From positions 744,001 to 808,000 of the forward strand of contig CP137319.1 in NCBI GenBank assembly GCA_033182465.1: a stretch of DNA of 64,000 bases. Reading direction: 5' to 3'. Both the position numbers and the translations under genes were made by a program. Positions 1 to 64,000 of this stretch are shown in pieces. Numbering within the stretch: position 1 is the stretch's first letter; each line of letters opens with the position of its first letter. The notes beneath the pieces are model-generated. The model was not told the DNA's origin. It made no database searches and saw only the letters and a list, made by a program, of their open reading frames with translations. The DNA comes from Sanghuangporus weigelae. Its lineage: Eukaryota; Basidiomycota; Agaricomycetes; Hymenochaetales; Hymenochaetaceae.

Positions 1-393
1 AGGTACAACAATTTATGGATGATATGTTGATTGTTGTCACGCAGATATCTTTTTATGCTCTCGGCGCCGCAGGACACTACAGTGGAAGGTGAAATTTAGA
101 ATCCACCGGATTAGATGCGCATGTCAGTATTTCCCTTTATCGTTCTATTCCATACCCATAGACTGCTGCTAACTTGTCAACTCACCTACTCACTCTTTCC
201 TGCGGTTTCAAAGGGACAGATTAATGTAACCCGCCAATTCCGGAGAATCACTACGCTTTGCGACGACAAGCGAAGAAGAATTTGTCCAGGTCGGAACATT
301 CACAGTAATGACTCTTCAATGTCGGCGATCAAAACTCAGCGTCTGACACATAGGAAAGCACTAGCCTTATGTTATTGCAAATACATGTACTGA
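1..393. other. Intergenic sequence at left edge
   Basis: I see no convincing gene. A 92-codon open frame on the plus strand (115-393) has no recognisable domain and no splice-compatible neighbour. The stretch lies downstream of the minus-strand kinase gene and probably holds its 3' end region. Confidence 0.5.
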
Positions 394-2989
394 CTAATAC
401 ATACTTTCATCTATTTCGAGCAAGTTATTAGGGTATGTCATTCTCCGCTTTCGCCCCTCTACCTTTGTTTCATAGCGCGAGAATGTAGGCTTTGAGTAAT
501 TGATATCCGAGTGATCCTCATCCACAATATCGAGGTCCCAGTCCCTCCTTATACGTTGGTGAACTAAGCGGAAGCTTGACAGAGAACCCTTCTCCAAAAT
601 CATATCCACCGATACGGTATATGCTGATTCATTTGTCAGGCGCGTATCCAGTCTGCGTACTTCAACTCGGAATTTGACTGCCTTTACAGTTCCCATCACA
701 CCCACCGGGTCGCGGACCTCATCAAGATGGCACCGAAGGAACGTTACGCGCGGATCCTCATTATCTATAAGCACGAAGTTCACTCCTGCATTCGCGAGGA
801 GTCTCCGGCACTCTTCGCAAGTCGTATCCAGGTCTTTCGTAGACATCATCCGGAAAGATCCTGTCCGAGGCTTGAAGAGATTTGTGAACCAAGAAATCTT
901 CGGAGTGGAGGAGATGTTGAAAGATGATCCCTCGGAGATCGAATAGGTAGGAGAATGTGAGGCGGAAGAGTCGTACGAGACGCGTCTGTGTTTCCCTTCC
1001 TTGCGTTCAACAGGCGGGGGAAGGACTATCTGCACACGACGATCGGTGAGAGCTCGTCGGTCGCCAGTGTCTCCTTTCTTGCGCAAAGAGGACTTCTTGA
1101 ACCCTCGACCTTGATTTTCCTTGTCGGTCGCGGGAGCGGCCGTTGAAATACCTAACCCACGCGAGTCCAACTCTTCTTCAGATTGCGAAACAAGAACATA
1201 CGTGAAGTCTGGGTCGATTTCCATAATGGAAGGGACGCGCGACTTTCCTGGCGTTCGAAGAGGTTCAATTTTGAAGGAGGCTGGGGGATCAAGAGCGGGC
1301 GTTGCTCCATTTGATGACGAGGGCGATAATGCTAGTTCACCAGGTTGTTTCTGCATTGCATTAAGACGATCGATGATTTCCTGTAGATAACGTTGTACAC
1401 GTTCATCGTGAAGCTCTGGTACATCGGGTGGAGGTGTAACATCAAGAACCTGCCAGATCGGTGATGCCGGAGAAGTAGGCGGTTGTGGGGAACTAAACAG
1501 TGTCGACGGTGTCAAAAGGGAAGGGCTAAGAATCGGCTTGCCCAGAATATTCGGAGTCATATCGCTCGCTGCTGCATGCCGAGAGATTGGACGTAGAGTA
1601 TGCATTGCGGGAGGTGGAGGTAAAGAGGCCGGGCGAGAATTCGAACTTTTGTTACTGTTGTTCCCGGCTCGGCGCGGTGTCGGCGCATCTGGCCTTGCTA
1701 TAATCTGCGGAGGAGTAGAAGGACACTCATTCGACGGTGACGTTTTGCCTTCCCTCTTTTCTAGCTCCGCACGCTTCCTTCTTCTTTCCGTGCGACGTTG
1801 AGACCGAGCGCGCTCCAGTTCTTCGTTGTAGTTTTCATAGCATTTTGAACGATACTTCATTAGCAGAGTGTATACGACTTTCTCCCAGGTTCGTTCTTCG
1901 TTGATCAGACCTTCTATAATGTCCTCGTCCGATGCACCATGCCAAAGAGTACGTAAGTTGCCGAAAATGTCCACGTCAATTTCAGAAGCTTTCTTTATCG
2001 GACGAGTGATCTCATCCAGGGTTGGCGCGTTGCATTGTTGATTCCGTAGGGGCTGGGAAGTAAACCAAGGGTGCTTCATAATATCCGAAATTTTTATACG
2101 TTTAGTAACATCTTTCTCCAGCATCCTGCGCACGAGATCTTGCGCTTTCGGATTTATGTCAGAGGGCATGCTGAACTTCCCTACAGAGACCTTCTCCAGC
2201 AGCGCACAGATGTCCTCGTCATCGAAAGGCAGTCTACCTGCTAGCAAAGCAAAGAGAATTATTCCGCAAGACCATATATCAGAGATCGCTCCGTCATATG
2301 GTTTGCTAGTGATGACTTCTGGAGCTGCGTAGTGAGGACTGCCGCAAGACGTTTTCAGTAGACTATCGCCGGGTTGCCAGGCAGCCATCCCAAAGTCAGC
2401 CACTTTCAAGGTCTTGTCCTTATCAAGCAAGATATTCTCCGGCTTCAGATCGCGATGCGCGATATTGAGGCGATGACAGTAGTCCATCGCGCCGATAAGT
2501 TGCTGAAAATAGTCAAGAGCTTCGGTCTCTGATAGACGCCCACGCTCAATGATATAGTCGAAGAGTTCGCCGCCTTCGACATATTCAAGAATGAGATAGA
2601 GTTCTCCAGATGTCTCCCAGACGTCGTAGAGATGCATGATGTTTGGATGATCAACAAGTTTCATGACAACGATTTCGCGCTCGAGGGCTAGCATTATGCG
2701 CTCTGCATCGTCTTCCATATTCTTCAAGGAACGGCGAGATTGGATGACTTGCAGCTTGGACATAATCTTGATAGCTGCGTATTTGCCCGTCTTTGCATGA
2801 CGCGCAATTCTCACAACGCCTGACAAAAGTAAGAGACTGAATTGAAGGAGAGCGTCGGGAAAACCCACCCATCGCTCCTTTCCCGATGGTTCTACCGATT
2901 TTCCATGGTCCAATCATGCGAGGATGGTCGGACCTACGGCCTCGACGCGGTAGTTGCGGTGGAGTCACCGGTCTGAATTGCTCAGCCAT
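394..2989 (-). CDS. Gin4/Hsl1/Kcc4-type (NIM1-related) protein kinase
   Basis: Serine/threonine kinase of the Nim1 group, which in fungi links septins and the bud neck or septum to mitotic entry through Wee1. Two exons: 2869-2989 and 394-2819. The 49-nt intron splits the glycine loop, giving GKGAMG followed by VVRI. The kinase domain lies at about residues 28-295: AIK lysine, HRDLKPEN catalytic loop, DFG, a CGSPHYAAPEV activation segment, and a C-lobe ending HPWF. A long low-complexity Pro/Ser/Arg region follows. The last ~130 residues, with a CEECRRLL stretch, resemble the C-terminal membrane-binding (KA1-like) region of Kcc4/Gin4; that match is inferred. Length is about 845 residues. The ATG at 2989 is the first in frame. 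It is divergent from DNA ligase IV across 196 bp. Which yeast paralogue it matches best cannot be settled by eye. Confidence 0.93.
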
Positions 2990-3185
2990 TGTAGTAGTGC
3001 TTCAAACGGCTGGATATAGGTGACCATTTCATGTTGGAGTTCGTTTATATCCGGACCACTTCAACTTTGCGGCTGGCTGGCAAGCTAAGCGGACCAGCAG
3101 ATCGATCACGTGCACCGTGTCGTACCGTGAAGTCACATAAGGTCATTCGCGCGATCGTGACTCCGAGCTCTCGATTCACACCACA
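2990..3185. promoter_or_regulatory. Bidirectional promoter, kinase / DNA ligase IV
   Basis: The two start codons face away from each other across 196 bp, so both promoters must lie here. No TATA box stands out. Confidence 0.5.
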
Positions 3186-6100
3186 ATGCAACCACCAACT
3201 CCTCCGCCCAGCGAGGCGAATTTCGACGAAAATGAGACGCATTCGACAAATGATCAGAGCAAAAAATCTCGTGGAGTGATCTATCCGCCAGCGCCTCAGA
3301 ACTTCAGAAGTCCTCCCTTTCCAATTCTTGCAGAACTCTTGGATAATCTTGCGAACGATCGAAGACAAGAGAGCAGGAGAAGACGTCTATCAACCTGGTT
3401 CAATGTGTGTACATTATTACTCCGGTGATGTACTGAGAAACTGAGTGAATTCGTATCCAAGGGATGGCGTCGGGATGCCGGGAAGGACCTTTACCCCGTT
3501 TTGCGCCTTATACTCCCACAGGTATGTCTTACGCCAGCATGGCTGTCAAGTTATGTTCCTGAAAGAGATCATGAATAAAGAAAGATCGTGAACGCTCGGT
3601 CTATGGATTGAAGGAAAAGAATCTAGCCAAGACATACATCAAGCTTATACCGTTGGGAATGAAGGACCCGGATGCTGTGCGGCTGTTAAACTGGAAGCGA
3701 CCGACGGACCGAGATGTTGGTACTCCGGTTTATTTCATAGACTTGAACTGACAATGTAATCGTCAGAAAACATCTGGAGACTTCCCGTCCGTGCTATTTG
3801 AGGTTATAAGCAAACGCTCCTCTGTGACTCAAGGCAGTTTAACGGTCGATCAAGTAAACGATATCTTGGATCAACTGAGCCATAACATAGGAAAGCAGTG
3901 TGTATAATTCTTAATATGCCTTTGCTTTGAATAAAACCGTTGCCATAGAGACTTGCAGTCAAAACTCCTCCAACGTATATATAACTCTTGCACTCCTGAA
4001 GAACAACGATGGATAGCAAGAATTATTCTGAAAGGTTAGGTTCTCGCCACCTGAACGCTACACTGTGTTGACATAGAAGTTTCGAGATATGCAAATTAAC
4101 GTCAAAGAGTCATCGGTTCTAGCAGTATTCCACCCTGACGGTATTAGCGAGACCGATGTGATCTACCAACGAAGTGCTGACGACTTTCTAACTAGCTTTG
4201 GATCTCTTTAATGCTTGCTCCGACTTGAAGAAAGTTGCACATGAACTCTGGGATCCTGATCGTAGATTGAACGAAGAGGATAAACAAGTACATCTCTTCC
4301 GCGCTTTCGCGCCAATGCTTTGCAAGCGTCCTGGGCCGAGACTTGAAGATGCTATCAAGGGTATGCAAGGTCAACCTTTCATTATCGAAGAGAAGCTAGA
4401 TGGAGAGCGCATACAATTGCATAAGCGGGGGAAGGAGTTCTTCTACTGTTCCAGGTATGGTGGAGTTCCTGTCCTACTTATATGACTAACGTCGAGTTCG
4501 GGCTTAGGAAAGGAAAGGATTATACTTATTTATATGGAGCAAATGCGGACTCTGGCAGTTTGACTCCTTATATCCATAATGCCTTTGATGAACGTGTCAA
4601 CGAGTACGTATACCTACCTTGCTTGTCGTCGCATCTTCTCAGTCGCTAGTAGGATAATCCTTGATGGCGAAATGCTTGTTTGGGACCCTGTCTCCGAACG
4701 GAACCTGCCTTTCGGTACTCTTAAGACGGCAGCGCTTGGTAAGCATATCCGTCTCTTGCTTGGTAGACCTGGTGGTTCATTCATTGCGCAAAAGATAAGG
4801 CCAAGTCAATGGCAAATCCGAGGCCATGCTGTGAGTTATTATTGTAAATTGCGTGATGAAGTGCTCAACAGCTTGCTTCCAGTCAAAGTATTCGACCTCT
4901 TGTACCTCAATGGTATCTGCTTGAGCAGACGGTCATTGAAGTTTCGAAAGCGTAATCTGAGGGCATACATGAAGGAAGTCAAAGGCAGACTCGAATTTGT
5001 GACAGAATATGAAGGCAGAAATGTCAATGACATTAGGAAGCGGCTCGAGGAAGTCATGGCAAATAGAGGCGAGGGACTTATCCTCAAGCATCCCAGCTCT
5101 GAATACGTTCTGAACGGGAGGAACAAAGATTGGGTGAAAGTAAAGCCTGAGTACATGGTAACGAATCTCCTTTTTTACTGATTAAGGAAAGCGCCTACAA
5201 CATCGTTTTCAGGATAACATGGGAGAGACTGTCGACCTTCTTGTTGTTGGTACGTTATATGATTCCTCATTCTATCGGCAATGTATAAGCCTTGTGCAGG
5301 AGGAAATTATGGTACCGGATACCGTAGTGGTGGCGTCTCGACTATCATATGCGCAGTCCTGGATGATAGGAGAATCTCGGATGATGAACCAAAGTAAGAG
5401 CTCGCAATTGATTCAATTTCTCATGGTTGTCTTATGCGATCATCCGTACCGCACTAGATATAGTACTTTCGTCCGTATTGGTACAGGGCTTACCTTCGCA
5501 GACTATGTCTGGATCCGTCAAAAGAACTGGAAACATCTTGACCGGAATAATATGCCTTCTTGGTACCAAGCATCGAAGAAAGGTTCGGATGATAGGGGCG
5601 ATATATATCTTGAACCAGAAGAGTAAGGCATAGTCTTCGAAGTGGATCACGCCCTTGATAACATCTTTTACTGCAGTTCATTCATTTTGAAAATCAAAGC
5701 CGCTGAGATTACTCCCAGCGGTAAGTACTTGTCGCTGAAGCGGAAGGAGTTTGCTCTGACTGACAATGCTTTCAGACCAATATCATCTCGGGTTCACCAT
5801 GCGTTTTCCTCGTGCGATCGCCATTCGAGATGACCTTGGTATAGAGGACTGCATGTCAGCTACTGGTGAGCTATCTTGACGTTCATGTTATAGCAAAGCT
5901 AACTGGTCTTTTAGCTGTTCTTGAAAGCCTGAAGACGGAGCGAAAGAGAAAGATGGAAGACAGCGATTTGTTAGTGCTGTGCCTATTCGCAACTCACCTC
6001 TCATACAACGGATTATTTGTTTCGACAGGAAGACAAAGAAGAAGCGTAAACTGCCGAAGAAGCCGATCAATGTAATGCCTGAGTATCAAGGCGAGAAGCT

Positions 6101-7740
6101 GAAAGATGTTGACGTGCAATCCAATATCTTCGAGGGTCTGAAATTCAGTGAGAATATTTATTACTTCATGTTTTCTCGAGCCTGACATAAATAATCAGTG
6201 GTCGCGTCCGATCCACGAAATAGGAACGGAGATAAAGAGAAGAAAGAGCTTCAGAAACTGTAAGTGAATGGGAGTTACTTCCTTCTTGTATACAAAGCTC
6301 ATGTAAGTATTCGGAAGGATTCATACGAATGGTGGGAAGTACGTTCAAATAGCGAAAGGCATAGACCCCATTCTCGTTGTTTATGGCGGTAGCTCCATTC
6401 GTAAGACCCTCTTCCGCATTTGCAAACTTCCGTCTAATCCCAGCTGTGTGCCAGCGTATGACGTGAAGCTCATCATCGATAAGGACATTCACGATATAAT
6501 TCGTCCCGCTTGGATTTACGACTGCGTGGAACAAGGGCAACGTCTCCCGCTACATCGCAAGTACGTATTTCTTTCCCGCAAGTTTGACAGTTACCTCACA
6601 CAAGCCAATTAGATACTTCTTTCATGCAACCTCGGATCGGAAGCTTGATAAGGACTATTATGTGGCGGACGAAGAAATCGGTGAACCAAACCAGGAGGGC
6701 GATGTCACCAATGGCGCGACAGACGCCAGTCCTCCGCTGAATGACCAAAGTCCAGAAAGTCCTGCACGGGAGGATGACAACAGGGAAACGCCATCTCAGA
6801 GATCTTCCGAGATCGACCCAGCAATGGCGGATTGGTTTAAGGTCGATAGGGCAGCTGACAGACCTTCAACCTCACATAAGGCTCCAGCAGATTCGGAGAC
6901 CGACCCAGACTCTGACTACGAAGAGCTGGGATATGACGAGGAGGCTGAGGAGTGGGTTCTACCTGATAAGTCTCTTGTAGTCGGGGAGAACGGAACGCCT
7001 TCTGTAAGATTCCGGAGTTCTCGTGGTTGCCGAATCACTGACTCTATTTCCGTTTCGCGACAGACGCTACGTGATACGGAGGAGACTGACAAAGTAAGTG
7101 GACTATATCCTTCGTTTTCATCTATCCCTTCTCACGTTTATCCTTTATCATCAAGTCTGACGTGAAGATGGGAGAAGATGAAAATGCCATGGAACTCGAT
7201 CCAGAGAAGATCTTCAGGCATTTCTGCTTCTACCTCGACACTCCCGCTAACGCTGAGCGGTACGGGATGGAAGTCAAGTCGAAGTACAAGGATCAGATCG
7301 CTTCTTCGTACGTTATCCTTATCTCATTTCTCATGATCCAAAATACAAAAAGGCTTCCCGAAACGTTTCTAGCTTCACAGAGATCGAAGACCTCATAGCC
7401 TCAAACGGCGGGCGCCTTACCGCAGATCTAGACGACCCGAAGCTCACGCACGTCGTCCTCGACAAGCGTGATACCAGTCGTCGAAGGGAGCTCATGGCGC
7501 GAACGTCGAAGTAAGTTACATTTCCACGTGGAAGGCATTACAACCAAGTTGTTGATCCTATTCTTGCTTTTTGTGGTAGACCGAAGCGTCGATATCTCGT
7601 CCTCGGAGACTTCATACATGCCTGTGTCGAGGAGCGGAGTTTGCTTGATGAGGAAGGTGAGACTAAATCATCCTTCGTTCATGTCCACAACGTATTCATG
7701 CTGACACTGCTGTGATGTTTATGCAGGCTTTGTTCCCTAA
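3186..7740 (+). CDS. LIG4: DNA ligase IV (ATP-dependent, NHEJ)
   Basis: Seals double-strand breaks in non-homologous end joining, in complex with an XRCC4/Lif1 partner. The gene has many short introns. In order: the N-terminal DNA-binding domain (from MQPPTPPPSE, through GLKEKNLAKTYIKLIPLG), the nucleotidyltransferase domain with motif I EEKLDGERIQ (the lysine is adenylated; plus strand about 4385-4420), LDGEMLVWD (motif III region), EGLILK (motif IV) and KDWVKVKPEY (motif V), then the OB fold with DLLVVGG. It ends with two BRCT domains: one with DPILVVYGGSS and PAWIYDCVEQGQRLP, and a second near 7190-7740 with KIFRHFCFYLDT, SNGGRLTADL and GDFIHACVEE. The final exon is tiny, giving the C-terminus GFVP and a TAA at 7738-7740. 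A Lys/Arg-rich stretch (KTKKKRKLPKK) between OB fold and BRCT1 could be a nuclear localisation signal. Length is near 1000 residues, normal for the family. Confidence 0.97.
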
Positions 7741-8074
7741 GTTTTTGTATACTCACTGGAAGTCAAGATGACATGTACAATCTACCGTATGAGACTTGTA
7801 TAATGTACCATACTTTTTTGAATGGTTCTAAATCTGAATTTCGAAATTTGATGGAAAGGATGATTGGAGTGGCAGGACGAATGGCAAAGCAGGTTTTTGC
7901 TCCATTACTCCATTTCATGTACTACCACTACCACTAACAACTATCAGGATTGTTTCAAACCACAAGAAACACTTCCATTCTGTCTTACACCATCTTTCCT
8001 CCTGCATCAACAAGCTACAAGTTACACACAAAGTATTCATCTTCCGCATACTCTCTGTCTCTTTTCTTCCTCGA
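7741..8074. other. Convergent 3' intergenic region (LIG4 / Zap1-like)
   Basis: These 334 bp lie between two converging genes. A short ACC/ACT-rich run occurs near 7920-7945. Nothing else is apparent. Confidence 0.5.
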
Positions 8075-10296
<2,222 letters not shown>

Positions 10297-10432
10297 GGCC
10301 GTAGGCAACAGAGAGGGTCTGTAGCCGTGTGTAGTGAATGAGCGGGTACCTCATCAGTCACTGCGAGCAGATTACATAATGCAGCACATACTTTTACCCC
10401 GAAATTTATTAGCAATTTCTTTCATTCTTACC
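10297..10432. promoter_or_regulatory. Bidirectional promoter, ZAP1-like / TMA16
   Basis: Only 136 bp separate the divergent start codons. No specific site was recognised; a zinc-response element was not evident by eye. Confidence 0.45.
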
Positions 10433-11111
10433 ATGGCGGCTGGAAAACCCAAAAAGGAGAAAATATTCCATCCTCAATCGCGCAAAGCAGCTCAGGTAGA
10501 GCGTGCGCAGCTACGAAAGTCAAAATTGGTCGAAGCACAGGCGAAGAAGGTGAAGCGTGCTTCCTCCGCCAGTACGTTCTCTTCCTGGTTTAGAGCCATG
10601 CATTTATACTGATAGTTTCTTTGTTCAGTCGATAAATATCTTTTTTTCTTTCAAGCCATCCCGCCGGAATCAGAGAAAGAAGCATTAACGCTTGAAGAAC
10701 TTCACGAGCTCGTTCGAGACGTATGGTTATGTCGACATGATGTTGCGCACGAGGAGGAACGGAAGGCGAGACGGAAAGGGAGGCCAAGAAGCACAAAAGA
10801 GATGAATCTTGAGTTCATGAAAGAGCGAGAAGCGGAGGAGTACAGAACTGGATTAGGTACGATTGTCCATCTCCTTCAATAATTAAAAATTTTATGGACT
10901 CATGATCTATATTATAGAACTCCCAGACCTCACACACCCGACGAACGTAGCACTCTTCCGAAAATGGGACCAATCTGCACTCGAATACATCGATTTACTT
11001 CGCTTCATTCGGATAAACAGCCAAGATCCCACTGCTATCGTCGTTTCTCGTCCTGGGAAGCATGAATCTTTAATTTTCGCTGCCGCGAATGAGATGTCTA
11101 TTGATTCATAG
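10433..11111 (+). CDS. TMA16: Translation machinery-associated protein 16 (ribosome biogenesis)
   Basis: Tma16 is a small basic protein associated with pre-60S particles. Three exons join to about 180 residues. The N-terminus reads MAAGKPKKEKIFHPQSRKAAQ, and HP-SRKAAQ is the family signature. It continues as a Lys/Arg-rich helix and a middle exon containing LTLEELHELVRDVW. The last exon begins ELPDLTHPTNVALFRKWD and ends at the TAG at 11109-11111. The ATG at 10433 is in a good start context (ACCATGG). The assignment rests on the N-terminal signature and overall size. Confidence 0.9.
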
Positions 11112-11465
11112 ACTTCCACGACGTATTGCATCAGTTGTATGTACCGCTGGATATTGTGGACAATCTCAACCTAACACTTGCATGAGCATGATATAGTGCT
11201 TTCTTCGAGGTGGAGAATCGAGCATCGAGAAAAGCAACGCTTATTCGCGCTTCCTGTCCGCACGCATCACAGCCGAGGTTTAACATGGAAAACAATCGTC
11301 CCTTCGCTTTGACACTTTGACCCCGGATATGCACTGCCAATGTAAAGTTCTCCATTTCGTTTCTTCAGCACACACAGCACCGTTGGGAAATCGTGATGGG
11401 TTGTCTACTGTATTGATTGTATTCGAAAGCAAACAAAAAGGAGAACTTGAACATTAGATGAATAA
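11112..11465. other. Convergent 3' intergenic region
   Basis: These 354 bp lie between the ends of TMA16 and the mL44 gene. A 74-codon minus-strand frame (11131-11355) has no recognisable domain and I do not accept it as a gene. Confidence 0.5.
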
Positions 11466-12699
11466 TTACCGATCTTTACTAGCGTAGATAACTTCCAATT
11501 CTCCAATGTCCCCGGGTACGTAATTCGCATCCGAATCCTCACCTGCATCAAAGACGGAACCGTTTTGCGAGGCGAAGGTGTCTGTCGGTAGTGAGAGCAT
11601 GTCGATGGGTGTTCGGGTGAGGTATAATCGGTGTAACGAATCTTCCGCCGCCTGTATAAAATTTAATAAGAGTTCAGAAAGAACGAAATGACGAAAGAAA
11701 AACGCATACCCGATACTCAGCCATCTTCAACGAGCTCCCAAACCCCTCCCCAAGCTTATCCGCACCCGAATAAATCCCGACAACGAACATAGGCGAATTG
11801 CTCAACCGCCCCGTCTCCTTCAGGAGCCGGCTCACGGGCCTCTCGCGCTGGAACTTGCTCACCGTGCGCGCGAGCGCCATCTTGGGGTCGCGGAACTTGA
11901 TGAGCGGGCGCAGGTCCAGCTCGCGGTGGAGGAAGTAGGAGTGCACGAACTTGCGCGCGAGCGGGAGGGAGCGCTTTTGGTACACGAGCGCGGTGAGTGC
12001 GCGCGGCACGGTTGCGAGTGCCTCGCTGAGTGTGACGGGTTGGCGCAGTTCGGAGGAGGCGATGGCGTCCTATCGTAAATAAATAACACATCATCGATAT
12101 CACGTAGTTTTTTTGGGAATGAAGAGAGAGAGACGTACGGGTCGGTTCCACCTCAACAACGGCGCCGCACCCATCTCCTTCGCGACGCTCGCACACGTCG
12201 AGGGGCCTACATACGCACTGACAGCCGCCTTCAGCACCCTCGTCGGCAAGTGCGGATAGCTCGCATGCAAAAACTCCGTTGCGAATAAACCTAGCAGACT
12301 ATTCCCCAGCGTGCTCAAATTCGCATTGGATTTTATTAATCCTTCCGCCCGTCCTGAAATTGACGATGATGTTGACGATGCTGCCGGGTTATGAGCAGCG
12401 TAAAACGGCGGGTAAGAAGGATGCGTGCAGGCTAGTAAGATCTCCTCTGGATCCGAGATGATTTTTGCGAGCCCGATTCGATGGGCGAACGCGCTCAGCG
12501 TAGAGGCGGGTGGATTTTGGAGTGCAGCCCATATTTCTGGAGAAAAGCTTGCTGCTGGCTGAGCCGGGTTGAAGATAGCTTCTTTTGGAGGGAAATGGCG
12601 GAGAGTTGAAGCTGGAGTTGAGGCTATCTGAGCTACCTTTGAGGCTATTCGTAGTGTTTGTGCCATCGACCGCGACCTGAACCTGAAGACGGAACACAT
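11466..12699 (-). CDS. MRPL3: Mitochondrial large-subunit ribosomal protein mL44 (MRPL3)
   Basis: Component of the mitochondrial ribosome large subunit, with a degenerate RNase III fold followed by a double-stranded RNA binding domain. Three exons. Residues 1-35 are basic and hydroxylated, as expected of a mitochondrial presequence (MCSVFRFRSRSMAQTLRIASK). The RNase III-like part holds LACTHPS, LGNSLLGLFATEFLHASYPHLP and KEMGAAPLLRW. The C-terminal part holds ALTALVYQKRSLPLARKF, SRLLKETGRLSNSPMFVVGIYSG and GEGFGSSLKMAEYRAAEDSL, which is the dsRBD. The start could also be the second Met, 33 nt further in. Divergent from the RhoGAP gene. Confidence 0.9.
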
Positions 12700-13235
12700 T
12701 TTCGTATCGAATCTGAAAAAGACCGTGGGAAAGTGATATTTGCTAAGCCGTCGTCTCGTCTACTTTCAATTCAAGGAAGGTCCTGGAGATAGCATTCAAG
12801 TAATGGTAAACCAATTTGTATATATGGTCTCCGGCAAGCCCATCAGTCCGACACACGAAACACGGCACACTGATGAGTCCTGAGCCTGAGGCTATACATA
12901 CCAACTAGATATTGTAGACGTGAGTCAATATTTGTGTACGTAAGCAGTAAATTAGGGGATCGGCGTAACTGGCCGGTCGCGTCAGGCCTTCAACCCACCC
13001 AACTGAACGCAAGTCTGACACAGGCAGGGCCAAAGACGAGCTGAATTGCTTATTTCAATTTCACAAAACCAGCAAAATTAAAATAAGAAGTTGACCCGTG
13101 GTGACCGAACGCGCACCGCAAGGTCTCCTCGCCTAACACCGCCAACATCTCACCGCGCCGTGTGGTTGTTCTTTCCAACGTTGTCGCAAACCATATACCT
13201 ACTCGCGTACTCTCGGTTTTTGATCACCTCACGCC
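12700..13235. promoter_or_regulatory. Bidirectional promoter, MRPL3 / Rgd2-like RhoGAP
   Basis: A 536-bp gap between divergent start codons. No open frame looks coding. An A/T-rich tract occurs near 13045-13085. No specific binding site was recognised. Confidence 0.45.
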
Positions 13236-16200
13236 ATGCCTGCGTTGTCGCTCCCTGCAACATTCACCAACTCCTTCTGGTCTCAGGATTATAGGAGGGG
13301 TATCGAGACGCTATATACGAAACTCGAGCAGGTACGCCACTATCTGCTACTCTTTCAACCATGAACAGAATGGCTGACTTATGAATTCTTCTCGTCGCGT
13401 AGGGCGTCGCAGAGGATGACGAGATCGTCGCGTTCATCCGCGTACGTACAACAACATTCCCGTTTTTTCTTTTTCACGAAGGATAAAAATAACTCGTCGA
13501 TTTACAGGCACGAGCAGTCGCTGAGAATGCGCTTGCCAGTGCTCTAATAGCGTCCCAGTCTGCAGGTGCTAAAGGTATGGCAATCCATTTCTCGTCCAAG
13601 CTTGAACTAAGGTGGGACTTTGTGACAGGCAAGGGATTCAATGCAGACGAAGGGGCCTCCCTTTTGATGGCCTTTCGAGGCTTACAAGCCGAGTCTGCAG
13701 CGCAAGGCGAAGCTCATCGGACAATTGCAAAGGAACTCAAGGATCTCGTCGCAGAACCGTTTGCTGAGTGGGCTGCTGGACATAAGGTACGGTTGACTTC
13801 TCTTATCAATTGAATTCTATATTCAAGCATTGACGTTTGTGCGTCTTTAGGAACGGATTTATGGAAGTAGAAACGCTGTTATTGATGGCTGGATCAAGTC
13901 GTATGAGCTGGCTGAAGGCGATGTGAGTTGTTTCTTCCTCAGTGGTCGACGTGGAGAATTAAACTACTTATATTAGGTCGATAAGTTGAAGCACCAGTAC
14001 CTTGCGAAAATTCGGCGTGCAGATGAGGCGGAAGACGAGTAAGCCAGAGATGTTCTTATAGACTACGTTATCCTCTAACAGGTTGTGTAAAGTGCGAAGT
14101 TCGCGCCGAATAGCGAGCTCGCCCCGGACAACTACACCTCATCGCCGCGTCTCGCTCCTCGTGACCGCGTCTCCCAACCACAGCGTACGGCGAGCGTCTC
14201 CGAGCGCATCGCGCAGCGCTTCAAGGAGCTTCAGCGTAAAGCCGTTAATGGTGCTTCAGGAAGGTCCAGCACAGACCAAGAAAGCAAAGGCGACACTCAT
14301 AGTACAAGCGGGAGTGTTAGCACGGTCATCTTTGAGGACAAAGCTGTTACTTCTGAGCCTGATGGACATCCAGAGTCTCCTGCGACCTCCGAAAAGGAGA
14401 AAGAGAAACCGCTCCCACCAGTAGATAAAGGGAAGGGGAAAGAAGTTGAGACGTTGGCTTCGCCGCCTCCTATGTCGCAAGCTTTGCCCCCACCTAAGGT
14501 TGATTTGCGTTCTGCATCCCCTATGCCTCCTCCCCCGCCGCCGCCGATCCTGCTTGCTGGTCTTGCTCTGCCTCCGGTGGCTGTTTCCGACCTATTGAAG
14601 CGTGCTGCGGCGGAGATGAACCTCCGTCCGATTAAGGTGCCCATTATTGGAGAGTACAAGGTTCGTTGCTTCACTAAACTAGAATGCAATTGCATAGATT
14701 GAATGTACTCTTGCATTCTCTATTTCTTTCCCACAGGATTGCTTTTCAGGAGAGGAATTCGTTGTCTGGCTCGTCGATAATGTCCAAGGCTTGGGTGGAA
14801 GCTTGGATCGCGCGGAGGATGCTGCGAAAGATTTGACCGAGAGGGACGGTGTCTTGCGTCGTGTCGGCGAGTTCGGAAACGCGTTTGAGAACAACGACGA
14901 GGCATACTACCAATTCAGGCCCAAGGTGAGGATATCCACGGTACGGTTCTCTGGGCAATCACTGAAGTTTCTTTGCTAGGCATTCAACCTTGAAGCAGAA
15001 TACTACAAGCACGAACAGCACGACAGCGTCACCTCACCCATCGCCAACCTCTCACCGATGGCGGACAATCTCGTCAAGCGCTCCAACAACATCGTCAACA
15101 TCGTCTCCAAGGCGATTAACGACAGGCACGCCGAGCCCTTCCACATCCGCGCGAGGCAAGAGGCGAATGCGGCTGATTCTGCGTATCGCTCCGCCGTGAG
15201 GAAACTCGACAGACAGCGCTTGGCGCTTGAAGAGAGGCTGGAAGAGACTCTGAAGACTCTGCAGAAGTGGGAGATGGATAGGTTGAGGGCTGTGAAGACC
15301 GTGTTGTTGCAGTACCAAGGCACGCTTGCCAACCTACCCAACGCACTGCAGACTTCCATCGACCGTTCCTCGATGCTCATTGCGAGTTACCAACCCGAGG
15401 CAGACCTGCGCGCTTTGATCGAACGATACAGGACGGGCCCATTCAAGCCCTCGGCTCATGTGTACGAATCGCTGACGCATGAAGAGTGCGATGTGTATTT
15501 CGGGATTGATCTGCGTCGGTGGGCGGAGGGGAGCTGGGATAGCTTGCGCAGTGATGCACCACCGAAGGATAACATACCCGAGGTGTTGACGGCTCTGTTG
15601 GGTGCTCTGAATGCGGCGTATGTGAAGCTGCCGAACGATTCTGGTGAGATATTTCTTTCTTTTCTTCCAAGGAATTCTCCAGTTGACGCGCGGCATTTGC
15701 AGAGAAACGGAAGACATGGATCTATGAAGTACCACTGTCGGCCGTACACCACCTCCGTGAGAGCCTCAACAGCGTGCCATCGGGCCATCCATTCCCTCCA
15801 GATTTGATAACGAAGTACGACGCACCTGTAATTGCTAGCACCGTCAAGCTGTGGGCCTTGGAACTCGATCCACCTTTGGGTACTTGGGAAGGCTGGGACG
15901 ACTTCCGGCGTCTCTATCCTTCAGGTAAGTATAGCATCATTCACTATAGAGAATCAGAATAGATTGACAAGATTTATTTCATGAAGTTGGCTCTAAATCG
16001 GAAGAAACCAACGAGCAACAGCATATTGAAGACCTACAGGCGGCACTATTGAGACTGCCGAGGATCCATCTTCTGGTGCTTGAAGCTATTTTTGGTCATA
16101 TCAAGAGGTAAGCCCTTATCAAAACTTTCACGGAAATTACTTAATAGCGTACTGCTCTGTACAGTCTGATCGATTCGACGACTACGGAAGAGAATAACGA

Positions 16201-17442
16201 AGTCTATATGACGAAGCTGGCTTTGTCGATGGGTAGAAGTGAGCTACATTGCTACTTCTTCCGGTTTTGTCCTTATGTTCTTTTGCCAGATATCCTCCGC
16301 CCGAAGGTTGAAAATGAGATTTCAATTCAGGACCGTCATCCGACCTGTACGTTCTCCGGTCCTCTTACTCTTGTCTCTTCTCACGTCCTTCATTCACAGC
16401 GCTCTTCATCGACCTGCTCAAACACTTCGACGCGGTCCTCCCACCGACAATCGCACGCAAGAAGCGCGAATCAGACCGGAAGATCCCGCTGCGAAAACGT
16501 ACCCGGCCTGTCGACATGCGGATGAGTCGGTCGAGGCTGTCAGTGACCAACGTCGATACGAGGGAGATCTTGGAAGAGCAGATGGTCGCGCGGAACCCGA
16601 GCATGCGCCCGCCTTCGCGTGCGGGCAGCCCGAACCCTTCGGGAAGACACAGTAGGGCGCCGAGTAGGGAAGCAAGGGACGGGCGAGAGGCGAGGTTAAG
16701 TGTGCCCGATGCGGAGGCGATCGCGCCTCCACCTGAACAGAAGGAGGAAGATGGAAAGATGGTGGACGTTGTCATCGCCGTGCCGGACGCTTCTCCTGTC
16801 CCCTCACCTGCATTCTCAACGCCTGCGCCTGCACCTGAAGATCCGAACGCACCACCGCCAATGCCTGCAGTGTTCAAAGAGCCCCCTCCGGAGAAAGACG
16901 ACATCACCCCTCCCCCAATGCCCCACTTCGTCGAACCACCTCCTGAAGTCGACGACACCCCCTCTGTATCTGTCGCTACAGAGAGCAACAGCAACAGCAA
17001 CAGCGTACCCGTAGGCGTCTCCCCGCCCACACCCACCTCTCTCTCCGCGCGCTCGCGGTCCCCTCCGAGCGGGAAAGCCTCCCCCTCGCCCATCTCCCCG
17101 ACGGAGCGCTTCGCCGCTGCGTCCGGTGCAGGCGCAGGCGCGAACTTGGCCCGCTCCGGCTCAGGCGAGTCCTCCCGTCTACGTGGCCCTCGCGGCGCAC
17201 GCACCGCAGGCGGCCGTCGCACATCCGGCAGTAGCACCGCTAACACTGGCACTCACAACGCTAACGCATCAGGTCTACATCGCAGCGCTGCCGTCTCTCC
17301 ACCTAGGACGTCAGGACTCCAGCGCTCCGCTAACAGATTGAGCTACTCCGGAGGGAGCAGAAGTGGCTCGCCTGCGCCCAGCTCTAGCGACTACGAGTCC
17401 AGGAAGAAGGTAAATAGGACTTCGGCCGGTGCGTTTTCTTAG
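13236..17442 (+). CDS. RGD2: F-BAR / DEP / RhoGAP protein, Rgd2-like
   Basis: Rho-family GTPase-activating protein acting at curved plasma membrane during polarised growth or septation. About a dozen exons. The FCH/F-BAR domain begins at once (SFWSQDYRRGIETLYTKLEQ) and continues through LLMAFRGLQAESAAQGEAHR and a helical stretch near 15060-15400 (ALEERLEETLKTLQKWEMDR). Proline-rich spacers flank a DEP domain (KVPIIGEYKDCFSGEEFVVWLV) placed inside the F-BAR region, as in yeast Rgd2. The RhoGAP domain follows from about 15440: YFGIDLRRW, EVPLSAVHHLRESLN, LPRIHLLVLEAIFGHIKS and YILRPKVEN. The last ~300 residues are disordered and Pro/Ser-rich. The FCH-DEP-RhoGAP order is what supports the Rgd2 name; in yeast, Rgd2 acts on Cdc42 and Rho5. 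Confidence 0.9.
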
Positions 17443-17833
17443 AGAGACATGGGGAGTGATCTCTGGAGAAGTGAGGTGGGACTCTAATTTCATTCGGCGG
17501 ATTACATGATAGGATAGGAAAATCGGACATTGCTTGATCGAACTGCGTTCGAATAGGTATGGTATGGTATGGTATAGTTATGATCTATGGCCTGGGATGC
17601 TGCTTTATACCTTTGATATCGCCTTTCGGCTTTCGTATATGCAAGTTTCTGCGGACTTTGCTCAATATTATCCATATTTGACTGCACACCCAAGGGACCA
17701 CAGTCGAAATCACAACAATCACGGGGGATTGCGGGCATAAAAGTCGCATGGAATTATAAGCATACAGTACATCGTACACGTCTCACATAATAGTAGATGA
17801 TAGAGCGATAAAGAAACGTCAGGAGATAAAGGT
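17443..17833. other. Convergent 3' intergenic region with short GGTAT repeat
   Basis: These 391 bp lie between the ends of the RhoGAP and H2A genes. A 5-bp unit GGTAT is repeated four times at 17556-17575. Nothing else is apparent. Confidence 0.55.
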
Positions 17834-18484
<651 letters not shown>

Positions 18485-18786
18485 TGTTTGGTTAGTCTGA
18501 GGTGGTTGATTGGGTACGAAACGTGCGTGAGATGGGAGTGGTTTAAGGGGAAGAAGCGATGGTTGTGGTGCGCGATGAACAGACCTGCTTTTCAAGGAAG
18601 GATTTGAAAGCCCTAACAAAGTCACCTGACATACGCGTGACTTTGTATACGTAATTCATCCTTCTGAGCTAATACACGCGCGTTCAACGTGCCCGGCCCC
18701 AAGAAGGGAAGTTGATGGGCATCAATGAATATGGGACCCGGCTTCCTTTTCAACATGAACTCGAACGCGCCCTTGCATGAACGCTC
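18485..18786. promoter_or_regulatory. Bidirectional promoter, H2A / M50B-like gene
   Basis: A 302-bp divergent promoter region. No classical histone element was recognised by eye. Confidence 0.45.
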
Positions 18787-20168
18787 ATGTCAGACGCGGC
18801 CCCTCCTCGTCCCCCGATAGCCCCAAAGCTCACAGGCTCACCCATAAGACCAACTCATGACCAGGTAGTCGTACTTTATGTTGTGAGTTACTTAACGCTC
18901 CTGCCATGCGGCTTGCTTTGTTCACTTGCCATTCTAGTCGATCGTCTTCACAGTGGTTATTTTCGCGTTGTGGAATATACCTGGCGTATGTTCAACAATC
19001 TACCTTGGATAATTGGTCTCGTTTCAAGCTCATCGTTCATGATAGGCTCGACGAATAATCAATCCTCTCAAGCTGCTCACCATCAGCTGGCATGAAGGGT
19101 GTCACATATTTGCTGTACGTATGTTGTTCCACACAGTGATTAGCGGCCGCCGAATAAATATTCTGTGTAGGCGGTTATAACAGGCGGGACAATTCTCAGC
19201 GTAACAATAGACCCGAATCTCGGCGGATGCACTCGAGTCGAAGGCGGGCATCCACCGACGATCTTATGTGCAGGCTACGTAGGATCGGCCATCCTTGGGG
19301 GCGTATTCGTCCTCGGAGGCTTCGACGCACTCGCCGCGAAGATCCTCAGCTTTGTGCTCGGTATCGGACTCATCGTCCCTCTCGTCCTCGTCCGTGACAA
19401 ACTGTGCGAAGAACCGCGAGTTCATCGTGAGCCAAGCTGCTTGCTGACTGCTTGCCTTTTATGTCAGAACTATCCTCCTTACGTTCTGCTTCGAGGGCCT
19501 TCTAGTCGGGTTCTGGTTCATTGACCACGCGTACGTGCTTCTGGATCCCTGAGAAGAATCTGCCAGGTTTGCTAAAATTGGGACTATTTCCAGTGACGCT
19601 TTGCGATGGTATTGTCTGTTCATTGGAATCATGAAGTACGTCTCTTACAAATATAGCTTCCATTCCGAATCCTAATTATAATTTCTTCAGTGTCTTCTAC
19701 GTCATCTGTGCGTTAAGCCTTGGCGTTGAAGTTACCATACCCTTTTAACTCAGTTGACGGCTATAGGGGATATTACGGATGACAAGTTTTTCCGCAAAGT
19801 GAATGATTCGGATATTACTCAATGGAACGTCCTATATCCGCGAATAAAAGCTCCTGGTCAGTTCAGATCGGATCTCATCATCATTTGGAGCTTGCAATAG
19901 CTGATCGAGTTTGCTACAGTTTGGGCGATATTCTGGATTCTATTCGATGTTGCTGTGATCATTGGTTTCCTCTTCATCGGCATTGCTTCTTTCAAAGTAC
20001 GTAAAAGGCCTACGCTCAAGCAACATGTCATTGACACCTTGTCTACGTCTCAGCTAAATAAATATCAAATGCGGGCACAAGCAGGTGTGTTTTCATGCTG
20101 CTAAATGGAAATAGAAGGTAATCATGCTCATGTACTTACCCTTCGCAGATAACTTCTTGCCGACATAG
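18787..20168 (+). CDS. M50B-like (site-2-protease-like) multi-pass membrane protein
   Basis: Integral membrane protein with a zinc-metalloprotease-like motif, HEGCH (HExxH form), within SWHEGCHIFAAVITGGT. The same HExxH-xx-(A/G)-x5-GG pattern is typical of the peptidase M50B-like family. I join at least eight small exons. After a polar N-terminus (MSDAAPPRPPIAPKLTGSP) come a hydrophobic helix (SIVFTVVIFALWNIPG), the HEGCH segment, an ILGGVFVLGGFDALAA helix, a GIGLIVPLVLVRDK helix, TILLTFCFEGLLVGFWFIDHA, and near the C-terminus VWAIFWILFDVAVIIGFLF. The probable end is QMRAQADNFLPT with a TAG at 20166-20168; reading through the last intron instead would stop at 20104. The family is known as a putative membrane protease; the substrate is unknown. 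Exon joins in the first half are less certain. Confidence 0.72.
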
Positions 20169-20989
20169 TAAGGCGCCGGACCACAGAAATAGCCGTGCTT
20201 CTCGCCATTTCTTGTTTACCGCATCACGTCTCTAACGCCGTCTCACGTCCACCTGCTGTATCGTATCCTTTATCCTCGCATCTGCAAGTCACCATTGTAG
20301 TAACTAAAGCCTTACCGCTGCACGCTTAAAGGCATTTGCCATCATAGCCAACCCCTGTCGCATCGCCCTTACAATTATAGTGCTCTCGATTTGTCTAGAG
20401 TTTGTCATCACCCATGGATCCTTTCTTGATAGTTTCTTAGGTTCTTTTGTTTATGTATTGTTGTTCAGTATTAATACACGGAGGAATCGGAGAATCGTTC
20501 GGGGTGCTTTTCATACTTAACGTCTTCTCCTGATTCACTATGATGATATCTACAAACTTTACTAATCGCTTGTTCAGTGCGGACACCGAGCTGTCAATGA
20601 CAGAGAAAATGATAAAGCGCGCGATGGCACTACGGTGACTTGCTATTCGTTTATGTATAAGATACATTGTCGTTGATTGATAAACGAGAAAATTTTCATC
20701 GATTGAGCGGATGAAATGACAAACGGGGATTGAGTGAGAATTTGAAATTGTCGTGTTCGCAGGTCCAGGAAGTAAGCCGAAACGTGAAGCGGAAAGAAAG
20801 GCCAACATCGTCGTCGAATGCACGAACAAAGACGAATATGAATACGTCAATTTGAAGGCCGAGGCGCAGCCAAGTGCAGCGTCAAGGCCGGGGTCAAATC
20901 GGAATCGTGTTTGGAAATCGCGCAGACGTGGAAAGACATAAAGACAAAGGAGGAAGCAAAATAAGCCGACGTGCTGAGAGAAAGAGAGA
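20169..20989. other. Convergent intergenic region
   Basis: These 821 bp lie between the 3' ends of the M50B-like gene and FIS1. A 345-codon minus-strand frame runs from here into FIS1 but is the wrong frame of FIS1 exons and introns. A 62-codon plus-strand frame at 20753-20941 is very polar and unsupported. I see no gene. Confidence 0.5.
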
Positions 20990-21806
20990 TTAATGGCGGT
21001 TTGCTCGCCGGATGAGGGTTGCGAGGAGGAGCGTCCCGACCGCTGCTGCGCCGCCGGCGAGTGCGAGACCGATGTAGCCTTCTGTAAATTGTAGGATCGA
21101 AAAAGAGAACAGATGAACAATGTTGAGTGCTGCGAAAAAAAGCAAACGCACCTCGCGTCATCTTCTGGTCTATCAGCTCGGCGAGACTCTGCGCTTGCAT
21201 ATTGTTTGGTTCTTTCTCCATTAACAAGGCTAAGCAGGATGACAACTGTCAGAACAGCCGTATCCTGGTAGAAGAGACCAAGACGAACCATTAAACCGCT
21301 TCGCCTCTTCGTAGTTCCCCATCTTGTACTGCCCCAAGGCAAGGTAATACAAGCATTCTCTCCTTCGTGGAGGTTCTGCACGATATATCTCTGCATTACG
21401 GCAACGTAGTCAGCATCCGCACGGAATTCCATCGACGTCAAGGTCATATTATACAGTGAGTTATACAAAAGCAAACCCGAATACGAGGAGCAGAAGAAAG
21501 CAAGAGAAAAAAAGGATAGGATGGGAGGAACTCCTGACTGGCTGACCTTGTAAGAGCTTCACACCATTCACCTGGTGTTCATACTTCGGACTCTTCACAA
21601 GTCCCCAAGCATAATTAAACTTCGTCTGCACAGTGACATGCCCCGCTTCCACTTCCTTTTCGTACTGCAGCCTCAACACCTAAATAGAACAATAGATTCA
21701 GCGTGCGAAACGTATATGGACTCTGGAAGAAGGATGAACTCACCTCAAGCTCATCGTAGGATAATGACTGCTCAGCATCTGCTGCGTAGGGAAGATCGGT
21801 TGGCAT
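20990..21806 (-). CDS. FIS1: Mitochondrial fission protein Fis1
   Basis: Tail-anchored outer-membrane protein of mitochondria and peroxisomes that recruits the fission machinery. Exons join to about 152 residues, the usual size. It begins [20 protein letters not shown]. The TPR-like core is clear: [55 protein letters not shown] and [20 protein letters not shown]. The last exon encodes [20 protein letters not shown] and a short basic tail, RRANRH, which is the C-terminal membrane anchor. The stop is at 20990-20992. Confidence 0.97.
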
Positions 21807-22180
21807 CGTGTGCCGTATCTCTACTGCAGTCTAGGTGGTAGTAGAAAACGAAGAGACACTCGCGCTCGAATACGTACGCGTACGTATTTTGGCTGCTGTG
21901 GTGCCGGACTGCGTCGGCCAAGCGGCAAACAACGACGCACAGGTGCCCATTCCGGGTATGTTGTTCTCACGGGGTCACTCACGCACGGAGCTTGGGCCAA
22001 ACAGACTACATTCTAAATCTAGCACTAGATGAGAGCAGAGATTACCTACGACTACCAAATCAACGACGCAGCTTGACTGATGTCCTCTTGTGCCTTTCTA
22101 ACCTTCTACTAACGATACACTTTATCTACTTCTACACCATACTTCTACTTTGCTCTATTTTACTGAATTGGATTATAGTT
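21807..22180. other. Intergenic, FIS1 promoter and iPGM 3' end
   Basis: These 374 bp hold the FIS1 upstream region and the 3' side of the phosphoglycerate mutase gene. No open frame looks coding. Confidence 0.5.
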
Positions 22181-24072
22181 TTACTTGCGAACGAGGAGAG
22201 ATCGGCCGGTCATGTCTGCGGAAATACGGATTAGATTTAAGTCAGAGTAAGCGGAGTGAATACGCACCTTCAGGCTTGTCCAAACCCATTAAATCAAGAA
22301 TAGTCGGAGCGACATCGCAAAGGGCACCACCCTCCTCGTCAGTGGCTTCCTTATCCTCAAGGAACCTGTATTTCTTCGGATCGCCAGTCATAATGAACGG
22401 GACCTTGTTCGTCGTATGCGCGGTATGCGGTTCTCCCGTCTCCGGATTGATCATCTGTTCGGCATTACCGTGATCCGCTGTGATGAGCAAGAGGTATCCT
22501 GCCTCCTCGCACGCTTTGTAGACCGTCCTGACAGCAGCATCCGTCGCTGTGATAGCTTTCACGGCTGCGTCGTAGACGCCTGTGTGTCCGACCATATCAG
22601 GCGGAGCGAAGTTGCACATGATGAACTCGTGTTCTTTCTTTTTCGCGAGCTCTGCGACTTTATCCGCTACACTCTGAACGCTCATCTCGGGTTGCTTGTC
22701 GTACGTCGGGACCTTTGGAGACGGAATCATATGGCGCTCCTCTTTCTCAAATTGCTTTTCGACGCCACCGTTGAAAAAGAATGTTACGTGCGCGTACTTC
22801 TCGGTTTCAGCGACGTGGGCTTGCTTGATACCTTTCTTGGAGAGCCATTCAGCCAGCACGTCATTCATGCCCTGCGGAGGGAAAGCGATTGGGAACGGGA
22901 AGTCTATGTTGTATCGTGACATCGTAAAGATTCCCTAATTGACATGGTGAGACAGATTCGCAGTATTAAAGAGTATTAGTGCGTACAAGATCCTTGGGTG
23001 TTTCGACTTCCGTGGGCTTCTCTTCAAAGCCGAATACAGTCACAATTTCTCGCATACGATCAGAGCGATAATTGAAGAAGAACAGAGTGTCTCCGTCTGC
23101 GAAGGCTCATATAGTGCAAATCGATGAAGAGTGAAGAAATTAGCGTACCCTTAACACGGCCCTCTTCGCTAATAATGATTGGCTTCAAGAACTCATCGGT
23201 TTCTCCCTTTTTATAGCGCTCCTCGATTGCCTTCACGGGATCATCAGCTTTCTCGCCTTCTCCTCTCACCAAACCATCAACAGCAATCTTGATGCGTTCC
23301 CAACGCTTGTCGCGATCCATGGCATAGTACCGGCCCGTTACATCCGCAATTTCACCGTATTTTTCCTTTTCGATAAATTCTTTTAGCTCTTTCGCGTATC
23401 CAGCGCTGGATTCAGGTGCAGTATCACGTCCATCGCCGAAGAAGTGCACGAAAGTCTTTGGTACTCCTTGTTCCTTAGCCGTCTCTAGTAAAGCGAAAAG
23501 ATGTCTAATATGCGAATGCACTCCACCATCGGATACCTGTAATCGCGACTCGTTAAGAACATACAGACGCCACACGGAGATCGAGTAAACTTACCAGGCC
23601 GAGGAGATGAAGGCGGCCGTTACCCTCCTTGGCGCGCTTGCACGCTTCAAGGATTTTGTCCAACTTATGGAATTGGCGTTTCTTGATGGACTGGTCGATG
23701 CGTACAATATCTTGCCACACGATGCGCCCAGCGCCGATGTTGAGATGCCTTTGCAATGATACGTTAGAATACTTCCGTAAAGATCAATGACGCGCATATA
23801 TACGCACCCGACTTCGGAGTTGCCCATGAGTCCTTCGTTCAGACCAACTGCGATACCATGCGCAGAAAGAGTACGGACGCTATGGTCTTTTGAGATGGTG
23901 TCCATGTTCGTCGTGTCTCCAGCTGTAATTGCATCGCCTTTCATGTCCTTCTGAGGCGCGATTCCCCAGCCATCATGAACGCTACGCGATGTATATGTAT
24001 GCGATGAGTTACGAACGCAAACCAGTTAAGATCGACGCACATCAAGCACACTTTCTCCTTGACTTGGACCAT
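22181..24072 (-). CDS. 2,3-bisphosphoglycerate-independent phosphoglycerate mutase
   Basis: Interconverts 3- and 2-phosphoglycerate in glycolysis and gluconeogenesis, using two metal ions and a phosphoserine. The N-terminus spans an intron: KEKVCLI joins VHDGWGIAPQKD. The catalytic serine sits in LMGNSEVG, followed by LNIGAGRIVWQDIVRID. Other signatures are VSDGGVHSH, FFGDGRDTAP, TGRYYAMDRDKRWER, FFNYRSDRMRE, FAPPDMVGHTG and LLITADHGNAEQM, the last two supplying metal ligands. The final exon gives DMTGRSLLVRK and a TAA at 22181-22183. Length is about 515 residues, as usual. Several introns. The ATG at 24072 is placed by homology of the first residues. Confidence 0.97.
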
Positions 24073-24327
24073 CGTTGTATGAAAGGGATGAATGAGATAT
24101 TGGGGATAGATCGGGGTAGTCCGTAAGTTCGAGATTTTACGGACGGACGTCTTTATATACGTACTTGCTCTATATGGTGCGTCGATCACTAGAGCTAATC
24201 AGCGATCATGTCGGGCCGATGGCAAAGTCGCGCCGCTGTTACGTCCGTTCCACAGTGTGACTGCAACTAAAGTCCCTACGTGTTTATCTCAATAAGCCTC
24301 CCTCTTTCTGACTATCGCCATCTGGCC
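24073..24327. promoter_or_regulatory. Bidirectional promoter, iPGM / carboxypeptidase
   Basis: A 255-bp gap between divergent start codons. No specific site was recognised. Confidence 0.45.
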
Positions 24328-26823
24328 ATGGACAGACTAATGGACGATAAAGAGGAAGGGGCAAACCCTCACCTTTTCCCCACTTCTGTGCTGTTTGTTC
24401 AACGAGAACGCACTTCTCGGAGGCATATGGCTCTCGGCCGAGCTATTTGGTTGTGTATCACCCTCCTCGGAGCTCTCGTCGGCATTGATACTCTGTTGCG
24501 ACTCCATAAGTATACGTGCGGAGGTAACATCGGCGGTATCTGGGATGCGCTCGACCGGACTGGCATTCTCGATTACACGGCTCCTACTTCGACCTCGGAA
24601 GTCTGCCCGCAAGCCGACATACTCTTTCCAGTCAGGAACAAAGTTATATGGGATGCTTTCGGCGCGCATCTGGATACAAACGACTTTAGGAGCAAGGCTA
24701 TTGACTGGCTGGGTGGTGCAGTCAGAGTACCGTATGTTGAACCGAACAATGTACGATGCGTCTATTTATAGAATGTGGTTCAGGACGGAATCCTATGACA
24801 AGATGGGTCCTGTTGGTGTTGACGAACGATGGGAGGCATTCGCACCTTTCCATGAATTCTTGGAGAAGTCGTATCCTCTTGTGTAAGTACCCAATTTTCT
24901 GCTCCAGAATACATTTCTGATTATGTTCACTAGCCATTCCGAACTCAATCTGACAAAAGGTAGCAATACAATTCATGTTAAGAAATGATAGGAAATTTGT
25001 TAAACTCATGCTTCCAGTAAACACATACGGTCTCGTTTACGAATGGACTGGTTCAGACACGTCGCTTAAACCCCTGCTCCTCACTGCTCACCAGGGTAGG
25101 ATCATCGCTTCTCTCCCATTCCTCGCCAATCTCTGATATATTTTAGATGTCGTACCCGTCGATCCTCAGACAGTTGATGATTGGACCCACCCTCCCTATT
25201 CTGGCTTCTACGATGGTACTGCCCTGATACTCCCAAAAATGATTGATAGTGGCTTAATCTCGATTCAGGTGAAAGGATCTGGGGCCGCGGAAGCAACGAT
25301 GACAAGAGTGGTCTCATCGGCGTCATGTAAGTTAATTCCTTTCCTTTTTGAAACCTAATCTCATGTTCCACAAGGTCAGCTGTCGAAACGTTGTTGTCTG
25401 CAGACTTCCAGCCTACCCGCAAGATTGTGCTTGCCTTTGGCTTTGACGAAGAAACTTCTGGACTCCATGTGAGTTCCTGGATTCTTCCTCTTCATTCGCA
25501 CGTTGGATTTGAATCAATCGAAACTCTTCCAGGGTGCATATCAAATCGGCAAGTACCTGGAGGCAACGTACGGACAAGAAGCGTTTGCTATGATCGTTGA
25601 TGAAGGCGGTCAGTCTTACTTGTTATAGGCCTTTCTGGTTGTCTTATCCGTTCTTTAGGAGGATATTCCGAACAGTATGGTGGTGTATTTGCGGTACCCG
25701 CTGTCGGAGAGAAGGGTTATTTCGATACTCGCGTAGAAGTCTTGACCCCTGGTGGTCACTCTAGTATCCCGCCAGCTCATACAGTCTGTCTTTTTATCAG
25801 CATTGTAGGAGGCTTGTCACTGACTCGGAAGCCCTTTCAGAGCATTGGAATTCTTTCTTCACTTCTCGTCGCCTTCGAGTCGCATCCCATCAAGCCTACT
25901 ATTGACCGCAACACCCCCATATATGGTATGCTGCAATGCATGGCTGCGCATGCTCCTAGCATGGACCATAAATTCCGCCACACGGTTTTGAAGTCTGCCC
26001 ACTCAGACTTGGCTTTGCATGTCCTTGAAAAGCTGACAGAGAAAGACATCGCGCTTAAGAGTTTCATCGGGACTACGCAAGCGATTGATCTTATCCAGGG
26101 AGGAGTAAAGACGAATGCGCTTCCTGAACAGGCCTGGGCTGTCGTTAACCACCGGATCGCTACTCAGAGGTAAGATCTCTGTAATTTTTGCCAAGGAGAT
26201 TCTTTTTATGACCGGCGTGCCAGTTCTGTTGCTGCTCTCCAGGAGCACGATGCCAAAGTCGTTGCTAAGCTGGCAGAGAGATTCAACCTGACGTACAATG
26301 CCTTTGGCGAGACGCTTCACATTGGCTCAACCGGAACTCTCACTCTTTCAGACGCATGGGGAAATGCTCTTGAGCCAGCTCCCGTGACTCCGACTGATGA
26401 AGCGCCTTACAAATTATTATCCGGAACCATCCGTGCAGCGTACGATTCTCGTCGCAACGTCGACAACGAGGAGGATATCAAGATTGCTCCAGGGATCATG
26501 ACGGGTAACACGGGCAAGTAGCATCACTATGTCAAAGGAAGAAGGGAGATTTATGAGCAACGCGTTGTTCGCAGATACCCGATATTACTGGAACATAACG
26601 AAGCACATTTTCCGGTACAACCATAACCACGGAATGTTCTCAGGCGGCAAGGTCCAGGGAGGGATCCATACCGTTAATGAAGGTAAACTCATTCCATTCT
26701 ATTTGGTCGTTGTCATATCCGCGATTAATTTCGTTTGCAAAAGCTATTGTCGTCGATGACTTCCTCGAGATGATCCGATTCTTCACGACTCTGATCCTGA
26801 ATGCTGATGAATATGAGCTGTAG
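24328..26823 (+). CDS. CPS1: Gly-Xaa carboxypeptidase, peptidase family M20 (Cps1-like)
   Basis: Vacuolar zinc carboxypeptidase that releases C-terminal residues, well known from yeast Cps1. A hydrophobic stretch near the N-terminus (about 24430-24500) is probably a signal anchor. M20 landmarks in order: LLLTAHQDVVPVD (metal His and Asp), WGRGSNDDKSG (bridging Asp), FGFDEETSGLHGA (catalytic Glu and metal Glu), MIVDEGGGYSEQYGG, GEKGYFDTRVEVLTPGGHSS, GGVKTNALPEQAWAVVNHRIA (dimerisation lid) and, at the end, KVQGGIHTVNEA with the last metal His. Many introns of about 50 nt. The stop is at 26821-26823. The exon structure before the first catalytic motif is uncertain. It is the last conserved gene before the small-secreted-protein block. 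Confidence 0.95.
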
Positions 26824-28075
26824 AGTATATAGCTGACTAAGACCAACTCCGTTGCTTGCTGAGGCTGTTGTAGGACGGTAGCTAAAAGGATTCTTCGACT
26901 CGCTCGATGTTCAATGATTTGATCTTTCATATTCTTGCAATTTCTTCGAAGCACTATCGCAACCTCAAATGAAGAACCGGCTTTCAACGTTCTCATACAT
27001 ACATATGTTGTGGCATTAAAGCGGAGCTGCTCACAAAACGGTTCACTCCTAGAGTACCAGTTGCCATACCTCGTTCAATATAAATTCAATTATCAAACGC
27101 ATGTCTGATGCGCCTAGCGCACTTTATGAGTCCAAATGACGAGTCCGAAGCTAACAATCAATCTACAGATATCGACCGCGAGACAAATGGAACAATGGAA
27201 ACAGAAGGTGAAAAAACATTGGGTATGCAGAAAGATTGGAAGTATTCGCATTGGTGTTACCAGCGGCGACTTTCTTGCATGTAATGACTGACAGACGCTT
27301 CACAAATCTCAGTCCGCAACGATAACTCATTGACTTTATAAGGAGCATAGAAAAGATAGAATAGCATTTCAGATGAAGAAGGTAAATAAAGCTCACTGAA
27401 TACGGTTGGAGGCGGAGATTGTAATTACATTTTCATGTCCATGGCCGTGTTCATGAACTCATTATGCCTGCACCTGCGTATGTTCATTGTCAAATATCAT
27501 GATGATGACCTCATGCAGGAGGCTATAGGCCTCATCATACCATTGGATTGCAGGTTCCATCACTGTTGTACTTTGGGGAGATGGTTCCTTTGAGAACACA
27601 CGGATTCTGTCCGCGGCTTGAGGTAACAAGCAAATATTCTGACGATTTCCTTCGCAGACTGTTTCACTCCTCATGAAAATCAGGCTGTTCATAAACTCTT
27701 AGGGAAGATTCAAGTCGCCTTCACAAGGTGGATCAACTCGATACGGTAAAGCCCTTATCTCACTAATTCCATACAGTACATAAGGGGAAGGCTATAATAG
27801 ATGCACCTCGAACAAAAGGCACATTCTGGATAAATAGTAATACCAGCCATTACAGGAAATCGAGCCGGCCCATAACATTGGACTACGGAAATAAAGGTCT
27901 CTGTAGGACATGAAAGGGATAGAAGCGGAAACATTTGTGAGTTGTGTCCACTTAGAAGAACCATTTATGAGGAAGACGTCTCCTGAACCATGATCATAGA
28001 CGATTACTAGCCAATTTTCTAAATAAAATAGAATGAATAAATCTATCTTCTTGTGTGATCCAGGGAAAAGGTAGC
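26824..28075. other. Gene-poor spacer at left border of the secreted-protein cluster
   Basis: About 1.25 kb without a supportable gene. Open frames of 69-118 codons show no domain and no consistent splice partners. A possible alternative 3' exon of SSP-A would lie near 27940-27970: a GTAAGC donor overlaps the SSP-A stop, and splicing would add a short basic tail. This cannot be decided without RNA. Confidence 0.45.
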
Positions 28076-28805
28076 TTACCGAACGCGATTGGAAGCATGA
28101 ACAGTCGAACCACTGAACGCGTCGTTTAGCGAGCTAGTGAAGGAACCTCCACTAACCTCGTTTCCAAAGTTCGCTCCGTCTCCCTTGCTGCCATTTCCGC
28201 TGATCGCGTCGCCACTTACAGAGGTTCCGCCATTGCCAGCACGGAAGGAGGCGCCATTGTCTGTGATGCTGCTGCCTTCGTCAGCGTCGATAATCACATT
28301 GCCTCCATTTGCGTTGCCCGTACTCCCGCTTGAAACATTGGCATCCTTTTCATTGCCGTCGGGATCAGTGATGCTCGATTTAAGGGACGTCATCAGGTCC
28401 ATTGCCGAAGAGCTGTCATTCAGTCCTGGCGTGAATTACATGTAAGCGTCAATAATTACAGGTGTTCCGAACAAATTATCAATAAGGTGACATACCAATC
28501 GAAGCCAAAATCGCCAACGGTACCATCACTAGGCGTAGAAGTATCCGATGTATTTGTAGCCTCTGCTGAGGCAGAAGGAGTCACTCGTGAATCTACATCT
28601 TGATGAACATCTCCCGAGCCGTTATCAACTTCATTTCTTTCTCGCCTTGCCTTTCAATAATAGTCAGTGAGTTAATCACCACGAAGAGAGAAAAGAGGAG
28701 CAATTCTAACTCTATGCAGAGATCGGCATTTGCGCACGGCGCGGAGAGTACAGAAGCAACAACAGTAGACAAGATGATAAATGTTGAAACGGAAGAGAAT
28801 CGCAT
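28076..28805 (-). CDS. SSP-A: small secreted Gly/Ser/Asn-rich protein with one repeat module
   Basis: Unknown function. Three exons (28738-28805, 28524-28645, 28076-28425) splice to 540 nt and 179 residues. Residues 1-22 form a clean signal peptide starting MRFSSVSTF and ending VLSA-P. The second exon is polar. The third begins, behind a phase-1 intron, with GLNDSSSAMDLMTSL, which resembles the first half of the SSP-B repeat (GL-D-SS-x3-DL). The rest is Gly/Asn/Ser/Asp-rich and has no cysteine. The second intron uses a GTACCG donor, chosen because it keeps the frame and restores the module; the nearby GTATGT donor would give an early stop. An upstream palindrome at 28888-28898 and an ATTATATA box (reverse strand) at 28987-28994 support a real promoter. 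Low sequence complexity means it will evolve fast. Confidence 0.65.
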
Positions 28806-28887
28806 GATAATAGCTCGAACCGAATGCGTTCCTGACCGTTCAAGGAAGGAATATAGTATCAAAGATAATGATTTAGAAATAGCAGAT

Positions 28888-28898
28888 CCGCCCAGCGG
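28888..28898 (-). promoter_or_regulatory. Shared palindrome CCG-N5-CGG upstream of SSP-A
   Basis: On the gene strand it reads CCGCTGGGCGG, 83 nt upstream of the SSP-A ATG. With flanking bases it makes a 5-bp stem and 3-nt loop. Nearly the same 11 bp occur upstream of SSP-B and SSP-C. It could be a Zn(II)2Cys6-type factor site or, if transcribed, a hairpin in the mRNA leader. Confidence 0.5.
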
Positions 28899-28986
28899 AA
28901 GGCAACTTTGACCACAGGCCAACAGTTGAAGGAAAATGAAGTAAGTGCGATAATCCGCTGACTGGTTGAGTACAAATGAACTGCCC

Positions 28987-28994
28987 ATTATATA
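28987..28994 (-). promoter_or_regulatory. TATA box of SSP-A
   Basis: Reads TATATAAT on the gene strand, about 185 nt upstream of the ATG. SSP-C has the same 8-mer about 210 nt upstream of its ATG. Confidence 0.45.
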
Positions 28995-30100
28995 CGCAAC
29001 CCGGCAGTCCCGGACAAGCAAAAGTCATAGGCGAGCCATAGATCCGTCGTGTAGAGAGCAGATGGTCGTGTACGAAGTGGTCTTCGTCTTTGCAATTTAC
29101 CAAGCTTCTTTGCGGGAGAAGAATGTCCTAGACAGTTCGTCGTTGTAGTGGAGTGCGATTCCTCTTCCTCATGGACCGCCGATACCAAGAATTTCAAGCG
29201 TCCAAGGAATGCTTTGACGAAGTTCACCTACCTACATGATGACTGTTGCTGATCAAGTTACAGTGATCGTCCCTCAGAATCCGCGGATGTCCCAGACCGG
29301 ACGAGTTGCTTATTTTAGACGTGATGGTTTTGCCCGGAAGCTGATTTCTCTCTGTTTGTATCCTCAAGTTGTTCGACCAGCGCGAGTCCGTTGTTACCCT
29401 CCCCATCAGATGCTTTATTCTGACACTGCTTATGATGAAGAACATCAGTTAGCGAAGTTGCCTTGATCATCATTCATCACGTTGGAACTGCTGGCATGGA
29501 AAGTCGCCTTCTCGATCCGACTTCTGAGGATCAGGATCAAGACTACCTGCATCTGTGAACGGGGAGAACAATGCACTGCGCTCGTATGACGCAATGATAG
29601 TTTCTATGGCTAGAGGAAATGTCTTGATGGGCATTCCGTCCATGCATCATGAGTACCTCTGGATACGGACGGGAACGATTTAAGGCTGATACAGTGAGGA
29701 CGACTAGGTGACAGCGCACAGGGAAGCTATGACAAATTGGTAGGATGTTCGCTTCATCGAAAATAGCCGTCTACTCGCATACCATTCGGGCAAGCCTTCA
29801 AAAGCTCGAGATGTTCATCGAAAGATACACAAAGCTTGCTTCATTACCGCTCCGCAGCATCTACGCAATGCACAGGAATATAGCTCAATAAGAGACAAGA
29901 TAAGTGGGTATTAACATGAAAAAGGATGTATGAAATTCAACGCGAAGCGGACCTAAGGATCTAGCAAAATGATCGAGGTTTTATTGAGACAAATAATGGG
30001 TATCGGTGAGGCATAAGACTGGTATCCATAATGCGTGATGATGGATTGATCCAAACAGTAACCAGGCTCCGGCCAAACAAAACGCCATGGCCACCTGAAT

Positions 30101-31606
30101 TTACCTGCGAGCGGACCGGTCTAGCAACTCAAGCTCAAGCGCCGGCTGAAGACCATTGAGGAGATCTGTTATGGACGAGCTCTCATCCAAGCCTAATATT
30201 CCTTGAATCAGATGTCAGAGCTAACCAGCTAATGCTGAGTCTCACCAAGCGAACCAAGCAAGTCGCCGATGGTGCTTGAGCCCGTAGATACGAGACTCTG
30301 AATATTACCGAGAGCATTCGTTAAAGACGTATCTCTCTTCAAACCTAAAAGATGACGGCATGAGCTTCTAGTGGGGATAATTGAACACTATAACTTACCG
30401 ATTAGACCCAATAAGTTTCCGATCAAACTCGAAGAGGAGCCACCGGAAAGAAGTCCTTGAAGACTACCAACGGCGTCGGTCAAAGACGTTGCATCACTCA
30501 GGCCTGAATTACCGAACATGAACTGGATATATCATTCATGGAAAAAAGTCTTAAATTTACTAAGTTGTCCCATCAAATCACCGATTGATCCAGTCCAGCC
30601 AGTGACACCAGATAGCAAATTAAAAATGCCGCTGACGGCATCCGTAGCAGTAGATTCATCACTCAGTCCTGAAAGACGTGATCAGGAAAACCGAATATTC
30701 AAACATTAATGTGAAAGACGAACCCACTGAGCCCAACAAATCACCTATTGTATTGGATCCAGCCTCACCGGACAGGAGACCTTGGAGACCGCTTACAATA
30801 TCTGTCAAGGAGGATGCGTCGAGGCCTGGAAGTTGCCCATTGAGAACTCAATGTGTGGCTTGACGGGTATAATGGGAATTTGCACTTACCAAGGGAGCCT
30901 AGCTGGTCAGTTAATCCAGGTAAGGTAGAATTCCCGCTGGAAACGAGACCCTCGAGGCTGCCCAAAGCATCAGTAAGAGTGGAAGTGTCACTTAAACCTT
31001 TTTCGGTTGATTCAATGGGTGATCTCAATGGCGTTTACGGTTCATGCTTACCAACCGAGCCTAGTATGTCACCGACTGTTCCAGTCAAGCCGGAGAGTTC
31101 ACTGGTAAGAAAACTCTCAGCTGTACTAATTACTTCGGGCAGAGATGACCCATCGGTCAAATCTATGCAATACATGATGAACCTGCATCGCGGCTGCATC
31201 AAGTAATCATACAAGGACTAACCAAGGGAGCCGAGTAGGTCACCGATTGAACTCGTTCCAGCACCGCCAGACAAGAGTCCCTGAATGCCGCCGAGGAGGT
31301 CGGGGACAGAGGATGAATCGAGACCTAGACAGCACCACAGTTGACACTTCGCCGCCATCAATGAATTGTTAATGATACTTACCAAGTGATCCAAGGAGGT
31401 CCCCAAGCGACGTGGTAGAGACTGTGGTCTTAGTTTTAGCATCGTACCATCATTGATGAGGTAGAATCAGTTGCGTTACCTGTGGTGTTGGCATCAGCGA
31501 CCGACGTCGAGGTAGGAGATGGTGTTGCAGTTTGTGGAAACGGAGCGGCTAGAGCTGACCCAGCGAGCATAAATGAAGCAGAGACGAAGACTAATGAAAG
31601 TCGCAT
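30101..31606 (-). CDS. SSP-B: secreted protein built of seven one-exon repeats
   Basis: Unknown function. Ten exons splice to 993 nt, 330 residues: 31480-31606, 31383-31421, 31223-31324, 31052-31162, 30890-30997, 30724-30825, 30561-30668, 30399-30503, 30246-30344 and 30101-30192. Exon 1 encodes a signal peptide (MRLSLVFVSASF... ALA-A) and a Ser/Thr/Pro spacer. Exon 2 encodes the second half of a repeat (LGDLLGSL). Exons 3-9 each encode one complete repeat of 33-37 residues with consensus G-L-D-x-S-S-L-T-D-x-L-G-x-L-Q-G-L-L-S-G, then x6-IGDLLGSL. Exon 10 encodes the first half of a repeat and ends LLDRSARR. All nine introns are 53-64 nt and in phase 1, splitting the repeat-initial Gly codon (Ser or Asp in two cases). 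There is no cysteine. The Leu pattern suggests amphipathic segments and possibly a surface-active or wall protein, which is inference. Frame and phase hold through all ten exons, so the model is unlikely to be chance. Confidence 0.82.
30246..31324 (-). repeat. Tandem exon-intron repeat, seven units, inside SSP-B
   Basis: Each unit is one 99-111 nt exon plus one 53-64 nt intron, giving a period of about 155-170 bp. Exon lengths in order of transcription are 102, 111, 108, 102, 108, 105 and 99 nt, all multiples of three, flanked by phase-1 introns on both sides. Nucleotide similarity between units is visible but well diverged, so the array is not recent. Confidence 0.8.
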
Positions 31607-33234
31607 ATTGATGGTCGTTTAGAGATTACGAGGAAGGATAGCACAAAGAGTACTGAAGAAAAGGATTGTGGAATACAGAGAATGTAAGCCGCACAGCGGA
31701 AAGAGTGATGTTGACTGTTGGTTAGAAGTATCGATATGGAGGCAAGTTTGGGGGAGATTCGAGTTCGCTTTCTTCGGGATTTTATGGAAAACTTGAGAGG
31801 AAGCACACGCTGATCATTGCTATGATAAAAGAAAAGAAAAGACCGAGGCTCCACAGCTAGTCGACGCGGTTTCCAGGTATGTAAAGAGATCATACCGGCT
31901 AGCTTCCATTCTGTCTTGGATGATCGGTTTTCGACTCGCATATGATTCCGCATATGGATCATGGAGACAAAGTGGAAACAAAACAACGCGGGAATATAGC
32001 TTAGTAATCAATTCGGACGCCGCAAACCTTAAAATGTGGTTCTAAGCTGACTTCTCTCATCTCCACGTTCGCTGTATTGCAATTTGCTCATGCTCTCGCG
32101 TGATCACTACAGTAGGAAAAAGCTCGGGAATCCCTTGAAATCCCAGAAGCTCTCAATAATCTAATCTAATGGAACGCTATGTTCAGTTCTCTAGATAATA
32201 TATTAATCAAGGCGGGGAAGACCAATGCAATAGTACATCATTGACTATCCAAAGCTGTAGAAAAATCCTAGTTGACGGAGAGTAAAAGCAGATCGACTGT
32301 ACACTGGCAGGATCTTGGAAGACAACAAACAAATGCGAGCAAACCTGCAAGAAGAACCAAAACAGAGCCGTAGGCGCTCTTACACCACTCTCAACATACA
32401 GAGTTAGTGGAGGTGATCGGGCAGAAGAGATGTTTGGTAGATACAGTAGGTAACTGCGACAGACGCCGTACTTCGCAAGTGAGGAGAGGTCTTGGATCCT
32501 TCGAACGACAGACAAACGCTATTTATGGTAAATCATTTCCAGTGTTCAAGCTTGTTCGCTACATCGGGAAAAAGTAGTACAGCATACATGTATGCGTTTC
32601 TTTTTCAGAGAATGTACTTGTCGGAACAGAGTAACGATTCGCAAATATCTCACTTTGAGAAGTCGTTCTGATCATCCGTCTGATTTCTAGAGAACTTCGT
32701 TAGTAACGTCTATTGTGATCCATGCCAACATTCTGATCATGTGTAGCTCATGTAACGTCGCTGAAACCCTAACATGCATTTAATGACTGCAAGTCCGGAC
32801 TCTTGAGATCAGCACTTTCCTCTGCAATGTCTTCCTATCGTCCACTTATGGTAAATAAGTTGCCTTCATAGAGCACATGATCGACGGATTTGTTTGGAAT
32901 ATGCGACACCTTGCAGGGTCTTTCGAATCTTCTGATTAACGTACACGTCGCACACCAGAACTCAGAAATAAATTATTCCACCGCAGCAATGCACTACGTA
33001 TCTATGCACTCGCGTCAAGTACAGCGAAGGAGGAGGAATGAACTACATATGGCAAGCTAGCGTCCGAAGTCCGAGAAGTGCTCAAGAGGGAAGGGAAGCT
33101 TGACACGCGAAACTCACTTAAGAGATCGCGAGCAAGCTGGTTCGAGACGGAACCGGAAGAGGGAGGAGAAAGCGTAAATGGGCAGGCGAAGGAAATCTGA
33201 ATGCGTCCAGCGAAAACAGGCTTAGATGAACCAT
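31607..33234. other. SSP-B upstream region and SSP-C 3' flank
   Basis: About 1.6 kb. The left ~200 bp are the SSP-B promoter. A 102-codon minus-strand frame at 32207-32515 lacks a signal peptide or domain. Nothing else was recognised. Confidence 0.45.
31689..31699 (-). promoter_or_regulatory. Shared palindrome CCG-N5-CGG upstream of SSP-B
   Basis: On the gene strand CCGCTGTGCGG, 83 nt upstream of the SSP-B ATG, exactly the distance seen for SSP-A, and identical to the SSP-C copy. Confidence 0.55.
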
Positions 33235-34549
33235 CTAATAGTCGGCAGCTAAGCGTCTCATGGCACGTTGGTTGCGACGGAAGCGCGCCGTGCTTGTATT
33301 GGAGCCTGTCAAGCCACCGAGGAGGCCACTCAAGGAGCCTGAGTCAGTCCCGGTCGTGCCAGACGTGAGTCCCTGAAGACCACCCAGCAAATCAGTCAAA
33401 GAAGACGTGTTGTCCAAACCTGAAGCCAAGTGTTAGATCTCTACCGGAATTATAAAAATAAAATTAGACGAAAGCTTACCAAGAAGACCCAGGAGGTCGC
33501 TGATCGAGTTCGCACCAGTAGAGTCCGTCGACCCGTCTGTAGCAGTCGCACCGGCCGCAGTATCTGTAGCAGTCGCTTCAGCCGCAGTATCTGTGGCCGT
33601 ATCCTCTGCTGCAGTGTCCGTAGCAGTTGCGTCTGCCACAGTGTCCGTAGCAGTTGCGTCTGCCACAGTGTCCGTAGCAGTCGCGTCTGCTGCAGAATCA
33701 GTAGCAGTCGCGTCTGCTGCAGTATCGGTAGCAGTTGCATCTGCCGCAGTGTCCGTATCAGTCGCTTCAGCTGCAGTATCTGTGGCCGTCTCATTTGCCG
33801 CAGCCGTGTCCTGGAACACACGATGAGCAAGGCTAACACAACTCATTTTATTCAGGAGGAAATGCAAGTACGTACGGTAGCAGCGCAATCAACTGTTACG
33901 GTGACTGTCTCAGTAGCATCGGTATTGTCATTTCCGTTCGCGTTGCCATTGCCGTTCGAGTTGTCATTTCCGTTCACATCGCCATTTCCATCCGCATTTC
34001 CATCCGCATTTCCATTATCATTGGCGTTATTGCCATTCCCCCTTTGGTGCCTTGCCTCCAAATCTGAGGCAGCGGCATCCGTAGCTGTAGCATCATCCGC
34101 ACTCGCCGTCGCAGAGTCAACAGCCGCAGCATCAGTGACTGCAGCTGAATCTGTAGCGGCAGTGTCGGTAGCCGCTGCGGAGTCAGTAGCAGCGGTATCT
34201 GTAGCCACAGCAGTATCAGTAGCAGCGGCGGTGTCCTATCGTAAGAAAGAATCAGTTAATAAATCCTAGCCGTCTCGAGAAAGACGTACTGTAGCGGCAC
34301 AAACAGTTACAGTAGACGTCGCCGCGGCGTCATTCCGGTTTCCATTGTTGTTCGCATTGGCGTTCCTCCCATTGCCGTTTCCCCTTTTTATCGCGTTTCT
34401 GGGATGTCTGGCCTGCACAGGACATTAGCTCGAAGGCCACGGTTTAGTAAGTTGTTTGTTCTCACCTCAAGCTCGAGTGGAGTTGGTGCAGCGACCGATG
34501 AACCGGCGAGTGCAAAGACTAAAGAAACGAGAGCCAAAGACAGCCTCAT
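33235..34549 (-). CDS. SSP-C: secreted low-complexity protein with duplicated block and one SSP-B module
   Basis: Unknown function. Five exons (34466-34549, 34290-34412, 33876-34235, 33480-33810, 33235-33419) splice to 1083 nt, 360 residues. Exon 1 is a signal peptide (MRLSLALVSLVF... SSVAAP) close to that of SSP-B. A block of ARHxRN, then Gly/Asn repeats, then TVTVxCAAT ending at an intron occurs twice, in exon 2 and at the end of exon 3. Exons 3-4 hold long Asp/Thr/Ala tandem repeats; exon 4 repeats the 10-mer DTAADATATD with variation. Exon 5 follows a phase-1 intron and encodes GLDNTSSLTDLLGGLQGLTSG, one SSP-B module, then a very basic tail (RFRRNQRAMRRLAADY). The other introns are phase 0. 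Only two Cys remain in the predicted mature protein, one per TVTV block. A KR pair before GNGNG might be a kexin site; this is only inferred. Confidence 0.78.
33600..33790 (-). repeat. 30-bp coding minisatellite in SSP-C
   Basis: About six tandem units of roughly 30 bp, each encoding a variant of DTAADATATD. Units differ mostly by synonymous or conservative changes (Ala/Val/Glu/Ser). Such arrays change copy number by slippage or unequal crossing-over, so length variation between strains is expected. Confidence 0.75.
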
Positions 34550-34644
34550 ACTGACGGATACTCAGGTTTAAATGTAGCGATGCCGATACGGAACAGAAGA
34601 CTGTTACTCAGAAAAGAAGGTTGGCAAGAAGAGAACGAAGAGGA

Positions 34645-34655
34645 CCGCACAGCGG
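34645..34655 (-). promoter_or_regulatory. Shared palindrome CCG-N5-CGG upstream of SSP-C
   Basis: On the gene strand CCGCTGTGCGG, 96 nt upstream of the SSP-C ATG and about 100 nt downstream of the TATA-like box. Identical in all 11 bases to the SSP-B copy. Confidence 0.55.
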
Positions 34656-34756
34656 GGAAGAACGAACTTGATCTCTTATCAAGAGAAAGGTTGGAAGAGG
34701 AAGGAAAGGGCGAACAGCGAAAGGACGGCTTGAAGTTTTGGAGGGACTTGGACGAC

Positions 34757-34764
34757 ATTATATA
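34757..34764 (-). promoter_or_regulatory. TATA box of SSP-C
   Basis: TATATAAT on the gene strand, about 210 nt upstream of the ATG; the same 8-mer as at SSP-A. If it sets the start of transcription, the palindrome falls in the mRNA leader. Confidence 0.45.
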
Positions 34765-35598
34765 GAGAACTTTGTTGACCCCAGATCAGAAGTTGGCAAG
34801 AGATTCACAGGTTTGTCGTCGTTTGTCGTATGTTGAAACGCGGAAAAAACGACTCAGATCAGAAAGAGAAACTTCAATTTTGTTTGTTTCCAGGAAGTTG
34901 CATTGCGACTAGAAAAAGGGCTTGTTTTCTCTTCGATAGGTGTGCGTTGCATGCTCGGCAACGTACGCTTTCTTTTAAGCGAAGCACGTATGACCTTCGC
35001 ATGGCGACGGGGTAGTGGACACTGTGGAGAGTTGGAGAAGAGGGTCACAACAACGCATAAACGAACGCGACGCGTCGCTTAGTCATCGTAGTCGGAGATC
35101 TCTTGACCGAAGAGGCTATGTTCTTATGTTCTTATATTCTGCAGGGGCATCCGCAGTTCGTTGCTTCCTCGCGAGTAACTTCCAACGGTTTTCGTCAACA
35201 AAGACGGTCGAATAAAAGTCAATCAACGATACTTATTGTCTCGAGCATATTGTCTACGACTGCCCTTTTAAATATCATCTTCTGTCAAGCCAACTCTTCA
35301 ATCTCAAAGTACCCTACATCCAACCTTCGCCAGAACAGAGCCTGTCTGCGCAGCATCCGAGTCAGCTAAGTATTTCCGTGCTTTGCGCGAGATCCCACGA
35401 CGTACCTAGCACTTCGACCAAGACACCAACAGAGCCGGTCACGCCATCAACAACCGATCCAGCATCACCCGCGACGCCATTGGCGGCTCCATTTATTGTA
35501 CTGTATCCGTAACTCCGCCAAGAACTGAAGAAGGTCTCCAACAGCGTCGGCTCCCGTTGCACTATCTTCTACGCTTCCAACCACTCTAGTGACGCCGT

Positions 35599-35920
35599 TT
35601 ACGACATTCCCAACAGTCCAGTCAGTCCACTGAAAAGCCCTCCTACCGCTCCGCTAGAATCTGCGGAATCGGAATCTGTGTCAGCAAGTTCTGTCGCGTT
35701 GGCTATGGTTGAATTATCAAAAGTCAGATCGTCAGACGCATCTGCAGCCTGTCTCTGCTTGGCATAAGTAAATCATCAGTGTATGGGGCCACAGCACGTT
35801 TCAGAAACGAGACGTACAGCAAGATGGGTACTGTCAGGGTTGGTTTCTGAGGGGACAGCCAATATCGTCTTTGGCAAACCTGAGACCCAGAAAGGCAAAA
35901 ACAGCAACGGTGCAACGCAT
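35599..35920 (-). pseudogene. Damaged small secreted protein gene of the same cluster
   Basis: The ATG at 35920 opens a signal-peptide-like start (MRCTVAVFAFLGL), close to SSP-D (MRCNFSIVSVF). About 40 nt on, the frame must slip by one base to continue as TILAVPSETNPDSTHLA, which looks like the cleavage region and mature N-terminus. A GTACGTC donor and an acceptor just before 35757 then join in phase 0 to QRQAADASDD, giving an Asp/Ser/Thr-rich exon that ends at 35599. Beyond this stop, two other frames still read Val/Gly-rich repeats (VVNGVT, VVDGVTGSVG) down to about 35400. I read it as a decaying copy; a sequencing error in the first exon is the alternative. Confidence 0.45.
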
Positions 35921-36010
35921 ATCCTGTCGGCTGCTTTGATCCTTGAAAAACTGTAGATGCTTCGACGAAGACCATGACAACTTGCGGCTAGTCAGGATCA
36001 CGTACGCTAC

Positions 36011-36489
36011 GGAGCCGTAAAATCCAGTTACTCGCTTACACAAGACAAAAGTATGTGGATTCTGCTTAACCTTCCTACTTACAGTGTCGACAATAAAGCT
36101 TCAACATAGTGTCTAGTTCGGTAGTCGTTCTTGCTCCGATGAGTTCCATGTTTTCGCCGTGTGCCTTCATTCTCGTACGTTGACAACAGTCGGGGCAGAA
36201 TAAAGACTTCTTTACTTCCAAGCTACCTCAGTCTCAGTAGTCCACGAACTATCTCAGCCTTTTATCGGAATTATCATGGATTGCACATCCGAACATTTAC
36301 CAGCAATAGGCAAGCAATATTCACTGCATATAAGAACCCCGTGTTGTATTTAACCGCACGTAACCCAACGCTATCTAGAAATGCTTCTCAGCGCAGAGGA
36401 CTCATATGCTTTCTAGGAGAAGCGTTCGTCTGATCAGGAAACGATCATCTGGAGGAATTCCTCTTCAGCCGAAAAATTCTACCACATAC
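36011..36489. other. Spacer before SSP-D
   Basis: About 480 bp. A 90-codon plus-strand frame at 36161-36433 has no recognisable domain. Nothing else was seen. Confidence 0.4.
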
Positions 36490-36984
36490 CTAGATCTTCG
36501 GTGTAGGCTCGGCGCGTCCGACGACTATAGAAGACCCTCCGGAGTTGTCGGATCCTCCTACGGCGACAGATGATCCAGCGCCATTGTCACTGCCGCCTCC
36601 TTCGACTACCTGGCTCTGCCTCTGATGTCATGGAGGAAATTAAGTAAGTGCGAGTGCAGTGACAAAAGAATCTGTCGAACAGGGTCGCACCGGGACATGG
36701 ATGATGCTAACGACGCTTTGCGTCTGTAAAGATAACGAGTCGAAGTAAGCGTCACAGGATAAAGACTCGATGTCAGATGAACATACCGGGACAAGAATGA
36801 TACTATCAGTGCTCTGCTCCTGTGAACCCAATTGGTGTACGTTTGTAATTCGCAGCAATCAAGGACGCAGGAAAGAGAAACATACACGGACTTGAACAAC
36901 GCTAGTGATAGATTGAGGGACAGCGGTCACTGCGCCGGCCAGTGTCGCGATGAAGACAGAGACGATAGAGAAATTGCAACGCAT
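36490..36984 (-). CDS. SSP-D: 98-residue secreted protein with 33-nt micro-exons
   Basis: Unknown function. Four exons (36886-36984, 36787-36819, 36691-36723, 36490-36621) of 99, 33, 33 and 132 nt splice to 297 nt. Exon 1 encodes a signal peptide (MRCNFSIVSVF... AVTAVP) and the first 11-mer PQSITSVVQVR. Exon 2 is exactly one 11-mer, EQSTDSIILVP. Exon 3 is exactly another, TQSVVSIIHVP. Exon 4 begins RQSQVV and continues as a Gly/Ser/Asn-rich tail to GRAEPTPKI. All introns are phase 0 and 63-69 nt, with GTATGT or GTGCGA donors and CAG acceptors. The repeat pattern xQSxxSIIxVP, matched exactly by exon borders, is strong internal evidence for the model. A TATA-like box lies about 100 nt upstream of the ATG. 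Confidence 0.72.
36610..36918 (-). repeat. 11-residue exon repeat in SSP-D
   Basis: Three full units and the start of a fourth, each beginning with x-Gln-Ser. Two units are complete 33-nt exons. The exon-plus-intron period is about 96-99 bp. Confidence 0.68.
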
Positions 36985-37840
36985 ATCGAGAAATGGTGCA
37001 ACGACAGATTGAGGTATGCTTTGATATTCGATTCCAGTAGTTCCTGAATGACACTGACGAATGTTGCTGGAGTATCCCTCTTTATAGGTTTCTCAACCCC
37101 TGAGATATCGGACGTCAGTATGACCACGTAGCTTATACTTACGGAAGGCAACCGAGAGTGAAGAGAAAGGAATATCTGCTCAGCGTTCATCCAAGAAATT
37201 GTCCACAAGGTGTTAACATTATTCCGGACTTGCCTTTTGAATTTACTGAGTCTATCCTGTCACTACTAACATATTGCACATGAATACGGTTCCGTCAAAA
37301 CCGGAACATAGCTTGTCTTCGGCAGCTGGCTGGCACCAACGGGTACGAGATCGTATACTCTATGGTGCTAAAACTTCCAAGTCTTGGTCTTGACAAGCTG
37401 CAATATATCAGACAGATGCACCGTAAGGGTGGTGTTTGCCTTAGATTCCGGGCGATATCCTGATGGAAGTGCGAGAAGTCATCGAATGGATATTTCTTGT
37501 TCCAGAGCTGCATAAGTGCTTGCTGTCGACTAGAAATTCTCGGGAACCGGAAAGTAACTCGCGTCCTAGGCGGCTCGCAAGCCAGATGACATGAAGTCAG
37601 GTATCTACTAGTTATGACGCATGCTGATGCGCGTCCGATGCACAACCCTGTCCTGGGAGGCTGGAGCTCTTTGCGAATAGAACGGATGATCGTATGACAA
37701 TTCACTTCTCGTTCGTTCCACTCTCATCATTCGGAATTGAAGTCCTTTGCAATCTTGCACGACGGACGTTGCTCGAGGTTCGCCTACCGTGCTTTTCACC
37801 TTGGAAGGACACTCCGAGTAGTTAATAAAGTGTGTGCCTT
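36985..37840. other. SSP-D upstream region and spacer
   Basis: About 860 bp. A TATA-like element (TATAAAG on the gene strand) lies near 37080. The minus-strand frame 37295-37705 (136 codons) has no signal peptide or domain, and I do not call it. Confidence 0.45.
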
Positions 37841-37903
37841 TAGCGATAGTAAGCTGTATTTTCCATGATGCTAAGGTCTGCTGTCTCTGAATGACACTAC
37901 CGC

Positions 37904-38409
37904 TTACAAGGTAAATAACACGCGACTCTCGACCGATGACTTAAAACAACAATCAAATACAAGACTTGGACTGCGAGATGATAGTTCACGTTTCCCTTTA
38001 TGCGGACACGCCACCCCTTTACCTAATTGGCACATGTAGTCGGTACATGTACATTTATCCGTACCGAGCAACTCTGGCCACATACTCGGAACGTAATCAT
38101 CACCAATGACACGGCCAGAAAGTGCTACCCCTCCAGTATTGGAAGAGCTGACGAGAGTACCGCCGCTTGCAGCATTGGACTGGCTTTGAGCAATGTTGGT
38201 ATCCGTGCCGCTGTTGGACGCTGCCTGGCGCTGCTCGGAAAGTGAATAAGAGTAGATAATGGTGCAACGATATACCTACTTACATCGATGACGAAAGTAT
38301 CGTTAGGAGAGAGACTTGGAGCAGCGATCACCGAACCGGCCGACCCCGTTAGGAAGAAAGAAAGGAGAGTAAAGCGGAGCGCATTTGTATTGATGACTAG
38401 AATGACCAT
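37904..38409 (-). CDS. SSP-E: small secreted protein, paralogue of SSP-F
   Basis: Unknown function. Two exons (38284-38409, 37904-38230) in phase 0 splice to 453 nt, 150 residues. The hydrophobic signal region is LRFTLLSFFLTGSAG... IAAP, followed by SLSPNDTFVID. Exon 2 starts RQAASNSGTDT and is Ser/Asn/Gly-rich, then becomes cysteine-containing (CTCTDYMC, CPHK, CC). The ancestral ATG, aligned with MRFT of SSP-F, is here out of frame (ATGCGCTCC). The only in-frame ATG lies ten codons upstream, giving an N-terminal extension MVILVINTNA. The Cys-rich end may be a true domain or read-through into former 3' flank, since it extends past the region that SSP-F encodes. No palindrome was found upstream. 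Confidence 0.5.
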
Positions 38410-38685
38410 TTATGCATCCAGCAAGGTCCAGACAGAAAAAATTATTAGGCCAAAGCGGATGCGCGCAGCTTGGGCGTACCGGGATAAATGCAGTAAGCTG
38501 ATATGTACGGTATCGCTTCCGATTTTCACGAACCCGCGAATGCCGGAATGCATCAATTTTGCGGTTAGCAGATCCATATGCTTAGTCGGTTACACGAAGA
38601 ACATTGAGTAGATCAGAAAATTTGACTGACTGTGAAGCACCTCTAATAATTTGACATTCCGCACGACCCTCACGGGTTCGGCTTT

Positions 38686-38900
38686 TGAGTTACACCTGTT
38701 GTCGTCGATTTCATCCGAGGTACAAGCCCTGAACAGGACCGGGCAAAAGTTCGTTCTGGACTCGAAGAGTTCTGGTCGGAGTATGAAATCTCTTCACTTG
38801 ATTGGACAGAGGATCATCGTTTCGCTTAGGACTTCGAAGTCATTCCCATAGTCTGGGATTCGTCTCATATCTACCTCGTTTCATAATCAAAGCTCAACCT
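38686..38900 (-). pseudogene. Relict of the HGH1 3' end in the left duplicate
   Basis: On the minus strand this piece aligns with the last coding part of HGH1 (39846-39950). The HGH1 text ...HETRQ then LLRASASNEDSDDD is matched here by YETR followed by a stop and, after an insertion, LFRACTSDEIDDN. It lacks the HGH1 stop region and most of the gene, so it cannot function. It shows that the duplication took in the end of HGH1 together with the SSP-E/F ancestor. Confidence 0.6.
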
Positions 38901-38947
38901 AGAAAATACTCTCATTATGGCGAAGTTGAACTATTACTGCATGTTTA

Positions 38948-39950
38948 TAGCGATAAGCTGTATTCTCCATGTTTCTAATCTCTGCCGTCTCCGAGAACGG
39001 CGCTGCAGCTAGCAAGGCAATAAACATGCGACACCCCAAGAATCGTTTACAAAATGCGGTCACGTCTTCTAAGCAGGCACATGCAATCAGTTTACGTCGA
39101 TTCTTCTGTAAAATAAGAACTCTGGTCGCCCACTCAAAACTCAGCCATGCCGCTCCTCCAGAATCGGAAGAGCTGAGCACCACCTGAGCTGACATTGTCG
39201 GATGTGTCTGATCCGGGTGAAGGACCGATCGGAGCTGCCTGCCGCTGTTCGACATAATAGCGAGTAAAAAAAAAAGAAGTAATGAAACGGTATTTCTATT
39301 CACCTTCATCGCGAGGGTATCATTGGGAACGGGGCCTGGAGCAGCGGTCGCCGAACCAACTAGCGCCGCCAGCAAGATAAGCAGAAATGCAATAGTGAAA
39401 CGCATCTGTGAGGAATATTGGTTTGATATTCGAAGGATGGATTGATACTCGAGCTAAATATCTATGCTGGGATGATTATAATGACTAGAGCGTAGGGAAT
39501 TCACAATTTATACGTTCAGCGAGATCCAGACATTGAGTTGGTCTTCCGGAAAGCGAAGTGGCTGCACGAGGTGAACGGGACTACTGGCAGCAAGGCCCGG
39601 AAACAGAAATATAATTTGACCAAGCGTACATGTGTAACTTTTCTTGTCCGAAAGCAGAGGAAGCTGGTAAATTTGGCGATGAACGGATCCACGAAACCCG
39701 GGACGCAACAACTGTGCGACTGGCAGGTGCTTGTGAGAAGATACGTAGTTTTCAGAACGAAATTATCCTGGGCTGGTTGTGACACAGCTGTAGCGATCTT
39801 GCATTCTGCTTGAGCTTTACGGGCGCCGCTTTTGGGTTACATTTATTACACTTCAACGATCTTATCGTCATCGGAATCTTCGTTTGAGGCAGAAGCTCTG
39901 AGCAGTGGGCTGCCTAGTGTCTGCCTCGTTTCATGCTCGGGGTCTATCTT
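38948..39950. repeat. Segmental duplication, right copy (SSP-F plus true HGH1 3' end)
   Basis: Partner of the left copy at 37841-38900. It runs into the intact HGH1 gene, so this is probably the original arrangement and the left copy the derivative. Confidence 0.62.
39134..39405 (-). CDS. SSP-F: short secreted protein, paralogue of SSP-E
   Basis: Unknown function. Two exons (39304-39405, 39134-39244) in phase 0 splice to 213 nt, 70 residues. The signal peptide is MRFTIAFLLILLAALVGSATAA, followed by PGPVPNDTLAMK. Exon 2 begins RQAAPIGPSPGSDTSDN, parallel to RQAASNSGTDTN of SSP-E. After GGA the two differ by 5 nt, so SSP-F leaves the SSP-E frame and ends QLFRFWRSGMAEF. The other frame stays open to 38899 with SSP-E-like SSSDSGG residues, so SSP-F looks C-terminally truncated relative to the shared ancestor. 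It may be a short functional form or the start of decay. Confidence 0.5.
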
Positions 39951-41592
39951 GCCGTGAGTCCATCCGTCGCCTTCTACTTCTTCGATCGGTTTCTCTTCTC
40001 CTTTCAATAAATTCACTAGTCTTTCTATATCATCTCGTACCTAGAAAATGAACATGAAAATCGTGATCGTGGGGATGCTACTCGTTGACATACCCTTTCG
40101 CTCTGCTCGGACAGATGGAGTGTTCGGATAATTTCGTATACGCCATTCGCTCGCAAGCATTCTCTCCCAGCTCTGGTAGCGCAGAGCAGAATTAAGGCTT
40201 CAACGTGAGTCAAGCGCAATACTTCATCCGGCTCGCGTTTCTTCGAGTCCGGCAGAAGCTGGAGTGCAGGATGGAGTTTTTCTTGGTCCTGATGAAACGC
40301 GAGCATTAATTTCCGGCAGAGATTGAAAGCTGATTGATCAAACTAGCGCTCACTTCCAGATCGTATTCTTCGGGTCCTGCCAACGGTGATAGAATGTACG
40401 GCAAGGCGTTTATACCAGGAGCTGTGATGTTGGAGGGGGGAACAGCAACGAATTCCGTCTCTGGTAAGAGTATTGCTTTGTGTGCAGGGACGTGAAATGA
40501 GCAATGCCTGTTTAATAAATGGTTTAATATAGCCCTGGGCATGCAGCGATACTTCCTACTTTATCGTTGAGGCGACACCACCTCTCCGGATAGTATCCTG
40601 ATGCTCGGTGAATACAACGAGCTGTGACAATGGATACTCAAGTTCGCCCTCTGTTGTTGTCTCGAGAACGTTTGTAGACCTTGCGGTGAGGAAGAATATT
40701 CGACCGGCAGGCGCCTTGCTCAGAGATTATGAATTTGAGTCCTCATTAGATAGCAGATTAATCATGCCCATTACGAACCATTGTGATGTTGGCAAAGACG
40801 CTTGCAAGGAAGTGAAGCTCCCCCTTCCGGTTTCGCTGCTCCGGAGACGATCCGGTCTTAGCAGCTTGCACAAATGCTTGTACCATTAATGGCAATGCAA
40901 GGACATCCTTCGTTTTCCCGGAGACGGATGGAGATGGTGGACTGCTTGTGCCGCTCTGGGACGCAGGAACGTAGTAGAGAAGTGAAGCAAAGGGAGCCAT
41001 TATGACGGGTACCATAAGAGATATCAAAGTAGCACAAGCAGACGGTGATGAAGATATATTTGACAGAAGCATTGAAGCAAGGTCCGCAAGGATCGAGGTA
41101 GGATTCTGGGGTGTTTAGTTAGAACAAGTAAACGAAGCAGCTTTGACACAGACTGACGAGTATGTAGGAGACAAGAAATACAAGAAAATCAACCTGGGCT
41201 AGCGATGGTTTAAGGAGCGAATTATCCGAAAGGTTTATTAATGCACGGAATGCATCATGAGCGATTGCCTATAATTTGATCGTAAGCGGAATAAGTTCAA
41301 GAGCGTATATAATCCGTCACAATACCAGTTGATCCCGACAAAGTAACTTCAGATCTCGGACACACTCGTTCTCTATTCGATTTGAAAGGCCCCCGCCGCC
41401 TATTCCAGCGAAAAATACATCCCTGTTTGGGGAACCCTTCGCTGTGTGCCCGAGTAAGTTAGTGAGAGCAATTTGGCGAACTTGTGGGTTCCTATCATGA
41501 AGAAACGGTAGCAACTACGCGAAGGATAGCGTCAGGAAGCTGGAATTTCCTTCTTGATAAGACCAATCTACCTCCTTGAGGCCGTCTTGCAT
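39846..41592 (-). CDS. HGH1: Hgh1, eEF2 folding chaperone (armadillo-like)
   Basis: In yeast, Hgh1 binds newly made eEF2 and hands it to chaperonin TRiC and Hsp90. Several exons. The start MQDGLKE joins, across an intron, to LLPFLHDRNPQVRQIALTNLLGHT, an ARM-repeat opening typical of Hgh1. Later segments include AIAHDAFRALINLSDNS, ASVFANIT, RIFFLT, EFVAVPPSNITAPGINALPYILSPLAGPEEYD and the family signature LHPALQLLPDSKKREPDEVLRLTHVEALILL followed by RANGVYEIIRTLH. It ends SNEDSDDDKIVEV. The signature near the C-terminus settles the identity. It is divergent from SPT20. Its 3' end lies inside the right copy of the segmental duplication. Confidence 0.94.
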
Positions 41593-41789
41593 TTTGTTGA
41601 CACTACAGCCTCTATGAAGAACAGGGTATGTGCAACATATTCACGACCAGGCTCGAAATTTCTGTAAGCATCGCACAGCCGCACGTGGTTCATTCCACTG
41701 GTCACGCACATCATCTGCGGTACGGACCCACTCAAACAAACGCGCTCAGGCTGCCACTGACGGCCTCTACTACGACGTCGACGCCTGTG
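41593..41789. promoter_or_regulatory. Bidirectional promoter, HGH1 / SPT20
   Basis: A 197-bp gap between divergent start codons. An open frame upstream of and in phase with the SPT20 ATG exists but lacks conserved residues. Confidence 0.45.
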
Positions 41790-44204
41790 ATGGCGAGCGG
41801 CTATAACGTAATGCGTGATGATGTTGCATTGTTAGAAGAGAATGAGCGTTCCCCGCCGTCGTTCTCTGTGCATCTTTATCCTGATCATTGGACTTTAAAT
41901 ACTGGTCCGAAGTTCTCATACAATAACCCAATATCGGTACAGGACGTGTTGCTTTATTGCATACCATTCACTGAATGCAGTTCTTTCAGACTCTGCTGGA
42001 CGATATCAGAGCACTCAGGATTCCTACAGACTTCATCAAGATTTTCGATGATGCTGGAATATCATTTTACAACGGTTAGTCGTTGTGGCACGACCGGTCT
42101 CGTCCTTTGGGTGGCTAACGCTTATGAAACAGGATGTCTGATCGTTGAAATTTTGGACTTTCGACCTGCAAGGGTGAAAGAGCCTGTATTGGAGAAACCA
42201 GATAAGCAACGAGTTGTACTTCGGCCAAATGGCGAGACAGTCTGGGCAGATATTTGTATTATGAATGCAAAATTTGGTTCAAAGTGGACGGATATGGACG
42301 CACTGGAAGTCGAGTCGAAGCTATTGGTGAGCTGATGGACCTATCTTTGTCGTGTCACTTGATGCTCAGCAAGCTATTTAAGCTATCGACTTCGAATCCA
42401 TTGTGTCTTAGTCCTGACCCGTCTCTAATGCGTACTGTCAACAGTATTCTTCGCGTCTCCACTCCCAGTATTCCCAATTCTCTCAAGCGAAAGGCTGCTC
42501 CTATGGTCGATTTGGAAGAAGATGAGACAGAGAAAGCCAAACGGGCAAAGATCATGCAGTTCATGAACCCGCAGTTTAGTCCTTCTCGGAAACCGTTTGT
42601 TCCAAAGTGCGGTCGATTGGTAACTCTGGAAATCTCTTACTGACATGTACTCAATTCAGCTACAAAATACTCAATACAATCGAGCAGCATCGAGCGACAA
42701 AGTCGCAGACTTCTCAGAGACCGTCTAATGGAGCTGACCCGGGCAATCAAGCTACCGTGATTCCTCCACATGTCCAACAAGTTCCTGATAAAGCAAGTTC
42801 ATGTGTCTCTTTCTAACGTCAATTCACAGCTAATACACGATCTAGCAGTCCATATCCACCGTTGTCCCTCACCTGACTACAGCGTACTCGCAGCCAAATA
42901 CGATACCGCATCAGCCTGCGCCGATAACGGCGCCACAGACACAAGCTCCACCTCAATTGCAACAAGTTATCGATCCTTCTCAAAGAGCGACTCCCTCGAA
43001 GCAACAACAGGCTTCAAATGCCGCTGCACCCCAGCGTCCACCCTCGCGACCTGCGACTGGTCCGCAGATGAATAACTCTAACCAGCAGGCGCAGATCCAA
43101 GAACAGCAAACAACGCAACCCACTGCATTTAACCCTCCCTTACCTCCTCCAGACTATTTGAATCCACCTCCTGCGAGTAGACGTCGTCCATCGCTAGCGA
43201 TCAACCCATCTACACCTGCTGGACAAAGCATTTCATTACCAGCTCAACAGGCCGTGAACCAAATTCAGTCGTCGCAAACTCAGGCTCAACCGCAGCAGCA
43301 GCGACCGACCTCTTCTCAAGCCCCATCTCAACCACAGAGGATACCTCTGCAGGCGCAAACGCAGCCAACGCGTTCAGCACAAATGCCACCTAATATGTCC
43401 TTGCAAGCCATGCAACAGCACGTGAGGAACATGCAGTTTCAACACCCGAATGCTCCTGCGGTTCCGATGACTCAAACTGCGGCAACAATTGCTGCGATGC
43501 AAAGACAAAACTTAAACGGTCGGAACACTCCCATCAGCAGAGCAAATTCGAACGCATCACCTGCTCCGTCTTCCACAGCAGCGGCCCAAAGTCCCATGCT
43601 CCCAGCGGCTGCAGCGACGATGTCCAGGCAGAACACACCGGTTGCGACTAACACACAAGTTGCACGTGGTAGTCCTCTTGCCGGGAACCATCCGGTTGCC
43701 GCGCGAGCAGTTATGGCGCAGAGCGGACCTCAGCAGCAGCAACCACAGCAGCCGATGCCAGGTACCCAGCCAGTTATAATGCAGCCTGGAGCAGCAATGA
43801 ACCCAGCGTTATATCAACATTATCAACAGCAGCGTCTACAAGCTTATTTTGCACAACAAGCCCGCCAACAAGCGCAAGCTCAGATGCATCAGCAAGGTCG
43901 TCTCGCATCTGCAACCCCGCAACCGCAGACAAATCAGCAGTCTGGGATTGCCCAGCCACAGCAGACAAACCAGGAACAAAATGCCGGCACACAGCAGCCA
44001 TTCAGCGTCCAGATACCGCCTCAAGCTTTCAATTACATGCAGATGCATCCGCAACAGTATTTATGGACGCAGAGGGCTATGGGCCGTGGAATGCCACAAG
44101 TCCCGCCAAGCGGTCAACAGCAGATACCTGGCATGCCACCAGGCATGTCATTGCAGCAAATGCAAGGACTAGGAAGAGGCGGGGGTCTCCCCCAAAATCG
44201 TTGA
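41790..44204 (+). CDS. SPT20: SAGA complex subunit Spt20
   Basis: Structural subunit of the SAGA co-activator, needed for complex integrity. The conserved N-terminal Spt20 domain is split by introns: MASGYNVMRDDVALLEE, PPSFSVHLYPDHWTLNTGPKFSYNNPISV, LLDDIRALRIPTDFIKIFDDAGI, GCLIVEILDFR, then LRPNGETVWADI and, after more introns, LSPDPSLMRTVNSILRV. A basic stretch (AKRAKIMQFMNP) follows. The last ~410 residues (42957-44204) are extremely Gln/Pro/Ala-rich with runs of QQ, as common in Spt20 tails and transcriptional activators. I set the start at the ATG 41790 because the conserved region begins there; the frame is open further upstream. Confidence 0.9.
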
Positions 44205-45905
44205 CACGTTTCACCACTCTGAATTGAATTTCTGTAGCATCTGACTTTTCGCACGATTGCACTATAATTATGTGTTTTGGAATTGCTATCGCATACGCAC
44301 TTTTTTGTAGCCTTACTAGATTAATCATGACGAACATCTCTCCCATCCCATCATGGAGTAGACCGCTCTCTCACCGCCTGCGACAGTGGATTTTCCCATG
44401 CCCGATCGAAATGATGTTTATCAAGATGTCGAAGAAGACGAGGAGAAGTGCGGAAGGGAAGCTGCTATTCATGCACATGGCCGCCGCGAAGCCTTGCCGA
44501 TCTGCAAATCCTCTTCTCTTCCTTTCTGTGGTCTCTCACTGCCCAAGAAAGGACATTTCTTTTCTCGAAGCGTCTTCTACCCGGCGTCTATTCCCCCAGG
44601 TGAAGGTCGTTTGAGGAAAACCAATGGTCAGGATGTTTGGTTGGCAGCAGATACAAAGGGAATGCTGGGGGACCCAAAGAGGTGTCTTCTTCGTTAGCAT
44701 AACGACCCGATAATTCAACACCCTGCCGCTCAAAGTCCACACTAGTCAACTAGATCAAGCGAACTAAAATTGCGTTCACCAGCAATCCAATGGCATATCG
44801 TAGGAAACGCTCGACAAAACTACATTTAGTCACTTATTATTCATGTGTCCGGAGTCGTCGGCATGCCGTGGTGTGAGCCTCGTGTTACAACGCCATCAGC
44901 TTCGGTAGATAATTGCGTTTTACATCGTGCATCATATTTAAAACGCCTGCTAAAGATATGCCTATGAGTTGGCAGTCAATTGAGTTTTCAATTGAGTTAA
45001 TGTTGAAGGATGAGGCGAACGTTACTGTTTCATATATTTCCCGGGCGCCTCAAACTCTCTGCTCCATCCAGACGTATAGTCTGATTTCAGGGGCTGAACA
45101 TCTATGTTCCTCCATCATAAATGCCTCCGAAAGAAGCCATTCGAAGTCCTTCTGTGGTTGCCCGTATCAATCGAAGACCCGACGACGCACATCAGCGCAT
45201 TCCCACCGCGGGGCTTTCAGGTTCCCTCATTTTGTTGATCCATAGTAACGCAAGACGTAACTGAATATACGCCAAGCTAGCAGCCGCGTGTTTCATGCCA
45301 GCTAATTGGTTTGTCAAGCGCTTCGCGAGACCAACAAGATTAGAATTAACGTAAACGCAAAAGCCGCAATGGAAGACGAAGACAATAAGGATGTGATAAA
45401 GTATAGACTCTAAAAGGGAGTGATCGTGAGCAGAAGCGTCCGAGTAGTGGTTACGCCATGTACTGACATAGACACATTTCAATAAAAATAATCGTTCTGT
45501 CCAAGTTGATCGCCCTCCTGTCTCTACTGATACACGTATTAACGTGTTTGGTGCGCAGATCTGTGGTTGTAAGGTCGGTTTCCTCATTGTGGCATACCAC
45601 GTAATGCCGCGAGTCCCAAATATCCTATTGATGTTTTCGCAACCAGAGCGACTGGTCTACTCTGTCGCCTTGGAAAGCAGATGATAAAAGAATCGTCGCT
45701 CAAACGCGTCAGCGAAACAGCCAATCGTAGACCTGATCTCTGGTAGAGTAAATAGCGGGAGCAGACATAATGTAGCCTATAAACAACGTGAAGTTGCGAT
45801 TTGCTGGACAGATTATGCAATGTTGAACCAGCGATTAGAGGAATGAATATACGGGGAATCCAAAATGGCACGATATTAAATCCGAAAGCGGATGATCTAG
45901 TATCA
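44205..45905. other. Convergent intergenic region, SPT20 / GATA factor
   Basis: About 1.7 kb, long for this neighbourhood. Two minus-strand frames, 45192-45587 (131 codons, one hydrophobic stretch near YHILIVFVFHCGF) and 45584-45946, and a plus-strand frame 44386-44697 (103 codons) have no recognisable domain. None has support as a gene. A small unrecognised gene is possible. Confidence 0.4.
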
Positions 45906-47442
45906 TCAGTGCGGGTCTTGTGATCCATAGGATAGTTCATCATCACTACGGCCTTCAGGGCTATCGGGAGTAGGCGCCTCTTGTGCCGAAGATTGCGCCA
46001 GCGCGGTGCGGCGCTCAGACTGGTTTGTTGAGGCTTTCTTAGAGCTGTTCCCTCGCTTCTTTATCTATAATAAAATTATATCTGATCGAACATAATACCG
46101 GCGGCAGCAGGTGAGTCTGAGGCGTACCATTTTGGCATAAACCAAACCGCAAGCATTACAAAGAGTGCGTGGACCTGGTAAGGCGTTTCAGGTTCAGCAA
46201 GGCCGAAAACACGTTTTCTTGCCAGAATAATTCGAAAGAAAATTCGCTCACCAAGCGGGCCACGTCTCCATTCGGGTGTAGCTGTGGCTCCACACCCAAG
46301 GCACTTTTGCCCTTCGGAACTAGGCGCCGATTCTGCCTGATTGTTGAGATGACTTCAATATATTTATTTCAATATTAAGATCAAATTCGACACACCTGAC
46401 GTTTGGCAGGCGACTGAGGCGAAACATTTTCGAGCTCAGCGCTGTTCCTTGAATCTTCACTTGCACGTCGGTGCTCAACGGGAGCGCCTGGGGAGGAAAC
46501 TGTTTGAAGAAGCTGCAACCCAAGCTTGGCAGCCCGAATCATGCTATCGATCTCGTCAATAGTGTCTGGCGAGCCGGGTTGACTGACGACTTGACAATCA
46601 TTGTACAATTGGCTGTACGTATTGCATAACTAGCGCGAATAAGCAATTTTAGTGGTGAGTTTAAGGGTGGATGAATTTGGTCGAAATACCTTGTTGAAGT
46701 CCAGTTGAAAAGAGCCGCCTGCACTTAATGGTGAAGCATGGTAAGGTCGCCCAGATTCCTGCTCCCGGCTCTTGCCCTTAGACGAAGGTGATAAGTCACC
46801 CGACAATGAGCCGCGTTCTTCCGGGTGAATATTAGTTGATGCAGTGTTATATTGCTGTTGGGCGTATGGTCGAGTGTCAATCTGTGGGCTTCCCGCGACG
46901 TCGCTGCGAGCAGGGACAAACATAGGCTGGACCGTATCCGGAGTGAAGGCTTGCGGAGAGTGCCATTCCTCTTCCGTTAGAACATATGGCGGTTGAGAAT
47001 AAGGAGGTGCGTATGTTGATCCAGGAGTATTATACTGAGCTATAGGTTGGTTTAGTGTCGAATACGCTGTCGGAGAGGCAGTGCGCATCGGCGGAAGCGA
47101 AGAATGGCTGTATTGACTAATTGGTTCGTAAGAACCAGGCTGGTAAGGATATTCGTATGAAGGGAGGCCAGAGGGTGTATATTGTGGTCTTGTATCTGGA
47201 GATATGTGTGGGTGCTGAGGAACTGAGCTAGTACTTGAGACCGGCGGCGGGAATTCGGGAGAAGCATCGCTGCCAGGATACTGCTGCGGCTGACGCATGC
47301 CACCCAACGCGTCACCAAGAGACGAGTATTGAGTTTGTCGGGCAGATTGAGGCGCGCCATACATTGTTCTTCGCCCTGCAGAAGAGTAGGGGACCGCGCT
47401 GGCCAGATGTGATCGCTCGTTCGAGGGCGGCGGAGGAGACAT
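45906..47442 (-). CDS. NsdD-like GATA-type zinc finger transcription factor
   Basis: Single C-terminal GATA finger, CLGCGATATPEWRRGPLG joined across an intron to PRTLCNACGLVYAK (C-x2-C-x18-C-x2-C), followed by a basic segment (MIKKRGNSSKK). This spacing and the LVYAK end fit the fungal NsdD/SUB-1 group, which controls sexual development. About 480 residues. The first 270 residues are Pro/Ser/Tyr/Gln-rich and disordered (MSPPPPSNERSHLAS start). A middle exon has an acidic helix, DTIDEIDSMIRAAKLGLQLL. The stop is at 45906-45908. The finger is certain; orthology with NsdD is inferred from finger type and position. Confidence 0.92.
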
Positions 47443-48445
47443 AATTTGTAGTCCCGGATGTTATAATTTCTGCAACATAATGGCACCCGCACGTGGTGGT
47501 GAATAATGCCTAAGCGTCAGAATACTCAGTCAAGTACATCGAAGGCAAAATAAAGAAAAAAAAATCAGACACCCGATGAGGGAGGAGAAGCAGTAATTAG
47601 GGGGAACGCGCAAGGAAGGCGCTTCCGGAGGGACTGAGACAGAATGTGGTTACCACATGCAGAAGAAATTATAACCCAGCTATTTATCAGCTGCCATCAA
47701 AAATGGGCATACTCACAGTTGTAATAATAACAGGTACTACTCCCTGGGCTCTGGCGTAAGCGGTGGTTCTCCCGCTTAACAGTATGGAAGTATCACAAGA
47801 TGAAGCGAACGAGATGGGTAACGGAAGGGCCGAATGGTCTTTAAATTCCGAACTGGGCGAGATTTAAAGACTGGGCTCAGGAGAGGCTTACAGTAATCCG
47901 CTTTAGTGCAGGGCAGCAAACCCTTGAATTATATCTAATGCAGGCGGGAAAGATCCGATGATAGGCATAATCTTCCAGGATCGCGGGATATACCACCCAG
48001 GTCTCAAGCAGACTTCGCCGTTACAGAGAGGAGGAGACAGGGGAAGTTAGTCGTCAAGGCGCAGCTTCGAGACGCGCAGGGCAGGGTCTGCTTCTCACTC
48101 CGTCTTCTTTTCCGACCGAGACGCTCACCGGCACGGTCACGGTGCAAACTGATGTGCAACGGCTATGAAAAGAACAAATATCGTACTTGATTGCCGTCAC
48201 TCCCCGTTCTAATGAATGCATACTTCTCCCTGCCGCTTTCGCCGTTTTCTCGCCCATTTGTATTACCCGATCCGGCTCAACCTTTGAATAGGTGTGAACC
48301 TCTGTAATTTCCAATCCTACATTATAACATGATGCAATGCAGCCAAAACTAACTTGAACGCGAGTATCAAGTCATGCAGAAAATTTAATTGTATAGCAGA
48401 TGAATATGCAAGTAAATCCGCATTGACAGATCCTTCCGGTATCCT
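47443..48445. other. Upstream region of GATA gene
   Basis: About 1 kb with only an 86-codon minus-strand frame (48054-48314) of no recognisable type. It probably contains the promoter and long leader of the GATA factor, common for regulators. A poly-A-like run lies near 47550. Confidence 0.4.
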
Positions 48446-50287
48446 CTACAGCATCCCACGGTCTCCACGTTTGTCCCTGTCTCTATCCTGTTCCTCCCTC
48501 AACCCATTGTACATCGACGTAGCCTGAACTTCCGGGGACGAAACGTCATATCCATCCGTTAGGTCATCCCCTGCCGTTGGAGTTGCTATGCCTTTCTTTC
48601 TCCCTGCTGCCGCAGCAGCCGCACGCTCGAGGGCACGGCGTCTACGAGATAGAATCTTCTTTCGTTGACGTATAGCACGGCGATAGCTAAGCTCATCCCC
48701 ATAGAAAAGACTATATTCACAAAAAGGACAGATCCATTCATCTTCGGGATTGGTTAAACTTGCCGTGGGAGGGGGTACGCCAGATGGCCGTCTCCGAGGA
48801 GGAAGTTCTGCAGATAGAAAACGCAATGGAGGTGGTCCAAGACAGTTCTGTAACTTGATGGTCGTCTGTGTTGAGTTCAACGGTCCAGAATTAGGAAGGC
48901 GCGAAGGGACATAATTGCGTAGATGGTGCGGGTTCGAAGCGTTGGCCAGAGCAGACCGCTTCTTCTTCTTGGACTTTGATTTGGATGTCGTAACCATGCT
49001 CTCCGAGTTCTTCTGTGCCGTATCACCGTTCGAACCGGCGAGCTGACCAGCAATGCGAGCGCGGGCTTGTAGACGCTCGTTATGCCTTGTCTTTTGCATC
49101 TGGCTGACCATAAGCGCAGTTTGTCGTGCTGCTTCCGCAGCCTTCGCAGCCTGACGAGCGAACTCGGCGTCAAATTGCCTCTGAAGATGAGCAACTTCTT
49201 CTGTCAAGGCTCTGACTCGTTCCGATGCTTAATCGACGTCGCATACATTAGTTCAAGGAGGACGCGAACAAGGACCGGGAAAAAACCCACTGGGACTGTC
49301 ACAGATGAATGCAAAGGCGCTTTCTGGCACCCGCACGTTCTCATTGATAGATGGAACAGATAGGCGCTTTCTTGTCGCAGCCGAAATGGCTCGCGCCCTT
49401 CTGCGTTGCGGTCGGCGAGATAAATGGACTAGCTGGCCTTCTGCGCGCCTTCCGAAAGGATGCGTAGATGAAAGTGCATGGTCTAGAGCGTACGAATCGT
49501 TATGCGAGAGAGCACTGAGCACATCAGCGAACTGTCGTTTCCTGCCCTTCAACATTTCTTTGAGCTGCAGGCCCGCCTGCGTAGCTCGGCCGAGTTTACC
49601 CTTCTTCGGCGGTATTACTAAGGGCAGTGGAACAGGGGGCGGGACATTAACGACTTCCACCACACCGCAGTCGACAGGGAGAGCATCGTCTACCGCCTCT
49701 TCTCCGCCCTCTGGAGCCGTGTCGTCTCCCCCACGTGCATGCGCCGCAACAGGCACCTTCCGCTTTTTGGTGTTTCCAGGTTGCGTAAGATGGTCCGTGT
49801 AGCTCCCATCCTCGCGATCGGTCTCCTCACGAGCCTCATTTGTAGCATATCCATTATTCTGACAATTTGTCTGTGTTAGTACTTCAGCAGGGTTGACGTG
49901 GCGCGTATCGATATCATCATCTTTCCGTAAGTCCGCATCGCCATGGAAGAGCGGCACATAGTAAGAGTTTGTGAGAGCCATAGAAGTCGAAAGAGTGTTA
50001 GCTAGTTCGTCAGGCGTAGTCTGTATATCACCACTTAAGCCCCGAGCCTGCGCTACCGGAGCGTCTACTTGTACGTGGCTAAGCAATGGGGTATCGATCG
50101 TGCGTTTCCGCTTCGGGAGCGGGATCACTCTACGCAAGGAAGGGAACTCTGGGATGTCAAATATTGGCGACGCCGTTGAGTACGACGACGCCGGGGGTCT
50201 TTGTTCAGAACATGTGTTGGCCATGATGGTGGCCAGACGCAGAGGTGCGGGGGACAACGAAGACGTAGCGGCGACGTGGATCATCAT
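48446..50287 (-). CDS. Conserved fungal protein of unknown function with CPFCEYS motif
   Basis: I do not recognise the family by name. Two exons join with an intron near 49230-49290: CDSPSA joins SERVRALTEEVAHLQRQF. The first ~340 residues are mostly disordered, with a basic KRKR segment (PLPKRKR), an acidic middle, and GRATQAGLQLKEMLKGRKRQFADVL. The second exon opens with a likely coiled coil (EVAHLQRQFDAEFARQAAKAAEA) and a KSKSKKKK nuclear-localisation-like stretch. Near the end is DEWICPFCEYSLFYGDE, a CxxC knuckle whose second pair of metal ligands is not apparent, then a strongly basic helix (RQRKKILSRRRRALERAAAAA). This suggests a nuclear protein. The start could be 50287, 50284 or 50224. 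Confidence 0.8.
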
Positions 50288-50902
50288 CACTCACTCGGCT
50301 CGGGAATGGGAGACGTGTGCAAGATCTTCCCCTTGCGTAAACTAAACAAATATTTCTTTTTTTTATAAGACATTTTTCAGAAAATACATTAATATTGGTA
50401 TTGTTCTCGCCAGACAGCGAGAAGAATATGAAAGGATAAGAAAGAAAAGAAACCGACTACAATACACGATGCTCTAGCACAAATGTCTCTCGCTATGCAA
50501 ATTACAGCAGGAAGTACGTGGATATATGTATGTTACTATCTGCTCATGCAGATGATGCGGTCTGGCCCGCCCTCTAAAGATCAATCGACAGGAAAGTTCG
50601 TGAGTGAATGGGGGAATTGCGAAGACGTATAATCTAGGGCCAAAAAATATCATCTAGGAGCAGACAAAAAGGAAGCGACGAGACCAATGCAGAGAAAGTG
50701 CGAGAGCAGCGTATAGTGATGAGTGCAGAAACTGGAAATGATGCGAAACGTTCCAAGAAACAAAGGGTCATGTAAACGCGCAGAAGGTAAAAAAAAGGAA
50801 TTCATAGGCATAAGTGCGAGGCATAAGGTGTTTGCAGGCCATATGCTAGTAATTGCATGATTTGTGTCTCGGGTTTCCCGGACGTGGATAAGGGCGAGTG
50901 AA
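50288..50902. other. Intergenic, 3' of DED1
   Basis: About 615 bp, A/T-rich near 50350-50450. It contains the DED1 3' region and the promoter of the unknown gene. A 112-codon frame at 50650-50988 partly overlaps DED1 and is a shadow. Confidence 0.45.
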
Positions 50903-53022
<2,120 letters not shown>

Positions 53023-53346
53023 ACTAGAGGGAATTATAGAGGAGAAAAGATGTTTTTAAGTAGACTATCAGGTAAAGGTGGATGTTGGTGAGAGAAGTGG
53101 GTTGCGCGCGTCTCCACGAAAAAATTCTGACCCACAGCATCTGATTACTAATAATCACGTGACACACCGCCGAGAATCACCGATTGGTATTTACTATTCC
53201 TATTCAAAGGCCAATCGCATCGCTCTTGTTAGACTGAGGATTCCGAATACAAACAAAGAAGATAGTCGCATAGCCCATAGAAAACAATAAATGGTATCCA
53301 ACACAACATAAATATCTGCACGCAAAAAGTCCGGGTATCTGTTTTT
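53023..53346. other. Intergenic, DED1 promoter
   Basis: These 324 bp lie upstream of DED1 and downstream of the next minus-strand gene. A short open frame on the plus strand (53078-53290) is unsupported. Confidence 0.45.
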
Positions 53347-55320
53347 TTATGACAATCCAGCACTCTGACAAAGGAGGCTCATGAGAATGTCCTGTTCAAC
53401 CTATCATCAGCTTCCGGATTCGGCCTACGAGGCGATGAAATGAAAAGCACGATGCTAACCTTATCCTCTGCAGTGTCGCAGAACATGCTCCAGGGTCCTT
53501 CCCCATCGCTGAACTCCACGGCAAACGAGTGAGGGATGGCTTCGAGTTCATCATATCCCTCATGAGGCTCCTTGATAGCACGCACCCGTCCCCCACTTAG
53601 GATCACGAGGTCAAGTGGTGTATTTCGCTCCTAAAGCCGGATATAAAGCGAATGAGCATGAATCGAGAACAAAACGCATAAACCGTGCTCAAGGCCGGAA
53701 ACGGACCTGAGAATCCCGGTAGAACACGAGCGACTCGCCCTTCAATTCAAAAGATCTTCTTTTCCAAGTGGCTGATACAGGTGTCTGAATCGTTACGAAT
53801 CCTGTAAGTAGCACTGGGTCGGAACCAAATCGGGCCGCCTGAGCAAACTTCTCCTGGATTTCCTTCATTCGCCTCTTCCTCAAAAGGTCTGCCGCACGTC
53901 TCTGTTCTTCCCTTTTCCTTGCCGCTTCTGCCGCGCGTCTCTCAGACTCTTGCCGCTCTTCTTCCAGTCGCTTTGCTTGGAGTAAGCGGCGTTCCTTTTC
54001 CTGTTGCCTACGTATCTCAAGTTCTCTGTGCTTACGTTCCTCCTCCAATTGAGCCTCCCTTTCTCGCCTTGCCCTTTCGGCCAGTGCATGCAGCTTGTCA
54101 GCCTCCAGTTTCGCACGCCGACGCTCCTCCTCTTCCTGAGCCTGACGTAACGCCTCTTCTTTTTCTCGTTTTAAACGAGCCTGGCGTTCTTCCTCTTCGC
54201 GCTGTGCTCGCAGTTCTTCGGCTTCCCGCCTCTTCTGAGCCTCAAGTCGTAACCGTGCCCTCTCTTCCGGACTACTTACGCGTGGAATGATTCGCGGAGG
54301 CGTAAAGCCTGTGTAGCTCTTACGGTCTGTTATAGTACCACCGGGGCTGATGACAATCTCATCTCCTTCGGACATGGAACTGCTCGCCCGTCGATGCCCG
54401 GCCTGATACGTGGATCCCATCGATGCGCTCTTCACGAAAGCTGACGCTGACGAGCCTTGCCTCGGGTCCTTTGGTGGAGTTGGTGGGGGCCTCTCATAAT
54501 CCTCGATCTCTGATGGGATGCGAGGCATTCGGGAAGGTTCCGGTCTCAACGTTGGTGATTTCGGTCCTTGGCCCTCTGAGGCGACCAGCCGTGCTCGAGG
54601 AGAATGTGGCAGACCTTTGATCCCATTCGATGCCGACTCTGACGAAGAACGTACATCTGTCGGCATAGACGCGCTCCTTTGCACAGAATTATTATGACTG
54701 GACGCCAAACGCGGAATGAACGAGGGGCCAAGTTGAAGTCGTTCTCGCAGCTTATTCATGTTGTCTGCGTCGAAGTTAGATACATTCATAGAAATGTTTG
54801 CCGCCTAGAATACATGGATAAATACTCAGAAGAAGAAGGTTGTGACGCGGCAGCATATATACCTTGAAGAGCGAGCCAACAGCTCTGGAATGTACAAGGG
54901 CCCTAGCTTCGTCGCGACGCGCCCCGTAAACGATTCATTGTCTTCTCACATCGATAGAGACGCGTACTCACCTCTCTTGACGCCAGACACGCCCTCTGGT
55001 ACGAACGCGATCAACGCAAAGTAGTTGTTGTCGCCGTCCCTTTCGCGACAGAACCCAAAGTATACATCCTCCGTTCGCGGAACGGCGTCGCAAAGGTCAT
55101 GGAACGTGCCGATGCCAGTAGTTAGGAGGGATAGCCTGTCTCGCGTCTGTCCATAAGTAAGCAACAGCCTAACGAGTAAAAACAGGAGGCAATTAAGCGT
55201 AATTAGCCAGGGAGATAGGAGGCCTTAGGCTAAATAAGATACATGCCAATCTTTATCTCTATTCTTGATAATGTCATCGTACGCATTTGTTATGCTCGGA
55301 TCTGTGAGGTCGACTGACAT
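53347..55320 (-). CDS. ADF-H / coiled-coil / PH domain protein
   Basis: Probable actin- and membrane-associated protein. The first ~130 residues, from several exons, form a cofilin/drebrin-type ADF-H domain: MSVDLTDPSITNAYDDIIKNRDKDW, LLLTYGQTRDRLSLLTTGIG, VYFGFCRERDGDNNYFALIAFVPEGVSGVKRARAL and HSRAVGSLFK. A Pro/Ser-rich linker with PPPTPPK follows (SH3-ligand-like). About 130 residues are almost only Glu/Arg/Lys/Gln/Ala, a long charged helix or coiled coil. A PH domain ends the protein: GFVTIQTPVSATWKRRSFEL, GESLVFYRDS, then VILSGGRVRAI and PHSFAVEF. The last exon gives VEQDILMSLLCQSAGLS. It resembles Abp1 at the N-terminus but lacks SH3 domains. The order is observed; the actin role is inferred from ADF-H. 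Confidence 0.86.
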
Positions 55321-55554
55321 GGTTGGTAGGATATCGTGACGTGCATGAAGGCGATGGCGAGAACAAGACGCAGTGCGCGCCTCGACAACGAGGTGATGGC
55401 TCGCATTCAGTTATAAGTTTAAGTTTGTTTCCCGTTCCGGCCACACGCGTAAGCGACGTGGCTCGAACCAATCCACAAGTTGCCAGACATAAACTCTGCA
55501 TTCTATCAAATACATACAGTCGTGCCATACAAATAATGATAATTTCGACAGTGG

Positions 55555-57045
55555 TTACGCCCGGTCTGAGTTTTTCTTCCGATCCTCTTCAATAGCCGCC
55601 GGCCCGTCAGTACTTTCATTAAATTGATACATCGGGAAGTCGAAAAGGACAGTCTTCTTTATGATCGCGGGTAAATGACTATAGAGTGCCGGAGGCAGCG
55701 GAATAAGAATACTGGTCGATCGTAGGTATGCCTTGTAGTTCGACCACGCATTGTAGTGTTCTTCCTTGGCATTCGCACCGTTCGACAGAAGATAATACTT
55801 CTTCGCGGTCGGTTTCTCAGCTGTTGGGACCCCGGATGCAAACATGAGGAGTCTAGTCGAGTCATTGAGGCACTAAAGACTCCAAAAGGTCAGATAGATA
55901 CTTACAGGGTAGTAAAGATGGGAGACATTATTGCGCCGTACTGTGCGCGTTTAGAGGATGTCGGCAGGTCACCATTGGTGGTTGGGGAGAGGCAGAGAAT
56001 CCAAATACCCCACCAGCACATCATCCTAGGACAATAGTTAAACTCAGAATATACTAGCCTTAGAAGCTAAATACTCACTCGCCAAAGTAAGGCGGGTGAC
56101 GAGACCACTTCCAAATTCCAAACTACAAAAGGATGGGTCAGAAGAAATACACTAGAAAACATGGGATCCGAGTCTTACGGAGGGAGGTTGATCTTTCGGC
56201 GGTTTCTGAGACTTGTGGAGAAACTATAATGATGTCAATGTCTAGTACCCCACAAAATCGATCTACAAACCTTCTGCAAATCGGCAACGGACTCAATAGC
56301 CCATCCTAGGGCCCAAAGCACGATACCGGCTATGTCCCTCGATGTGCCGAATGCCGGATTGGATCCTCCTAGAGAAGGATCGGAAACCGCAGGAGAGTTT
56401 AAGATCGTAAGAGGTAGCGAAACGGTCCAGATCCAGATAACCTGGCCAATCCAGAATCCTAGTAACGAATCAGTATTTGCTTTTTCTTCTCAGACATTTT
56501 TTAAACTTACCCATGAATTTGAAGAAATGAGACCGGATATCGTCAAAGCGGGAGTCACTCCCGGTCTTTAAGACACGAAACAGGAGGAAGCCTGAGAGTG
56601 GATAAATACATGACATTCTCGCGACACGAGAGAACATACCGGCCAGGCGTTTAGCCCAAACCATGACCAGTACACTGGCGACGACGTTCCGGGCATGGAA
56701 AGTGTTTCCAATCAACAGCGTCAAGAGTGCTACCATTACGTCAATAAGAATGAAGTCAATTGCTTTCGAAGATGTACCTAGCAGGAAAAAGTTCGATCCT
56801 TTCGAATGAGGATAACATTAGACCTTCTTAGCTTGAATCGTGAGTTTTGAGAAACAAACCTCCAGTAAAATCTGTTATTTTATCAAACTTGGAGACTTAT
56901 TGATCAGAAAGTGCACGCCGAAGTCTTTCGAACACTGATTTACCTGGAATGTCCAGGCAATGAAGAAACCCAAAGCCTGATATCCTATTGTCACGAGCAT
57001 GGTGATGCCCAAGTAATACTTGTCAAGCGCATGAACAGGGGCCAT
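55555..57045 (-). CDS. DUF1295 / steroid 5-alpha-reductase-like membrane protein
   Basis: Multi-pass membrane protein of the family related to sterol reductases and isoprenylcysteine methyltransferases. At least six exons. Helices include YYLGITMLVTIGYQALGFFI, FILIDVMVALLTLLIGNTF, FWIGQVIWIWTVSLPLTIL and IAGIVLWALGWAIESVADLQK. The signature follows: VWKWSRHPPYFGE joined to MMCWWGIWILCL, the (S)RxPxYFGE-WWGxW motif of DUF1295. The N-terminus MAPVHALDKYYLG is close to the start seen in fungal members. The last ~60 residues are cytosolic and charged. The substrate is unknown. Some middle exon joins are uncertain. Confidence 0.78.
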
Positions 57046-57382
57046 TGCTGTTTGCTGAACGAAGTAATCGTGGTTGGATAAAAGGTATGTGAATTCATAA
57101 CGAAAGAGGCTGGGTGGCTGTCTGAGTCCGGCGCGACGTCAGTGAGATTGCAACGGTTGTTCTCGGGCGGGGCGGCGTCTCAATCGAGACATCAGTGAAT
57201 CGATCGTCTGCTGGCGGGATCTAAAATAAACTAAAATCCAGGCTCACGATGAAATCTGTCAACAAAGAAAGGGTTTAAAAAAGGATGGAATTAAATTTTT
57301 TTACAGGATTACGGGCTAGATCTGTCGGATGCTAGGTGCATTTCTATCACTACTGTCTATTATTACAATTAATTCCAAAACA
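57046..57382. other. Intergenic, DUF1295 gene promoter
   Basis: These 337 bp contain A/T-rich runs near 57275-57300. No gene and no distinct element were recognised. Confidence 0.45.
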
Positions 57383-60300
57383 TCACAAGTTACCAAGTCC
57401 TATGAAAGAGCTTCCCCAACTCACTGAAGCAGAAAGACGCTGCAAATTATGTATGCGAGGATGTTTTCTGATCTCAGAGAAAATATGCCTGCAAAGTTCG
57501 CCGTAATTGTTGCGATCTTCGATGGAGGAAAAATTCTGAAACAAAAGTCAGCCCTCAAATCTTGATGACCATTCCGCGAACATACTATCCAAATATCTTG
57601 CACCGTTGACAACATATCCAAAACACACTCGACGAGAATGTTCTTATCACGCTCTGAACCGTCCGATAGAAGGATCGAATTAAGGTTGTTGAAAATACCT
57701 GCACCATCGGTCAGCATAAATATGGCAGGAATTCCTAGAAAAGTTACCTGCAATGAGTGCATCCCGCTTTTCAAGGAAATCGCTGCGCGATAAACGATAT
57801 CCTTCTTGTTCTGAGGCTCTCGTTACAGGTAACTCTCGCAGGAAGGGGTTCCGAAGGCCATCTACGGAAAGTAATGTCGACAAGTACTCGTTCTCCACGG
57901 TAACTTTGTAAGCAACGAGACATTGCAACAAGACGGCGAAGAAGTATCTCTCATGAGCCTAGACGGGCCAAAATAATAAAACTCCGCAAACTGTAAGCGA
58001 CAGATGATCAATTTTACCTTATTGTATGCCGATGGATCGCACTTCAGCAGTTGATGCATGAAGCGAATGGCGACGCGTCTCCTAAAGAAGGAATCCCCGA
58101 TTCCTGCCCAGGATTGAGGCCCGACATTTAAGTAATGGTCCCAGCCCTGGAACATATATGTAAGACTCGCTCGAAGTTCGTAATGCACAACCAATGCGTA
58201 CTCGTATCGCGTTTCTCACGACGACGGCTGCGCATCCAACCCAGCAGTCAATCCAGTCATCGGCACTGTTCCAATATTCCTCCAGTTTACTTTCTTCCGA
58301 AGGACGGGCCGTCGGGTCATTGAAGTACTGCAGAAGCAGACGGAAAATATGAGGAATTATATCAGAGTTCATGATCTGAGGATATGTTAGACGCAGCGAC
58401 AAAATACTCAGAATTAAATTGAAATACCTTCGCCGCTTCCTTGTCTTTTGTCCAGCTGTCTTCGGATCCATCCCCCAGAGGTACATTTGCGAGTGCCTCG
58501 TCATCTAGAGTGAACTCTGCAAAAAAGTCTTGGCTTTCTGGGTCTGCGTCCACCGCGGAGGCCGAAATGTGCTGCTGTGGAGGGGGGAAAATTGTTGCGC
58601 GAGCTTTCAGGAAGGACTGGACTAATCGTAATATTTGAAGTCGGGTAGACACGATGTTCGTAAGCTCCTTCATCGGAAAAATTCTGTTTACCCAAGCTAT
58701 CGAAGACGCGAGTTAACGGAGACAGAAGGAAAGCAGCATTTACTCACGACCACTTATTAAAGCTACATCTGGATAGCGAGGCGTTGAACCTTCGGCTTGC
58801 AGATCCGGCTTCTCGATGATATTCGTCACGCATCTGAGTAGAAGGTGTAAGCTTATCACTAGTCTGTGACGCAGTCGCTGATCGTCCTCCAATTTGCGTG
58901 CATCCGATTCCTTTGTGAACCCAAAGTTCGTTTTCTGAAATTCTTCCAGGAGTGTTTGACACATTTCACCGAGCCACTGTAGCGGAAGTTTTGGTTCGAG
59001 TGCTAAATGACTTGCAACGATGGCCATATGCATCGCCGCTTTGATACAAACATCTCTACTCCTGTCGTCCGTATCAATAAAGTTTACGAAACGGCGCGCT
59101 TGATCAATGCGATGTTGAATATTAGCGTTCTCCTTCCCATCGACGAGGATAGCAATAATGATGGCACTGAAGCGGTTGATAAGCATCGAAAGTTCATCAG
59201 TTGTTGGCACATTGATCCTCGAAAATGGAACTCCACTGAGGGGGACAACCAGAGAAAGGAGTTTCATGAGTCGTGATTTCGTGCGAGAGTCGCTTCTTGA
59301 ACCTGCTGGCTCAGCTCTGGCTGCTTGCATCACAAGCTTCAAGTAAACGCCGAATGCACTGTCACTACGCTGCAGCTCATTGAGCAATGCGATATTTTGA
59401 CATCGCAGGAATCCAGGGAATTCGGACTCCTCGCCAAGCAGATTGCCGAAATTGCGACTCCTGAAGATGTCGACAAGTTTCTTGAACACAACATTCGCGT
59501 CTCGTAACGGCCATTTCCACTTCGTGCCCAGCATAAAGCAGCGAGCTACAACCATGCGTACATACTTATCTCTCCGTTTCAAGCTTTCGCGCGGAATCTT
59601 GGCATCTTCTATCTTATCATAAGTTAGGCGAATAGTGTCGAGTGCAAGGCCCACAACATCCCAACATGGAGCGAGGCGGGGTTCCGAAGTAGCTATACCA
59701 TGCGGGGAGAAATGTGAAAGAGCACATAATCCGAAAACAAGCTTCCACAGATGTTCGCTGATTCCGACGTTGGACATAGCTCGTGCTTTATTGCCTTTGA
59801 CTGTCTGCAGAATAATGGACCAAAAGGCGCCATTGTCGTCCAAGGACGCGCGAGAGAAGCAGTTTGCTTGAGATAGAAGATGAATCATGCAGACCCATAG
59901 TTCCGCTGCACGAAGCTGAGTAGTTGGCGATGACATGTCCCGCTTCTCGATCGGAGCCAGAGCGCATTCAATACCGTACTCAATAAGATTATTGAGTAAT
60001 AGCGATACGGCCACCCTCCACGGGTCTGTGTCAACGTCGTCGCCTTCCCTTTGCACTGCGGCAAGGACACGTGTTGCTAACTCTACAACGAACCACATAA
60101 CCGCAAGGTGCCGGGAATCAATGCACAAAATTTTTGTGTGCCTCCAGCCAGCCGTCTCTTGCAGTTTCTGCTCAAGTCGTTCCGCGCAAGACACAGTTGC
60201 TGTCTGCACGGTTTTCCTCCCTTCGACATTAGTATTCCCGTACATCCAAGCGGCAAAATGCGATACGGAATGCATAAGATGTTCATGACGGCGCACGTTA

Positions 60301-63300
60301 TCCTCATCTGTCGATTCCTCCGAATCATCATCAAGCCATTCATGAAGTACGTTGCACGTCACATCCACAGCTTCAACGAAGGAATTGGCCGACATCTCTG
60401 GATCGAGGCTTATGATACCGAAACCTGAATATGGTCCTGGCCGAGGTAGAGTGCCATTCTTAAAGGCGAAGTTGAGCAGATCTGGAAGAAGCTGCTTCCC
60501 AAGAAACGTCGTAGAGCTGAATGATAAGCCTGGAGTTGGGATGGAGATTCCCATGTCAACACTGCATGTCCGGACTCGGTCCTCATCATGCCAGTTGGTC
60601 GCAGCGGATGTATTCGCTGGACGGTGCATATGATCCACACTCTCGAAAGCATCCATGGCAGGCTCGCCATCGAATGCAAAGTTGTCAAGCGAGGTCTGCT
60701 TTAGGTTCTCCTTGCCATCAGCAACATGCCTTCGACGATGGAATGTCCTATGAACGACCTTTTCCGACTCCGTCCTAGAGAATGCTGGTCGGCCTTGTAG
60801 CGCGCCATCTTGATGAAGAGGTTTAATCGCGCTTCGTAAGCCATCATCTGCCAGGTCAATCTGCACGGTTATGAACCCTTTTTTCCGACCGCTTGCAATC
60901 TTCTTCTGACTACCAGCGAATGTGTACAAAGTGGCCTTTTGCACTGCTTCTCGTCTTTGCTTCTTTGTGAGTCGTTTCGGGGCCTCAGACCGATCCGTGA
61001 GCGAGTGATCGTCTTCGAGGTCGTGAACGTCTTCTCGATCCAGGTTCGTGAGATCCGTCACGAGTCCATCGCCAAAACGTTCGACAACGGCGGCAGGTTC
61101 AAATCGAAGACGAGTTTGCTTTCCCTCAGTACGATGACTGCGTGGACGAGGTTGATATGACGATTTCGGAATGCTGACATCGAGACCATTGACCCTGAGA
61201 TCGTGGACACCCGACGTATTAGGTTTGCGTTTCCTGGCTTTTGCCTTGAAGGATGATCTTTTTGTGCGTGTACGACACAACATCATGTCAATAAGTGGCT
61301 CCTCTCTCCAACGTCCAGATTGCCTTGCGTAGTCATGATCAAAGTAACCTGCATCTGCAACGGACTTCTCTAATGCATCGTCATCATCTCCAACAGGCGA
61401 GATGCTTGAAGTAGACGCCTCTGACTCGGATGAGGATTCCACATTTATCAGGTTTATAGGATTCTCTTGGGAATGACTGATGCCAGTGTCTGCGTCCGAG
61501 CTTTCTGAGTCTCCTCTGATCTCTTGAACGGCATGATACGCATTCGAACGCTTCGTAATCTTTGATCGACCTGGAGCAAGAGAAACCTCGTCATCTTCGC
61601 TACTACTTCCTTCTGCATCAGTGACAGATTTCGCTCGAGAGCGAGATCGTTTGTTGACGAATGCGGCGGCCTGTTTCTCTAATCGTTGGATCATAGATCG
61701 TGGAACCATACGTTGGAGGTATCGCATTTGTTTCTTGCTGATTCGATGCAGGTCGCCATCATCATCGTTGTCCGTTCGTGACTCGTGATCAGATTGTGGG
61801 GACTGAGATGCTTCCTCTTTAGAATCATTATGTTGTGAGTATGATATGCGTGCGTAATCATGAAGATCGTCATCATAAAGCACACCATGGTTATTCACAT
61901 CGACGATATCAAAATCTATCGGATTCTGATCTCCATCTTGAGATATATTGTGATCCAGCTTTATCATTTCAGGATCAGGAGACGTATTGGGAGCAACGTC
62001 GCGGAAAGCTTCGGATGAAGGCGACAGTGACTGAAGCAGTTCAGTTTTATTTTGTGTAATGTTGTCGTTGGAACCTGCCGACGGGTGCCTAGGACTCGAT
62101 CGAATATCCTACACGGATACGATTATGATGACATTTCTAGAAATTGTTAATCAAAGCAAACGCACCTTTCGCCTCTTATAAGTTACAGCAGCGTGACTAA
62201 CATCCCGAACGTCTCGCTCCACCTCAGGTTCTCGAAGTTTTGTATTGAGTATTCTAGGTTCCTTCAGAGGAAACCTGACCGGTCTCTGGCGAGAAACCTT
62301 GTACTTTCCACGGACGTCTCCGGACGTAGGCCTTGCAAAAGATTCCCTGTTCGCAAGGGGCGACAGTGGTGTGAGATCCTCCTCATCACTCATATGAAAT
62401 GCCTCGGGAAGCCAGCTTAAGCTCCTTGCATGCTCTTCGTCTAGAGCTTCTGAAGATTTTCTAGCCCTCGATCTTCTCTGCTTTGCCTCTTGGCTCTCAT
62501 CGTCCTCGTCCGTGACTATGAAGTCATCATCTTCCCCTGATTCCCGATGCCTATGCGCTCGTCCCAGGGCGTGCCTATGCGGACTAATCACCTTGACTAT
62601 GGCATCAGGCAAACGTTTCATTTGTTGCTTGTATAACCGCTTGTCATATTCATACGGGTTCAATTGCCGGGCTTGACGGGCGCGAAGAGAGTACCGGCGA
62701 GACGCCATGCCGTCACGGTCTTCGAGCGCAGAATGGAGGTCATTTTCTGAATCGCCGAGCGGAAGTTTGGATCCGACATTGTCGGATCTCTCTGCGCGAT
62801 TAGATGAGTGCGACACAGATCGATGTGGAGTGTTGATAACGGAACTTGATGTGCGAGACGGAGATGACGGTGGCAGACTACTGAATCTCGGACGAACGAC
62901 GGAATACCGTGCAGGAGAGCTCAAGTTGACTTCATCTCGGCTCGGAGTCATACCGAGTGATGTCGTTTTGTGTTGCGGTGACGAGAGTAAGCCACGTGAT
63001 TGTTGCTTTCGTTCACTACTACTATCCGTAGCTTTCGTGGTCAAAGGCTGCCCGTGTAAGGCACGAGAGCTGCTCAAAGTGGACATGCGGTACAGTGAAG
63101 TACTTTCGGCTTGACTTATTGGCTGCGAAATGACGTCGAGTTCATCTTGCGATGGACCGTCGTTCGCAACTTGAAAAACGTCATCCAATAACTCGTCGCC
63201 CGATAAATCTCGAGGCAAACTGCCAAGACCATCACTTCCACGCATTCCACTTCGTTTGAGAGACAGGAGTACAGTGTGTTTCTGCCGCTCATCATCCGAA

Positions 63301-63736
63301 ACTGCTGTAGACGTTGGTGGACCCGGAGATGAGGGAACAGGCGTTGTGGAAGCGTCATCGATATGAAATGAACTTGTAACTCCAGAAGTTACGTTAGCTC
63401 CCATTCCATGGATCTCGAGAGAGCTTGCATGGAAGATCTTCCCGATCCCAATAAATCATAGTTCAATAAAAAGTGACGATTACGCACCTTTCTCCTCTTT
63501 CGAGGGAGTTCTAGGTTTGGGCTCGTCACTAAAGTCATCGACTGGGTCGCTTTCTCCGACGGCAACTTGTCGTCGAGCATGCCATGAGCGATTTCAAGCT
63601 CCTCTGGATCTGACGTCTCGACATAATCCGGATCATCCATTCCATTGGATGTAATGACGGGAGAGGACTTTGCAGATACACCAAACTCGGATGTTCGCGT
63701 CGAGGAGGACACTTGAGGCCTCGTGGTCGTGCCCAT
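57383..63736 (-). CDS. MMS22: Mms22/Mus7-type replication-fork repair protein
   Basis: Large protein of the fungal Mus7/Mms22 family; in yeasts it is the substrate adaptor of the Rtt101-Mms1 ubiquitin ligase and stabilises damaged replication forks. About 1900 residues in at least eight exons; the largest runs from about 62109 to 58740. The N-terminal third is disordered, acidic and Ser-rich with many Arg/Lys motifs (LPRKRRKV at the first exon end). Distinctive segments are YFDHDYARQSGRWREEPLIDMML, RLTKKQRREAVQKATLYTFAG, LPDLLNFAFKNGTLPRPGPYSGFGI and, towards the end, an all-helical region ending HPRIHNLQRLSASVSWGSSF and GLGNL. The ATG at 63736 is the first true one in frame. The identification rests on overall architecture and the TLYTFAG and LLNFAFKNG segments, so it is good but not certain. 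One gene is assumed because the frames run on through short introns. Confidence 0.78.
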
Positions 63737-63875
63737 CACGTGAACGGAACGAGACGCGTTATTCGCCGAAAGTGCTCGCTCATCCGGGCCGCTGCATGTA
63801 CATAGCCACCATGCAGTCTCATGCAGTGATTGTGCGACTTTTGTTAATCAGGACCATCACTTCGTATCAGTAGCA
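63737..63875. promoter_or_regulatory. Bidirectional promoter, MMS22 / acetyltransferase
   Basis: Only 139 bp separate the divergent start codons. A short CATGCAGTCTCATGCAGTG direct repeat of ATGCAGT lies at about 63808-63825; its role is unknown. Confidence 0.4.
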
Positions 63876-64000
63876 ATGCCGTCTGAAGACCTTTCCTTTC
63901 TTTCGCTCTTCCCTGCGACAAGAGAGCAGACTTTGGAGTCTAGGAAGCGTACCTCGGTTCAATGGGGGCGGGACCTTACTCTGCAGCAATACCTTCAGCG
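63876..64000 (+). CDS. 5' end of a probable Lyc1-like N-acetyltransferase (partial)
   Basis: Open to the window edge: 41 full codons from an ATG in good context. The segment LSFLSLFPATREQTLE, then RKRTSVQWGRDLTLQQYLQR, resembles the start of fungal Lyc1-like lysine acetyltransferases (LFPAT...EQ..ES R...WG..L....YL.R), known from lysine catabolism in Yarrowia. The catalytic GNAT core lies outside the window, so the call is tentative. Confidence 0.5.
   Translation, partial: MPSEDLSFLSLFPATREQTLESRKRTSVQWGRDLTLQQYLQ

Follow-up and report, generated by a model that had tools for sequence, protein, structure and literature searches.

A predicted gene of Sanghuangporus weigelae with one repeat per symmetric phase-1 exon, encoding a probably secreted protein

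From the sequence of a 64,000-nucleotide stretch of Sanghuangporus weigelae DNA (contig CP137319.1, positions 744,001 to 808,000; hereafter the window), we propose that a gene named SSP-B is built from seven consecutive exons, each of which encodes one complete repeat. The reading that we consider likely as a whole is that its product is a probably secreted helical-repeat protein with a surface-active or coat role, made as one full-length form, and that the array arose through old tandem duplication of an exon together with its intron. SSP-B lies on the minus strand (31606-30101), and its predicted ten-exon model, the exon borders of which were placed by eye and then verified via translation, specifies a protein of 330 amino acids (MRLSLVFVSASF...DRSARR). 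All nine are phase-1 introns of the GT..AG type, with lengths of 53-64 nt. The features of the model are as follows.

31480..31606, minus strand: exon 1, start codon, signal-peptide-like MRLSLVFVSASFMLAGSALA (judged by eye) and linker
31422..31479, minus strand: intron 1, phase 1, with ACCACAG at the exon-1 end and at the intron end
31383..31421, minus strand: exon 2, second half of a repeat, 13 aa
31325..31382, minus strand: intron 2, phase 1
31223..31324, minus strand: exon 3, repeat 1, 34 aa
31163..31222, minus strand: intron 3, phase 1
31052..31162, minus strand: exon 4, repeat 2, 37 aa, Asp as split codon, more divergent than any other unit
30998..31051, minus strand: intron 4, phase 1
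30890..30997, minus strand: exon 5, repeat 3, 36 aa
30826..30889, minus strand: intron 5, phase 1
30724..30825, minus strand: exon 6, repeat 4, 34 aa, helix-turn-helix predicted by AlphaFold2
30669..30723, minus strand: intron 6, phase 1, 5' site GTTCGT
30561..30668, minus strand: exon 7, repeat 5, 36 aa
30504..30560, minus strand: intron 7, phase 1, 5' site GTAAAT
30399..30503, minus strand: exon 8, repeat 6, 35 aa, Ser as split codon
30345..30398, minus strand: intron 8, phase 1
30246..30344, minus strand: exon 9, repeat 7, 33 aa, sole internal dibasic site (KR)
30193..30245, minus strand: intron 9, phase 1
30101..30192, minus strand: exon 10, first half of a repeat, then a divergent tail with RR at its end, stop

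Exons 3-9 are 102, 111, 108, 102, 108, 105 and 99 nt long and encode 34, 37, 36, 34, 36, 35 and 33 amino acids, respectively. The preliminary description of this locus, which had equated one exon with one repeat, is borne out for all seven full units (33-37 aa each), as is its statement that the repeat exons are multiples of three (99-111 nt) lying between phase-1 introns. The half repeats that it placed at both ends are also present, exon 2 supplying a second half and exon 10 starting with a first half. Following the split codon, the repeat consensus reads LxDxSSLTDAxGxxQGLLSGGxxxxxIGDLLGSL. The split codon itself, described earlier as the repeat-initial Gly, is Gly at six of the eight repeat junctions, with Asp before exon 4 and Ser before exon 8.

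Several properties of the nucleotide sequence suggest that this gene structure is real. A profile made from the seven SSP-B units was searched against the six-frame translation of the window and recovered these units, its own training rows, at E-values from 7.9e-19 to 1e-13. The neighbouring gene SSP-A, which stood outside the training set, was found at E 0.0013, and the two half-repeat frames, exons 2 and 10, gave E-values of 0.014 and 0.028, respectively, slightly beyond the HMMER inclusion line; apart from the SSP-B frames and SSP-A, the top row in the window had an E-value of 0.33. Alignment scores for all 21 pairs of the seven units lie 3.4-11.9 SD over those of shuffled sequences. Similarity between units drops at the splice sites: among nine donors and nine acceptors (eight from SSP-B and one from SSP-A), identity at donors is 0.62 within the exon (last 12 bases) and 0.32 past intron base 6; at acceptors the intron (-24 to -5) gives 0.26, equal to chance (0.26), and the first 12 bases of the exon give 0.46. 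Identity at the first, second and third codon positions is 0.47, 0.75 and 0.34, respectively (36 pairs of nine units), and the protein frame therefore appears conserved. A branch-site-like YTNA occurs 13-16 nt from the 3' end in eight of nine introns, at a spacing picked after the data had been seen; intron 2 has none at this common spacing. Against the model, several 5' sites deviate from GTAAGT, namely GTTCGT, GTAAAT, GTAACG, GTTAGT, GTGAGA and GTAAGC. Retention of any one of the nine introns leads to a premature stop, within the intron in seven cases and shortly downstream by frame shift in two.

Upstream of SSP-B, on the same strand, lies the tandem paralogue SSP-A (34549-33235, minus strand; hand-made model), which contains 1.5 repeats. 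Three of its features are relevant here.

33480..33810, minus strand: SSP-A exon 4, internal array of 9-aa units followed by the half repeat NSISDLLGLLG, which ends in phase 1
33420..33479, minus strand: SSP-A intron 4, phase 1, splitting the repeat-initial Gly codon as in SSP-B
33235..33419, minus strand: SSP-A exon 5, one full repeat and basic tail

The repeats of SSP-A are thus divided by a phase-1 intron within the same Gly codon as in SSP-B; its three other introns are in phase 0. The N-terminal 24 residues of SSP-A and SSP-B are identical at 16 positions, and the other five pairs among the four signal-peptide-like starts in the window agree at 4-9 of 24. A shuffle test placed four of the six pairs above all 2000 shuffles, three of these being starts that are not clearly related; since the test does not discriminate signal-peptide starts, the identity counts were relied upon. 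An alignment of the two proteins, as shortened joins, has an E-value of 4e-06, and the last exon of SSP-A clusters with exon 10 of SSP-B in the unit tree with support of 83/76, which is under the strong level. No match to SSP-A was found in Pfam up to E 1. Based upon the shared codon and phase, the repeat-splitting intron is probably older than the separation of SSP-A and SSP-B. The starting point may plausibly have been a layout with only one intron of this kind; unit loss in SSP-A would give the same picture. Unlike SSP-B, SSP-A expanded by an in-exon array of 9-aa units: at 33535-33803 (minus strand) one exon holds 27-nt tandem repeats (9 aa, ATDTAADAT-like) together with Asn/Gly-rich stretches. 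The two further signal-peptide-like starts in the window belong to reading frames that begin near 28805 (minus strand; MRFSSVSTFIILSTVVASVLSAP) and near 39405 (minus strand; MRFTIAFLLILLAALVGSATAAP), and these have 4-9 of 24 residues in common with each other, with SSP-A and with SSP-B.

We propose that the ancestral gene carried a phase-1 intron between the second half of one repeat and the first half of the next, a form which SSP-A may still resemble, and that exon-intron units were then multiplied in tandem through unequal exchange. Copies of such a unit would stay in frame because both borders are in phase 1. Duplication of an intron-carrying unit is favoured by the occurrence of the same phase and position at eight junctions and again in SSP-A, and to this extent the earlier proposal of growth by exon-plus-intron duplication stands; no trace of the copying was found in the introns themselves. 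Among ten introns (nine of SSP-B and one of SSP-A), the similarity of which may be saturated, none of 45 pairs scored above shuffles at p<=0.02, and the mean score was 6.81 as compared with 6.85 for shuffled sequences. An exon tree and intron comparison had also been expected to yield the order of duplication, and from these none could be recovered, with none of the six inner branches of the unit tree strongly supported. Adjacent units are not more alike than non-adjacent ones (mean z 6.08 vs 7.38), giving no sign of recent local copying. dS (NG86) ranged from 0.82 to 4.64 in the 19 of 28 pairs for which it was computable (nine were not), and by this estimate synonymous sites are near saturation. 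Because the introns are dissimilar, dS is high and neighbours are not the closest relatives, the expansion would appear to be old and its order lost, and the exon-plus-intron step is not directly readable from the sequence. The introns and synonymous sites would have lost their similarity with age, and the hydrophobic helix pattern would have been retained by selection.

Alternatively, a single-exon gene that was already repeated may have received its introns separately, each at the corresponding protosplice site of its repeat. The lack of relatedness between introns in all 45 pairs agrees with this, as does a 7-nt direct repeat which flanks intron 1, but eight events at one codon position and phase would be needed, leaving no border empty, and a further one in SSP-A. 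The flanking repeat, moreover, is found at intron 1 alone, which is not a repeat border, the other eight introns sharing 0-1 nt. Separate insertion is a formal alternative to unit duplication which we regard as the less likely of the two and, by itself, as improbable.

The SSP-B protein has no cysteine and no tyrosine. From residue 21 onward it consists of 20% Leu, 18% Ser and 16% Gly, and the whole protein possesses two N-glycosylation sequons and 33 acidic versus six basic residues. Near the repeat start, at the place occupied in other units by SD, TD or D, repeat 7 alone (30344-30246, minus strand) carries KR, a lone potential KEX2 site. The repeat region shows an amphipathic pattern, with a helical hydrophobic moment of 0.27 as compared with 0.194+-0.015 in shuffled sequences (none of 200 as high), and the moment at the strand-like period is not raised (0.174 vs 0.191 shuffled). 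AlphaFold2 analysis of one repeat (exon 6), with the six others as alignment, predicted helices at residues 3-18 and 22-32 (pLDDT 77, pTM 0.35), and the last exon of SSP-A was modelled with helices at 4-19, 28-38 and 41-58 (pLDDT 71, pTM 0.30). Each repeat exon thus probably specifies one helix-turn-helix, with the introns located in the turns between repeats, a view based on modest-confidence folding of one of the seven units. Against Pfam, SSP-B matched no family at the cut-off, the best being DUF2501 (10.5 bits vs a cut-off of 21), and a sequence search of the PDB returned two matches up to E 10, the better of which (0.43) was judged to be due to chance. Three of the seven repeats were used as queries against the IMG/VR and GTDB genomes and gave 45 and 84 pattern matches, respectively, none of which was confirmed by tblastn; these are viral and prokaryotic collections with little bearing on fungi.

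Judged by eye from the appearance of its N-terminus, SSP-B is probably secreted, and our best guess is that it acts outside the cell as a secreted amphipathic surface-active or coat/wall protein, the length and avidity of which would be set by repeat number. Hydrophobins possess eight conserved cysteines, and assignment to this class was rejected on the basis of zero cysteines and no Pfam match at the cut-off. Membership of the Cin1 family, which is characterized by cysteine-rich repeats, was dismissed on the same cysteine count. The motif Y[KR]Rx[AP]x[AP], which in SP7-like effectors lies in the conserved island of the repeats, has no match in SSP-B, which contains no tyrosine.

Two other roles were weighed against that of a coat protein. 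SSP-B might be a host-directed repeat effector, a possibility that we view as rather unlikely. It is probably secreted, has no Pfam family and is accompanied by a tandem paralogue, but it contains neither cysteines nor the SP7 motif. In Venturia inaequalis, whose Cin1 repeats are reportedly about 60 aa long, Cin1 is cysteine-rich, whereas SSP-B has cysteine-free repeats of 33-37 aa. The arrangement of the genes is nevertheless comparable, the eight-repeat Cin1 gene lying beside two one-repeat Cin1-like paralogues according to PMC9632046. The SP7-like effectors of arbuscular mycorrhizal fungi are secreted proteins of 6-11 imperfect repeats, and several transcript forms are noted for SP7 (PMC4617103); their repeats are hydrophilic and carry the motif given above, and a conserved intron is reported ahead of the first repeat. 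A KEP/RiPP-type precursor, from which KEX2 releases repeat peptides, would also combine a signal-peptide-like start with repeats, as SSP-B does, and such proteins are described as widespread in fungi, with 22 predicted in Coprinopsis cinerea (PMC9769878). SSP-B differs from them in having no regular dibasic site between units: its 330 aa contain only two, a KR within one repeat (270-271) and the RR at the C-terminus, which makes processing of this type highly improbable. A secreted coat or surface-active protein is our preferred role.

As claimed previously, the units can be removed in frame, for dropping any single internal exon (2-9) preserves it in eight of eight cases. It had further been suggested that exon skipping could yield secreted proteins of many lengths. 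Symmetry of phase would be expected from duplication alone, and retained introns give a premature stop in all nine cases. Short introns suit intron definition, and the 53-64 nt introns of SSP-B fit this mode. In favour of skipping, the repeat effector SP7 has five mRNA versions (PMC4617103). For Schizophyllum commune, PMC5034255 gives, from splice junctions in coding regions, 1,527 exon-skipping events as compared with 7,851 that use alternative 5' or 3' sites, and by this count skipping in mushrooms is more than negligible; in assembled transcripts from the same source, exon skipping makes up 1% of coding-region events and intron retention 43-44%. Most likely, the normal SSP-B product is one full-length form. 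We therefore give little credence to the idea that the symmetric exons serve regulated skipping, and as little to a broader length switch, in which regulated skipping or the gain and loss of units between strains would provide graded-length secreted amphipathic coat proteins from one gene.

Symmetric arrays of modules flanked by phase-1 introns are termed class 1-1. All seven full SSP-B units occupy one exon between phase-1 introns, and module and intron recur at the exon 4/5 junction of SSP-A, a recurrence confined to this tandem paralogue. SSP-B resembles the class 1-1 arrays of animals in having phase-1 introns on both sides and one module per exon; it differs in being fungal and in its short helical repeat of 33-37 aa, which occurs in two neighbouring genes of the window, and no shuffling into unrelated proteins was seen. 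In open full text, a weak sample of the literature, no description of repeats separated by introns was found; the repeats of gigA may be split by introns. Mobile domains in animal genomes prefer phase 1, and one-exon modules are present in vertebrate membrane receptors (PMC3488318).

SSP-B is a clean example of an already known kind of gene growth: a tidy, old array in a fungal gene whose product is probably secreted and matches no Pfam family. Among secreted repeat proteins it is apparently a clean fungal instance in which the borders of the repeat, of the predicted helix-turn-helix and of the exon coincide. SSP-A joins the same pair of repeat and intron with growth by in-exon micro-repeats, and the two genes permit two routes of repeat growth to be compared side by side in one family. 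SSP-B may also serve as a simple test case for the use of symmetric exons by fungi in grading protein length.

Intron 1 of SSP-B (31479-31422, minus strand) displays ACCACAG in duplicate, one copy closing exon 1 and the other at the 3' end of the intron; the other eight introns share 0-1 nt in the corresponding positions. The pair may have been left when the intron was gained, through a local duplication or through break repair.

The surroundings of the two genes were screened as well. At gathering scores Rfam gave no hits in the window, and the tRNA scan none. Of 78 reading frames listed, 10 were scanned against Pfam, and eight of these matched a family (two matched none). This gene content and the many short introns are in keeping with a basidiomycete fungus. 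Among the matches are a DEAD-box helicase, a DNA ligase domain, Spt20, Mus7/MMS22 and mL44, and one scanned frame with a metalloenzyme match was read as a phosphoglycerate mutase.
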